Shown piece after piece: positions 1-45,323 of a stretch of 45,323 bases of DNA. The notes beneath the pieces were generated by a model. That model was not told where the DNA came from and searched no databases. It saw only the letters and a program-made list of their open reading frames with translations. The position numbers were made by a program, and so were the translations under genes. Numbering within the stretch: the first letter of the stretch is position 1; the number at the start of each line of letters is the position of its first letter. Source of the DNA: Acidilobaceae archaeon (lineage in GTDB: Archaea; Thermoproteota; Thermoprotei_A; Sulfolobales; Acidilobaceae); assembly GCA_027014125.1 (NCBI GenBank), contig JALWEI010000012.1:1-45323 (forward strand), in the 5' to 3' direction.

Positions 1-927
1 AAGGAGAGGAGGCCCCTCTTCCTCAAGGTCAGGGTCAAGAACGTCGAGTTCCAGCCCTTCACCGGCAAGCTGAGGATCTTCGGCGTGATAGTGGAGGGCC
101 CGGAGGAGTATGGGCTAAAGGGGAAGCACCACTCGCTGGTAGTAGGGCCGGGGCAGACGATCGTCCTGGAGAGGCCTGGAGGATGGAGCCCCAAGGATCT
201 TGGCAGGATGGAGGAGAGCGGGCCCCGGGGGAAGGCGATAATCGCTGCCATAGACTATGACGAGTACGGCATAGCACTCCTAGCCCCCTACGGCTTCAAG
301 GTCCTAGTGGAGGAGTCCATGAGGCTCCCCGGCAAGGATGACCCGAGCAGGGAGCAGGAGCTGGAGTCTAGGCTAGCTAGGATAGCCAGGCTTATCATAG
401 ATTATGCTAAATCCAATGATGCGGGGATAGTGATCATCGTGGGGCCTGGCCAGCTTAAGTCCATGGTGGCCGAGAGGGTCAGAAGGGAGGCGCCCAGCCT
501 CAGGGTCGTGGTCGACGATGCCTCCATGGGTGGCAGGCATGGGATCGAGGAGGCGCTTAGGAGGACCACGGTATCCCAGGCACTAAGGGAATACACGATA
601 ACGGAGGCTGAGGAGGCTATCGGCGAGTTCCTGTCTGCCGCAGCCAGGGACCCGGATAGGGTAGCCATGGGGCCTAGCGACGTGCTAGCTGTGGCCAAGA
701 TGGGGGCGGTGGAGAAGCTAGTAGTCCTAGACTCCATGCTTCACTCCATAGATGACGAGGAGAGGAGTATGGTGGACGAGGCGCTCGCCAGGGCCGAGTC
801 GTATAGGGGGAGGGTCATTATCATACCCGAGGACTCGCCGCCTGGGGAGCAGGTTAAACGGCTGGGGGGTATAATAGCTGTGCTCCGCTACCCCGTCCCG
901 GCGGGGTCTAGGAGGATATCAGGGTAA
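1..927 (+). CDS. pelA: Pelota / Dom34 mRNA surveillance protein, 5' truncated
   Basis: Ribosome rescue factor related to eRF1 that acts with an EF1A/ABCE1-type partner to dissociate stalled ribosomes in no-go decay. The frame is open from base 1, so the start lies outside the window; the visible 308 codons lack roughly the first 45-50 residues of a normal 350-360 aa archaeal Pelota. The characteristic segment IVEGPEEYGLKGKHHSL at the end of the N-terminal Lsm-like domain is present, followed by the central eRF1-type domain (around SNDAGIVIIVGPGQ) and the C-terminal domain (around GPSDVLAVAKMGAVEKLVV). It lacks the GGQ motif of true release factors, as expected for Pelota. The GTG at 85 is only an internal codon. 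The 3' end overlaps the convergent Lrp-like gene by 20 bases. Confidence 0.95.
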   Translation, partial: KERRPLFLKVRVKNVEFQPFTGKLRIFGVIVEGPEEYGLKGKHHSLVVGPGQTIVLERPGGWSPKDLGRMEESGPRGKAIIAAIDYDEYGIALLAPYGFKVLVEESMRLPGKDDPSREQELESRLARIARLIIDYAKSNDAGIVIIVGPGQLKSMVAERVRREAPSLRVVVDDASMGGRHGIEEALRRTTVSQALREYTITEAEEAIGEFLSAAARDPDRVAMGPSDVLAVAKMGAVEKLVVLDSMLHSIDDEERSMVDEALARAESYRGRVIIIPEDSPPGEQVKRLGGIIAVLRYPVPAGSRRISG

Positions 928-1159
928 CGGTCTTCCTTACGCCCTCCAGCTCTCTTATGCCCGTAACTACGCTATCAAGGACCCTCATGTTAGGGACCTC
1001 AACCCTAACCACGGCGTCATGCTCGCCATATGTAACCCTAGCCTCTGTAACCCACCTGGAGAACCTCTCTAGTATCGCCTCCACCACCTTGTGCTCCATT
1101 CCTATATCCACGTTGAGCAGTATGTACGCCACCAGGGGCTCCGAGGCCACCTTCCACAC
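908..1159 (-). CDS. Lrp/AsnC-type ligand-binding (RAM) domain protein without DNA-binding domain
   Basis: An 83-residue protein matching only the C-terminal ligand-binding domain (RAM, ACT-like fold) of Lrp/AsnC regulators; the N-terminal helix-turn-helix is absent. The pattern of a beta strand (LVAYILLNVDIG), a helix beginning at EHKVVEAILERF, a strand with GEHDAVVRVEV and a final helix (VLDSVVTGIRELEGV) is typical. Such stand-alone domains form dimers or decamers and can bind amino acids or partner with full-length Lrp proteins; the ligand is not predictable here. The start may be GTG at 1159 or GTG at 1150; the latter gives M-ASEPLVAYILLNVD, closer to the family start, with a GGTG motif 8 bases upstream. 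Its 3' end overlaps pelA tail to tail. Confidence 0.85.
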   Translation of the reverse strand: MWKVASEPLVAYILLNVDIGMEHKVVEAILERFSRWVTEARVTYGEHDAVVRVEVPNMRVLDSVVTGIRELEGVRKTVTLISS

Positions 1160-1241
1160 ACCGCCACATATTAGATCCCAGGTACAGGTATATCCGGTTT
1201 ATGGCCTGTGATGAGCGATTTCGGCAGGGAGCCCCCAGGTG

Positions 1242-2075
1242 CTATAGGGGCTGTGACCCGGGCCGGCGCATCTGAGGCCCCACTGCCTTATAGGCCTCCC
1301 TGGCCAGCTCCCTGTCTAGGGACGCTATGACGCTCCCTATCCTAGCGACGCCGGATAGGTCTAGCCCCGGCTCTTCCCCATTACTCCCTATGAAGGCCCC
1401 ACCGCACTCTAGTAGCATACCAGCCGCCGCAGCCGTGTCCACGTTCCTCAGCTTCGACCTTATGTCCAGGAAAAGGGTGATCCTGCCTATGGCTGTGTAC
1501 GCTATCTCCAGCGCGGCGCTCCCCAGGCTCCTCACCTTGAATCCCTTGAACCTGGACATGAAGCTTTTTAGACCTTCCACAGCGCTAGGATGCTCAACGT
1601 ATACGGCTACCATCTTCTTGTAGGGCTTGGTCTTATCCCTGACTAGGGTCTCCCCGAGCCTGCATCCCCCTCCCCGGCTGAAGGATAGGGGGTGGCCTGT
1701 GAAGATGGGTGCTACCGCCCCGGCTAGTATGTCTCTGAAGGTCTTAGCGTTGGCTGGCGCTAGGGCTATTGATACCGAGGCCCAGGGGATGCAGTTTAGG
1801 TAGTTGACGCTCCCGTCCAGTGGGTCTATCAGCGCCACTATATCCCCCTCGCCATAGACCCCGCCCTCTTCCCCTATGATCTTGGCCTTGACTCCCTCTG
1901 CCTTGAGGATCTCTACTGCGTACTCCTCCGCCATCTGGTCTGCCCTGGTTGTTTCGCCCCGGATCACGTTAGCCATCCTGGGGGTGCATGCATTGTCCCT
2001 TAGCATGGCCGCGGTTTCTGCCGCCGCCTTTACCGCTATCCTCCTCGCCTCCTCCGGCTCCAAGGCTAGGGGCAC
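1242..2075 (-). CDS. Inositol monophosphatase / fructose-1,6-bisphosphatase family phosphatase
   Basis: Mg2+- and Li+-sensitive sugar phosphatase superfamily member of 277 aa. Metal ligands are visible: E69-E70 in IIGEEGG, and the signature DPLDGSVNY with D84 and D87. The C-terminal part carries GSAALEIAYTAIGRI followed by NVDTAAAAGMLLECGG, the region that normally supplies the third metal ligand as W/L-D-x-A-A. In archaea this family dephosphorylates inositol-1-phosphate and often fructose-1,6-bisphosphate (FBPase type IV), so it may feed inositol lipid or di-inositol phosphate synthesis; the real substrate cannot be told from sequence. It lies 1 base downstream of the B3/B4 gene on the same strand and probably shares its transcript. 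Confidence 0.9.
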   Translation of the reverse strand: MPLALEPEEARRIAVKAAAETAAMLRDNACTPRMANVIRGETTRADQMAEEYAVEILKAEGVKAKIIGEEGGVYGEGDIVALIDPLDGSVNYLNCIPWASVSIALAPANAKTFRDILAGAVAPIFTGHPLSFSRGGGCRLGETLVRDKTKPYKKMVAVYVEHPSAVEGLKSFMSRFKGFKVRSLGSAALEIAYTAIGRITLFLDIRSKLRNVDTAAAAGMLLECGGAFIGSNGEEPGLDLSGVARIGSVIASLDRELAREAYKAVGPQMRRPGSQPL

Positions 2076-2076
2076 C

Positions 2077-2718
2077 TCACCCCTTGAGCACCTCTAGGAA
2101 GAGCCTTAGCGAGGCGTCAAGGTCCTCAGCACGTATCCCCGGTGCCCCGTAGGCGACTGCTAGGACCCTTCTAGTCGACTCGGTTATCATTGTCTCCCTA
2201 CTGTCCCTGTGGGCGTAGAGGTGGATTATCCTGCCGTGGCCGTCCACCAGCCCCATCATTCCCTGGGGCACCCTAGCCTCGCCTCCCCCTATCGGCTTGA
2301 ATACTCCTCCCTCTAGGACCTTGACCCTGAGGGGTGGCTCGGCCTTGTCTAGGTCGTAGAGGCCTATGGAGACTAGTGTGTATAGGCTGGCGGCGTTGCC
2401 GGAGTCTACCACGCTATTTATGCTCGGCAGCCTGCCTGTCCTGATGACTCTCCTGGCTAGGGCCTCTGGGCTTGGCCTTGTCTTGGTCGGATCCACTTTC
2501 ATGCTCCAGAATAGCTTCCTGTATGCCCTAACGTGTGGGTGCCTTGCGAGGGCTTCCATGTCTCCTATGTTCTCCCTGAATCTCTCTACAATGTCTTGTA
2601 CCTTCTGTGCTACCAGGCTGGATGGCCCGACCTCTACGTTATCCACTATGATGTACCTTACCTCTGCCCCCATCCTCCTGGCCTCTGGGTCTACCTCGAT
2701 CAACCTGCTCGGCCCCAT
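2077..2718 (-). CDS. B3/B4 tRNA-binding domain protein (PheRS beta-like)
   Basis: A 213-residue protein built mainly of the B3/B4 domain found in the beta subunit of phenylalanyl-tRNA synthetase and in free-standing archaeal and bacterial proteins. Recognisable segments are the N-terminal VDPEARRMGAEVRYIIVDNVEV, a central RKLFWSMKVDPTKTRPSPEAL, and SINSVVDSGNAASLYTLVSIG, the typical domain core. Free-standing members are suspected of editing or tRNA binding, but no activity is firmly established. The open frame extends to 2793, but that would run into the divergent signal peptidase gene; ATG at 2716-2718 begins exactly where family homology begins, so I use it. Confidence 0.85.
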   Translation of the reverse strand: MGPSRLIEVDPEARRMGAEVRYIIVDNVEVGPSSLVAQKVQDIVERFRENIGDMEALARHPHVRAYRKLFWSMKVDPTKTRPSPEALARRVIRTGRLPSINSVVDSGNAASLYTLVSIGLYDLDKAEPPLRVKVLEGGVFKPIGGGEARVPQGMMGLVDGHGRIIHLYAHRDSRETMITESTRRVLAVAYGAPGIRAEDLDASLRLFLEVLKG

Positions 2719-2796
2719 GCTACTCTGCCTGGTGTAGCGCGGTATTGTAGTGTTATAACCCTTGAACCCGGGCTTGCACCCCATGGGGTGCACCTG

Positions 2797-3264
2797 GTGG
2801 CCGCTAGGCTGCTGAGGCTGGCAGTGTCGATTCTGCTCGCCGCCTCGCTGCTCGCCCTCGCACTACTCTATGGTTATGCTATATTCTTCGGCGGGTTTGC
2901 GGTTGTTGAGGGTAGGAGTATGGAGCCCCTCCTCCATACGGGCGACCTTGTGTTCCTAGATAAGAGGGGGCAGCCTGATGTAGGGTCTGTTGTCGTGTAT
3001 AAGGATAAGTCTGGACGCTTTATAATACATAGGGTGATTGGCGTCTACGAGTATAGTAATATTACTTGTTATGTGATTAAGGGCGATAACAACTCTATAC
3101 CTGACTACGGGTACCCCGATATATGTAGGAGGCCCTACAGGGTTGGCCCCTATAGCGCTTATGGCGTGCCAGAGTCTAGAATCGTTGGGGTTGTGATCTC
3201 TCTGGGTGACTCCCCGGTTAAGATACCCTACCTGGGCGGCCTCACTATACTCTATAAGGGCTGA
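2797..3264 (+). CDS. Signal peptidase I, archaeal Ser/His type (SipW/Sec11-like)
   Basis: Membrane-bound peptidase that removes Sec signal peptides outside the cytoplasmic membrane. The 155-residue protein has one N-terminal membrane helix (about residues 6-32), then the box B motif GRSMEPLL with catalytic Ser41, and box D FIIHRVIG with His78 in place of the bacterial Lys, followed by KGDNN (box E). This Ser/His arrangement is that of archaeal and ER signal peptidases. The frame is open further upstream, but GTG 2797 has a GGGGTG ribosome binding site at 2785-2790, six bases away, and gives the expected short N-terminus. The last 13 bases overlap the end of the convergent topoisomerase gene. 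Confidence 0.9.
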   Translation: MAARLLRLAVSILLAASLLALALLYGYAIFFGGFAVVEGRSMEPLLHTGDLVFLDKRGQPDVGSVVVYKDKSGRFIIHRVIGVYEYSNITCYVIKGDNNSIPDYGYPDICRRPYRVGPYSAYGVPESRIVGVVISLGDSPVKIPYLGGLTILYKG

Positions 3265-5303
3265 CTGTGCCCCCGGGTTTTGAGGAAGGAGGCTGCCTCT
3301 CTGATTAGCCTACCCGCGGTCTTCATGGTGGCCAGCCTCTCCAGGGCCTTATCCCTGGTTTCACCCATTGCGTGGGTTAGCCTGGGTAGGGACTCTTGGA
3401 TCCTCCTAACGGCCTCGCAGTGTAGGGGGCAGAGTGTGTAGCCTCCGCAGCTCCTCGCCTCTCTGCCGCAGATCTGGCATCTAACCCGGGGCTCGGTTAG
3501 GCCTAGGGCCTGGGAGAGCCTGGCCCCGACCTTCTCCAGGTTCTCCTGGTACTCCCTTATGAGGCTGTCTATGGCCCTTATTGCCTCCTCTACTACTTCC
3601 CTCCTGGAGGCTCTTCCCTCCCTTATCTCCTCCAGCTTCTCCTCGAACTGCCTGGTTAGGCCGGGAGAGGCTAGCTGTGGGAATAGCTCCTCTATTATCG
3701 TGGCCACAGTGAAGCCTAGGTCGCTGACCTCCACCCCTCCCTTGTCTTCGACTAGGTAGCCTCTCTTGAATAGTACCTCTATTATCCGGCTCCTAGTAGC
3801 CTCAGTGCCTATGTTGACCCTCTCCATCCACTTTAGCAGGTCTATCTTGGCTATGCTGGTCCCGGGCTTGCTCCAGCTAGTCTGCATCTTAGCCCCCTCC
3901 ACCCTGGCCTCCCCGCCTACTCCTATGCGTGGTATCTCGCCCTCCCTTGGCTTGGAGAAGTGGTAGTAGTATAGCCACCCCTCCTCCACGACCTGTACTC
4001 CTCGTGCCTGGTACTTGTACCCGTCCCTGTCTTCTAGTATCAGCGTGGTCCTGGCTAGGGTGGCGTGGCTCGAGAATGCGGCTAGGAACCTCCTCACTAT
4101 CAGGTCGTAGATGTTCCAGTGGTCCCTGTCTAGTTGGCCTGGCTTCTCTCCTGTGGGGTGTATCGCTGGGTGGGCTGGGTCCTCCTTCCTCCCCTGCACC
4201 GGCTTCAACGCTCCCCGGGTCTCGTCGAGTAGCTTCTTGACTAGCTGCGAGTGGGGTCCTGCTTCTAGCTTGGTCATTATTGCCTTGTAGCCTATTGTGG
4301 GTGGTAGCTTCTGGCTGTTTGTCCTCGGGTAGCTTATGAGCCCTTCTAGGTATAGGTCCTCTGCTAGGGACTGGGTCTTGGCGGGGGAGTACCTGTAGAT
4401 CCTTGATGCCTCTGCCTGGAGGTCTCCCAGGTTGAAGGCGGGGGGTGGGGGGAGCCTCTCTCTCCTGCCGGTGGATGCGATGACCTTCACGGTGTCTAGC
4501 CTCCTTATCCTCCTGACGTGGGCTAGCGCCTCCTGCCTTGTCTCGGGGGCCCAGCCGTGGGGCTTGGCCTTGAACTCCACGCCGCCGCTGGCTAGGGCTA
4601 CCTCTATGCTGAAGGATGGATGGGGGACGTGGAGGCTCTTCTCTATCCACCTCCTCTTAGCCTCCACGAGGGTGGGGCTCTGGACCCTCCCGGCGCTTAG
4701 TGATGCTCTCTTGCCCGAGAACCTCTTGAGGGCCTCCATTAGGGCTCTGGATATGTTTATGCCCCATAGCCAGTCGAGCTCGTGCCTGGCCATCCCTGCC
4801 TCTACCATCTCCATGTCCAGTGGCTGGAGGTTCCTGTAGGCTCTCCTGATCTCCTCTGGGCCTAGGCTGGAGAACTTCATCCTATACGCTCTTGATGGGT
4901 CCCCCATGTTCTTTATTATCATGTAGCCTATCAGGCTCCCCTCAACATCGTAGTCGCACGCGTTGATGTAGATCCTGGCTCCTGGGAGGACCTTGGATAG
5001 CATTAGGTGGAACTTCTTGAGGTAGGACGCTCCCCGCTCGTTCTCCCATATGGGCGCCCAGTAGTAGGTGTAGACGGGGAATCCCCTCTCCCTTGTGTAC
5101 ATCCCGTATAGATGGCCAGCGCTGGGGGCCACCACAAGGCTTGAGCCGTTAACCTTCACTATCCAGTATGGAACATCGTACATCCTACACTTAGTACTCC
5201 TCCCCAATGCCCTTGCTATCTTCTCGGCCGCCTTCGGCTTCTCCGCAACTAGGACCGTGTAGGATGGTGGGAGCCTACAGTACCCGCTTCTCCCTCTCCT
5301 CAA
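3252..5303 (-). CDS. topA: Type IA DNA topoisomerase (Top3-like)
   Basis: Relaxes or decatenates DNA through a 5'-phosphotyrosyl intermediate. The 683-aa length matches crenarchaeal Top3. The N-terminal Toprim domain begins at YTVLVAEKPKAAEKIA with Glu21, and the acidic triad is in NACDYDVEG (D117, D119, E121). The CAP region contains ELDWLWGINISRAL and LSAGRVQSPTL, and catalytic Tyr325 is in GLISYPRTNSQ. GTEATRSRIIEVLFKRGYL precedes a C-terminal arm with a small Cys cluster (CQICG...CGGYTLC). There is no reverse gyrase helicase domain. The start is TTG at 5301-5303, 19 bases after the M50 protease stop, so it probably lies in the rpoK-protease operon. Confidence 0.93.
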   Translation of the reverse strand: MRRGRSGYCRLPPSYTVLVAEKPKAAEKIARALGRSTKCRMYDVPYWIVKVNGSSLVVAPSAGHLYGMYTRERGFPVYTYYWAPIWENERGASYLKKFHLMLSKVLPGARIYINACDYDVEGSLIGYMIIKNMGDPSRAYRMKFSSLGPEEIRRAYRNLQPLDMEMVEAGMARHELDWLWGINISRALMEALKRFSGKRASLSAGRVQSPTLVEAKRRWIEKSLHVPHPSFSIEVALASGGVEFKAKPHGWAPETRQEALAHVRRIRRLDTVKVIASTGRRERLPPPPAFNLGDLQAEASRIYRYSPAKTQSLAEDLYLEGLISYPRTNSQKLPPTIGYKAIMTKLEAGPHSQLVKKLLDETRGALKPVQGRKEDPAHPAIHPTGEKPGQLDRDHWNIYDLIVRRFLAAFSSHATLARTTLILEDRDGYKYQARGVQVVEEGWLYYYHFSKPREGEIPRIGVGGEARVEGAKMQTSWSKPGTSIAKIDLLKWMERVNIGTEATRSRIIEVLFKRGYLVEDKGGVEVSDLGFTVATIIEELFPQLASPGLTRQFEEKLEEIREGRASRREVVEEAIRAIDSLIREYQENLEKVGARLSQALGLTEPRVRCQICGREARSCGGYTLCPLHCEAVRRIQESLPRLTHAMGETRDKALERLATMKTAGRLIREAASFLKTRGHSQPL

Positions 5304-5322
5304 CCCGGGGCACCCTCCAGGG

Positions 5323-6405
5323 CTAGCCTATGGGGATGGGAGCTGTTAGCGCCAGGAGTACCCCGTAGAGTAGTATAGAGGCCGCTCCAGCGGCCCCTAG
5401 GCCCGTCTCCCCCATAGCGGGCCCGGGGTGCCTGCCCCGGGATAGGAAGTATATGAGCATAGCTAGCAGGGCGAACATGAAGAAGGCCGGGTATACGGTC
5501 GACGCGGCTAGGAGGACTAGTATCGTTGCCTGCGATATGGCCCTGTGGGTTGCCTCTCCCACGGCGCTCCTCACTATGTGCCCTCCGTCGAGCATTGCAA
5601 CAGGCATGAGGTTGAGGAAAGTTACTAGGAGGACTATGTAGCTGGCGTAGGCTAGTGGGCTCAGGAGTATTAGCCCGTCGCCGTGTGGAGCATAGATGTC
5701 GGCTAGGGCTAGGAAGAGGGCGGGGGCCACCTGTAGCTGGGCGGCTCCCCCAGCTAGTGCAGAGGGCTCTGTTAGTATGGACGCCTTCATACCGATGATG
5801 GCGAAGGGTATCACCGCTAGGAATCCCGCCAGGGGGCCCATAACGGCCATGAGGGCTAGCGAGCCGGGGGTGGGAGGGAGCCACCTTAGGTTGATCACCG
5901 CGCCTAGTGTCCCCAGGAAGCCTAGCTGGAGGGGAGGGGCTGGTATGAGGTATGGTATGCTGGACGGGACCCTGTAGAGCCTCATTACGAACCAGTGGCC
6001 GAGCTCGTGTATTATCAGGGGGACTAGGAGCCCTAGGAGGTAGCCCCAGGGGCTCCATGCAAACCCCTCACCACGGGGGCCTGGGGCGTTTGCCAGCCAC
6101 TCGCCCGATATGTATACCATAGCGAGCGTCGCCGCGGCGAGTATCGCCCCCTTGGCCAGGGCTGATCCCTTTTCCCTGCTCGTCACCAGCCTTAGGACTA
6201 GGCCGTCGCTGGTGGCTCTCAGTAGGGGTTTACATCCCCTGTCTATCAGCTCCTTGTATAGGCTCACCCTTGCCTCTTCCCCGGCCCTGTGGGGCCGGCC
6301 TAGGAGAACCTCGTAGCCCCAGGGCTGGCCCTTGGCCTCTAGGATCTCGTAGTAGGAGGATACCGCGTCGAGGCAGGGGGCCGCCTGGCCCTGGCTAGGC
6401 TGTAT
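5323..6405 (-). CDS. Site-2-protease-like M50 membrane metalloprotease, probable ATA start
   Basis: Intramembrane zinc metalloprotease. From the GTG at 6267 the protein would be 314 aa; HELGHW (zinc ligands H87, H91 and Glu88 in that numbering) and LNLMPVAMLDGGH with the third ligand Asp227 are clear, among about six hydrophobic segments. However, the frame stays open upstream to 6412 and encodes protein-like sequence (YYEILEAKGQPWGYEVLLGR) that continues the N-terminal domain expected in archaeal M50 proteins. This stretch contains no ATG, GTG or TTG. A strong binding site GGTGATC (6410-6416) lies four bases before an in-frame ATA at 6403-6405, giving 360 aa. The gene would then overlap the rpoK 3' end. 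Function is certain at family level; the start is inference. Confidence 0.85.
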   Translation of the reverse strand: MQPSQGQAAPCLDAVSSYYEILEAKGQPWGYEVLLGRPHRAGEEARVSLYKELIDRGCKPLLRATSDGLVLRLVTSREKGSALAKGAILAAATLAMVYISGEWLANAPGPRGEGFAWSPWGYLLGLLVPLIIHELGHWFVMRLYRVPSSIPYLIPAPPLQLGFLGTLGAVINLRWLPPTPGSLALMAVMGPLAGFLAVIPFAIIGMKASILTEPSALAGGAAQLQVAPALFLALADIYAPHGDGLILLSPLAYASYIVLLVTFLNLMPVAMLDGGHIVRSAVGEATHRAISQATILVLLAASTVYPAFFMFALLAMLIYFLSRGRHPGPAMGETGLGAAGAASILLYGVLLALTAPIPIG

Positions 6406-6715
6406 CTCCGATCACCTTCCTGGTGGCCTCTATTAGGACCTTGAGAGGTATCGACTGGCTGTCTCCTCCCTCCGTGTACCTGTATACTGATACCGGGAGG
6501 ACCCCCTCGTCTACCTCGTACCTGGCTATGTCTAGCGTGTTGGTTGAACCCACCTTCTCTATCGGGACCAGTGGGGGGGCTCCATAGTTTAGCTGGAGGA
6601 CCCGCACACCTATGATTCTGGCCCTCTCATACTTTGTCAGGTAAGGGGGCCCTATCCTTATCTCCTTCACCATCCTAGGGTAGACCATGTAGGATTTGTC
6701 TGCCTCTTCTGCCAC
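6395..6715 (-). CDS. rpoK: RNA polymerase subunit K (Rpo6, RPB6/omega homologue)
   Basis: Small core RNA polymerase subunit that helps assemble and stabilise the largest subunit. The conserved segment GPPYLTKYERARIIGVRVLQL followed by GAPPLV is diagnostic (residues about 23-50), and the C-terminus has GVLPVSVYRYTEGG where homologues read GVLPITIRR. The open frame reaches 6799, but GTG at 6713-6715 is a much better start: it has GGGGTG at 6725-6730, nine bases upstream, and a TATA box at 6757-6763 whose predicted transcript start falls just before that site. The resulting 106-aa protein matches the usual size. The second ORF of the transcript is the M50 protease. Confidence 0.93.
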   Translation of the reverse strand: MAEEADKSYMVYPRMVKEIRIGPPYLTKYERARIIGVRVLQLNYGAPPLVPIEKVGSTNTLDIARYEVDEGVLPVSVYRYTEGGDSQSIPLKVLIEATRKVIGDTA

Positions 6716-6755
6716 GCCCCTTGGCACCCCTAGCCGGGCATATATCTCGATTGGA

Positions 6756-6764
6756 CTATATAAG
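6756..6764 (-). promoter_or_regulatory. rpoK TATA box
   Basis: CTTATATAG on the minus strand. The predicted transcription start, about 25-27 bases downstream near 6733-6738, falls just ahead of the GGGGTG ribosome binding site at 6725-6730. This spacing supports GTG 6715 as the rpoK start. Confidence 0.7.
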
Positions 6765-6858
6765 TATAGATACGAGACTTCCCATCCCTCTGTCAACAAT
6801 CACAGTAACATTTTTATATTCCATATGTGTGATTGTTTTCCTCCGCGTCACGTGCAGG

Positions 6859-6914
6859 GTATATATTTGGGTATTTAAATTAGATGTCTACTATTAAACA
6901 GTGTAAATATATAC
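6859..6914 (+). promoter_or_regulatory. narG: nar operon promoter region
   Basis: An AT-rich stretch between divergent rpoK and narG with three TATA-like candidates: GTATATATTTGG (6859-6870), TATTTAAATTA (6872-6882) and AAATATATAC (6905-6914). The last would start transcription near 6935, just before the AGGGTGAG binding site (6952-6959). The multiplicity may reflect regulation by oxygen or nitrate, but no operator is clear. Confidence 0.5.
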
Positions 6915-6966
6915 ATGGCCGGTCCACCTAAGTTAATTGAAGCCACCAGCAAGGGTGAGCGCAGGG

Positions 6967-9900
6967 TTGTCTCAATTAACACGCAAGATATCAAGGAGAG
7001 ACTTCCTGAAAACCTTAATGGCCGCTGGTGTAGTTGCAACGGCTGGCGGAGTCGCCACAACACTAGGTAAGACCAAGTACTTCCAAGAGATCGGGGAGCC
7101 TGCCAAGACCTACCCGCAGGAGTATAGGAACTGGGAGGACATGTATAGGCAGCGCTGGCAGTATGACAAGGTTGCTAGGTCAACCCACGGCGTTAACTGT
7201 ACCGGCTCCTGCTCATGGTTCGTCTACGTCAAGGACGGCATAGTCGCCTGGGAGATCCAAGCCGATGACTATCCCGAGATCAGCGCGCACCTACCCAACT
7301 ACGAGCCCAGGGGATGCCCCAGGGGCGCCTCATTCAGCTGGTACCTATACTCATCACTAAGAGTAAAATACCCATACGTGAGGAAGCCCCTCCTAGAGCT
7401 GTGGAGGGAGGCCAGGAGTAAGTACAACGATCCAGTGGAGGCCTGGAAGAGCATAGTAAGTGACCCGGAGAAGAGGAACAAGTACATAAGGGCGAGGGGT
7501 CTAGGAGGCTGGGTCAGGTCAAGCTGGGACGAGGTCCTAGAGATAATAGCAGCTGCCCTAATACACACCATAAAGGAGTATGGCCCCGACAGGATATTCG
7601 GCTTCACCCCAATACCCGCAATGAGCCCACTGAGCTACGCCTCCGGAGCCAGGTTCATAGAGATGATTGGAGGCTCAATGGGCAGCTTCTACGACTGGTA
7701 CGCCGACCTGCCGCCAGCCAGCCCCCAGGTTTGGGGCGAGCAGACAGACGTGCCAGAGAGTGCTGACTGGTACAATGCAGCATACATAATAAACATGGGT
7801 ACAAACATACCCCTAACCAGGACGCCGGACGCACACTTCTTCACCGAGGTCAGGTACAAGGGCACCAAGATAGTGGTTGTGAGCCCCGACTTCAGCGAGC
7901 ACACCAGGTTCGCGGACGTGTGGGTCCCCGCCAAGGAGGGCACCGATGGGGCCCTCGCAATGGCCATGGCACACGTGATACTGAAAGAGTTCCACGTCGA
8001 CAACGAGTACGACTACTTCAAGGACTATGTCAAGAGGTTCACAGACCTACCATTCCTAGTCAAGCTAGAGAAGAAGGGCAACGAGTACAAGGCAGGCAAG
8101 TTCCTGAGGCTATCCGACCTAGACCCCAGCGAGTACGCCCACCCGGACTACGGCCAGGAGGAGAACCAGGAGTGGAAGTTCCTAGTCTACGACACTAGGA
8201 GCGGGAAGGTGAGGCTTGTCAACGGGTCAATAGGCTACAGGTGGGACAACAAGAACACGGGCAAGTGGAACCTGGACCTGGCAGACCCGGTCACGGGCGA
8301 CGAGGTAGACCCAGCCCTAACCTTCATAGACATGAGTGACGACGTAGTTCCCGTGAAGTTCCCATTCTTCGGCCCACTATTCGACTCCTCAGACTACACA
8401 GTTAGGAACGTACCCGTGAAGAGGGTTAAGACAAAGGATGGCGAGGTCCTAGTAACCACCGTGTTCGACCTGCTAGCCGCGTACCTAGGCGTAGACAGGG
8501 GACTAGGAGGCGACTACCCGAAGAGCTATGACGACCCCAAGCCCTTCACGCCAGCATGGCAGGAGGACATAACCGGGGTCTCAAGGGAGCTAGTCATAAG
8601 GATCGCGAGGGAGTTCGCCGAGACCGCCGTGAAGACCAAGGGCAGGGTAATGATAATGCTGGGCCCAGGAGTAAACCACTGGTACCACACCGACCTATAC
8701 TACAGGAGCATACTCATGCTAATCAAGCTAACCGGCGCCGAGGGCAGGAACGGCGGAGGCTGGGCCCACTACGTCGGCCAGGAGAAGATAAGGACCATAG
8801 CTGGATGGGCAAAGCTAGCCTTCGCCCTAGACTGGATGAAGCCCCCGAGGCACCAGAACAGCCCCAGCTTCTACTACGTCCACACCGACCAGTGGAGATA
8901 CGACAACATGGAGGTAAGGTACATAGCGCCCGGTGACGCAGATATCCAAGGCAAGATCAAGTGCAACCACCCGATGGACTGCAACGTGATCGCCGCAAGG
9001 CTAGGATGGCTACCATTCTACCCGCAGTTCAACAAGAGCCCGATAAAGCTAGTGGAGGAGGCTAAGGCACAGGGCAAGGACCCGATCCAGTACGTTGCCG
9101 AGCAGCTAAAGGAGGGCAAGCTCAAGCTTGCGATAGAGGATCCGGATGCGCCTGAGAACTGGGTAAGGGTAATGTTCGTGTGGAGAGCCAACATACTCGG
9201 CTCAAGCAGCAAGGGCCACGAGTACTTCCTGAAGCACTTCCTCGGAAGCCCGATGAGCAGCGTGATGGCCCAGGAGGTGGCTAAGGGTAAGGTAAAGGAG
9301 GCAGTATGGAGAGACCCTGCACCGGAGGGTAAGCTAGACCTACTGGTAGCCATAGACTTCAGGATGGCCACAACCCCAATCTACGCAGATATAGTCCTCC
9401 CGGCAGCCACCTGGTATGAGAAGTATGACCTGAGCATGACTGACATGCACACGTTCATACACCCATTCACGCCAGCAGTAGACCCACTATGGGAGTCAAA
9501 GACCGACTGGCAGATATTCCTGGAGCTGGCCAAGAAGTTCAGCGAGCTAGCTGAGAAGCACTTCCCCGAGCCAGTGGAGGACATCGTTGCAAGGGCTCTC
9601 TGGCACGATACGGCTATGGAGATAGCGCAGCCCTATGGAGAGGTGAAGGACTGGAGGAAGGGTGAGATCGATCCTATACCAGGCAAGACCATGTGGGACC
9701 TGAAGGTAGTCAAGAGGGACTACAAGAACGTGTACCACATGTACAGGAGCCTAGGCCCAGGAGCCAAGGCCGCTGGCGCTAAGGGTGTATCCTACAAGAC
9801 CGACGACGTCTACGAGGAGCTGAAGGCAAGGTTCGGCACAGTATACAACCCCGTATGTCCAGACGGGTGCCCGGACATAGAGTTCGATAAGAACGCTGCC

Positions 9901-10821
9901 GAGGCTATAATGGCGCTGAGCCCAGAGGCCAACGGTAAGCTACAGCTACGCGCCTTCAGCTCCCTAGTGCCCAAGACGGGTAAGGACCTGCCGAAGATGC
10001 TGATCGAGAAGGACGCCTACAACCCCGAGGAGATCAGGTTCGACGACATAGTCAGGCAGCCCAGGAGGGCACACACCAGCCCGATGTGGAGTGGCATAGA
10101 GTCCCCAGGCAGGGCATACGCGCCATTCACTATAAACACCGAGATGGGAGTACCCTGGAGGACCCTGACTGGCAGGCAGCACTTCTACATAGACCACGAC
10201 TGGTTCATAGAGATGGGAGAGGCGCTACCCACGTACAAGCCTCCGCTGGACATGATAAGCCTAGGCTCACTAAGCAATGTCGCCGCTAAGCTGGGGATAA
10301 AGCCAAATGGCAATTACAGGGTGGAGGCCAACGGTAAGAGGTACCTAGTGCTAAGGTACCTGACACCCCACGGTAAGTGGAACATACACAGCGAGTTCTG
10401 GGACAACCTGAGGATGCTAACCCTCTTCAGGGGAGGCCAGGTGGTGTGGCTAAACGACGAGGACGCCAAGTGGGCGGGTATAAGCGACAACGACTGGATA
10501 GAGGTAGTCAACGACAACGGGGCAGTGGTAGCTAGGGTCGCCACCAGCCCAAGGATACCAAAGGGAGTGGCGATAATGTACCACGCACAGGAGAGGCACA
10601 TCTACACCAGGAGGAGCAAGCTGACAGGGAAGAAGGGAGGTATACACAACAGCCCGACAAAGGTAGACCTGAAGCCGACCAAGATGGTTGGAGGCTACGG
10701 CCAGCTGAGCTACTTCTTCAACTACTACGGGCCCACCGGGGTCAACAGGGACACAATGGTAGTTGTTTACCTCCACGAGAAGATGGGTTCACTCCTCACC
10801 CAGGGTAATGGAGGGAGGTGA
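6967..10821 (+). CDS. narG: Respiratory nitrate reductase catalytic subunit NarG, Tat-exported
   Basis: Molybdenum bis-pterin enzyme reducing nitrate to nitrite in anaerobic respiration. About 1284 aa. A twin-arginine signal (SRRDFLK, residues 9-15, then a hydrophobic stretch) shows export, so the active site faces outside as in other archaeal Nar enzymes. The FS0 iron-sulphur ligands are H74, C78, C82 and C117 (HGVNCTGSCSW and EPRGCPRGAS), and D247 in YADLPPASP corresponds to the Mo-binding Asp222 of E. coli. GEQTDVPESADWYN and TRTPDAHFFTEVRYKGTK are near-identical to bacterial NarG. I chose TTG 6967 because AGGGTGAG ends seven bases upstream and it gives a short Tat signal; TTG 6937 and GTG 6955 are alternatives. 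First gene of the nar operon. Codon choice is strongly biased, which suggests high expression. Confidence 0.96.
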   Translation: MSQLTRKISRRDFLKTLMAAGVVATAGGVATTLGKTKYFQEIGEPAKTYPQEYRNWEDMYRQRWQYDKVARSTHGVNCTGSCSWFVYVKDGIVAWEIQADDYPEISAHLPNYEPRGCPRGASFSWYLYSSLRVKYPYVRKPLLELWREARSKYNDPVEAWKSIVSDPEKRNKYIRARGLGGWVRSSWDEVLEIIAAALIHTIKEYGPDRIFGFTPIPAMSPLSYASGARFIEMIGGSMGSFYDWYADLPPASPQVWGEQTDVPESADWYNAAYIINMGTNIPLTRTPDAHFFTEVRYKGTKIVVVSPDFSEHTRFADVWVPAKEGTDGALAMAMAHVILKEFHVDNEYDYFKDYVKRFTDLPFLVKLEKKGNEYKAGKFLRLSDLDPSEYAHPDYGQEENQEWKFLVYDTRSGKVRLVNGSIGYRWDNKNTGKWNLDLADPVTGDEVDPALTFIDMSDDVVPVKFPFFGPLFDSSDYTVRNVPVKRVKTKDGEVLVTTVFDLLAAYLGVDRGLGGDYPKSYDDPKPFTPAWQEDITGVSRELVIRIAREFAETAVKTKGRVMIMLGPGVNHWYHTDLYYRSILMLIKLTGAEGRNGGGWAHYVGQEKIRTIAGWAKLAFALDWMKPPRHQNSPSFYYVHTDQWRYDNMEVRYIAPGDADIQGKIKCNHPMDCNVIAARLGWLPFYPQFNKSPIKLVEEAKAQGKDPIQYVAEQLKEGKLKLAIEDPDAPENWVRVMFVWRANILGSSSKGHEYFLKHFLGSPMSSVMAQEVAKGKVKEAVWRDPAPEGKLDLLVAIDFRMATTPIYADIVLPAATWYEKYDLSMTDMHTFIHPFTPAVDPLWESKTDWQIFLELAKKFSELAEKHFPEPVEDIVARALWHDTAMEIAQPYGEVKDWRKGEIDPIPGKTMWDLKVVKRDYKNVYHMYRSLGPGAKAAGAKGVSYKTDDVYEELKARFGTVYNPVCPDGCPDIEFDKNAAEAIMALSPEANGKLQLRAFSSLVPKTGKDLPKMLIEKDAYNPEEIRFDDIVRQPRRAHTSPMWSGIESPGRAYAPFTINTEMGVPWRTLTGRQHFYIDHDWFIEMGEALPTYKPPLDMISLGSLSNVAAKLGIKPNGNYRVEANGKRYLVLRYLTPHGKWNIHSEFWDNLRMLTLFRGGQVVWLNDEDAKWAGISDNDWIEVVNDNGAVVARVATSPRIPKGVAIMYHAQERHIYTRRSKLTGKKGGIHNSPTKVDLKPTKMVGGYGQLSYFFNYYGPTGVNRDTMVVVYLHEKMGSLLTQGNGGR

Positions 10822-10827
10822 TGAGGA

Positions 10828-12240
10828 GTGGTGAGGGCCCAGATCTCCATGGTCATGGTCCTGGACAAGTGTATCGGATGCCACACCTGTAGCATAACCT
10901 GTAAGCACGTGTGGACCAACAGGGAGGGCCAAGAGTACGCCTGGTGGAACAACGTAGAGACTAGGCCAGGAGTAGGCTACCCCCACAGGTGGGAGGACCA
11001 GGAGAAGTACGGCGGCGGCTGGGTTGCTGATAACGGCAAGCTGAAGCTGAGAATGGAGGTAATGAAGAAGAGGGACCCGCCGAAGATGGAGGACTACTAC
11101 ATACCCTTCGACTACGACTACGACAAGCTATTCGACGAGAACGTGCAGCAGGAGCAGCCCAGCGCCAACCCAGTCAACATGATCACCGGCGAGAGGATGG
11201 ACGTGAAGTGGGGCCCCAACTGGGACGACGACCTGGCTGGAGGAGACATCTACGCCAGGATGGACCCCAACTGGAAGGTGCTAGAGAAGGAGATAACCCT
11301 AAACTTCAAGGACGTGTTCATGTTCTACCTACCCAGGATATGCAACCACTGCCTCAACCCAGCATGCCTCTACGCGTGCCCCAGGAAGAGTATCTACAAG
11401 AGGGAGGAGGACGGAGTAGTACTAATAGACCAGAACAGGTGCCGCGGCTACAGGCTCTGCGTCACAGCATGCCCATACAAGAAGGTATACTACAATTGGA
11501 AGACTGGTAAGAGCGAGAAGTGTATACTATGCTACCCCAGGCTGGAGACAGGGCAGGCCACCGTATGTACAGTCTCATGTGTAGGCAAGGTTAGGTACAT
11601 GGGTGTCGTGCTATACGACGAGACTAGGATAGAGGAGGTGGCCAACGTACCCGACGATAAGCTGGTGGAGTTCCAGAGGAGCCTGATACTAGACCCCTTC
11701 GACCCCCAGGTAATAAGGGAGGCCAGGGAGGCGGGTATACCGGATAACTACATAAAGGCCGCGCAGAAGAGCCCCGTATACTACATGTTCAAGAAGTGGG
11801 AGCTAGCCCTACCACTACACCCAGAGTACAGAACCCTACCCATGGTATTCTACGTGCCACCACTAAACCCCGTCATAACAGCCCTAGACAGGAGGGGCAA
11901 GTACATGGCTGAATACAAGAACATACTACCAACCATAGACGAGCTCAGGGTGCCGATAAGGTACCTGGCAAGCCTATTCTCAGCAGGCAACGAGGAGGAG
12001 GTAAGGAAGAGCCTCAAGAAGCTACTGGCGATCAGAGAGTACTTCAGGCTGATAGAGGTAGAGGGCCTCAGCAAGATGGAGGCCAGCAAGGTCCTAGCCG
12101 ACCAGGGCCTCAGCATAGAGGATGCAGAGCTGATGTACAAGTGGCTGGCCCTAGGCAGGGAGAGGTGGACCATACCCACAGCCCAGAAGGTCAAGGTAGG
12201 AAGGATGAGCCACATGAAGAAGAAGGGCAGGAGAAGGTAG
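10828..12240 (+). CDS. narH: Nitrate reductase iron-sulphur subunit NarH
   Basis: Electron-transfer partner of NarG carrying four Fe-S clusters. Cys groups visible in 470 aa: C15-x2-C18-x2-C21-x3-C25; C172-x2-C175-x4-C180-x3-C184; C205-x5-C211-x3-C215; C232-x2-C235, C247 and C251. In E. coli NarH the third group has Trp in place of one Cys and binds a [3Fe-4S] cluster; here the position is Tyr208 (CRGYRLC), so a 3Fe cluster is still expected. GKSEKCILCYPRLETGQ is closely conserved. The start is GTG 10828 or 10831, with GGAGGTGAT overlapping the narG stop codon, implying coupled translation. It has no signal peptide and presumably travels out attached to NarG. Confidence 0.95.
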   Translation: MVRAQISMVMVLDKCIGCHTCSITCKHVWTNREGQEYAWWNNVETRPGVGYPHRWEDQEKYGGGWVADNGKLKLRMEVMKKRDPPKMEDYYIPFDYDYDKLFDENVQQEQPSANPVNMITGERMDVKWGPNWDDDLAGGDIYARMDPNWKVLEKEITLNFKDVFMFYLPRICNHCLNPACLYACPRKSIYKREEDGVVLIDQNRCRGYRLCVTACPYKKVYYNWKTGKSEKCILCYPRLETGQATVCTVSCVGKVRYMGVVLYDETRIEEVANVPDDKLVEFQRSLILDPFDPQVIREAREAGIPDNYIKAAQKSPVYYMFKKWELALPLHPEYRTLPMVFYVPPLNPVITALDRRGKYMAEYKNILPTIDELRVPIRYLASLFSAGNEEEVRKSLKKLLAIREYFRLIEVEGLSKMEASKVLADQGLSIEDAELMYKWLALGRERWTIPTAQKVKVGRMSHMKKKGRRR

Positions 12241-12255
12241 GCCTGGGGGTGGATC

Positions 12256-13254
12256 GTGGTGGACAAGAGGTACAGGATGGCGGCCCTCATCGGCGTCCTA
12301 CTCATATTCGCGGCCTCAACCCTAGCGGTGATGGGCATAGTACCCGTCACCGCCCAAACCAACGCCTATACGGCCAAGTACGTGCAGGGCCCAATACCAC
12401 TAGACCCCACAGCTGGACTATGGCAACAGGCGGAGAAGGGTAACGCCGTCCTAGTTGCACAGCTGCTAACCTACCCCCAGAGGCTGGACACCCAGCCCAG
12501 GCAGGTTAGCTATGCCGCCGTGAGCAATGGGACACACTTCGCAATATACCTAGAGTGGAGCGATGAGACTGAGGACGTGCCCCAGCTAGGGGCACTAGAC
12601 CAGTTCCCGGACGCCGCAGCAGTACAGTTCCCCGTGATGGCTGGGGAGCAGCCATACGTGTGCATGGGAATGCCCGATAACCCCGTGAACATAGTAATGT
12701 GGAGCGCCGATGGAAAAGTAGAAAACCTAGTAGCTGGCAGCGGCTATGGAACCAAGGGACAGCAGGAGCAGCAGGCTAGGGGCCTCCACAAGACACCCAC
12801 AAGCCCCATAGTCAAGCTACCGCCCGAGGAGCAGATATGGACCGCCTCAGCAAGCTACAGTGATGGCAAGTGGAGGGTGATACTAGTACGCCCCACCGGA
12901 GGGGTAGGCAGCTTCACCCCCAGCCTAGACCCCGGTAGCGAGGTTAGCATAGCATTCGCCCTATGGGACGGCTCCAAGTACGAGAGGGCAGGATCAAAGG
13001 TTACCAGCGGCTGGATGACCCTCAAGCTAGAGGCCCCCGCGGGGGCAGCAGCGGTTGAGACCGTGACGGTTACCGAGACCCAGGCAGCCGGTACTGTGAC
13101 CCAGACCGTGACGCAGACTGCAACGGTGACCGAGACCATCGCGGCTGCCACTGGCTCCGTGAAGGCGGCTATAGTAGGGTTCCTGGCCGCCCTAGTGATT
13201 GCAATAATAATGCTAGCCCTACTGTATAGGAAAGGTGCGCTAAAGGGTGTCTAG
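12256..13254 (+). CDS. Secreted haem b-binding gamma-type subunit (EbdC/NarC-like), C-terminally anchored
   Basis: Predicted haem subunit of the exported nitrate reductase, belonging to the ethylbenzene-dehydrogenase gamma family that accompanies periplasmic DMSO-reductase-type enzymes. Order in 332 aa: signal peptide (about 1-34, ending near VTAQ), a beta-rich haem domain with VSYAAVSNGTHFAIYLEWSD and FPVMAGEQPYVCMGMPDNP (a Met here could be an axial ligand as in EbdC), then a low-complexity Thr/Val-rich stalk (about 270-300, repeats of TVT), and a C-terminal membrane helix (about 303-323) followed by basic RKGALK. The chain therefore sits outside, tethered to the membrane. Start GTG 12256, with GGGGTGGATC just before it. 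It follows narH by 15 bases. Confidence 0.82.
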   Translation: MVDKRYRMAALIGVLLIFAASTLAVMGIVPVTAQTNAYTAKYVQGPIPLDPTAGLWQQAEKGNAVLVAQLLTYPQRLDTQPRQVSYAAVSNGTHFAIYLEWSDETEDVPQLGALDQFPDAAAVQFPVMAGEQPYVCMGMPDNPVNIVMWSADGKVENLVAGSGYGTKGQQEQQARGLHKTPTSPIVKLPPEEQIWTASASYSDGKWRVILVRPTGGVGSFTPSLDPGSEVSIAFALWDGSKYERAGSKVTSGWMTLKLEAPAGAAAVETVTVTETQAAGTVTQTVTQTATVTETIAAATGSVKAAIVGFLAALVIAIIMLALLYRKGALKGV

Positions 13255-14050
13255 GAGCCAGGCTGGAGGGAGCGATACTAAACACAGGATTTTTTCCCTA
13301 CCCAATCTTCCACCCAGCCTCTCTTTGCTCAAACCGGTTCTAGCACAGGTCATAGCGCTGGTCTACGCTCTGGAGCTTATCGTGAATAGGACCCTCTATA
13401 GGATACTCGTATTCATGCCTCCCAGCATATCCAGGCCAATGGCCCTGGTCGTGGATAGCCTTGGAAGGGTATTCATTGTGCTCACAATAATCCTTCCCCT
13501 GGCACTGCTAGCCATGGCCTCACCAGTATACCACACGCTACTCTACCTAGCAGCACTCATCCTTGACTATGGCGGCGTGGTTAAGCTTAGCCTAGCCCTC
13601 CTAGCTACCGCACTAGTGCTCGTGTACAGGGACCGCAGCAGGGTGCTTGAGGCCCTCCTGCTAGTCCTTATGGCTATCCACCCCTACATAGATGCTCCTG
13701 CCTTGGTCTATGCAGCTAACCTGCTTTGGCTGGTAGTTCCTATACCTGCCATTATACTGAGGGGGGCTAGGCTGAGGTGGCTGGGTGTAAGCCTGCCCCT
13801 GGCACTAGTGCTCCTCTACGGTATCTACAGGAACCCCTATATTACTGGCCAGGTGTTCATATTTGCCATGAACCTGGTGAGTCCCTGGCTGCTTCCCCCA
13901 GCCATAGTACTGTACTCTCTATCCCCGTCTCCAGCCAGGATATCGCTCCTACTAACCGGGCCCCTGCTCCAGCTATCAAACCAGGTGCTAGTTATAGCCT
14001 CCACATACTCCTACGAGCTATGGGGTGGAGAAGGTGAGGGCCACTCTTAA
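13247..14050 (+). CDS. Multi-pass membrane protein of the nar operon, unknown function
   Basis: A 267-residue protein with about seven hydrophobic segments from residue 30 onward. I do not recognise a family. Its place between the haem subunit and NarJ suggests a membrane component of the nitrate reductase, in the slot a cytochrome b (NarI) would fill. Unlike NarI it shows only two His in or near membrane segments (VYHTLLY and AIHPYID), too few for two bis-His b haems. It could be a quinol-interacting or anchoring subunit, or a transporter. The start GTG 13247 overlaps the previous stop by 8 bases, and the 3' end overlaps the NarJ start. Codon use is less biased than in narGH. Confidence 0.75.
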   Translation: MSRSQAGGSDTKHRIFSLPNLPPSLSLLKPVLAQVIALVYALELIVNRTLYRILVFMPPSISRPMALVVDSLGRVFIVLTIILPLALLAMASPVYHTLLYLAALILDYGGVVKLSLALLATALVLVYRDRSRVLEALLLVLMAIHPYIDAPALVYAANLLWLVVPIPAIILRGARLRWLGVSLPLALVLLYGIYRNPYITGQVFIFAMNLVSPWLLPPAIVLYSLSPSPARISLLLTGPLLQLSNQVLVIASTYSYELWGGEGEGHS

Positions 14051-14564
14051 GGCGCTATCCATAATCTTCAGCTATCCAGACAGCGACCTGGCAGAGCTCA
14101 TAAATAGCCGGGGAGAGCTGGTGGAGGCGCTATCCAAGGAGGATCCGGAGGCTGCAAGGCTCATAGGAGAGCTACTGGACAGGCTCGCGGGGATGGAGGC
14201 CGATGTGACATACGTCTCCGTCTTCGAGGCGCCGGCCAAGTGTAGCTTATACGCCCACGAGTATATTATGAGGAATAAGCAGGAGGAGCTGGGCAGGTTC
14301 CTGCTAGAGCTGAAGGGAATATATAGGATCCACGGGGTTGATGTGCCCCTCAAGAAGGAGATACCCGACTTCCTGCCAGTCATGCTAGAGTTCCTAGCCC
14401 TACTCTATGACGTTAAGCGGGAGGAGGCATCTAGGTTCGCAAGGAAGTACCTCAAGAAGTGGATCCCCGAGCTGAGGGAGTGCCTGGAGAAGAATAATAG
14501 CCCCTACAGCCTGGCCGCTAGGGCCCTTGAGAGGGTGGTGGAGAGCATAGCCTCTACTCGGTAG
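14034..14564 (+). CDS. narJ: Nitrate reductase maturation chaperone NarJ (TorD family)
   Basis: Cytoplasmic chaperone that binds apo-NarG, assists molybdenum cofactor insertion and delays Tat export until folding is complete. The family pattern is clear: LKALSIIFSYPD at the N-terminus, YVSVFEAPAKCSLYAHEYI in the middle, and KEIPDFLPVMLEFLALLYD in the C-terminal half. The all-helical character and length of about 176 aa fit. GTG 14034 has GGGGTGG at 14022-14028, five bases upstream; GTG 14025 in the same frame is the alternative. Either start overlaps the membrane protein gene. The final 11 bases overlap the convergent EamA-type gene. Confidence 0.92.
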   Translation: MRATLKALSIIFSYPDSDLAELINSRGELVEALSKEDPEAARLIGELLDRLAGMEADVTYVSVFEAPAKCSLYAHEYIMRNKQEELGRFLLELKGIYRIHGVDVPLKKEIPDFLPVMLEFLALLYDVKREEASRFARKYLKKWIPELRECLEKNNSPYSLAARALERVVESIASTR

Positions 14565-14988
14565 ACAATAGTATTATTGCTACAACCGCTAGCAGTATGC
14601 CCACCCACTTCTTTGGGGCCACACTCTCGCCTAGCAGGTAGACCGAGAGGAGGGCTGTGAGTAGGGGGTATAGGGAGGTTAATGGTATAACAACTGAGGC
14701 CCTGCCCCCCGCCTCCAGGGACTTCACGAGGAATATGTAGCCTAGGGTGCCCGTGACGCCGGAGAGGAATGCTATTAGGGCTGGGGCGCCCTGGATCCGG
14801 GTGACCTCATCCCTGTGTATCAGCGCTATGAGTAGGACGAACAGGACTATAGCCGTGTTAGCGTAGACGTAGACCTGGTACCATTCTAGGCTGGAGGAGG
14901 CCTTCTTGAGTAGGACGCCCCAGAAGCCCCATAGTAGAAGGGTTGCCATGGAGTATAGTAGCCACTTCTCTACCTCCACTACTAGCAC
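14554..14988 (-). CDS. EamA-family membrane protein, half-size (five helices)
   Basis: A 144-residue protein containing a single EamA (DMT superfamily) domain: helices starting at WLLYSMATLLLWGFWGVLLKK, the Y-V-YANTAIVLFVLLIAL segment, ALIAFLSGVTGTLGYIFLVKSL, and the signature SLEAGGRASVVIPLTSLYPLLTALLSVYLLGE. The full-length family has two repeats (10 helices); one-repeat members work as dimers. Substrates in the superfamily are small metabolites; none can be assigned. GTG 14979 with GGGTG five bases upstream is an alternative start. It faces the nar operon and overlaps its end, so it is probably functionally separate. Confidence 0.85.
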   Translation of the reverse strand: MLVVEVEKWLLYSMATLLLWGFWGVLLKKASSSLEWYQVYVYANTAIVLFVLLIALIHRDEVTRIQGAPALIAFLSGVTGTLGYIFLVKSLEAGGRASVVIPLTSLYPLLTALLSVYLLGESVAPKKWVGILLAVVAIILLSTE

Positions 14989-15093
14989 CCCGAGGGTCCT
15001 TTGCTAGGGTTGAATTCTGGATGATAATAGTTGTGGGGTGTCCCGTATTATTTAGGGTGTTTAGAAAGAGTGGAGACGCCCCCGGGTTGGGGT

Positions 15094-16746
15094 TTAGAAG
15101 TTGAAGTCGGGCTTCTCCTCCTCTTCCTCGCCTTCCTTGCCCTTCTTCTCCTTCTTTGGTGGGGCTGCTGCTATGACGTCGTCTATCTTCAGCAGGCTCA
15201 CGGCGGCCTCGCTGGCGCTCTTGATTACCTGCTTCTTTACTAGTAGTGGCTCGTATACGTTGATCCTGGTCATGTCCTCCTCTATCTTGCCTGCCAGCAC
15301 GTTTACTCCAGCGTTCTTGAAGCCCTTGTTGTGTAGGGCCCTTAGCTGTAGTATGGTGTCTAGCGCGTCCATACCTGCGCTCTCTGCCAGTACTGTCGGT
15401 ATGACTTCTAGTGCCTCCGCGTAGGCCTCGATGGCCATCTGCTCCTTGCCGCCTACCGTCCTAGCATAGTCCCTTAGCTTCTCGGCTAGCTCTACCTCAG
15501 CTGCCCCGCCGCCGCCGACTATCTTTGGCTCCCTTAGTATGTTCCTTAGGCTGTGTAGGGCGTCCATTATGTTCCTCTCGGCCTCGTCTAGTAGCATGTC
15601 GTTGGCTCCCCTTAGTAGTATGGTTACGCTTCTGGGGTTCTTTGCTCCCTCTATGAATACCATCTTGTCCTCGCCGACCTTCCTCTCCTCCACCAGCTCA
15701 GCCTCGCCCAGGTAATCTGGCTTTAGGTCCCTTAGGCTGGTTACTATCTTTGCTCCGGTGGCCCTGGCAACCTTCTCAATATCACTCCTCTTAACCCTCC
15801 TAACAGCCAGAATACCCCTCTTAGCCAAGAAATGCTGAGCAACATCATCAATACCCTTCTGAGTAATCACCACATTAGCCCCAGTAGCAGCAATCTTCTC
15901 GACCATCTCCTTTAGTAGCCTTGTCTCCTCCTCGAGGAACCTGTCTAGCTGCTCTATGTCGGTTACCCTTATCTTGGTTGTTATGTCTGGCTTCTGTATC
16001 TCTAGTGGGGCGTCTAGTACTAGTATCTTGGCGTTCTCGACCCTCTTGGGCATGCCTGGGTGTACTACCTCCTTGTCTAGTACTACTCCCCTTATGAGCT
16101 TTGAGTCTAGCAGGCTGCCTCCCTTCTTCTTCTCTATCTTGACTAGGTCTAGGTCGACGTTGTAGCCGCCGTCGGGCTTCTTCTCTGCTATGATCTTTAT
16201 AGCCTCAACCACCATGTCGATTATCTTCTGCTTCTCCGGGCCGTGGCCGGTGTACTTGCTTGAGAGTGTGGTCTCCACGATCTTCCTGAGCTCTGCCTCA
16301 TTCTCCACGTCCACGGGGACTGCCATGTTCTCTAGTATCTCTAGGGCCTTTGATAGTGCCTTGGTGTAGCCGCTCATTATTATGCTTGGGTGTATGTTCT
16401 CGTCTAGGAGCTTCTCAGCCTTCTCTAGGAGGGTGCCCGATAGTACGACTACGCTGGTGGTCCCGTCGCCGACCTCCGCGTCCTGGGCCTTGGCTACCTC
16501 TACTAGTAGCTTGGCTGCTGGGTGCTGGACCTCCATCTCCTTGACTATTGTGGCGCCGTCGTTTGTTACTACTATGTCTCCGAAGGCGTCTACTAGCATC
16601 TTGTCTAGGCCCCTGGGGCCTAGGCTGGTCTTCAGTAGCTCTGCCATGACCTTCGCCGCTAGTATGTTGTTCCTCAGGGCCTCCCTACCGTAGGTCCTCT
16701 GGGTGCCCTCCTTGAGTATCAGTACCGGGACTCCTGACACTGCCAT
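15094..16746 (-). CDS. Thermosome subunit (group II chaperonin)
   Basis: ATP-dependent double-ring chaperonin subunit of 550 aa. Diagnostic segments: [14 protein letters not shown] near residue 45, [32 protein letters not shown] with the catalytic Asp, and [13 protein letters not shown] in the C-terminal equatorial part. The C-terminus is an acidic and basic tail ending PDFNF rather than a GGM-type tail. I cannot say which paralogue (alpha, beta or gamma) it is. The start ATG 16744-16746 has GTCACCT (AGGTGAC on the coding strand) at 16752-16758 and a strong promoter. About 40 codons (15,777-15,897) use a clearly different synonymous codon set from the rest of the gene; see findings. Confidence 0.96.
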
Positions 16747-16799
16747 CTCTTGTCACCTGCTCCACTTCATTCTCCACAGAAACATGTAGAAGCCGCTTC

Positions 16800-16815
16800 T
16801 ATATAAAGCTTTCGC
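16800..16815 (-). promoter_or_regulatory. Thermosome core promoter (BRE + TATA), possibly bidirectional
   Basis: On the minus strand GCGAAAG (16809-16815) is a good BRE followed by CTTTATATA (16800-16808). The start of transcription would fall near 16,780 and the ATG is at 16746. Read on the plus strand the same bases give TATATAAAG, which is correctly placed for transcription of the gene beginning at 16870, but with no A-rich BRE on that side. Confidence 0.75.
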
Positions 16816-16869
16816 ATCCAGGTTTTAGGCCACCGCCCCGGCCAGGAAGGGTGGGGGTGCACCTAGAGG

Positions 16870-17691
16870 GTGCCAGCAATATGCACCATGTGCAGGAGGA
16901 GGCCAGCAGTATACGTGAGGACCTTCAGCGGCGACAAGCTATGCCAGGCATGCCTGAGGAGGCAGCTACTCAAGCAGGCGAAACGCTCCCTAGGCAGCCA
17001 CGGGATCCTCAAGCCCAGGCAGAGGATAGTGGTGCCACTCTCACCTCTAGCCCCCCTCCCCTCCCTGGCACTGGCAGACCTAGCATCTAGAGTGGAGGCA
17101 AGATACGGCTCCACTATCATAATATTAATAAATAGAGATGCGCTGGAGCCCGGCCCCGGCACGCTGGATAAGATAAAGGAGCTTGGGGCAGAGGTTGCCG
17201 TGGAGAGCCGCCCCCTGCCAGGGGGCCTCTCGCCGCCCGAGTGCATGAGGGCCGAGAGGGCCCTCGCAATCACAGCCGCCAAGAGGCTGGGGGCCGACGC
17301 AGTTGCCATGCCCTACACCAGGGACCTACTCACCCTCGCCCTCCTGGAGGCTATGGCTGGCCAAGCCGAGATGCTTAGCGAAGCGGAGGAGTCGTGGCCA
17401 GGCCCGGTGCCGGGCGTGGCAGGCCTTTCCAGGGTGGAGTCCGAGGCCGCCGCTGCCTACGCCGCCCTTCAGGGGTACGACGCCACCCCGCTGTGCAGGG
17501 TTAATACCGGGGTTGCGAGGCTCCTGAAGGCTGCCTCGTGGGGTAGGCCCGAGCTAGTGTATAGCTCCTCGAAGTCTATAGGGCTGCTCGCCTCCGAGGC
17601 TGGTTCCAGGTTTAGGAGGTGCAGGGTTTGTGGCGGATACACCAGCGGGGGTGACGTGTGCTGGCTATGCAGGAGGCTTGGGCTCGGATAG
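16870..17691 (+). CDS. TtuA/Ncs6-like zinc-finger protein with degenerate PP-loop
   Basis: The 273-aa layout matches tRNA 2-thiouridine synthetases (TtuA/Ncs6/CTU1): an N-terminal zinc finger (C5-x2-C8 and C25-x2-C28), a central Rossmann-like domain, and a C-terminal zinc finger (C251-x2-C254, C264-x2-C267, in CRVCGGYTSGGDVCWLC). However, the ATP pyrophosphatase PP-loop (SGGxDS in active members) is replaced by LSPLAPLPSLALADL around residues 57-71, and the usual catalytic Cys pair of the central domain is not evident. It therefore looks like a pseudo-enzyme or a family member with another role; tRNA binding through the fingers is plausible. Start GTG 16870, with GGGGGTG about ten bases upstream. 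The 3' end overlaps the convergent gene by 27 bases. Confidence 0.7.
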   Translation: MPAICTMCRRRPAVYVRTFSGDKLCQACLRRQLLKQAKRSLGSHGILKPRQRIVVPLSPLAPLPSLALADLASRVEARYGSTIIILINRDALEPGPGTLDKIKELGAEVAVESRPLPGGLSPPECMRAERALAITAAKRLGADAVAMPYTRDLLTLALLEAMAGQAEMLSEAEESWPGPVPGVAGLSRVESEAAAAYAALQGYDATPLCRVNTGVARLLKAASWGRPELVYSSSKSIGLLASEAGSRFRRCRVCGGYTSGGDVCWLCRRLGLG

Positions 17692-18417
17692 TAGCCTCCT
17701 TATCTCCTCCTTCTCGCTCCTGCTGAGGTAGATTGCTATGCTATAGCCCCCGGCCGGCCTGAGGCTGGGCGGCTTTAGCTCTCCGTTTAGTACCACGAAG
17801 CCTGCGGCTAGTATCTCCCTGAGTATGCCCTTGTCGGCTGTCCGGGCGTATTCCAGCAGCATCTCCCTGAAGCCGATGCTCTGCTTTAGCTCCTCCTCGC
17901 TTACCCTGGCCCCGCATATGATGCACTCTAGGTCTGGGGTTAGGGATGAGAAGCCGCAGCGGGGGCACTTGACTGGGAGCGGGTTCCCGTACCTCTCCCA
18001 GAGGTACCTTAGCGCCTCCACCACGTGGTCTAGGCCATGCCTCTCTGCTTGCCTGTAGAGCTTTGGAGCAGCCCTGCCTGCCAGCTCCTCTGCGTTGGCC
18101 ACTATGAACTCGACTTGCTCAGGTGTTAGCTCTTCCTTGGATAGCAGGTGGGCTGCTATGGCCTTGAGTAGAAGCTGCTTGCCCCTCTCGAGCTTGGCCA
18201 CTATAACCTCCGCCTTCGGCTTTGTCGCCCTGGCCTCTACTAGCTCGCCGATCACTGGCTCCAGTATCTCCGCGAGCTCTTCTACTGTGAGGCCTATATA
18301 GTCTAGCCCCAGCCTCTGGTGCAACCCCTTGGCAACCTCTGTCGCGAACCCTTTAACATCGAATGTCTCCTTCCAGCTCCTCCTGCCCCTTCTTCTTCCC
18401 CTGGCCGACGCTACCAC
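17665..18417 (-). CDS. Conserved-looking zinc-ribbon protein, function unknown
   Basis: A 250-residue soluble protein. The N-terminus is very basic (RGRRRGRRSWK), suggesting nucleic acid or ribosome contact. Residues about 20-135 are helical; a zinc ribbon follows (CPRCGF...CIICGA, Cys pairs about ten residues apart), then a helical segment and a C-terminal alpha/beta part (GGYSIAIYLSRSEKEEIRRLL). I do not recognise the family and assign no function. Start GTG at 18415-18417. It overlaps the TtuA-like gene tail to tail by 27 bases. Confidence 0.75.
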   Translation of the reverse strand: MVASARGRRRGRRSWKETFDVKGFATEVAKGLHQRLGLDYIGLTVEELAEILEPVIGELVEARATKPKAEVIVAKLERGKQLLLKAIAAHLLSKEELTPEQVEFIVANAEELAGRAAPKLYRQAERHGLDHVVEALRYLWERYGNPLPVKCPRCGFSSLTPDLECIICGARVSEEELKQSIGFREMLLEYARTADKGILREILAAGFVVLNGELKPPSLRPAGGYSIAIYLSRSEKEEIRRLLSEPKPPA

Positions 18418-18705
18418 GCCCCGGGAGGGGTCCCCTTAGGGCTAGTACACTGGTTAGGGTATTATTGTCGCTATGAGCCGGTGCATGGAGCCGGTGTCAT
18501 TGTGATGCGCTGATACCCCCATGCAGGGGTAATACCGATAGGCGCCGCCTGCCTGTTTGGGGAGTATCTCCAGGTTGATACCCTGCCTAGTACTGGGCAC
18601 TGCTCCCTTTACCCCTTCAAGATTTCAGTATCATAACGGATCTACTCCTAAGCCGGGCTAAGGAGGCATGCCTACCAGGTATAGTATAAGGTGTGGTGGC
18701 TAGGG
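18418..18705 (+). other. Intergenic region upstream of nrdJ with a palindromic hairpin
   Basis: A 288-base stretch between divergent genes with no convincing ORF. It contains an inverted repeat TACCCC-N6-GGGGTA (about 18513-18530) and a repeated GATACC element (near 18512 and 18572). A weak TATA (TATAGTATAA, 18680-18689) lies close to the nrdJ start. It could be an operator or leader for ribonucleotide reductase control; I see no cobalamin riboswitch core. Confidence 0.4.
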
Positions 18706-21306
18706 TTGAAGGTTGTAAAGAGGGATGGCAAGGTAGAGGAGTTCCGGGTCGAGAAGCTTAGGGCCAGCATAGAGAAGGCGCTAAGTGAGGCTGGGCTAGA
18801 GGATAGGGTTGACGAGGTGCTTGCAAGGGTTCTCCGCGAGATCGAGGGCGAGAGCCAGGTATTCGCGGCATCCATAGCCGACCGTGTGGAGCGCGTTATG
18901 GTGGAGATGGGGGTATCCGATAGCAGGTGGTTCGAGGCGGCCAAGAGGTATGAGCTAGCTCATCTATACAACGACGTGTACGGTAAGGGAGGGTGGAGTA
19001 GCTTCCACCCCAGGGACCTAGAGCTGACGTTCAACGCCATAAAGGTCCTGGAGGCGAGGTACCTGCTCAAGGACCCTGAGACGTGGAGGTACCGTGAGAC
19101 CCCGCAGATGCTGTTCCGTAGAGTCGCCAGGGCCATAGCCTCCGTAGAGTACAACTACGGGGCTAGCGAGGAGGAGGTCAAGAGGCTGGAGGAGGAGTTC
19201 TACAATCTAATGTCAACCAGGAGGTTCATGCCCAACACCCCCACACTGATGAACGCCGGCACAAGGCTGGGCATACTCTCTGCATGCTTCGTGATACCTG
19301 TCAGGGACTCGATGACAACCCCAGAGGGCGAGGGGATAATGGACTCACTGAGGGCCCAGGCACTGATACACCAGCACGGTGGTGGTACCGGATTCGACTT
19401 CTCCGAGCTCAGGCCAGAGTATGACGTTGTCAGCAGCAGCGGGGGCCTATCTAGTGGCCCGCTCAGCTTCATGAAGCTGTTCGATGTTGCTACCGACGTG
19501 GTTAAGCAGGGTGGTAAGAGGCGCGGCGCTAACATGGGCATAATGCACGTCTGGCATGCCGATATAGAGAAGTTCATAGTCTCCAAGACCGGGGAGCTGA
19601 AGGATGTACACCTACAGAACTTCAACATCAGTGTCGCCTTCTACGACGACTTCTTCTACCGGGTCGCGAGCGACATGGAGTGGTACCTAGTGAACCCGAG
19701 GAAGACCGATCTATCGGGGAGGAAGGACTCCAGGCAGTACGCAATAGTACGTGCCAGGCACTATATCCAGGACGAGTGGGTCCAGGAGGCTATACTGGAG
19801 GAGCTGGAGGAGAACGGTGGCTCCATCGCACTGGAGGACTCTAAGATCATAACACTCAACGAGGCCCTGCTCATGGCCAAGCTCGAGGGGGCGGTGACTA
19901 AGACCGTCAGGGCCAGGGAGTTACTACAGAAGATAGTGGAGGGGGCCTGGGACAGCGGCGACCCCGGGTTTATCAACATAGACGAGATCAACCGCCGGCA
20001 CCCAGTGTGGTATCTAGGCAAGATAAACGCCACCAACCCCTGTGGAGAGGAGCCCCTACTACCCTGGGAGCCGTGCAACCTGGGCAGCATCAACCTGGAG
20101 ATGTACGTGGTTGAGAAGGATGGTAAGCCTACCATCGACTGGGAGGCCCTTGCCAGGGATGTGAGGACCGCCGTGAGGTTCCTAGACAACGTCATCGATG
20201 CGAACGACCCGCCGCTGAGGCAGATAAGGGAGGCCAACCTGCGGACCAGGAAGGTCGGCCTAGGAGTCATGGGATGGGCCCGCATGCTGATCAGGCTCGG
20301 CATACCATACGATAGCCCCGATGCTATAAGGCTTGCATGGCACGTGGCGGAGTGGATCGCCTGGAACGCTTATGAGGAGGGCGTCGAGATAGCTAGGGAG
20401 AAGGGCCCCTTCCCAGCCTGGAATGCCAGGCTCTACAGGTGGCTCCACGAGACCCTACCCTTCAAGAGCCCCGAGGAGTACTTGAGAGTGGTATGGGAGG
20501 AGACGGGTAGGAGGGACCTGCTAGAGAAGCCGAGCAGCAGGCTAGCGGAGATCCTCGAGGGCAAGCCGGAGACCAGGTGGGAGGAGACTAAGAGGAAGGC
20601 GATGAAGTGGGGGCTACGGAACGCTACATACCTGAGCATAGCCCCGACTGGGACGATAAGCATCATAGCAGGGGCCAGCGCTAGCATAGAGCCTCTATTC
20701 GCCCTCGCCTTCGTTAGGCAGGTAGCGGTGGGCACCTTCATAGAGGTCGAGCCCCTCTTCCTCGAGGAGCTGAGGAGGCTTGAGATGGACGAGCCCGAGG
20801 TCATAGAGACCATAGCAGAGACTGGAAGCGTGGCCCACCTAAAGTGGGTGCCAAGGAGGCTGAGGCGCATATTCAGGACCGCCCACGATATAGACTACGA
20901 GTACCACCTACTCCACCAGGCGGTATGGCAGGCATGGGTCGACGCCGGCACAAGTAAGACGATAAACATGAGGCACGACGAGCCCGTGGAGAGCGTGTGG
21001 AAGACCTACTGGCTAGCCTGGAGGCTCAGGATAAAGGGGACAACAGTCTACAGGGACAGGAGCAAGAGCCAGCAGGTGATATACTTCGGTGTGAAGAAGA
21101 GTGAGGAGGAGAAGGAGAAGGAGGAAGAGAAGGATGATATAAAGCCCGTCGCAGTGGTAGAGCCCAGGAAGGAGGAAAAGGAGGAGCCCAGCGAGACCAG
21201 GAAGGCGCCCAAGAGGGCCAGGGTTAGGCTGGGTAAGGGGAAGGTAAAGCAGCTGATAACTGTTGCAGAGGACTATGCAGGCGGGTGCCCCACCTGCGAT
21301 ATATAG
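18706..21306 (+). CDS. nrdJ: Adenosylcobalamin-dependent ribonucleotide reductase, class II
   Basis: Reduces ribonucleotides to deoxyribonucleotides using a B12-derived thiyl radical; no separate radical subunit is needed. Order in 866 aa: an ATP-cone (about 1-90, beginning [11 protein letters not shown]), the reductase barrel with ACFVIPV (first redox Cys), [13 protein letters not shown], the active-site loop [22 protein letters not shown], and [18 protein letters not shown], then a low-complexity acidic and basic linker (from about [11 protein letters not shown] to RKAPKRARV), and a C-terminal CPTCDI pair that re-reduces the active site. No intein is present. TTG 18706 gives MKVVKRDG with GGTGG six bases upstream; GTG 18691 in the same frame is an alternative. 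Confidence 0.94.
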
Positions 21307-21370
21307 TAGAGGCGTAACGGTATCGAGGATCCTTAACCTTTTACCACTCCTTCTTACACGTAATGCGAAC

Positions 21371-21380
21371 ATTTAAAAAT
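21371..21380 (+). promoter_or_regulatory. TATA box of the mannosylglycerate operon
   Basis: ATTTAAAAAT, with transcription predicted near 21400. This leaves an approximately 80-base leader before the synthase start, long for a crenarchaeal gene; the leader is structured (next entry). Confidence 0.6.
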
Positions 21381-21406
21381 ACAGGTTGCTACACTATACC
21401 CTTATT

Positions 21407-21458
21407 GGAGCCCCGAGGGAGCAGGACTAGCCACTCCTCAGGGCTCCCAGGGGTACCC
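21407..21458 (+). promoter_or_regulatory. Structured 5' leader: long stem-loop plus GGGTACCC palindrome
   Basis: GGAGCCC (21407-21413) pairs with GGGCTCC (21441-21447), continued inward by GAG-G-GAG (21415-21421) against CTCCTC (21434-21439), with one mismatch (C/A) and one bulged G, closing a 12-base loop. GGGTACCC (21451-21458) follows at once. Placement between the predicted transcript start and the ATG suggests an RNA regulatory element or an RNA-stability element. Confidence 0.55.
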
Positions 21459-21481
21459 TCCAGGGCTAGGGATGATGCGGG

Positions 21482-22648
21482 ATGATGCTAGAGGCACCCC
21501 AGAGGTTTGAGAGCTATGGCGCGGTAACGATATACGACCTTGTTAAGGTTCTCGAGCTCGACGCCTCTAATAGGAGGGGGTTCCACGGCATAGTAACCAT
21601 AGACGATGAGGTATTCAACGATATAGCGGCGAAGACCGCTATAATAGTTCCGATAAAGGATGAGGAGCTATTCACCCTGGAGGGGGTGATAAGTGCTATA
21701 CCCCACAGCTCCCTCGTCATAGTAGTGTCGGCATCCTCCAGGGAGCCGGTGGATAGGTATAGGCACGAGCTGGACCTGGCCAAGGTGATCCACCAGACCA
21801 CGCGGAGGGGGATACTGGTCCTCCACCAGAAGGACCAGGCATGGGTCGACGCTCTAGCGGATACGCCTCTAGAGCTGATGCTGGAGGGGGAGAGCGTTAG
21901 GAGCGGGAAGGGGGAGGGTATGCTACTCGGCGCAATAGCCGCCGCTGCCCTGGGCTACAGGTATATCGGGTTCATAGACAGCGACAACTACGTGCCGGGG
22001 GCTGTGCACGAGTATGCCAGGATATACTATGCAGGGTTCCACCTGCTCGAGACAGAGTATGCCATGGTTAGGATCAAGTGGCCCTTCAAGGGGAAGCTAG
22101 CCTCCTCCGACATGTACCTTAGGAGGAGGGGGAGGGTTTCCAGGATAACTAATAGGATACTCAACACCGCCCTCTCTAGGATAAGGAAGGTTGAGACCGA
22201 TATAATTAAGACGGGGAATAGCGGGGAGCACGCCCTCTCCGTCAAGCTCGCGCTGTCGATGAAGTGGGCCAGCGGCTACGCCGTGGAGCCCTACCAGCTA
22301 GTCTACCTGCTGGAGGAGTGCTTCATAAAGGCGGGTAAGGGCGAGTGCCCCTCGCTCCCCCACCAAGTCAAGATCCTACAGGCGGAGGCTAGGAATCCCC
22401 ATATACATGCCGAGAAGGGGGATGAGCACATAAACTCCATGATAGCCAAGAGCCTTGGCACTATATACTACTCTAGCCTGGCCGACGAGAGGGTCAAGGC
22501 GGAGATAATCGAGACTCTGGAGCAGTATAGTGCCGGGCTCAAGCCCGTCCCACCCAGGATATACGACCCTCGGGGCGTGGATCCCGTGAAGGTGTTCTCC
22601 AGCTTCATAGCATCTAGCGAAGAGTCTGTGCTCTACGAGGAGGTGTAG
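21482..22648 (+). CDS. mngA: Mannosyl-3-phosphoglycerate synthase
   Basis: GT55-family glycosyltransferase: GDP-mannose + 3-phosphoglycerate gives mannosyl-3-phosphoglycerate, the first step to the heat and salt protectant mannosylglycerate. The 388-aa protein has the nucleotide-sugar DXD-type motif at D166-S-D168 (IGFIDSDNYVPG), preceded by GKGEGMLLGAIAAAALGYRY, and KTGNSGEHALS and YAVEPYQLVYLLEE in the C-terminal half, all typical. Start ATG 21482 (ATG 21485 directly follows). The phosphatase gene starts 1 base after the stop, so the two steps are made from one transcript. The pathway is known in Aeropyrum, Pyrococcus and Thermus. Confidence 0.94.
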   Translation: MMLEAPQRFESYGAVTIYDLVKVLELDASNRRGFHGIVTIDDEVFNDIAAKTAIIVPIKDEELFTLEGVISAIPHSSLVIVVSASSREPVDRYRHELDLAKVIHQTTRRGILVLHQKDQAWVDALADTPLELMLEGESVRSGKGEGMLLGAIAAAALGYRYIGFIDSDNYVPGAVHEYARIYYAGFHLLETEYAMVRIKWPFKGKLASSDMYLRRRGRVSRITNRILNTALSRIRKVETDIIKTGNSGEHALSVKLALSMKWASGYAVEPYQLVYLLEECFIKAGKGECPSLPHQVKILQAEARNPHIHAEKGDEHINSMIAKSLGTIYYSSLADERVKAEIIETLEQYSAGLKPVPPRIYDPRGVDPVKVFSSFIASSEESVLYEEV

Positions 22649-22649
22649 C

Positions 22650-23477
22650 GTGGAGCCGAGCCTATTGAGGGCCGTCATTTTTACCGATATAGACTGGACC
22701 ATGATGGGGCCCGGGGAGGATCTTAGCGGTGTTTGCAGCGTCATGGAAAAGGCGCGTAGCCTAGGGGTGCCTGTGGTCCCTGTAACGGCCAAGTCGATAT
22801 ATGAGATCGTGGCCCTCGCCCCCAAGGCATGTATACCCATGGAGTCCCTAGTCGCGATATCCGAGTCTGGAGGCGCAGTTTACGCATCCCCGGGCATACT
22901 GTCTAGGCCTAGCGGCTCGAAGAAGGTCCTGGGGTATACCCTGGAGTACATCGAGTTGGGGAGGCCCATACCACTGTTTAGGGGTACCATAGCAAGGGAG
23001 GCCTCCAGGCTGGGGTGCGAGATCCACCTTCTCAGCCAGGCCGGCGAGTCCATGGCGGCTGCGATGACTGGCCTGAGCCCGGGCTCGGCTAGGCTCGCCT
23101 CTATGAGGGAGTACCTAGAGGTGATATGGTCCCCCAGCCAGGAGTGCCTGGATGCATTGGCCAGCGTGCTGGGCTCTATGGGGTTCTACGTGCATAGGAG
23201 TGCCAGGCTCCTCCATGTAGGCGTGCATGGGGGGAAGCTAGCAGCAGTCGCTAGGCTGGAGGAGGAGCCCCTATTCAGGGGCCTCTACACGATAGGCCTT
23301 GGAGACTCTGACGCGGACAGGGATTACCTGGAGCGTGTGGATACCGCTGTGCTGGTTCCAGGGCCATCCATGAGGGCTAGGACGAGGCTTATGAGGAGCG
23401 ACTATATGGTGGCCCCCTACCCGGCCCCCATGGGGTGGTGCTACATGGTGGATCAGCTACTCCTGGGACTGGCCTAG
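22650..23477 (+). CDS. mngB: Mannosyl-3-phosphoglycerate phosphatase
   Basis: HAD-superfamily phosphatase that removes the phosphate to yield mannosylglycerate. Motif I is FTDIDWTM (D13, D15 as nucleophile and acid/base), with Trp where many relatives have Gly; motif II is PVTAKS, and motif IV is GLGDSDADRDYLERVD near the C-terminus. The 275-aa length is normal. The first codon is GTG at 22650, immediately after the synthase. The assignment rests on both the family pattern and the tight pairing with the synthase gene. Confidence 0.92.
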   Translation: MEPSLLRAVIFTDIDWTMMGPGEDLSGVCSVMEKARSLGVPVVPVTAKSIYEIVALAPKACIPMESLVAISESGGAVYASPGILSRPSGSKKVLGYTLEYIELGRPIPLFRGTIAREASRLGCEIHLLSQAGESMAAAMTGLSPGSARLASMREYLEVIWSPSQECLDALASVLGSMGFYVHRSARLLHVGVHGGKLAAVARLEEEPLFRGLYTIGLGDSDADRDYLERVDTAVLVPGPSMRARTRLMRSDYMVAPYPAPMGWCYMVDQLLLGLA

Positions 23478-23531
23478 AGGGGCTACACTGTTTAGGCCTC
23501 CCTCCTATATGTAGCCTGGGGCCGGGGTGTC

Positions 23532-24698
23532 TTGGAGGCGCTGCGGGCTCTGGTTGATACCGGCTATGAGGGCGTGTGGATGCATGTTAGGCCAGACGCT
23601 GTTAGGGCCCTCTATAACCCGGTCCTGAGGGAAAGGCTGCGGTGGTACTATGCAGTCCTTAGGGGCGTGGCTCCCCCCAAGTTCAAGCTTGTTAGGGCCG
23701 TAGAGTCGCCGCTCCGTGGTGATGAGATTAGGGAGGCTAGCCTTGAGGACCTCGTGAAGGCTCATAGTGAAGCCGCTGGCTGGTTTAGGGATGAGTGGGG
23801 GCCTGCGTTTGAGGAGCCTGAGAGGGCTGCTAGGCTTGCCAGGTCCTTCCCCCGGTGGAGCCTTCTCCACCTTAAGGCTGAGTTGGCTAGGAGGCTTGCT
23901 AGCCCGTGTGTGCTCTGCGATAGGAGGTGTGGCGTGGATAGGGCTTCCGGTAGGCTCGGGGCGTGTAGGCTTGCTTGGGATGTGTATGTGCATACCGCCT
24001 TCCTCCACCTTGGCGAGGAGGCTCCTCTGGTTCCTAGCGGGACGATATTTTATGGTGGGTGCAACTTCACCTGCGTCTTCTGCCAGAACTACGATGTGAG
24101 CCAGACTGGGGCTAGGATAGGCTTTAAGGCCACTCCCAGGAGCCTGGCCGCCCTACAGGACCTGCTTGCTGCCCGGGGTGCTAGGAATATAAATCATGTG
24201 GGTGGGGATCCCACGCCTAGCATGCATGTTATAGTTGAGAGCCTGCTGTATGTTAAGAGCGATATACCGCAGCTGTGGAATAGCAACATGTATATGAGCA
24301 CTGAGGCTATGGAGATCCTCGTCGATCTAATAGATATCTGGTTGCCCGACTTCAAGTGGGGTAATAATAGGTGTGCTCGGCGGCTCTCTATCGTTCCTAA
24401 CTATGTCGAGACTGTGACCAGGAACTTGGCTGTCGCCTCAAGGCATGGAGACATGATTATAAGGCACCTTGTTATGCCGGGCCACCTGGAGTGCTGTACT
24501 AGGAAGGTGCTCGAGTGGATCGCCGACAATCTGCCCCGGGATAGGGTGGTTGTCAATGTTATGGGCCAGTATACTCCTCAGCACCTTGTGGAGAGGAATC
24601 CGGGGAAGTGGAGGGATATTGCTAGGAGGGTATCTAGGAGGGAGGTGGAGGAGGCCAAGTGGTACGCGTCCAGTCTGGGCTTGTATCTCCTGGACTAG
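23532..24698 (+). CDS. PflX-type radical SAM protein (COG1313-like)
   Basis: A radical S-adenosylmethionine protein of about 388 aa. The [4Fe-4S] motif is CNFTCVFC inside FYGGCNFTCVFCQNYDVSQ. Upstream lies a second Cys cluster (CVLCDRRCGVDRASGRLGAC) characteristic of the PflX subgroup of pyruvate formate-lyase activating enzyme-like proteins. GGDPTPS (about residue 230) is the usual SAM-contact GGE-like region. The substrate of PflX proteins is unknown; no glycyl radical enzyme is visible here. The N-terminal 120 residues are not obviously conserved. The start TTG 23532 has GGGGTG only two bases before it, so the start is uncertain. It follows the mannosylglycerate genes by 54 bases and may be cotranscribed. 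Confidence 0.85.
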   Translation: MEALRALVDTGYEGVWMHVRPDAVRALYNPVLRERLRWYYAVLRGVAPPKFKLVRAVESPLRGDEIREASLEDLVKAHSEAAGWFRDEWGPAFEEPERAARLARSFPRWSLLHLKAELARRLASPCVLCDRRCGVDRASGRLGACRLAWDVYVHTAFLHLGEEAPLVPSGTIFYGGCNFTCVFCQNYDVSQTGARIGFKATPRSLAALQDLLAARGARNINHVGGDPTPSMHVIVESLLYVKSDIPQLWNSNMYMSTEAMEILVDLIDIWLPDFKWGNNRCARRLSIVPNYVETVTRNLAVASRHGDMIIRHLVMPGHLECCTRKVLEWIADNLPRDRVVVNVMGQYTPQHLVERNPGKWRDIARRVSRREVEEAKWYASSLGLYLLD

Positions 24699-24700
24699 CC

Positions 24701-25657
24701 CTACTCGGGGTCTCTTATGCCCCACTCTGTTATCACGAATACGGTCTCACCCTCGGGTAGGTGTGGCGCATCCACGATCCTGGCTATCCTCTTGTTGCCC
24801 CGGCTCTTCTTCAGCTGTACTCTGACCCCTGGCGCGTGGTAGAGCACGTGTCCTCCTACTGCCTGGGTGGGGTCTCCGTAGAAGACGTCGGGCCTGGCCA
24901 TGACTTGGTTTGTGATCACGACCGCCACGTCATATATCTCGGCTAGCCTCATGAGCTGGTGTAGGTGCTTGTTGAGTAACTGCTGCCTCATGGCTAGGTT
25001 CTCCCTGCCTGGGAACTCTGCCCTGAAGTGGCTTGTGACGGAGTCTACTATGACTAGCCTTATGTTCTCCCTCTTCAGGAGGTCGAATAGCTGGTCTATT
25101 ATGGCCATCTGGTGGTGGCTGTTCACTGCCCTGATCCAGTATATGTTCTCCATGACCTCGTCCGGGTCTAGCCCGGCGCCCCGGGCCATCTGCTCTATCC
25201 TCTCCCATCTGAAGGTCCCCTCAGTGTCTATGTACACCGCCTTGCCGTTGAGGCCCCCGCTCTCTTCTGGCAGCTGTACGTTGACTGACAGCTGGTGGCA
25301 TATCTGGGTCTTGCCCGAGCCGAACTCTCCGAATAGCTCTGTTATGGTCCTCGTCTCTATGCCTCCTCCCAGGAGCTCGTCCAGGTTCCTGCTCGACGTG
25401 GTTATCTTCTTTATCGTCAGCCTCTCCTTCTTGAGTTCCAGGGCTGTCTTGAACCTTATATCCAGCGCCTCCCTCGCGGCTTGTATGATCTTCTGGGCCG
25501 TGGGGAGGGGTATCCCGGTCACCTGGCTGAGCTCTTGGGGTGTTGCTACCGCGACCGCCTCTATGCTCGCGAATCCGGCCTCTATCATCTTCTGTGCTGT
25601 TGAGGGCCCTACTCCCGGGAGATCCGTTAACTCCCGTATCTCCTTCTGGTCTCCCAT
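24701..25657 (-). CDS. radA: RadA recombinase
   Basis: Archaeal RecA/Rad51 homologue that forms filaments on single-stranded DNA and drives strand exchange. In 318 aa: an N-terminal helix-hairpin-helix domain ([19 protein letters not shown]), a polymerisation motif region (RFKTALE), Walker [10 protein letters not shown], Walker B LVIVDSV, and the L2/C-terminal segment with [22 protein letters not shown]. No intein, which several archaeal radA genes carry. ATG 25655-25657 sits about 26 bases from the upstream edge of the TATA box at 25676-25683, so the mRNA is probably leaderless. Convergent with the PflX gene, with two bases between stops. Confidence 0.97.
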
Positions 25658-25675
25658 ACCCTGCTCAGTCCCCCA

Positions 25676-25684
25676 TATTTATAG
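25676..25684 (-). promoter_or_regulatory. radA TATA box, leaderless transcript predicted
   Basis: CTATAAATA on the minus strand. Its distance to the radA ATG (25657) predicts transcription starting at or next to the start codon, and no GGTG-like site precedes the ATG. Confidence 0.7.
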
Positions 25685-25831
25685 GCCTCCCAGGGGAGGC
25701 CTAATATAGTGTAGACTACCCTTGGCTAACTACCGCCCCTGGGGCACCCGGATCTTCTTCTATACTACCCGGCGCTACTCAGCATATTAGACCCCATACC
25801 GGTGTCCATGTTAAGACGGGTGCTAGCGGGG

Positions 25832-27175
25832 TTGAGGATACTGCTCCTCCATGCCGAGCGCTTCGAGTATGAGACGCTTAAGAAGGCGCTTAAGTCTACC
25901 CCCGACCCTCCGGGTAGGGGCGGCTGCTCTAACTGCTTGGTGGTCATGACTACAGTTGAGGAGGGGGATACTAGTGTAACTGCTGCTGAGGCTGTGGCTA
26001 GCATACTGGACGTCCTATCCAGGGTAAAGGCGGATAGTGTCATGCTCTACCCCTACGCGCACCTATCCAGTAGGCTGGCTCCCCCTAGAGCCGCGGTTGA
26101 GGTGCTTAAGCATATGGAGAGCCTCCTTTCTGCCAAGGGAGTTAGGGTGGAGAGGTCTCCCTTTGGCTGGTATAAGCGGTTCTCCCTGACTGTATATGGC
26201 CACCCGCTCTCCGAGCTATCCAGGGAGATACGAGGAGACCCGGTGTACTACAACCTGGAGGAGGGCCCTATACCGGTCCGAGAGGCTATAGCTAGGGGTC
26301 TCCTACCCGCTGGCCTCTCAGAGACTCTACAGGAGGGGGATACCGTTGAGATCCTGGGCAGGCTTGGCCTGCACCCGCTTGATGGCAGGGGGGAGGCGGT
26401 CTTGTCAGTGATAGTTGACAGGCTTACTGGTGGCCTGGCTGGCGTGGGTGTTGCTAGTGGTGGTTATAGGCTGGATAAGCTCCAGGGCCTTGAAATGCTA
26501 GCCGCGCTGCTATACTCTTGCTCCATGGGGAGTAGCGGCCTGGTGGTCAGGCATCAGGGCGATGTAGTAGTCAAACTGGAATCCAGCCTGGACGAGGCCC
26601 TCTCCAGCGTATATGATTACGCCGATCTCATAGAGGCTCCCCTGGGCTCCAAGGGCTTAGCGGCCCCCGGGCTGGAGGGTGATGGCCGGGTTGTGTTCTA
26701 CAGAATGAGGAGTGGACCTGTTATTCCTCTTGGAGCCGAGGTTGGCGGGTTCTCTTGTATAGGCCCACTGCGCGGCCTGGTTGCAAGTATCGTGGACTCC
26801 GAGCTTGCCAGGAGGGAGGCTGACGACTCCCATGTCCCAATGCTACCTCCATGGATGCACTTCGTCCACGTGGCCTTGATTCCGGTGTCCGAGGCTCAGA
26901 AGGGCTTCGCGTATGAGGTTGCATCCATGCTGGCTAGGAGTGGGGCTAGGGTTGCGGTCTTGGATGACACCTCGACTAGGCTGGGCGCCAGGATTAGGAG
27001 GGCTGCTAGGCTGTGGGTGCCTATTGTGGGTGTTATTGGCGAGAGGGAGGCTGCCGAGGGTGTGGTCACGGTTAGGAGGAGGTGGGAGCCTGGGAGCCAG
27101 GAGGCAGTGACTCCGGGGGAGCTTGCTAGGGAGGTTGAGGACCTACTCGGGGGCCCCAGGATTCTTAGGCTCTAG
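25832..27175 (+). CDS. Trans-editing threonyl-tRNA synthetase paralogue (ThrRS-ed)
   Basis: Removes serine mis-attached to tRNA-Thr. The protein (447 aa) starts with the archaeal ThrRS editing domain, a D-Tyr-tRNA deacylase-like fold: MRILLLHAERFEYE (His7 and the following EYE are characteristic) to about residue 140, including ADSVMLYPYAHLSS and SPFGWYKRF. The middle is a degenerate remnant of the aminoacylation domain, without class II motif 2 or 3 signatures that I can see. The C-terminus (about 340-445) is an anticodon-binding domain (VHVALIPVSEAQKGFAYEVA...ARVAVLDD). In several crenarchaea catalysis and editing are on separate genes; the catalytic partner is not in this window. TTG 25832 is chosen because it gives the family start, with GGGTG nine bases upstream; the frame is open from GTG 25802. 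Confidence 0.85.
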   Translation: MRILLLHAERFEYETLKKALKSTPDPPGRGGCSNCLVVMTTVEEGDTSVTAAEAVASILDVLSRVKADSVMLYPYAHLSSRLAPPRAAVEVLKHMESLLSAKGVRVERSPFGWYKRFSLTVYGHPLSELSREIRGDPVYYNLEEGPIPVREAIARGLLPAGLSETLQEGDTVEILGRLGLHPLDGRGEAVLSVIVDRLTGGLAGVGVASGGYRLDKLQGLEMLAALLYSCSMGSSGLVVRHQGDVVVKLESSLDEALSSVYDYADLIEAPLGSKGLAAPGLEGDGRVVFYRMRSGPVIPLGAEVGGFSCIGPLRGLVASIVDSELARREADDSHVPMLPPWMHFVHVALIPVSEAQKGFAYEVASMLARSGARVAVLDDTSTRLGARIRRAARLWVPIVGVIGEREAAEGVVTVRRRWEPGSQEAVTPGELAREVEDLLGGPRILRL

Positions 27176-28017
27176 CCCTCTGATAATGCGTTGTCTACCG
27201 CTGCATCTATCTCCTTGGCCAGCTCCTTGCCTCTCCTTGATGATGCCTCTACTATGTCCATTAGAGCTGATTTGACTCCTCTCGACTCTAGAACCTTGAG
27301 TCCGTGGATCGTCGTGCCTGCTGGGGTGGTGACCTCGTCCCTGATTACGGCTGGGTGCTTCCCGTTCCTGGCTAGTAGCTCTGCTGTGGCCTTGAACGTA
27401 TCCAGGACGGCCTTGTATACCACGTCTCTTGGCAGGCCCATGGAGACTGCCCCCAGGACTAGGCCATCTATTATCTCCGCTAGGTATGCTGGCCCGCTTC
27501 CCACTAGGCCGGTCCAGGTGTCTATCCACTCCTCCGGGATCCAGTATATTGTACCCATGGATCTGAATACCGCCTCTACCATGAGCCTATGCTCCGGGCT
27601 GTAGTCCCCCTCTACTATAGCTGTAGTGCTCATGCCGATCAACGCGTTTATGTTAGGCATCGCCCTGAATACTATGGCCCCGGGCAGCCTCCTGGCTATG
27701 GTAGCCTTCCTAACCCCCGCCGCCACAGAGACGACAATCTTACCCTCAACGTGGCCCATTATGTCTCTGATCACAACCGGGAGCTGGTAGGGTTTGACGC
27801 TAACTATTATTATGTCAGCCATCGACGCGGCCCGGGCGTTGTCCTTTAGGGCTACCGCACCTAGCTCCTCTGCCTTGGATAGTGTCTCGTCCCTCCTCCC
27901 AGTTGCCAATATGGACCCCGCAACACCCCTCAAGGATCTTATCATGGCGGTGCCGATCTTACCTGCGCCGAGGATCGCTATGGTCTTATCTCCGAGAACC
28001 TCCTGGAAGGCGCACAC
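27172..28017 (-). CDS. proC: Pyrroline-5-carboxylate reductase
   Basis: Last step of proline synthesis: pyrroline-5-carboxylate to proline with NAD(P)H. A Rossmann dinucleotide motif ILGAGKIGTAM lies at residues 14-24, IIIVSVKPYQLP is the typical strand after the cofactor site, and the C-terminal signature region reads DEVTTPAGTTIHGLKVLE, matching the ProC pattern. FRAMPNINALIG is also conserved. Length 281 aa is normal. The start at GTG 28017 has a GGGTGGGAG site just upstream and a TATA-like TTATTAG about 40 bases before. It overlaps the ThrRS-ed gene tail to tail by 4 bases. Confidence 0.93.
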   Translation of the reverse strand: MCAFQEVLGDKTIAILGAGKIGTAMIRSLRGVAGSILATGRRDETLSKAEELGAVALKDNARAASMADIIIVSVKPYQLPVVIRDIMGHVEGKIVVSVAAGVRKATIARRLPGAIVFRAMPNINALIGMSTTAIVEGDYSPEHRLMVEAVFRSMGTIYWIPEEWIDTWTGLVGSGPAYLAEIIDGLVLGAVSMGLPRDVVYKAVLDTFKATAELLARNGKHPAVIRDEVTTPAGTTIHGLKVLESRGVKSALMDIVEASSRRGKELAKEIDAAVDNALSEG

Positions 28018-28153
28018 CTCCCACCCTTCACCGGCAGGCTGGGTAGTGGGTTGCTAATAAGCATCGTGTTATCATATGCAGATCCCTGCTTGGAGGCTGT
28101 GCCCTTTAATTCTACGGGGTGGACCGTTGGGGCCTGGAGGCTTAGGGTAGGCT

Positions 28154-29497
28154 ATGGAGGGCCAGGGTGGTAGGAGGTCTCTGCTTGCCAGTGGCTTGCT
28201 GGTCACTGTAGGCTCGGTCCTACCCTCCGTGTCTGGGGGGCTATTGTGGATAGTTGCCTCCAGGATCCTAGGCGGTGAGGGGGTCGGGCTCGCCTCTTCT
28301 ATAGTTAGCGCCGGGTTTATGGCGGCCTACCTGGCTAGCCTTGGCCTGGATATGGCTATTGTGAGGAACCTGGCTAGGCTCGGGGCATCCGTCCTTACTA
28401 CTAGTATAGCCGTCGCTGTGCCCCTGGCCCTCCTTGTTTCTGCTGGTGTAGCTGGACTTCTATCCGCTAAGATACCTAGCCAGTACATGGTGCTGGTCTA
28501 CGCGTTCTCAGCTAGCTTTGTGCTGTCTTTCCTCCTCCTATGGGGTGTTGTAGGTGCTAGGAGGAGTGTCGAGTATGCCAAGATAACTCTGGCCTCCTCC
28601 ATTGTTAAGGTTATAGCCGGGCTTGGCCTTGCTGTTGCCTATGGGCCCGCTGGCATCGTTGCTGGCTTCATAGCCGGGTCTATTGTCTCCGCTGTGCTCG
28701 CCGTGCCGGTTCTATCCGGCTCTCTTAAGGCTGGGCATAGGCTCTTCGAGCCCGAGGTGATTGTGGATGGGCTGTCTAATTACCCGAACGTACTGGCTGG
28801 CAGTCTGGCGGCGAATATAGGTACCGTCTTGGCGGTACTGGCCTCCGATACTCTAGGCGATGTGGGGGTTTTCTACCTGTCCCTGACGATCTCACTGTTG
28901 GCTGGGAGCTTCGCGTACTCCCTAGCGTATGTCGCGGTAAGCTATAGGGCCCTAGACGCCTACAGGGATATAACTAGGTACGCTATCTTCGCTGGAGCCG
29001 TTGTAGCTCCTGCATTGGCCGCCGAGCCCGGCCTCGCCTATAAGGTCCTCGGGGTGGACGGGGATCCCAGGGTTATGATGCTTCTAGCCGCCTCCATAGT
29101 GGGCTACTCCTCCCTCTACATGGCCATATCTATGCTTAACGCCAGCGGCGATAGGGTTAGGCTGGTTGCTGTTGGCCTATCTAGGCTAGCCCTTCTGACG
29201 TTCTTGTCTATAGCTTTGAGCGGCTATGGAGTCATCGGAGTTGCGGCGGCGTACACATTATCCATATACATCTCACTCCTGGCCTCGGGTATGCCGTGGC
29301 TGGCCTGGCGCACCTTGCAGGCCCTGGCTGGGTTCCTCGTGGGGGCCTTGCTTGGCCTCCTTGCTGACTGGGCTCCGCTTGTATCCGCCCTAGTTGCGTC
29401 TCTTTCGTCCCTCGTATTCATGGTTGGAGTGGGACTGGTTGGTGTGGATGAGATTAGGAGGATTGTGGGTACTCTGGCTGGTAGGCTTGCTGGCTAG
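28154..29497 (+). CDS. Polysaccharide/lipid-linked oligosaccharide flippase-like membrane protein (MOP superfamily)
   Basis: A 447-residue protein with 12-14 hydrophobic segments. The pattern at the N-terminus (SGLLVTVGSVLPSVSGGLLWIVASRILGGEGVGLASSI) resembles Wzx/MATE-type polysaccharide transporters, in which a short loop GxxxxGLAS follows the first helices. A plausible role is flipping lipid-linked oligosaccharides for protein N-glycosylation or surface glycans, but no glycosyltransferase genes neighbour it. Start ATG 28154. It overlaps the next convergent gene by 4 bases. Confidence 0.75.
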   Translation: MEGQGGRRSLLASGLLVTVGSVLPSVSGGLLWIVASRILGGEGVGLASSIVSAGFMAAYLASLGLDMAIVRNLARLGASVLTTSIAVAVPLALLVSAGVAGLLSAKIPSQYMVLVYAFSASFVLSFLLLWGVVGARRSVEYAKITLASSIVKVIAGLGLAVAYGPAGIVAGFIAGSIVSAVLAVPVLSGSLKAGHRLFEPEVIVDGLSNYPNVLAGSLAANIGTVLAVLASDTLGDVGVFYLSLTISLLAGSFAYSLAYVAVSYRALDAYRDITRYAIFAGAVVAPALAAEPGLAYKVLGVDGDPRVMMLLAASIVGYSSLYMAISMLNASGDRVRLVAVGLSRLALLTFLSIALSGYGVIGVAAAYTLSIYISLLASGMPWLAWRTLQALAGFLVGALLGLLADWAPLVSALVASLSSLVFMVGVGLVGVDEIRRIVGTLAGRLAG

Positions 29498-29937
29498 ATT
29501 GATATTGATGGCCCTGGCGGCCTCCTCTCGTCCTTGTCTTTGGATACTGCTAGGTCTTTGAGCTGGGCTACTATCGGGCTTATCTCTCCTTTCTTGAATG
29601 ACTCTTCTATTAGGTTCCTTACCTGGCTTGTGTGCCTTATGTCGAGCTCTAGGAGCTTCTCCAGTATTTCTAGGGTTGTTACCCACACGTCTACTAGCAT
29701 CTCTCTGGGGATGTTGCTCGTTATGAATGGGTCCTGGAGCCAGTCGTCGAAGGCCTTGAGTGTCTTGATCATGTGGTTGAACGCTATCCTGGTGTGTATT
29801 ATAAGGTCTAGCCTGTCCGACTCTTTTACCTTGTCCTCCATGTCCTTGAAGTTCTGTAGTATCATCTGTTGTAGCTGGACCCACCTGTCTAGGCTGGCTA
29901 GGAAGTCCGCTATATTGGGCTGTGCCATCACGTGCAC
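29494..29937 (-). CDS. Small helical protein, probably the crenarchaeal DUF2153 family
   Basis: A 147-residue, mostly helical and charged protein with no membrane segment or Cys cluster. Features include LASLDRWVQLQQMILQNFK, HMIKTLKAFDDWLQDPFI and EMLVDVWVTTLEILEKLLELDIRH. I believe this is the uncharacterised crenarchaeal DUF2153 family, but this is from memory and needs a profile search. It is the last gene of a leftward group with the Trm112-like protein and the phosphohexomutase. The C-terminus is a short Pro-rich tail. Confidence 0.7.
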   Translation of the reverse strand: MHVMAQPNIADFLASLDRWVQLQQMILQNFKDMEDKVKESDRLDLIIHTRIAFNHMIKTLKAFDDWLQDPFITSNIPREMLVDVWVTTLEILEKLLELDIRHTSQVRNLIEESFKKGEISPIVAQLKDLAVSKDKDERRPPGPSISI

Positions 29938-29978
29938 CCCACGCCTTGCCTTGTATCTCCCTTTGCGGCTCAGCTGTT

Positions 29979-30362
29979 TTATTGGTTGGGTAGGGGTGGC
30001 CTCTTCATGAGCTTCCTGACCTCTACTGGTATCTTATCTAGGTTTCTTGCTAGGAACTCCCTGTCTTCCTTCTCCCTCCTATACTTGTCGTCTATTAGCA
30101 CGGGTATCCTGTCGATTATTGGGTACCAGCGCCCGCAGTTGGTGCAGATTAGAACCCCCTCTATAACCTCCCTCTTTATGCATGTGGTGCACTCGGTTAG
30201 GGGCACCTCTCTGGCTGGCTTATTGTGGAGGCCGCACCATTCCCGGCATCTTATACTCTCCACTGGCACGTCTACGCTGGTTTCCCTCTCCTTGATCGTG
30301 TAGTAGGTTAGCCTTGACTTGCATTCTGGGCATGCTAGTATCTCTAGGAAGTAGTACCTCAC
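29979..30362 (-). CDS. Trm112-like zinc-ribbon protein
   Basis: Resembles Trm112, the small activator that binds and stabilises tRNA, rRNA and protein methyltransferases. The N-terminus FLEILACPECKSRLTYY and the C-terminal half GVLICTNCGRWYPIIDRIPVLI are the two halves of the Trm112 zinc fold (C-x2-C each). Between them is an insert of about 50 residues with extra Cys (CREWCG and CTTCIK), so the protein (127 aa) is longer than the usual 60-70 aa form and may bind additional metal. The start overlaps the phosphohexomutase stop by 4 bases, implying coupled translation. Trm10 and TrmI elsewhere in the window are not known Trm112 partners. Confidence 0.85.
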   Translation of the reverse strand: MRYYFLEILACPECKSRLTYYTIKERETSVDVPVESIRCREWCGLHNKPAREVPLTECTTCIKREVIEGVLICTNCGRWYPIIDRIPVLIDDKYRREKEDREFLARNLDKIPVEVRKLMKRPPLPNQ

Positions 30363-31732
30363 TCCTGGGCACCTCTTAGGCAGGTGCTTACCACGTTCTT
30401 TACCTCCTCTAGTAGCTTCTCAGCCTTGTCCCTTGTCTCCGCCTCTAGCATTATCCTGAGGACCGGCTCTGTGCCGCTGGGCCTTACTAGTATCCAGAAC
30501 CCGTCTCCGAATACCTTCACCCCGTCTATGTCTACCTGTCTCAGGTTGGAGTAGTGCTCCCTTACCCTCTCCACCGCGCATCTAGCCTGATCCTTTGAGG
30601 CCGGTATCTTGGTCTTGATCTGGTGGTACCTTGGTATGGCCTCCATGATCCTGCTCAGGGGCTCTCCTGCCGCGGCTATCATGTATGCTACCAGCGCCGC
30701 GGTCATCCCTCCATCCCTGACTACCTGGTGTGGGACGTGCATGTAGCCTCCGTTCTCCTCGAAGCCGGATATGGCGCCTCCGTCGCGTAATATCATCCTG
30801 GATATGACTACGCTGCCGACCGGGGTCCATACGACCTCTATGCCCTTGTCCTTTAGGTAGTCTTCTATCACTGTGCTACTGCTGACGCCTGTGTATGTTC
30901 TTGGGGGTAGCCCTGGCCAGTGGTCTCTAGCGAACGCCGTTAGTGCGGCTCCCATCCTGTCGCCCCAGTATGCCTCTCCCTGGTCGTCGATCACTATAGC
31001 CCTGTCTGCGTCGCCATCGTGGCCGATGCCGAAGTCTGCCTTCATTCCCTTCACTGCTAGGGAGGCCAGGTCTAGGTTGTGGGGCGTCGGCTCGGGCTCT
31101 CTACCCGGGAATAGCGGGTCTAGGTTGCAGTTTACCGTGTAGACCCTGACCCCTATCCTGCCTAGTATTAGGGGGGTGGTGAGGGAGCCCACACTGTTGC
31201 CGCAGTCGACTACAGCCGATAGCTTGGCCCTCCTGACTGTTTCGCCATCAACCTGGGATACTACGGCGTCGATGTACATTTCTATTATGTGTGCTGCCTC
31301 CGATTGTGCGAGGGTTAGGGATCTCCACTCTCCCCCGCCGACCCCTTTGAAGTAGTACTCCTCTATGACCGCCTCGTCCTCCCTGGGTATCTCGACTCCT
31401 TCCGGGCCGATCACCTTTATACCGTTATACTCGGGCGGGTTGTGGCTGGCGGTGACCATGACTCCACCGTCGTACTCCTCCTTCACGCCATACTGGAGAG
31501 CTGGTGTGGGTAGGAGCCCTGCATAGTATACCTTGACTCCCTGGGACTGGAGGCCCGCCGATACTGCCCTGACTAGTATATCGCCGCCGCTCCTCACATC
31601 GCGGCCCAAAAGGATCCTGGCTCCCCTGCCGAAGTAAGCGCCGATTGCCCTACCCAGCCTCAGCGCCAGTTCAGGAGTCATATCCTTGCCTACTATGCCT
31701 CTTACTCCATCGGTTCCGAATAGCTTCCCCAT
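30359..31732 (-). CDS. Phosphohexomutase (phosphomannomutase/phosphoglucosamine mutase family)
   Basis: Moves phosphate between C1 and C6 of hexose or glucosamine phosphates, feeding nucleotide-sugar synthesis. The four active-site loops are visible in 457 aa: phosphoserine loop TASHNPP with Ser96, metal loop DGDADR (D239, D241, D243), sugar-recognition loop GFEENGGYMH, and phosphate-binding loop RPSGTEP. The EENGG loop differs from the ExSGH of bacterial enzymes and is common in archaeal members, so substrate choice (mannose, glucose or glucosamine phosphate) is open. A mannose-phosphate activity would supply GDP-mannose for the mannosylglycerate synthase of this window. Start ATG 31730-31732. 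Confidence 0.9.
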   Translation of the reverse strand: MGKLFGTDGVRGIVGKDMTPELALRLGRAIGAYFGRGARILLGRDVRSGGDILVRAVSAGLQSQGVKVYYAGLLPTPALQYGVKEEYDGGVMVTASHNPPEYNGIKVIGPEGVEIPREDEAVIEEYYFKGVGGGEWRSLTLAQSEAAHIIEMYIDAVVSQVDGETVRRAKLSAVVDCGNSVGSLTTPLILGRIGVRVYTVNCNLDPLFPGREPEPTPHNLDLASLAVKGMKADFGIGHDGDADRAIVIDDQGEAYWGDRMGAALTAFARDHWPGLPPRTYTGVSSSTVIEDYLKDKGIEVVWTPVGSVVISRMILRDGGAISGFEENGGYMHVPHQVVRDGGMTAALVAYMIAAAGEPLSRIMEAIPRYHQIKTKIPASKDQARCAVERVREHYSNLRQVDIDGVKVFGDGFWILVRPSGTEPVLRIMLEAETRDKAEKLLEEVKNVVSTCLRGAQE

Positions 31733-31790
31733 AACCTAGGCACCATATGTGGCCTGTGCTCTGGCTCCCCTTATTTCCTGATCCGGGTGC

Positions 31791-32705
31791 TCAGGCTCCG
31801 AGTACGTCTCTTACTATAGCCTCTAGCTTCCTGGATCCGTTCTCTACCATCTCCTCCAGCTCTGTTATATCTACTTCGTGGAGTACGCCTTCGGGTGTTA
31901 CAAGCTTGTCTAGTATGCTGGGGTCTAGGTGCTCGTAGGCGGAGAACCTTATTGTCGTATCCTGTTTCTTCAGCCGCCGGGTTAGGATTACTCTGTGGGG
32001 TAGGAGTGCGTCCTCTGATGGTCTGCATGGGAACAGGGGGTGGGTGAGGCCTAGGACCTCTATCCCCTTCTCCCTGGCCGTGTATGCTAGTATCGCTCCG
32101 CCTATGTCTACAGTCATCCAGCCTCGCGTGGATATGCCGTATACCGGTATTATCGCTACTGTGGAGTTGCTTACTACCCAGTATGTGAAGTCCTCGGGCA
32201 CATGGTACGCCTGGACCCCGGCTTTCCTAAGCTCGGCGGCCAGCATCTTACCCGGCTTCAGGGGGTGGCCCTCTATAGCGTATAGGGTCCTGATCTTTGA
32301 CCTTCCGTAGAGGAGGGTGGTCGCCAGGCTCCTGCTATAGCCTGTCGTTGCGATTCTGCTATCATGCACTAGGGCCTGAAGCAGGTATGACTGGACCGCG
32401 TCTTGGCTGGCGTTGTACATCTCAGAGTATATCCTGTATATCATTCCTAGTATGTGTTTGACCCTCTTCTTGTCGCCATCCCCGGCTATCCCCTTGAGGA
32501 GCGTGTGGAGGGTGCATATGGTGCCTATGAAGCTGAACCTTGCGAGACCCTCCTGCACTACACCCAGCTCGCGGCTCTTGATCTTCCCAGCGTTCTCCAC
32601 CATTAGCTCGAGTAGGCTTAGCGCCACCTCCCCCGGGTCCTGGCCTGGTATTGAGTCTATTAGCTCCTCCAGCTCCCTCCTTATCTTAGAGCCAAATAGT
32701 ATCAT
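31791..32705 (-). CDS. eIF2B alpha/beta/delta-like protein
   Basis: Belongs to the family that includes eIF2B regulatory subunits, methylthioribose-1-phosphate isomerase and archaeal ribose-1,5-bisphosphate isomerase. An N-terminal helical domain (to about residue 110) precedes an alpha/beta domain with IATTGYSRSLATTLLYG, IRTLYAIEGHPLKPGKMLAAELRKAGV, and a nucleotide/sugar-phosphate region around VAIIPVYGISTRGWMTVDIGG. The usual GAD/EGRP-type catalytic residues are not obvious, so I favour an eIF2B-like or sugar-phosphate-binding role without assigning an enzyme. The start is taken as ATG 32705 because the frame upstream (to 32774) covers the divergent promoter. Confidence 0.8.
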   Translation of the reverse strand: MILFGSKIRRELEELIDSIPGQDPGEVALSLLELMVENAGKIKSRELGVVQEGLARFSFIGTICTLHTLLKGIAGDGDKKRVKHILGMIYRIYSEMYNASQDAVQSYLLQALVHDSRIATTGYSRSLATTLLYGRSKIRTLYAIEGHPLKPGKMLAAELRKAGVQAYHVPEDFTYWVVSNSTVAIIPVYGISTRGWMTVDIGGAILAYTAREKGIEVLGLTHPLFPCRPSEDALLPHRVILTRRLKKQDTTIRFSAYEHLDPSILDKLVTPEGVLHEVDITELEEMVENGSRKLEAIVRDVLGA

Positions 32706-32753
32706 ACCATGACACCGTCCGCGTCTAACCGTGGTGGTGCATGTTCGTGGAGC

Positions 32754-32794
32754 GCCCCGTATATACGATACCACGGGGCCATGCTCTTATAAGG
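32754..32794 (+). promoter_or_regulatory. Divergent promoter with 7-bp inverted repeat (eIF2B-like / rnhB)
   Basis: GCCCCGT (32754-32760) and ACGGGGC (32773-32779) form an inverted repeat across 12 bases, flanked by GCATG and CATGC. CTTATAAGG (32786-32794) is a near-palindromic TATA element correctly spaced for rnhB and usable in both directions. The repeat is a candidate operator between the two divergent units. Confidence 0.5.
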
Positions 32795-32832
32795 ATATTT
32801 GGCCTGGGGGGCTCCTAACCCCTAGTGGAGCG

Positions 32833-33516
32833 ATGGTGATGTCCTGCCAGGGCCGTGAGTACGCGGTTGGAGTGGACGAGGCTGGTAGGGGGAGCCTGGT
32901 AGGCGAGATGATAGTTGCCGGCTATGCGGTCCCCATTACTATGCTCGACACGCTAGTTGATATGGGTGTCAGGGATAGCAAGGAGCTCACCCCTGCATCT
33001 AGGAGGAGGCTATACCGGAGCCTCGCCGGGTTGGGTATATTCAGCGTGCACCCTGTGCCCCCTGGCCGGATCGACTCTAGGAACCTGGCCTCCCTCACAG
33101 AGGAGGCTATCTATCATGTACTGCGAAGGATAACCTCCAGGATTGACCCCCGGTGCGTGGCCCGGCTCGTTATAGATAGGTATGGCACCCCTAGGAGGAT
33201 AGCCGGCGAGGTTGCTAGGCTCGGGGTGAAGGCTAGGCCGGTGGTGGAGGAGAAGGCCGATGCCAGGTATCCGGAGGTGGGGGCGGCGAGTATAATAGCT
33301 AAGCATGTCAGGGATACTAGGATAGAGGTTATCAGGAGGCTCTATGGCATCGAGGGTAGCGGTTATCCCAGCGACCCCCGGACCGTCGAGTCCGTTATGA
33401 GGATCCTGAGCTCCGGCAGGAGGCTACCGGTGGTTAGGTACTCCTGGGGAACGCTTAGGGGCACCAGGTTCTACAAGCCCAAGAGGAGGACGGGGAGCCT
33501 GGAGGACTTTATGTGA
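32833..33516 (+). CDS. rnhB: Ribonuclease HII
   Basis: Removes RNA from RNA-DNA hybrids and single ribonucleotides in DNA. The catalytic signature GVDEAGRG (D15, E16) is near the N-terminus, the third acidic residue lies in LVIDRYGTP, and ASIIAKHVRDTRIE contains the conserved Lys and Asp region. GYPSDPRT is the usual C-terminal element. Following DEAGRG the sequence is SLVGEMIVAG rather than the common P-x-GP-hydrophobic, a modest divergence. The frame is open from 32731; ATG 32833 gives the family length of 227 aa, and ATG 32839 is an alternative. First gene of a three-gene operon. Confidence 0.93.
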   Translation: MVMSCQGREYAVGVDEAGRGSLVGEMIVAGYAVPITMLDTLVDMGVRDSKELTPASRRRLYRSLAGLGIFSVHPVPPGRIDSRNLASLTEEAIYHVLRRITSRIDPRCVARLVIDRYGTPRRIAGEVARLGVKARPVVEEKADARYPEVGAASIIAKHVRDTRIEVIRRLYGIEGSGYPSDPRTVESVMRILSSGRRLPVVRYSWGTLRGTRFYKPKRRTGSLEDFM

Positions 33517-33528
33517 GGTGCCTGGAGG

Positions 33529-34572
33529 GTGCCGTTCGAGAGGCCAGCGGATGCATTGCTGGAACTCCTATATCGGGAGTCTGCCTACAAGCTCGGCTCC
33601 CGCGTCTGGCTCCATAGGAGGAAGCTCTCTAGCCTAGGCTTCCAGTACCTTGCCGTTGAGGCCCTTGTTAGAGAGCATATCATATCGGAGACCGACGCCC
33701 CTAGGGGCTCCGAGGTCCATAGCACAGTTTACAGGGACAGGCTCTTCACAATATTCTACCCTCCAGGCACCTCCAGGGCTGATGCAGCGCTGACCCCGTC
33801 GAGGGATGCGGGGAGGGTGCTCTTCACCTGGAGAGACATCCAGGAGATGCTGCCCAACCCGCCCCTCCCATTATTCGTTGTAGACCTCGGCTTGAGGTTT
33901 GTGCATGTAGAGGAGGAGTTGACGAAGCTCAAGCTCCAGATAGCTATGAGCCTCTCGGTCGTGAGGGAGTACCTCTGGGATCCCCACCTGGCGCTGACAA
34001 GTGCCGAGCCCGGGTTTATGGAGTGGACCAGCGACATGATGGGCCACCACAAGGCCACGATAACCCAGAGTAAGCCCAGCGAGTTGCTCTGGGGGTTGGA
34101 TGCGGATAAGGTGATCATACTCAGACCTGACGCGCCCCAGCCCCTGACTGATGAGGATGTCGTGACGGCTGACGCCTTCCTGATAGGGGGGATAGTCGAT
34201 AAGATCCCTAGGCCTGGGCTGAGTAGGATGCTGGACAACCTTGTCCCCTGGGGTGTTCCGCGTAGGCTGGAGTTGAGGGGCTCTATACTAGGGGTTCCCG
34301 AGAGGATAAACAGGATAATCGAGATACTCCTGAAGGCTAGGTATACGTACCACGGTGATGTGGAGAGGGCTATACTATCCACGATGACTAGGAGGGATGT
34401 AGTGTCGAGGGTGTATGGGGAGATCGTGAGGGCCTCCCAGGGCAGGGGAAGGGTCGACTGGGACCTTTACCGGGAGCTGAGGAGGTGGCTCCCGGTCAGG
34501 AAGAAGGACTTCCTGGAGGCGGCTAGGAAGGCTAAGGTTGAGGTGACGGGGGTGGAGCCTGTTGAGGATTAG
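33529..34572 (+). CDS. tRNA position-9 methyltransferase Trm10 (SPOUT family)
   Basis: Archaeal Trm10 homologue that methylates N1 of purine 9 in tRNA (m1G9 and/or m1A9). The central SPOUT domain has FVVDLGLRFVHVEEELTKLKLQI, then DADKVIILRPDAP, followed by TADAFLIGGIVDKIPRPGLSRML, which is the S-adenosylmethionine-binding knot (GGIVD is diagnostic). N- and C-terminal extensions bring it to 347 aa as in Sulfolobus and Thermococcus relatives. Whether it acts on G, A or both cannot be read from sequence. The TTG/GTG-type start is 12 bases after the rnhB stop, and its end overlaps the next gene by 11 bases. Confidence 0.87.
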   Translation: MPFERPADALLELLYRESAYKLGSRVWLHRRKLSSLGFQYLAVEALVREHIISETDAPRGSEVHSTVYRDRLFTIFYPPGTSRADAALTPSRDAGRVLFTWRDIQEMLPNPPLPLFVVDLGLRFVHVEEELTKLKLQIAMSLSVVREYLWDPHLALTSAEPGFMEWTSDMMGHHKATITQSKPSELLWGLDADKVIILRPDAPQPLTDEDVVTADAFLIGGIVDKIPRPGLSRMLDNLVPWGVPRRLELRGSILGVPERINRIIEILLKARYTYHGDVERAILSTMTRRDVVSRVYGEIVRASQGRGRVDWDLYRELRRWLPVRKKDFLEAARKAKVEVTGVEPVED

Positions 34573-35440
34573 GGTTATCGCTGCTGATAGTATGGGGGTT
34601 AGGAGTATAGCCACCGTGGTGGAGGCCTGTGGCTACGTTGTGGGTATAGACCTGGGCGCCGCGTTGGGGCCTAGGCGTTATGGGCTCCCGCCGCACCCCG
34701 TGGAGCTGAGGAGGCTTGAGGAGTCTCTGGACAGGGTCTATAGATGGATACTTGATAGTGATATAGTCGTGATCACCCACTACCACTATGACCACTACGT
34801 TAGGGATAGGCCGGACCTGTATAAGGGTAAGGTCCTGCTTGTTAAGAACCCTGTTAGCGATATAAACAGGAGTCAGAGGCTAAGGTCGTATAGGTTTCTT
34901 CGTAAGAATGGTGTTGAGGACCTTGCTCGGGTGCGTTATGCCGATGGCTCCTCATTCAGGTTTGGCAGGCTTGAGATAACGTTCTCCAAGCCTCTCTGGC
35001 ATGGTGAGGAGGGCACTAGGCTTGGAAAGGTCCTTATGGTGCTGGTTAGGTGTGAGGGTGAATCGTTTGTCTTTGCCAGTGATGTTCAGGGGCCTATGAA
35101 TAGCGAGGCTCTGGAGGTCCTAAAGTCGTGGAGGGGTGATGTGGTTCTGATGGATGGACCCCCTACCTACTTTGCCGGGTATAAGGTTAGTAGGGAGTCT
35201 GTTGATAGGGGGTTGGAGTATATGTTGGAGCTGGTTTCCGAGGCTAGGCCTAGGACCTTGATAGTGGATCACCACCTTGTTAGGGATTTGGAGTATAGGA
35301 GCCTGCTTTCGAGGCACCTGGAGGCGGCATCTAGGGTGGGGGTTAGGCTTGTCTCTGCCGCCGAGTTTATGGGTGTTCGTGAGGAGCCTTTGGAGGCTAT
35401 GCGTAGGTATTTGTGGCGTTCAGGGGCTTCTGAGGCTTGA
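34562..35440 (+). CDS. UPF0282-type metallo-beta-lactamase-fold hydrolase
   Basis: A 292-residue protein of the metallo-beta-lactamase superfamily. The metal motif is THYHYDHY (H73, H75, D77, H78); further ligands are probably in KPLWHGEEG and FASDVQGP, with a terminal histidine in IVDHHLVRD. It matches the archaeal UPF0282 family, which has no established substrate; related folds include RNases and lipid hydrolases. Its operon with RNase HII and Trm10 makes a nucleic-acid role conceivable, which is inference. The start overlaps trm10 by 11 bases; the end overlaps the convergent ASCH gene by 21 bases. Confidence 0.85.
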   Translation: MRIRVIAADSMGVRSIATVVEACGYVVGIDLGAALGPRRYGLPPHPVELRRLEESLDRVYRWILDSDIVVITHYHYDHYVRDRPDLYKGKVLLVKNPVSDINRSQRLRSYRFLRKNGVEDLARVRYADGSSFRFGRLEITFSKPLWHGEEGTRLGKVLMVLVRCEGESFVFASDVQGPMNSEALEVLKSWRGDVVLMDGPPTYFAGYKVSRESVDRGLEYMLELVSEARPRTLIVDHHLVRDLEYRSLLSRHLEAASRVGVRLVSAAEFMGVREEPLEAMRRYLWRSGASEA

Positions 35441-35878
35441 TCTTAGCTTTTTTATAACTAGCTCGTATATGGGGTCTCCCTCTCTGAGGGCTTTGTAGCT
35501 GAATGGAGGCATCCATCCTGGTATGATCCTTCTTATCTCCTCTAATGTGACCTGCCTCTGGTATGGTGTTGGGTCTCTCACCTCTAGCGCCATTGCCTGT
35601 TTTGCTCCCCTGATGTAGAACCATGCGTCCTCTCCTATCCCTGTGCCTGGCTGCCTTACGATCTCCCATACCCTCTCGGGGGTTGCCCTTATGACTCTGC
35701 CGACCCTGAACTCTCCTATTATTCCCTTGATCTGCCCGCTGGCGTATACAACTATTATGCTGCCCTCTTCTATGGTTGGGGCTCCTGATAGCTTCCTTAG
35801 CTCGTATTTCTTCTTCCCGGCGAATATTGCTCTGGCGTATTTAGGCCGTATGCTCATGAGGTATATGTCCTCTATCAA
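35420..35878 (-). CDS. ASCH (PUA-like) domain protein
   Basis: A 152-residue protein. YLMSIRPKYARAIFAGKKKYELRK at the N-terminus, then VVYASGQIKGIIGEFRVGRVI and a WFY...KQAMALEV segment form the ASCH beta-barrel, a PUA relative likely to bind RNA or modified nucleotides. Archaeal ASCH proteins include RNases and possible translation regulators; no specific role can be set. Start TTG 35876-35878, with GGGTG (35887-35891) eight bases upstream and a TATA box (AAAAATATAATA) at 35928-35939. Confidence 0.85.
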   Translation of the reverse strand: MIEDIYLMSIRPKYARAIFAGKKKYELRKLSGAPTIEEGSIIVVYASGQIKGIIGEFRVGRVIRATPERVWEIVRQPGTGIGEDAWFYIRGAKQAMALEVRDPTPYQRQVTLEEIRRIIPGWMPPFSYKALREGDPIYELVIKKLRSSLRSP

Positions 35879-35927
35879 CTGTGTTGCACCCTGCCCTCCT
35901 TTAGCCTAGGCTATGACACCCGAGTAG

Positions 35928-35939
35928 TATTATATTTTT
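35928..35939 (-). promoter_or_regulatory. TATA box of the ASCH gene
   Basis: AAAAATATAATA on the minus strand; predicted start near 35905, ahead of the GGGTG site at 35887-35891. Confidence 0.6.
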
Positions 35940-35979
35940 GGATCGTGTTTTCCACGTTTACGTGTTCTGTTTTAGGGTG

Positions 35980-37014
35980 TTATTTATCTATTATTAGTAT
36001 TTTAGTGTACTCGTCTGGTTTTAGCTTCATTGTTATTGATGTTAGTATTGTATTCACGTCCTCCACCTCGATCCTGATCATTGCTGCTGCGGCTGCTACT
36101 ATGGCTGGGGTGAAGGGGTAGCTCTCGAAGGCTGCCCTTATAGCGGATTTCAGGGCCATCCTGCTGGTCCTCCTTATTGATGCTAGTATTTCTCCTATGT
36201 TGCCTCCCTCTAGCTTCACGTACTTGAAGGCGTCTCTGATTGATGCTGCGAGGTCCTCTGGTACTGCCTCTCTATCATATGCCTGTTTCAGCTGTGCAAC
36301 GTCCAGCCCGCACCTCTTGGCGGGAGTGATTAGCTGCTCGACCAGCTTGGAGTCTATCCCGCCTACCTTGGCTTGGATGAGGGATTGGGCTACGCGCTGC
36401 TCGACTATGGTGCATATTATCCTGTGTAGCGCGCCTGCTTGCCTGTTCTCGTCTAGCTGGGCTGTATACATGTCTAGGCTACCGTAGAGGTGGGCCCATG
36501 ATACTAGCATGGGGTTCCTGGTTTCCCTGTAGATCTTGTCGGCTAGTGCTAGGTACTTGTGGGCCCAGGTCCCCTCTAGTGCCTCTATGAACCTGGTGTG
36601 GCTTGCTAGTGCCTCTGGGTCTTGGGTTAGCCTGCGTAGTAGGCTGCCCTCTACGTGGTAGCTGGGTAGCTCTTGCAGGCCGGGCGATCCTACTATGACC
36701 CTCTGTAGGGCTGTGAGTATGTCTCTGAGCTCGTAGTCTCTCCTGAACGCAACTACTATCTCGGCCCCCGCTGGCGGTGAGGCCTTCTCCAGCTTTTCTA
36801 GGATCCTTATGAAGGCGGCTTCAAGCTGTCTTGTTGCCTCCTCTATTGTAGGTGCCTCTGAGGCTTGGGTGTATAGTGAGTCCCTTAGCTGTGCGACCGC
36901 GTCTTTGAAGTCTGGGGTTGCGATCATCTCCTTGATCTTGTCTGGTGTTAGTAGGGCTGATTTGAGTATCCTAGCCTTGGGTACTACTTGCGCGTAGCTT
37001 GCCGGTCCTCCCAA
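35980..37014 (-). CDS. atpC: A-type ATP synthase subunit C (V-ATPase d homologue)
   Basis: Central-stalk connector linking the rotor ring to the A1 head of the archaeal ATP synthase. The 344-aa all-helical sequence has the family features: YAQVVPKARILKSALLTPDKIKEM, RDYELRDILTALQRV, LEGTWAHKYLALADKIYRE and RNPMLVSWAHLYGSLDMYTAQ. In many archaea the A-ATPase genes form one operon (H-I-K-E-C-F-A-B-D); here only C and a stalk subunit are together, so the rest is elsewhere. Start TTG 37012-37014, overlapping the ribosome binding site zone within the previous gene, whose stop is two bases upstream. Confidence 0.85.
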   Translation of the reverse strand: MGGPASYAQVVPKARILKSALLTPDKIKEMIATPDFKDAVAQLRDSLYTQASEAPTIEEATRQLEAAFIRILEKLEKASPPAGAEIVVAFRRDYELRDILTALQRVIVGSPGLQELPSYHVEGSLLRRLTQDPEALASHTRFIEALEGTWAHKYLALADKIYRETRNPMLVSWAHLYGSLDMYTAQLDENRQAGALHRIICTIVEQRVAQSLIQAKVGGIDSKLVEQLITPAKRCGLDVAQLKQAYDREAVPEDLAASIRDAFKYVKLEGGNIGEILASIRRTSRMALKSAIRAAFESYPFTPAIVAAAAAMIRIEVEDVNTILTSITMKLKPDEYTKILIIDK

Positions 37015-37016
37015 GG

Positions 37017-37355
37017 CTAGACCCCACCTAGTATAGCCTTTATCTCTGCCACTAGCTGCTTGACCGCGTCATCCATGAATGCCTCTGCCCTTGCCTTGAG
37101 TGATGCCACCTCTTCCTCGATCTTCTTCTTGTACTCCTCCTCGAGCCTCTTGGACTCCTCTTCCACCCTCTTCCTCGCCTCTTCCACGGCTTGCAGTGTT
37201 ACTATGTCTACATCATTCTTTATCTCCCTGGCTAGCATGTCGCCTAGCCTGACTACCTCGTTTGCCTTGCCCCTGGCCTCGTCCTCCAGCCTCTTTAGCT
37301 CTGACTCTAGCCATGTGACGGCCTCTGCTAGTTTTGCCACTGGCGAGCTCTGCAT
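37017..37355 (-). CDS. A-type ATP synthase peripheral-stalk subunit H-like (coiled coil)
   Basis: A 112-residue protein that is one long heptad coiled coil (from about residue 10 to 90, with runs such as EEARKRVEEESKRLEEEYKKK), ending in a short helix LVAEIKAILGGV. This is the pattern of subunit H (AhaH), which pairs with subunit E in the peripheral stalk. The next gene is subunit C. ATG 37355 is preferred over GTG 37364 since GGGTG lies six bases upstream; a TATA element (CATAAAAT) is at 37398-37405. Confidence 0.8.
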   Translation of the reverse strand: MQSSPVAKLAEAVTWLESELKRLEDEARGKANEVVRLGDMLAREIKNDVDIVTLQAVEEARKRVEEESKRLEEEYKKKIEEEVASLKARAEAFMDDAVKQLVAEIKAILGGV

Positions 37356-37397
37356 CGCCTGCACCCTCCCCGAGGGTTGGTATGCCTAGGTGCTAGG

Positions 37398-37405
37398 ATT
37401 TTATG
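37398..37405 (-). promoter_or_regulatory. TATA box of the ATPase H-C unit
   Basis: CATAAAAT on the minus strand, about 45 bases from ATG 37355; the transcript would begin near 37,375, close to the GGGAGGGTG ribosome binding site. Confidence 0.5.
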
Positions 37406-37478
37406 GGTAGTGGGGATTCCTGGGGGTCAGGCTAGGGTGGGGTCCTCACCCCCCTTGGGTCGGTCCCAAAGGTCTTCA

Positions 37479-39992
37479 TCACCCCTCTCCTGGCAGCTCG
37501 TCTAGCTCTACCCCAACAGGGTCTTCCTGGCTCATCCCGTAGTAGTGGGCTGCCATTTTCCTTATAGCCTCTTTTAGGCCTACCATGACCTTGTAGGTCC
37601 TTACTCCAAGCTCCTCGGCCACCTCATCCCATGTCTTGCCCTGGAGGACCTTTGCCGTTATGATCCATCTTTCCATGCTGGTTAGTGGGGGCCTTTCTCC
37701 CGGCTCCTGGATCCAGTAGGCCCTTGCTAGCTCGTTTATTATGTCGGTTGCCGCCTCGTACGTCATGGGGCCCCAGTTGTATACCCATAGCCTGTCCAGT
37801 TGTATCCTTGTGAGCATTGGCTTGTAGCCTGGCTCTATGCCTGGAGGTTCTTGGTCTAGGATCATCATTGCTATCTCGGTCTCGAGGTCGCTGTACGTGT
37901 CGTAGAGGCTGTGTAGTAGCCTCTTCTTGAACTCCCTGCTCGATACTTCTATAGCCTTCTTCGCCCTCTGCTTTATCGGCTTCATGACTAGGGTGGTGTA
38001 CTCCCCGCTGACCGGGTTCCTGTCGGGGCTGAGGTGGAGTGATACGAACCCGTTCTTGAGCCAGAATCTTAGTAGTTGCTCGTTCACGCCGAAGCCCGAG
38101 CCTAGCCAGTCGTGGCCCTTCTCTATGCTCTCTTTATATAGTTCTTGTAGTAGCCTTGACCCGGCCCCGCGCCCCTGTACCTCGGGGTGCGTTGCTATCC
38201 TGACTATCCTCCACCCTATCATTCTGCCATACTCTTTTATCCTAGAGTGCTTGAGCATCCTGTCTGGTATAATGTTTCCTGCTATCTTCTCCCCCCTCAG
38301 CAGCCTGTCTATAAGCTCCTCGTCTAGTCCTCCCTCGAGTGCTACTTGCGCCGCCGACACTATCTTCCCCTTTGTCATGGTTCTGACTGCCCTTATGCTG
38401 TGGTGTGGCGCGTCTGCTAGCATGCCTAGGTCGTCTGGCTCGTTCCTGTAGTGGGCTAGGACGTATATGCCAAATAGTTGCCTGAGCGTCTGCTCGCCCT
38501 CTGGGCTGAATAGCCAGTATGGGTCCAGTTGTAGGTATTCCAGTCTCCCCTCGTCTATGTCCTTCTTGTCCTCTTCATCAAGCTCGGCCGGCTCGGCGTC
38601 TAGTAGTAGGACGTCGAATAGCCACTTCTCGACGGGGTCGTCTTCAGCGTACCGTATCGGCTCCTTCATGGATATGGTCTCTAGTATTGTTGTCTTGCTC
38701 TCCTTTATCGCCTTGAGGAACCTTATGCTGAAGCCTCTCCCCGCCCCCTCGTAGCCGTGTATGGTGGCCGCGAATACTATCCTCCTGTGGCTCCTCCATA
38801 TCTTGTGGAGGAGCGGGACGTGTATCCCGCTGGCTTCGTCAACGGCCACAATGTCTGCCTGCATCTTCGGCACCACCGCGGGCTCCCAGTATTCTAGGCT
38901 GAATCCCTTGCCCTGGATCTCTAGGATCATGTCGCCCCTCTTCACGGGCCTGGGTGATAGTTGCAGGGTCTCGGCGGCCTTTAGGGCGAGGTCCATTAGG
39001 CTCTGCACGTTGCTTAGGCTGGGCGCTGTTACTATTATCCTGACCTTGTGCTTCACCTTGCCTAGCTCCCGGGCTAGGCCTACTAGTCCTATGCCTACAG
39101 CACAGCTCTTGCCTCTGCCCCTGTCTGCTGTTACCACTAGTACCTTCTTCTTCCCCCTGGGTGGCTTCTCGTAGAAGCTCTCTATCCTCTTTATGACCTC
39201 TACCTGGTCCTGTGTTAGGGCTAGCTTGTAGAGGTCCTCGGGGAAGAGCCTCTTCTGTGGTATCTTTATGCCCTGCCTCTTCTTGGGCTTGACCTTTGCT
39301 GGGGGGTCCCCGCTTATCATGCTCCCCTCGTCTGCGTCGTATACGAATATTGACTCGTTGTGTTCTATCAGCTTCCTCTTGAACCATGTTATGAATATGT
39401 GTCTCGGCTCGTTGAAGCCAGGGACTAGGAGGTTCTGCTTGAATAGTGTGAGGGCCTTGTCCCATTCTTGCCATGGGGGTGCTTGTAGTACTATGAATCC
39501 TCCGCCCTCTACTACCCCTATCAGCCTGCCGACGTCGTTTGGCTTCAGGTCGTTGGTTAGGTCTAGTACCAGGGCTTGGAATGTTGTGCCTAGGTACTTC
39601 TCGCTCTCCTCATACCTGGCCGTGGTCTGTTCTAGGAGGCTCGCCTTCTCCTTTATGCTCCTCTTGACTATCTCCTTCCTAAGCCGCGCGTCATCGAACT
39701 CGTCGTGGAAGAAGTATGCTAGCTTGAGCTGCCTCCTGCCTGCCGTCCTCCTGTAGACCTTCTCGTAGTATAGTAGGGCTCTAGCCGTTACCGCCCCCAC
39801 TACTCGGGGGTCTCCTCCTGATACTAGTAGCATCGTCCTGTGCCTTGACTGTATCCCTGCCTTTATGGCCCTGCCTACCTTCCTTAGCATGCGTAGTGCC
39901 TTGTTGCCTGCTACCTTGTCTAGCCTCTTTACGACCTCTAGGGCCTCCTCCTCTATCTCGGCCCTGCTCCTCCTCCCCTCTACGGCCTCCAC
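37479..39992 (-). CDS. tmcA: tRNA/rRNA cytidine acetyltransferase (TmcA / Nat10 / Kre33 family)
   Basis: ATP-dependent acetyltransferase that makes N4-acetylcytidine (ac4C) in RNA, a modification abundant and heat-protective in hyperthermophiles. Order in 837 aa: an N-terminal DUF1726-type domain (LLVSGGDPRVVGAVTARALLYY), a RecA-like helicase domain with Walker A ADRGRGKS (289-296) and Walker B/DEAS (385-388, ADIVAVDEASGIHVP), then a GNAT domain (RIVRIATHPEVQGRGAGSRLLQ, about 600-620), and a C-terminal tRNA-binding tail. Length and motifs are normal. In archaea with a single homologue it can modify rRNA and mRNA as well as tRNA. Upstream on the same strand is trmI, another tRNA modification gene. 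Confidence 0.94.
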   Translation of the reverse strand: MEAVEGRRSRAEIEEEALEVVKRLDKVAGNKALRMLRKVGRAIKAGIQSRHRTMLLVSGGDPRVVGAVTARALLYYEKVYRRTAGRRQLKLAYFFHDEFDDARLRKEIVKRSIKEKASLLEQTTARYEESEKYLGTTFQALVLDLTNDLKPNDVGRLIGVVEGGGFIVLQAPPWQEWDKALTLFKQNLLVPGFNEPRHIFITWFKRKLIEHNESIFVYDADEGSMISGDPPAKVKPKKRQGIKIPQKRLFPEDLYKLALTQDQVEVIKRIESFYEKPPRGKKKVLVVTADRGRGKSCAVGIGLVGLARELGKVKHKVRIIVTAPSLSNVQSLMDLALKAAETLQLSPRPVKRGDMILEIQGKGFSLEYWEPAVVPKMQADIVAVDEASGIHVPLLHKIWRSHRRIVFAATIHGYEGAGRGFSIRFLKAIKESKTTILETISMKEPIRYAEDDPVEKWLFDVLLLDAEPAELDEEDKKDIDEGRLEYLQLDPYWLFSPEGEQTLRQLFGIYVLAHYRNEPDDLGMLADAPHHSIRAVRTMTKGKIVSAAQVALEGGLDEELIDRLLRGEKIAGNIIPDRMLKHSRIKEYGRMIGWRIVRIATHPEVQGRGAGSRLLQELYKESIEKGHDWLGSGFGVNEQLLRFWLKNGFVSLHLSPDRNPVSGEYTTLVMKPIKQRAKKAIEVSSREFKKRLLHSLYDTYSDLETEIAMMILDQEPPGIEPGYKPMLTRIQLDRLWVYNWGPMTYEAATDIINELARAYWIQEPGERPPLTSMERWIITAKVLQGKTWDEVAEELGVRTYKVMVGLKEAIRKMAAHYYGMSQEDPVGVELDELPGEG

Positions 39993-40035
39993 GGCCTAGA
40001 ACCCGTGTGCCAGCTTGGTATTGGGTGGGGGTTAA

Positions 40036-40827
40036 TTACTGGCTTATGGCTGCTAGCCTCCTTAGGAGTATTATGAATCCTGTGAAGCCTATCATCTTGA
40101 CCTCGGGCCTAACCGCGCCTGGAGTTGGCTCTAGCCTCCTCTCCAGGATCTCGCCTGCGTATGTCACAACCCATTTTTCCCTGTCCATCCTGGAGAGTAG
40201 CTTGTCCACCTGGTTGTATGTGGGGACGAATACTACTAGGGGTGCGGAGGGGTTTAGGCTGTTGTAGAGGTTGTCGAGCGCTGCCCAGGGGTCTGGCATG
40301 TCTAGGAACCCGGCGTCTAGCCCCTGGGGTAGGGTGTGGCTCCTCACATCCCCCTCGACAAGCTCGACGCACCCCTCGGGTATCCCGGCTAGCTCGAGGT
40401 TCCTCCTTGCCTCCTCTAGGTTCTCCCTTTTGAGGTCTAGCGTGTATACCCTCCCTCCGGGGCATACCGCGGCTGCTAGGACTGTTGTGAGGAACCCGCT
40501 TCCTGTGCCAGCCTCTACTACCCTCATGCCCCTCCTGAGACCTGCTAGTAGCTGGATCACTCCCAGGTCCTTGGGGTAGATCACTTGCGTGGCCCTGCGG
40601 TAGAACCCCTCCATGACCTCTGCCAGTGTTGGCTTGAGAAGGTGTATCCTTCCGAGCCTAGTCTCTATGACTGACCCCCAGGCTGACCCGACTAGCCTGT
40701 CGCCCCTTACAATACCTGCTATTGTGTGGTATACCAGGCCCTTCCTGGCCTGGACGTAATAGCTCCTCCTCTTGGAGCCGCTCACCACGGCCATGTGGAC
40801 TAGGTCTCCCTCACCTATTGTATCCAC
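40036..40827 (-). CDS. trmI: tRNA (adenine-57/58-N1)-methyltransferase TrmI
   Basis: Forms m1A at position 57/58 in the T-loop of tRNA. The N-terminal beta domain (GDLVHMAVVSG, RRSYYVQARKG) precedes a class I methyltransferase with RRATQVIYPKDLGVIQLLAG, SAM motif I VVEAGTGSGFLTTVLA, and LDMPDPWAALDN, all standard for TrmI/Trm61. The frame is open to ATG 40878, but GTG 40827 has GGGTG (40835-40839) seven bases upstream and lies correctly behind the TATA element at 40859-40868, giving 263 aa. Divergent from the lysine methyltransferase gene. Confidence 0.92.
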   Translation of the reverse strand: MDTIGEGDLVHMAVVSGSKRRSYYVQARKGLVYHTIAGIVRGDRLVGSAWGSVIETRLGRIHLLKPTLAEVMEGFYRRATQVIYPKDLGVIQLLAGLRRGMRVVEAGTGSGFLTTVLAAAVCPGGRVYTLDLKRENLEEARRNLELAGIPEGCVELVEGDVRSHTLPQGLDAGFLDMPDPWAALDNLYNSLNPSAPLVVFVPTYNQVDKLLSRMDREKWVVTYAGEILERRLEPTPGAVRPEVKMIGFTGFIILLRRLAAISQ

Positions 40828-40858
40828 CCGCCTACACCCATTGGGGCTGGTGGGCCCG

Positions 40859-40868
40859 TATAGAATAA
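40859..40868 (+). promoter_or_regulatory. Shared core promoter element for trmI (minus) and the lysine methyltransferase (plus)
   Basis: TATAGAATAA on the plus strand, TTATTCTATA on the minus strand. It lies 34 bases before ATG 40893 and about 32 bases before GTG 40827, so one AT-rich element could serve both directions. Confidence 0.5.
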
Positions 40869-40892
40869 GAGGCGCCATGCCGCCATCACTGT

Positions 40893-41468
40893 ATGAATAT
40901 GGATAGCCCGACGGTGTATCGAGGCATGGAGGGCTTCAACCCTGACGGTATAGATAGGGAGCTGAGGTGGATTGCGTTGGCGTTTGGAGGAGTATCTGTC
41001 CCCTTTGTCCCTACAAGGGATGAGACGCTGGAGCTCGTCTTCGAGGCCCTCCGGCTGGGGGAGGGAGACGTCTTCTACGACCTGGGGTGTGGTAACGGGA
41101 AGGTTGTGGTTGAGGCCGCACGGAGGTTTCCGATCGAGAAGGCCGTGTGTGTCGAGGCTAGGAGGGAGCTAATAGAGGAGGCTAGGGAGAGGGCTACTAA
41201 CGCTGGCGTCGCTGATAAGGTGGAGTTTATACACGGGGACATGTTTAAGGTCGATATAAGCAGGGCTACCGCGGTCTACATGTATCTCCTAACCAGCGTT
41301 AATGAGGCCCTGAAGCCTAAGCTTGAGAAGGAGCTGAGGCCCGGGGCAAGGGTAGTCACGCTGGACTTCCAGATACCCGGCTGGAGGCCGGTGAGGGTTG
41401 TGGGTGAGAGGGCTGGTTGGCAGAAGACTGTTTATGTGTACGTGATCGGCGAGTCCAATAGGAGGTAG
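40893..41468 (+). CDS. Protein-lysine methyltransferase, aKMT type (DOT1-like fold)
   Basis: Class I SAM methyltransferase resembling the broad-specificity crenarchaeal lysine methyltransferase aKMT/aKMT4, which monomethylates lysines on many proteins including chromatin proteins. Motif I is FYDLGCGNGKVVVEA (about residues 61-75), with AVCVEARRELIEEA as motif II and, near the end, LLTSVNEALKPKLEKELRPGARVV, which is strikingly like aKMT. The N-terminal VPFVPTRDETLELVFEALRL is also shared. It is 191 aa, slightly longer at the N-terminus than the approximately 160-aa Sulfolobus form. The transcript is probably near-leaderless. The aldolase gene follows after 6 bases. Confidence 0.87.
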   Translation: MNMDSPTVYRGMEGFNPDGIDRELRWIALAFGGVSVPFVPTRDETLELVFEALRLGEGDVFYDLGCGNGKVVVEAARRFPIEKAVCVEARRELIEEARERATNAGVADKVEFIHGDMFKVDISRATAVYMYLLTSVNEALKPKLEKELRPGARVVTLDFQIPGWRPVRVVGERAGWQKTVYVYVIGESNRR

Positions 41469-41474
41469 CTAGGA

Positions 41475-42044
41475 TTGTGGGGGGACCCGAGGGAGGACCT
41501 GGCGGCGGTGATGCGCCTCCTCTACTCTCGCGGCCTTGTCCAGGTTAGGGGAGGGAATGCGAGTATAGTTGATAGGGGCCGCGGCCTGGTGTATATAACC
41601 CCCACTGGGGTGCCAAGGCACCTAGTCTCCCCCAGCGATATAGCGGTGATAACCCTTGAGGGGGAGGTTGTCGAGGGTAGGCCTAGTAGCGAGTGGAGGA
41701 TGCACGTGGCTATATACAAGGAGGTGGGGGAGGCTGCGGCGGTTGTCCATGCTCATCCTCCCCATGCGATAGCCGCGGGGGAGTTGGGTGGCCTTGATAC
41801 TTCCCTTACCACAGAGGCTGGCTATAATATCTCGTGTATAACCCTGGTCCCGCCCCTACCCCCGGGTACATGGGGTCTTGCCGAGTCCGTTGCTAGGGGC
41901 ATGGCTAGGAGTGGGTGCAATGTTGCTATCATGAGGAGGCATGGTGTTGTGGCTTATAGTGCTAAGACTGTCTACCATGCGCTCGACGCCGTGGAGGCGG
42001 TGGAGGACCTGGCTAAGATACATTTTCTCACTAGGAGGCTCTAG
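41475..42044 (+). CDS. Class II aldolase/adducin family protein (fuculose-phosphate aldolase-like)
   Basis: A zinc-dependent aldolase-family protein of 189 aa. Ligand His92 and His94 are in VVHAHPPHA and His156 in MRRHGVVAY; acidic E73 in SSEWRMH is the catalytic position. GNASIVDRGRGLVYITPTGV near the N-terminus is the phosphate-binding region. Relatives include fuculose- and ribulose-phosphate aldolases and methylthioribulose-phosphate dehydratase (MtnB); sequence alone does not choose. TTG 41475 has GGAGGT eight bases upstream. Probably cotranscribed with the lysine methyltransferase, without an obvious functional link. Confidence 0.87.
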   Translation: MWGDPREDLAAVMRLLYSRGLVQVRGGNASIVDRGRGLVYITPTGVPRHLVSPSDIAVITLEGEVVEGRPSSEWRMHVAIYKEVGEAAAVVHAHPPHAIAAGELGGLDTSLTTEAGYNISCITLVPPLPPGTWGLAESVARGMARSGCNVAIMRRHGVVAYSAKTVYHALDAVEAVEDLAKIHFLTRRL

Positions 42045-42111
42045 CCTCCCCTGACACCTTACCAACCCTTATATACACTAGCCCCTGGTACATATATATT
42101 TATATATACTT

Positions 42112-42133
42112 GCTTATATTATATCTTATAAGC
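42112..42133. repeat. Imperfectly spaced palindrome GCTTATA-N8-TATAAGC
   Basis: Seven-base arms around eight bases, upstream of the TATA box at 42159. It could be a regulator binding site for the small ORF at 42223; the HTH protein encoded downstream is one candidate binder (inference). Confidence 0.45.
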
Positions 42134-42158
42134 TAGATCGATGTAGAATAACGCTTCA

Positions 42159-42167
42159 TTATAAAAG
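42159..42167 (+). promoter_or_regulatory. TATA box of the small ORF at 42223
   Basis: TTATAAAAG, giving a predicted transcript start near 42186 and a leader of about 37 bases that contains the GAGGTGAA ribosome binding site (42211-42218). Confidence 0.6.
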
Positions 42168-42222
42168 AACAAAAAACCGCCGGATTTCCACAATACTAAC
42201 CCGACACCGAGAGGTGAACGGC

Positions 42223-42378
42223 ATGAAGGCAAGGACCATGGTAAGGATCTCCAAGGCCCTGCACGCTCTAAGGATCTCGTTCAAGGTGGCCCTGGTAGCC
42301 CTGGGCATCATAGGGGTAGCCGACCCGGGCTTCTTCCCGGGGATACCAAAGCCCCCGGAGAGCCCGGACCCCTTCTAA
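42223..42378 (+). CDS. 51-residue small membrane protein, unknown
   Basis: Short ORF with excellent expression signals: GAGGTGAA ends four bases before the ATG, and a TATA box lies 56-64 bases upstream. The product begins MKARTMVRISKALHALRISF (basic, amphipathic), followed by a hydrophobic helix KVALVALGIIGVADPGFF and a Pro-rich end PGIPKPPESPDPF. G+C content jumps from the island to typical coding composition exactly at the ORF, and third positions are mostly C or G, as in highly expressed genes here. I recognise no family. Eight bases separate its stop from the convergent HTH gene. It may be a membrane-associated regulator or small subunit; function not assigned. Confidence 0.7.
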   Translation: MKARTMVRISKALHALRISFKVALVALGIIGVADPGFFPGIPKPPESPDPF

Positions 42379-42386
42379 CGGCCCTA

Positions 42387-43571
42387 CTATAACAGGTAGA
42401 ATATCAGCCCGTTTTTTCTCCACTTATTCAGGTACCTCTCGAGTATACTATTATCTACTATCCAGGTCTTCGATATATAGTCATAGTTCTGGAACGGGAT
42501 TGTGAAATACTCAACTACGCTCCTACTATTATATATTATCTTGTCTATTATACTGTTACTGCATATGCTACTAACGTAGTTTATAATTGCACTAGCGTAG
42601 GCCCTGGCTACCCCGCTACCCCTCCCTGGGGGCACGTCGAAGCTTATCACGTAGTCCCCGGATTCTGGGTTTACTGCTATGGAGTACGTGTAGAGGTATG
42701 TTAGCATTCTCTGCCCAAGCTTGTCTAGGCAGCCCGCCCTTGCCCTGCCTATTATTATCATTTTCAGGTTGCTCTTGCTTAGCGATATCATCCTGTTGCC
42801 TCTTATTATCGAAGATATGTGTTCGATATGCGTTGTTATATGCTTCATTAGTCTCCTTGTCTTCTTCATCATCCTGAAGTAGCCCTCTAGCTTCTCTTCT
42901 AGGTCTAGCACGTTGTACTCCGCCACGGCTAGACCGAACAGGTCTATCCTGTCCTTGACTATGCTTAGGCCTGTCCTCTGCCTTGTCTTGACTAGCTCAT
43001 TGTAGTCTATGTACCTGGATACTATGGGGTGGTTGTCGTTGACCTCTATTGCCCTTATCGGGTCTAGGGGCGCGTGCTCCATGTAGTAGGTGAACGATGG
43101 TTTCGCTAGCATCGATGTTGATAGTACTTGCTGGTACTCCAGGTTCTGGGAGACCCTGAGCTTGATTATGGTATCCTCTATTATCTCCGCCTCGTCCATT
43201 ATAACTGGGATCCTATACATTATCAGGGACGAGTTTGACGTGTCGTTTATGGCTGCCGCGATCCAGTGCCTGTACGGTAGCTTCTCCGTATCGTGCTTGC
43301 TCAGCCTCCTCCCCTTAAGCTTTACAAGGACTAGTTTGAGGTCGAGGTCTCCTATGTTGAAGTCCGCCCTGAACCTTATGTTGGGGCTTCTCAGCTTCTC
43401 CATGTATCTCAGTATTGTTGATAGTGGTATGTCTAGCTCCCTGGCCATCTGGGAGAAGACGTAGCGGGGATTATTGTACTGTATATAGTCTACTACCCTC
43501 CTTAGCCTGTACTCTGCCAGCATCTTCTGTATCTCTTGCGTGTACCCTAGTAGTTGCTGCTTCTTATCTAT
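42387..43571 (-). CDS. HTH-containing protein with large uncharacterised C-terminal region, probable ATA start
   Basis: From ATG 43523 the protein has 378 aa. Residues about 8-50 form a winged-helix-type HTH (VVDYIQYNNPRYVFSQMARE, LDIPLSTILRYMEKL). The rest, about 300 residues, is not recognisable; it contains a basic helical region (LEGYFRMMKKTRRLMKHITT) and many Tyr and Ile. Codon use is richer in A/T-ending codons than in neighbours. ATG 43523 has no ribosome binding site. The frame runs on to 43587 without ATG, GTG or TTG, and GGTGAG (43578-43583) lies six bases before an in-frame ATA at 43569-43571, suitably behind a TATA box at 43611-43620. I therefore extend to that ATA (394 codons); this is inference. 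Probable transcription regulator. Confidence 0.75.
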   Translation of the reverse strand: MDKKQQLLGYTQEIQKMLAEYRLRRVVDYIQYNNPRYVFSQMARELDIPLSTILRYMEKLRSPNIRFRADFNIGDLDLKLVLVKLKGRRLSKHDTEKLPYRHWIAAAINDTSNSSLIMYRIPVIMDEAEIIEDTIIKLRVSQNLEYQQVLSTSMLAKPSFTYYMEHAPLDPIRAIEVNDNHPIVSRYIDYNELVKTRQRTGLSIVKDRIDLFGLAVAEYNVLDLEEKLEGYFRMMKKTRRLMKHITTHIEHISSIIRGNRMISLSKSNLKMIIIGRARAGCLDKLGQRMLTYLYTYSIAVNPESGDYVISFDVPPGRGSGVARAYASAIINYVSSICSNSIIDKIIYNSRSVVEYFTIPFQNYDYISKTWIVDNSILERYLNKWRKNGLIFYLL

Positions 43572-43610
43572 TACACGCTCACCACTCTATTCTAGTATAG
43601 CTTGTATGCG

Positions 43611-43620
43611 GGTTATATTG
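43611..43620 (-). promoter_or_regulatory. TATA box of the HTH gene
   Basis: CAATATAACC on the minus strand; the transcript would start near 43590, giving a leader of about 20 bases to ATA 43571 but about 67 bases to ATG 43523. Confidence 0.5.
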
Positions 43621-43661
43621 ATATTAGTATTACCCGGGCCCGGCGTCTCCTTTTAAACAGT

Positions 43662-44468
43662 TCATACCCGCTGGCTCGGCTTTATGTACTCCTCCGGCGG
43701 CACGTAGAAGAGCAACTTGGCCTTGTGGTAGTCTCTTATGATAGCCCTGGCAGCCTCCTCTATTAGAGGTTCTTTCGTGAGCTTGTAGAACCATCCCCTC
43801 CTCCTAGCGTACTCCTCGAGTATCCTGTATGGGTCCCTTGTGGTTATGCCGTAGGCGTCTAGCACCGCGTTGGGGTTGTAGCGTAGCGCCTTCTCTAGTA
43901 GTGCTACTGCTGGTGGGACTGGGTCTGCCAGCTCCTCCGGGCTTCTCCCCCTGATTACTGCCTCCGGCCATCCCCCCTCTGCTGGTATGACTCCTGGGGT
44001 GTCTATCATGTAGAATCCTGGCTCGATCTTGAGTAGTTGTAGGCCCTTCGTGTACCCTGGGCTGCCGGGTATGGGGCTCGTCTGGGCCCCCTTTCTGCCC
44101 CTTATAGCGTTTATCACGCTGGACTTGCCCGTCTTGGGGTATCCGACGACCACTGCTACGAAGGGCTTCTGGCCTGCCACCCCCTTGATTGCGCCCCTGA
44201 GTATCCTGGTGCCCAGCCTCATGCGGGAGCTGACGTAGAGGACCTCGTATCCCTGCCCTTCTATTATGCGCTTCCACTTCTCTGCTACCCTCCTTGGTAC
44301 TAGGTCTGACTTGTTTAGTACTATGAGGAGCTCCTTGTCTAGTGCTTCCGCCATCTGTTCTAGCCTCTTGCTCCTAGTGCTTATCGGGTCCCTGATGTCT
44401 ACTACTTCTACGACCACGTCTGCCTTCTTGACCGCCCTTGCTAGTACTCTCCAGCTTGCCAGCATCAA
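43662..44468 (-). CDS. Circularly permuted GTPase (YlqF/RbgA/Nog2-like), ribosome assembly
   Basis: GTPase whose motifs occur in the order G4-G5-G1-G2-G3: G4 LIVLNKSDLV, then G5-like VSSRMRLG, G1/P-loop VVVGYPKTGKSSVINAI, G2-region GSPGYTKG, and G3 MIDTPGV. Homologues (RbgA, Nog2, Lsg1) assist assembly of the large ribosomal subunit. Length 268 aa; the C-terminal part carries the helical tail (LLEKALRYNPNAVLDAYGI) of the family. Start TTG/ATG at 44468, five bases after the ferredoxin stop, in a leftward operon with ferredoxin and a dihydropteroate-synthase-like gene. Confidence 0.9.
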   Translation of the reverse strand: MMLASWRVLARAVKKADVVVEVVDIRDPISTRSKRLEQMAEALDKELLIVLNKSDLVPRRVAEKWKRIIEGQGYEVLYVSSRMRLGTRILRGAIKGVAGQKPFVAVVVGYPKTGKSSVINAIRGRKGAQTSPIPGSPGYTKGLQLLKIEPGFYMIDTPGVIPAEGGWPEAVIRGRSPEELADPVPPAVALLEKALRYNPNAVLDAYGITTRDPYRILEEYARRRGWFYKLTKEPLIEEAARAIIRDYHKAKLLFYVPPEEYIKPSQRV

Positions 44469-44473
44469 CCCTC

Positions 44474-44707
44474 TTATCCCCCGCTGGGGGCCTCCTCATC
44501 GTTGTCTTGCTCTAGCAGTATTATATCCACTGGGCAGTTGCTTGATGCCGCCTCGATGCAGGGTTCCAGGCCCTCCGGGGCTTCCCCTCTCCATGGCGTG
44601 CCTGATACTAGGATCCTGTCGCCGCTTATGCTGAATACCTCGGGGCATATGGCTACGCATACCATGCATAGTATGCATGCATCGCTGGGTTCTATGTGTA
44701 TCTTCAT
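44474..44707 (-). CDS. Ferredoxin, single [4Fe-4S] type
   Basis: A 77-residue electron carrier. CILCMVCVAICP provides C-x2-C-x2-C-x3-C-P and NCPVDII the distal Cys-Pro, the pattern of monocluster ferredoxins; the extra Cys of the first group and the middle Cys in LEPCIEAA may form the disulphide seen in some hyperthermophile ferredoxins (inference). The C-terminal tail is acidic (EQDNDEEAPSGG). It lies 16 bases after the dihydropteroate-synthase-like gene. Confidence 0.92.
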   Translation of the reverse strand: MKIHIEPSDACILCMVCVAICPEVFSISGDRILVSGTPWRGEAPEGLEPCIEAASSNCPVDIILLEQDNDEEAPSGG

Positions 44708-44723
44708 CTCCCCCGGGTCACCC

Positions 44724-45323
44724 CTACCAGGCTCCTGGCCTCTTCTCCTTGGAGACCAATAGGTTTAGCCCTAGGTCCTTGGGCGGCGTCTTCCACTTGA
44801 GTGCTATGCTGGCCATGTCTGCCGCTATCCTGGCCTCTAGTGTGGCTCCTAGGGCTTTCCTGCTCTCCTCGCTGACTAGGATTATGCTGGCTCCCGCCTC
44901 CGCTGCTAGGGAGGCCAGTACCGGTATAGACCCTGTGGTGTCGGCGTCGAGCAGCTCGTACACATTATTGATCCCGAGCATTATGGGCGCGCCCAGCCCC
45001 CTAAGCCCCCGGGCAGCGATGAGGCCCTCCAGCGCGCCCGGCATGACTAGGGGCTGGAGGACCGGGTCTAGGATCGGGAGCGTATACCCCATGCCAACCG
45101 CTTCCCTATACGCCGCCTCCAACTCCCTAACCCTATCCCCCGCACCACCCAGGGCCCTGGGAATAACCACGAACGCCTTCTCCTCCCTCAGCCTCCTGGG
45201 CACCCTACCAAGCATATCCCGGGTTAGACTCATCCCCAGCACGGCCCCCACATCAAGGGCCCACTCCATGAAGCCCAGGTCAAGCCCCGAGTCAACCCCC
45301 ACGGGAACCCCGGAATCCAGAGC
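44724..45323 (-). CDS. Dihydropteroate-synthase-like protein, 5' end outside window
   Basis: The open frame continues to the last base of the window (the codons beyond 45302 read ALDSGVPVGVDSG in frame), so the start is missing; about 200 codons are visible. The sequence matches the C-terminal part of archaeal dihydropteroate-synthase-like TIM-barrel proteins related to pterin (H4MPT/folate-type) synthesis: ALDSGVPVGVDSGLDLGFME, then VIPRALGGAGDRVRELEAAY, LPILDPVLQPLVMP, and MLGINNVYELLDADTTGS (a typical barrel strand with conserved NxxE-type residues). True activity is not demonstrated for most of these archaeal proteins. Confidence 0.8.
   Translation of the reverse strand, partial: ALDSGVPVGVDSGLDLGFMEWALDVGAVLGMSLTRDMLGRVPRRLREEKAFVVIPRALGGAGDRVRELEAAYREAVGMGYTLPILDPVLQPLVMPGALEGLIAARGLRGLGAPIMLGINNVYELLDADTTGSIPVLASLAAEAGASIILVSEESRKALGATLEARIAADMASIALKWKTPPKDLGLNLLVSKEKRPGAW

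Follow-up and report, generated by a model that had tools for sequence, protein, structure and literature searches.

The M50 (site-2-protease family) intramembrane protease encoded in the window, a stretch of 45,323 nucleotides from contig C12 of a hot-environment archaeon of the Acidilobaceae (genome G000), is probably translated from AUA 6405-6403, by near-cognate initiation driven by a Shine-Dalgarno (SD) sequence, and not from GTG 6267. This reading was built on computed evidence, namely a coding extension upstream of the GTG, its conservation, the presence of SD and ATA in three species, a TTG start in a sister species, a genome-wide association and the overlap with the preceding gene, from which we infer the actual use of AUA, methionine as the first residue and coupling.

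The M50 frame and its start region

The features involved all lie on the minus strand of the window.

5323-6405, minus strand: M50 gene, 360 amino acids from the putative ATA start (Pfam PF02163, E=2e-20; best Foldseek match M. jannaschii S2P 3b4r, E=2e-3, probability 1.00)
6403-6405, minus strand: ATA, putative M50 initiation codon and the only near-AUG codon upstream of the domain (spacing 9; same in genomes G197 and G128; in G188, TTG at the end of rpoK)
6410-6417, minus strand: SD match AGGTGATC, 8 nt of AGGAGGTGATCC (spacing 9 nt; identical in three species)
6412-6414, minus strand: in-frame TGA, upstream end of the M50 frame, overlapping the SD (direct reading)
6265-6267, minus strand: GTG, first in-frame canonical start codon of M50, rejected as start (ATA in G128; falls within helix 43-55 of the modelled domain)
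6268-6405, minus strand: 46 N-terminal codons that a GTG 6267 start would leave out, with a predicted helix and two strands (family alignment; AlphaFold model; third-position substitution excess, p=0.0045)
6395-6799, minus strand: open frame of rpoK, RNA polymerase subunit K (Pfam Rpb6, 2.8e-9; NCBIfam RNA polymerase subunit K, 3.5e-38); the bounds are those of the open reading frame and do not fix the rpoK start
43569-43571, minus strand: ATA proposed as start of a helix-turn-helix (HTH)-like gene at 42387-43586, probably the second case of the original prediction (SD GGTGA, 5 nt, spacing 10; weak)

Direct reading of the M50 frame gives TGA (6414-6412) followed by TCG GAG ATA (6405-6403) CAG CCT, and the originally predicted lack of any ATG, GTG or TTG from this stop down to GTG 6267-6265 is confirmed. 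Thus, 46 codons (6405-6268) precede the GTG, and apart from the ATA no near-AUG codon occurs before the conserved domain. The motif GGTGATC had been placed four bases before this ATA; it does lie there, and the actual match extends to 8 nt (6417-6410). Once aligned, the SD-to-ATA spacing is 9 nt, which equals the peak spacing for canonical starts in the genome, and a G occupies position -3, as in half of the canonical starts. The 7-mer GGTGATC is not rare by itself (9 occurrences in the window, 5.4 expected). Of the 1111 ATA codons located close to gene starts in 1.79 Mb, only that of M50 has an SD match of at least 8 nt at spacing 8-11. These counts cover 1.79 Mb, with 57% GC, of a 1.82-Mb genome; no 16S 3' end was found in this sequence, and the standard anti-SD was assumed, which the SD spacing peak supports. 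RNA folding around the M50 start region displays nothing unusual (z=1.2).

The encoded protein carries the zinc motif HExxH as HELGH, and a second motif (LDGG) is found within NLMPVAMLDGGH. The residues concerned, H133, E134, H137 and L272, D273, G274, G275, are invariant in an alignment of 30 M50 orthologues. An ATA start predicts the N-terminal peptide (M)QPSQGQAAPCLDAVSSYYEILEAK. In an AlphaFold2 model built from orthologue sequences (mean pLDDT 84, pTM 0.85, about 90 over residues 11-70), an alpha-beta-beta-alpha-beta-beta domain precedes the first membrane helix, with predicted elements H5-18, E19-27, E30-38, H43-55, E58-65 and E68-75. GTG 6267 corresponds to residue 47, within the second helix of this modelled domain, so a start there would remove a helix and two strands. 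In the part of the extension not overlapped by rpoK, substitutions between G000 and G128 at codon positions 1, 2 and 3 number 9, 3 and 17, respectively (p=0.0045), and the pattern is that of a translated frame. Orthologues, model and substitutions thus agree with the earlier view of the 46 codons as a protein-like continuation of the N-terminal domain.

Relatives, overlap with rpoK and competing readings

The open frame, the SD and the ATA are the same in the separately assembled genomes G197 (JALUDK, 98%) and G128 (WAKG, 82%), and the string GGAAGGTGATCGGAGATACAGCCTAG is identical in all three. A sequencing error, named in the original prediction as a possible refutation, is therefore unlikely. 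At the position of GTG 6267, G128 has ATA, and no canonical codon occurs in its open frame until residue 55, so GTG 6267 is not a conserved start. In G188 (71%), a fourth member of the genus, the M50 frame carries a TTG, in GGGAGGAAGCTTGGA; this TTG too falls in the terminal part of rpoK, and it is accompanied by GGAGG. These two sequence states point to a likely change, of unproven direction, from a TTG start to a nearby ATA start, together with three extra rpoK bases creating GGTGATC. In a different genus, G181 (locus L004) also encodes an M50 protein without canonical start, GAGGTG standing at spacing 9 before an ATA located just past the rpoK stop.

The alignment of M50 orthologues proposed as a check was carried out with 30 family loci. 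In nearly all of them a canonical start, most commonly TTG, with GTG and ATG also used, is followed by a corresponding N-terminal segment (C..V..YFE....LG.P), so that family orthologues at 45-50% identity carry the extension. Conservation does not stop at 6267 and extends across the 46 codons, with ATA in three species.

The rpoK frame ends with TAG 6397-6395, and the M50 ATA sits in its last codons, with an overlap of 11 nt; the M50 start thus overlaps the stop region of the upstream gene, as is expected by position for translational coupling. The final RpoK residues (VIGDTA, stop) are encoded by the same nucleotides as the SD and ATA, so part of the conservation of SD and ATA may belong to rpoK. 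No synonymous change is found over the last 7 rpoK codons, which, judged from the remainder of rpoK, has a probability of about 0.03. Taken alone, the conservation of SD and ATA would be moderate evidence for an ATA start; the absence of other starts and the SD spacing weigh more.

Three other readings were weighed. GTG 6267 is the first in-frame canonical start, and translation from it would leave the upstream 46 codons untranslated; the ATA found at that site in G128, the family-wide conservation of the N-terminal domain, the coding-type substitutions upstream and a start that would fall mid-helix in the model make this very unlikely. Relative to rpoK, M50 lies in the +1 frame, and with the 11-nt overlap +1 frameshifting from rpoK into M50 would produce an RpoK-M50 fusion. 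Relatives, however, have a separate M50 start with canonical codons, no obvious slippery run is seen, the strong SD at start-codon spacing is left unexplained, and a polymerase subunit would be fused to a membrane protease, all of which renders frameshifting very unlikely. Coupled reinitiation after rpoK termination could also take place at another codon near the stop (CAG, CCT or AGC), the ATA being incidental, and the gene overlap shared by all seven near-cognate starts conserved between congeners (see below) would suit it. Nevertheless, no other near-AUG codon is present there, the ATA stands exactly at the SD spacing and is the same in three species, in relatives the region mostly contains TTG, GTG or ATG, and SD plus ATA recur at M50 in another genus, so that reinitiation elsewhere is improbable.

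The original proposal that translation begins at AUA is supported by the conserved SD and ATA, the family-wide N-terminal domain and the non-conserved GTG 6267. For such initiation, the 8-nt SD AGGUGAUC in the last rpoK codons would position the 30S subunit, with AUA in the P site at the spacing normal for the genome. The ordinary initiator tRNA-Met (CAU) would accept AUA as a near-cognate codon, two positions pairing and the third being mismatched. Ribosomes finishing rpoK would probably supply or assist M50 initiation, raising the local supply, since the M50 start and its SD lie within rpoK. Coupling from rpoK had been offered as a less likely alternative to AUA initiation; it is probably involved, as part of AUA initiation rather than an alternative to it, given that every near-cognate start conserved between congeners overlaps the preceding gene.

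One initiator-like tRNA-Met gene with a CAU anticodon was seen, and no special initiator tRNA with a UAU anticodon was found in the sequence covered. The tRNA-Met(CAU) gene (contig C36, 39211-39463) has a predicted 157-nt intron after the anticodon, and many other tRNA genes of the genome are also predicted to contain introns.

Near-cognate starts across the genome

SD matches of canonical starts in G000 peak at a spacing of 9-10 nt (571 genes, 98 of them with six or more bases). Over all open reading frames, ATA is not enriched after an SD (19/1111, vs 1.9% for other codons), so AUA initiation would be rare in this genome. The signal appears in a set of 50 genes whose coding sequence extends well upstream of any canonical start: in these, 12 of 209 near-AUG codons are preceded by an SD at spacing 9-10, vs 8 of 900 other codons (p=4.6e-5). 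It is found mainly at spacings 8-10, apart from a weaker value at 18-19 (p=0.02). When the SD motif was shuffled 200 times, no shuffle gave a result as extreme as the real motif. Comparison with congeners supports seven near-cognate starts (two ATA, three CTG and two ACG).

C12, 6403-6405, minus strand: ATA of M50, conserved in congeners
C29:55175: ATA, conserved in congeners; ATG in G188
C22:19862 (L054): CTG of an aminotransferase, same codon in four species; the position is ATG in G046 (MFDIYEF)
C22:13246 (L054): CTG, four species; in-frame TAG directly before the CTG in G188
C22:1778: CTG of Trm56, a weaker case
C38:46627 (L121): ACG of an RNase P p30-like gene, conserved SD and ACG, no nearby canonical start; a weaker case
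C20:69931 (L093): ACG of an RNA methyltransferase-like gene, conserved SD and ACG, no nearby canonical start; a weaker case

The claim that the HTH gene and M50 together indicate use of AUA initiation in this organism stands in part. The other conserved near-cognate starts favour it, whereas the HTH-like gene, which has no canonical start before codon 21, is a weak case: its SD has only 5 nt, and in the G128 orthologue an ATG precedes the same ATA by four codons. The ATA at C29:55175 and the CTG codons at C22:19862 and C22:13246, all outside the window, are better second examples.

Other candidates were set aside. The ATA at C30:7231 and the ACG at C35:43919 are not supported by G128, and the ATC at C26:4914 is followed within a few codons by a conserved canonical start. 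In G128, the orthologue (C98, L194) of C35 43877-45313 is interrupted close to its 5' end by several in-frame stops, and the ACG start is unsupported there. In a G128 sample of about 227 kb with 186 assessed genes, a single conserved near-cognate start with SD and without a nearby conserved canonical start was found, that of C29.

Each of the seven starts conserved between congeners falls in the terminal part of the same-strand gene before it, with overlaps of 4-35 nt. Among canonical starts with comparable SDs, 52 of 163 (32%) show such overlap vs 7 of 7 near-cognate ones, a difference (p=5e-4) that is indicative only, the set having been chosen after looking and overlap itself raising apparent conservation between close species. 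Two explanations fit this pattern without being separated by the data: either coupling to the upstream gene lets weaker start codons function, or these codons persist because the coding sequence they overlap blocks their repair. Tentatively, the genus may apply a relaxed start rule, admitting AUA, CUG and ACG besides AUG, GUG and UUG, to a few conserved genes at a strong SD in the end of an overlapping upstream gene, SD strength and coupling replacing codon identity as the main determinants.

Relation to known initiation systems

Proteins of this kind would be truncated or misplaced by gene finders, which permit only ATG, GTG and TTG. The near-cognate cases also form a conserved gene set for testing start-codon policing by aIF1 and aIF2, and whether coupling relaxes it. 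Near-cognate initiation is known in bacteria, as for the AUU of E. coli infC. In Aeropyrum pernix, starts determined by proteomics are 52% TTG, 28% ATG and 20% GTG, as quoted from Yamazaki 2006 in PMC5911459, and a review of archaeal initiation gives only AUG, GUG and UUG as starts (PMC7531240). In Methanosarcina mazei, Ribo-seq assigned CTG starts to 5% of unannotated small ORFs (PMC11456600). The aIF1 of S. solfataricus disfavours non-canonical starts (PMC6237735), which counts against the AUA reading. In the literature searched, no naturally ATA-started archaeal gene was found, and CTG was found in small ORFs only.

For an archaeal protein that is full-length and conserved, an AUA start would thus be an unusual variant of known near-cognate initiation. 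Like the SD-led GUG and UUG initiation of crenarchaea such as A. pernix, it would involve a leadered gene with an SD, a G at -3 and a non-AUG codon presumably read by initiator tRNA-Met, whereas the mismatch at M50 falls on the third codon position. With infC AUU and M. mazei CTG, it shares a near-cognate codon with one mismatch to AUG, but the proteins are here full-length and conserved, the SD is strong, the start overlaps the upstream gene and no autoregulation is evident. As in the translational coupling of overlapping genes, the M50 start stands inside the upstream gene, with an 11-nt overlap; ordinary overlaps use ATG, GTG or TTG, whereas here a near-cognate start goes with the overlap.
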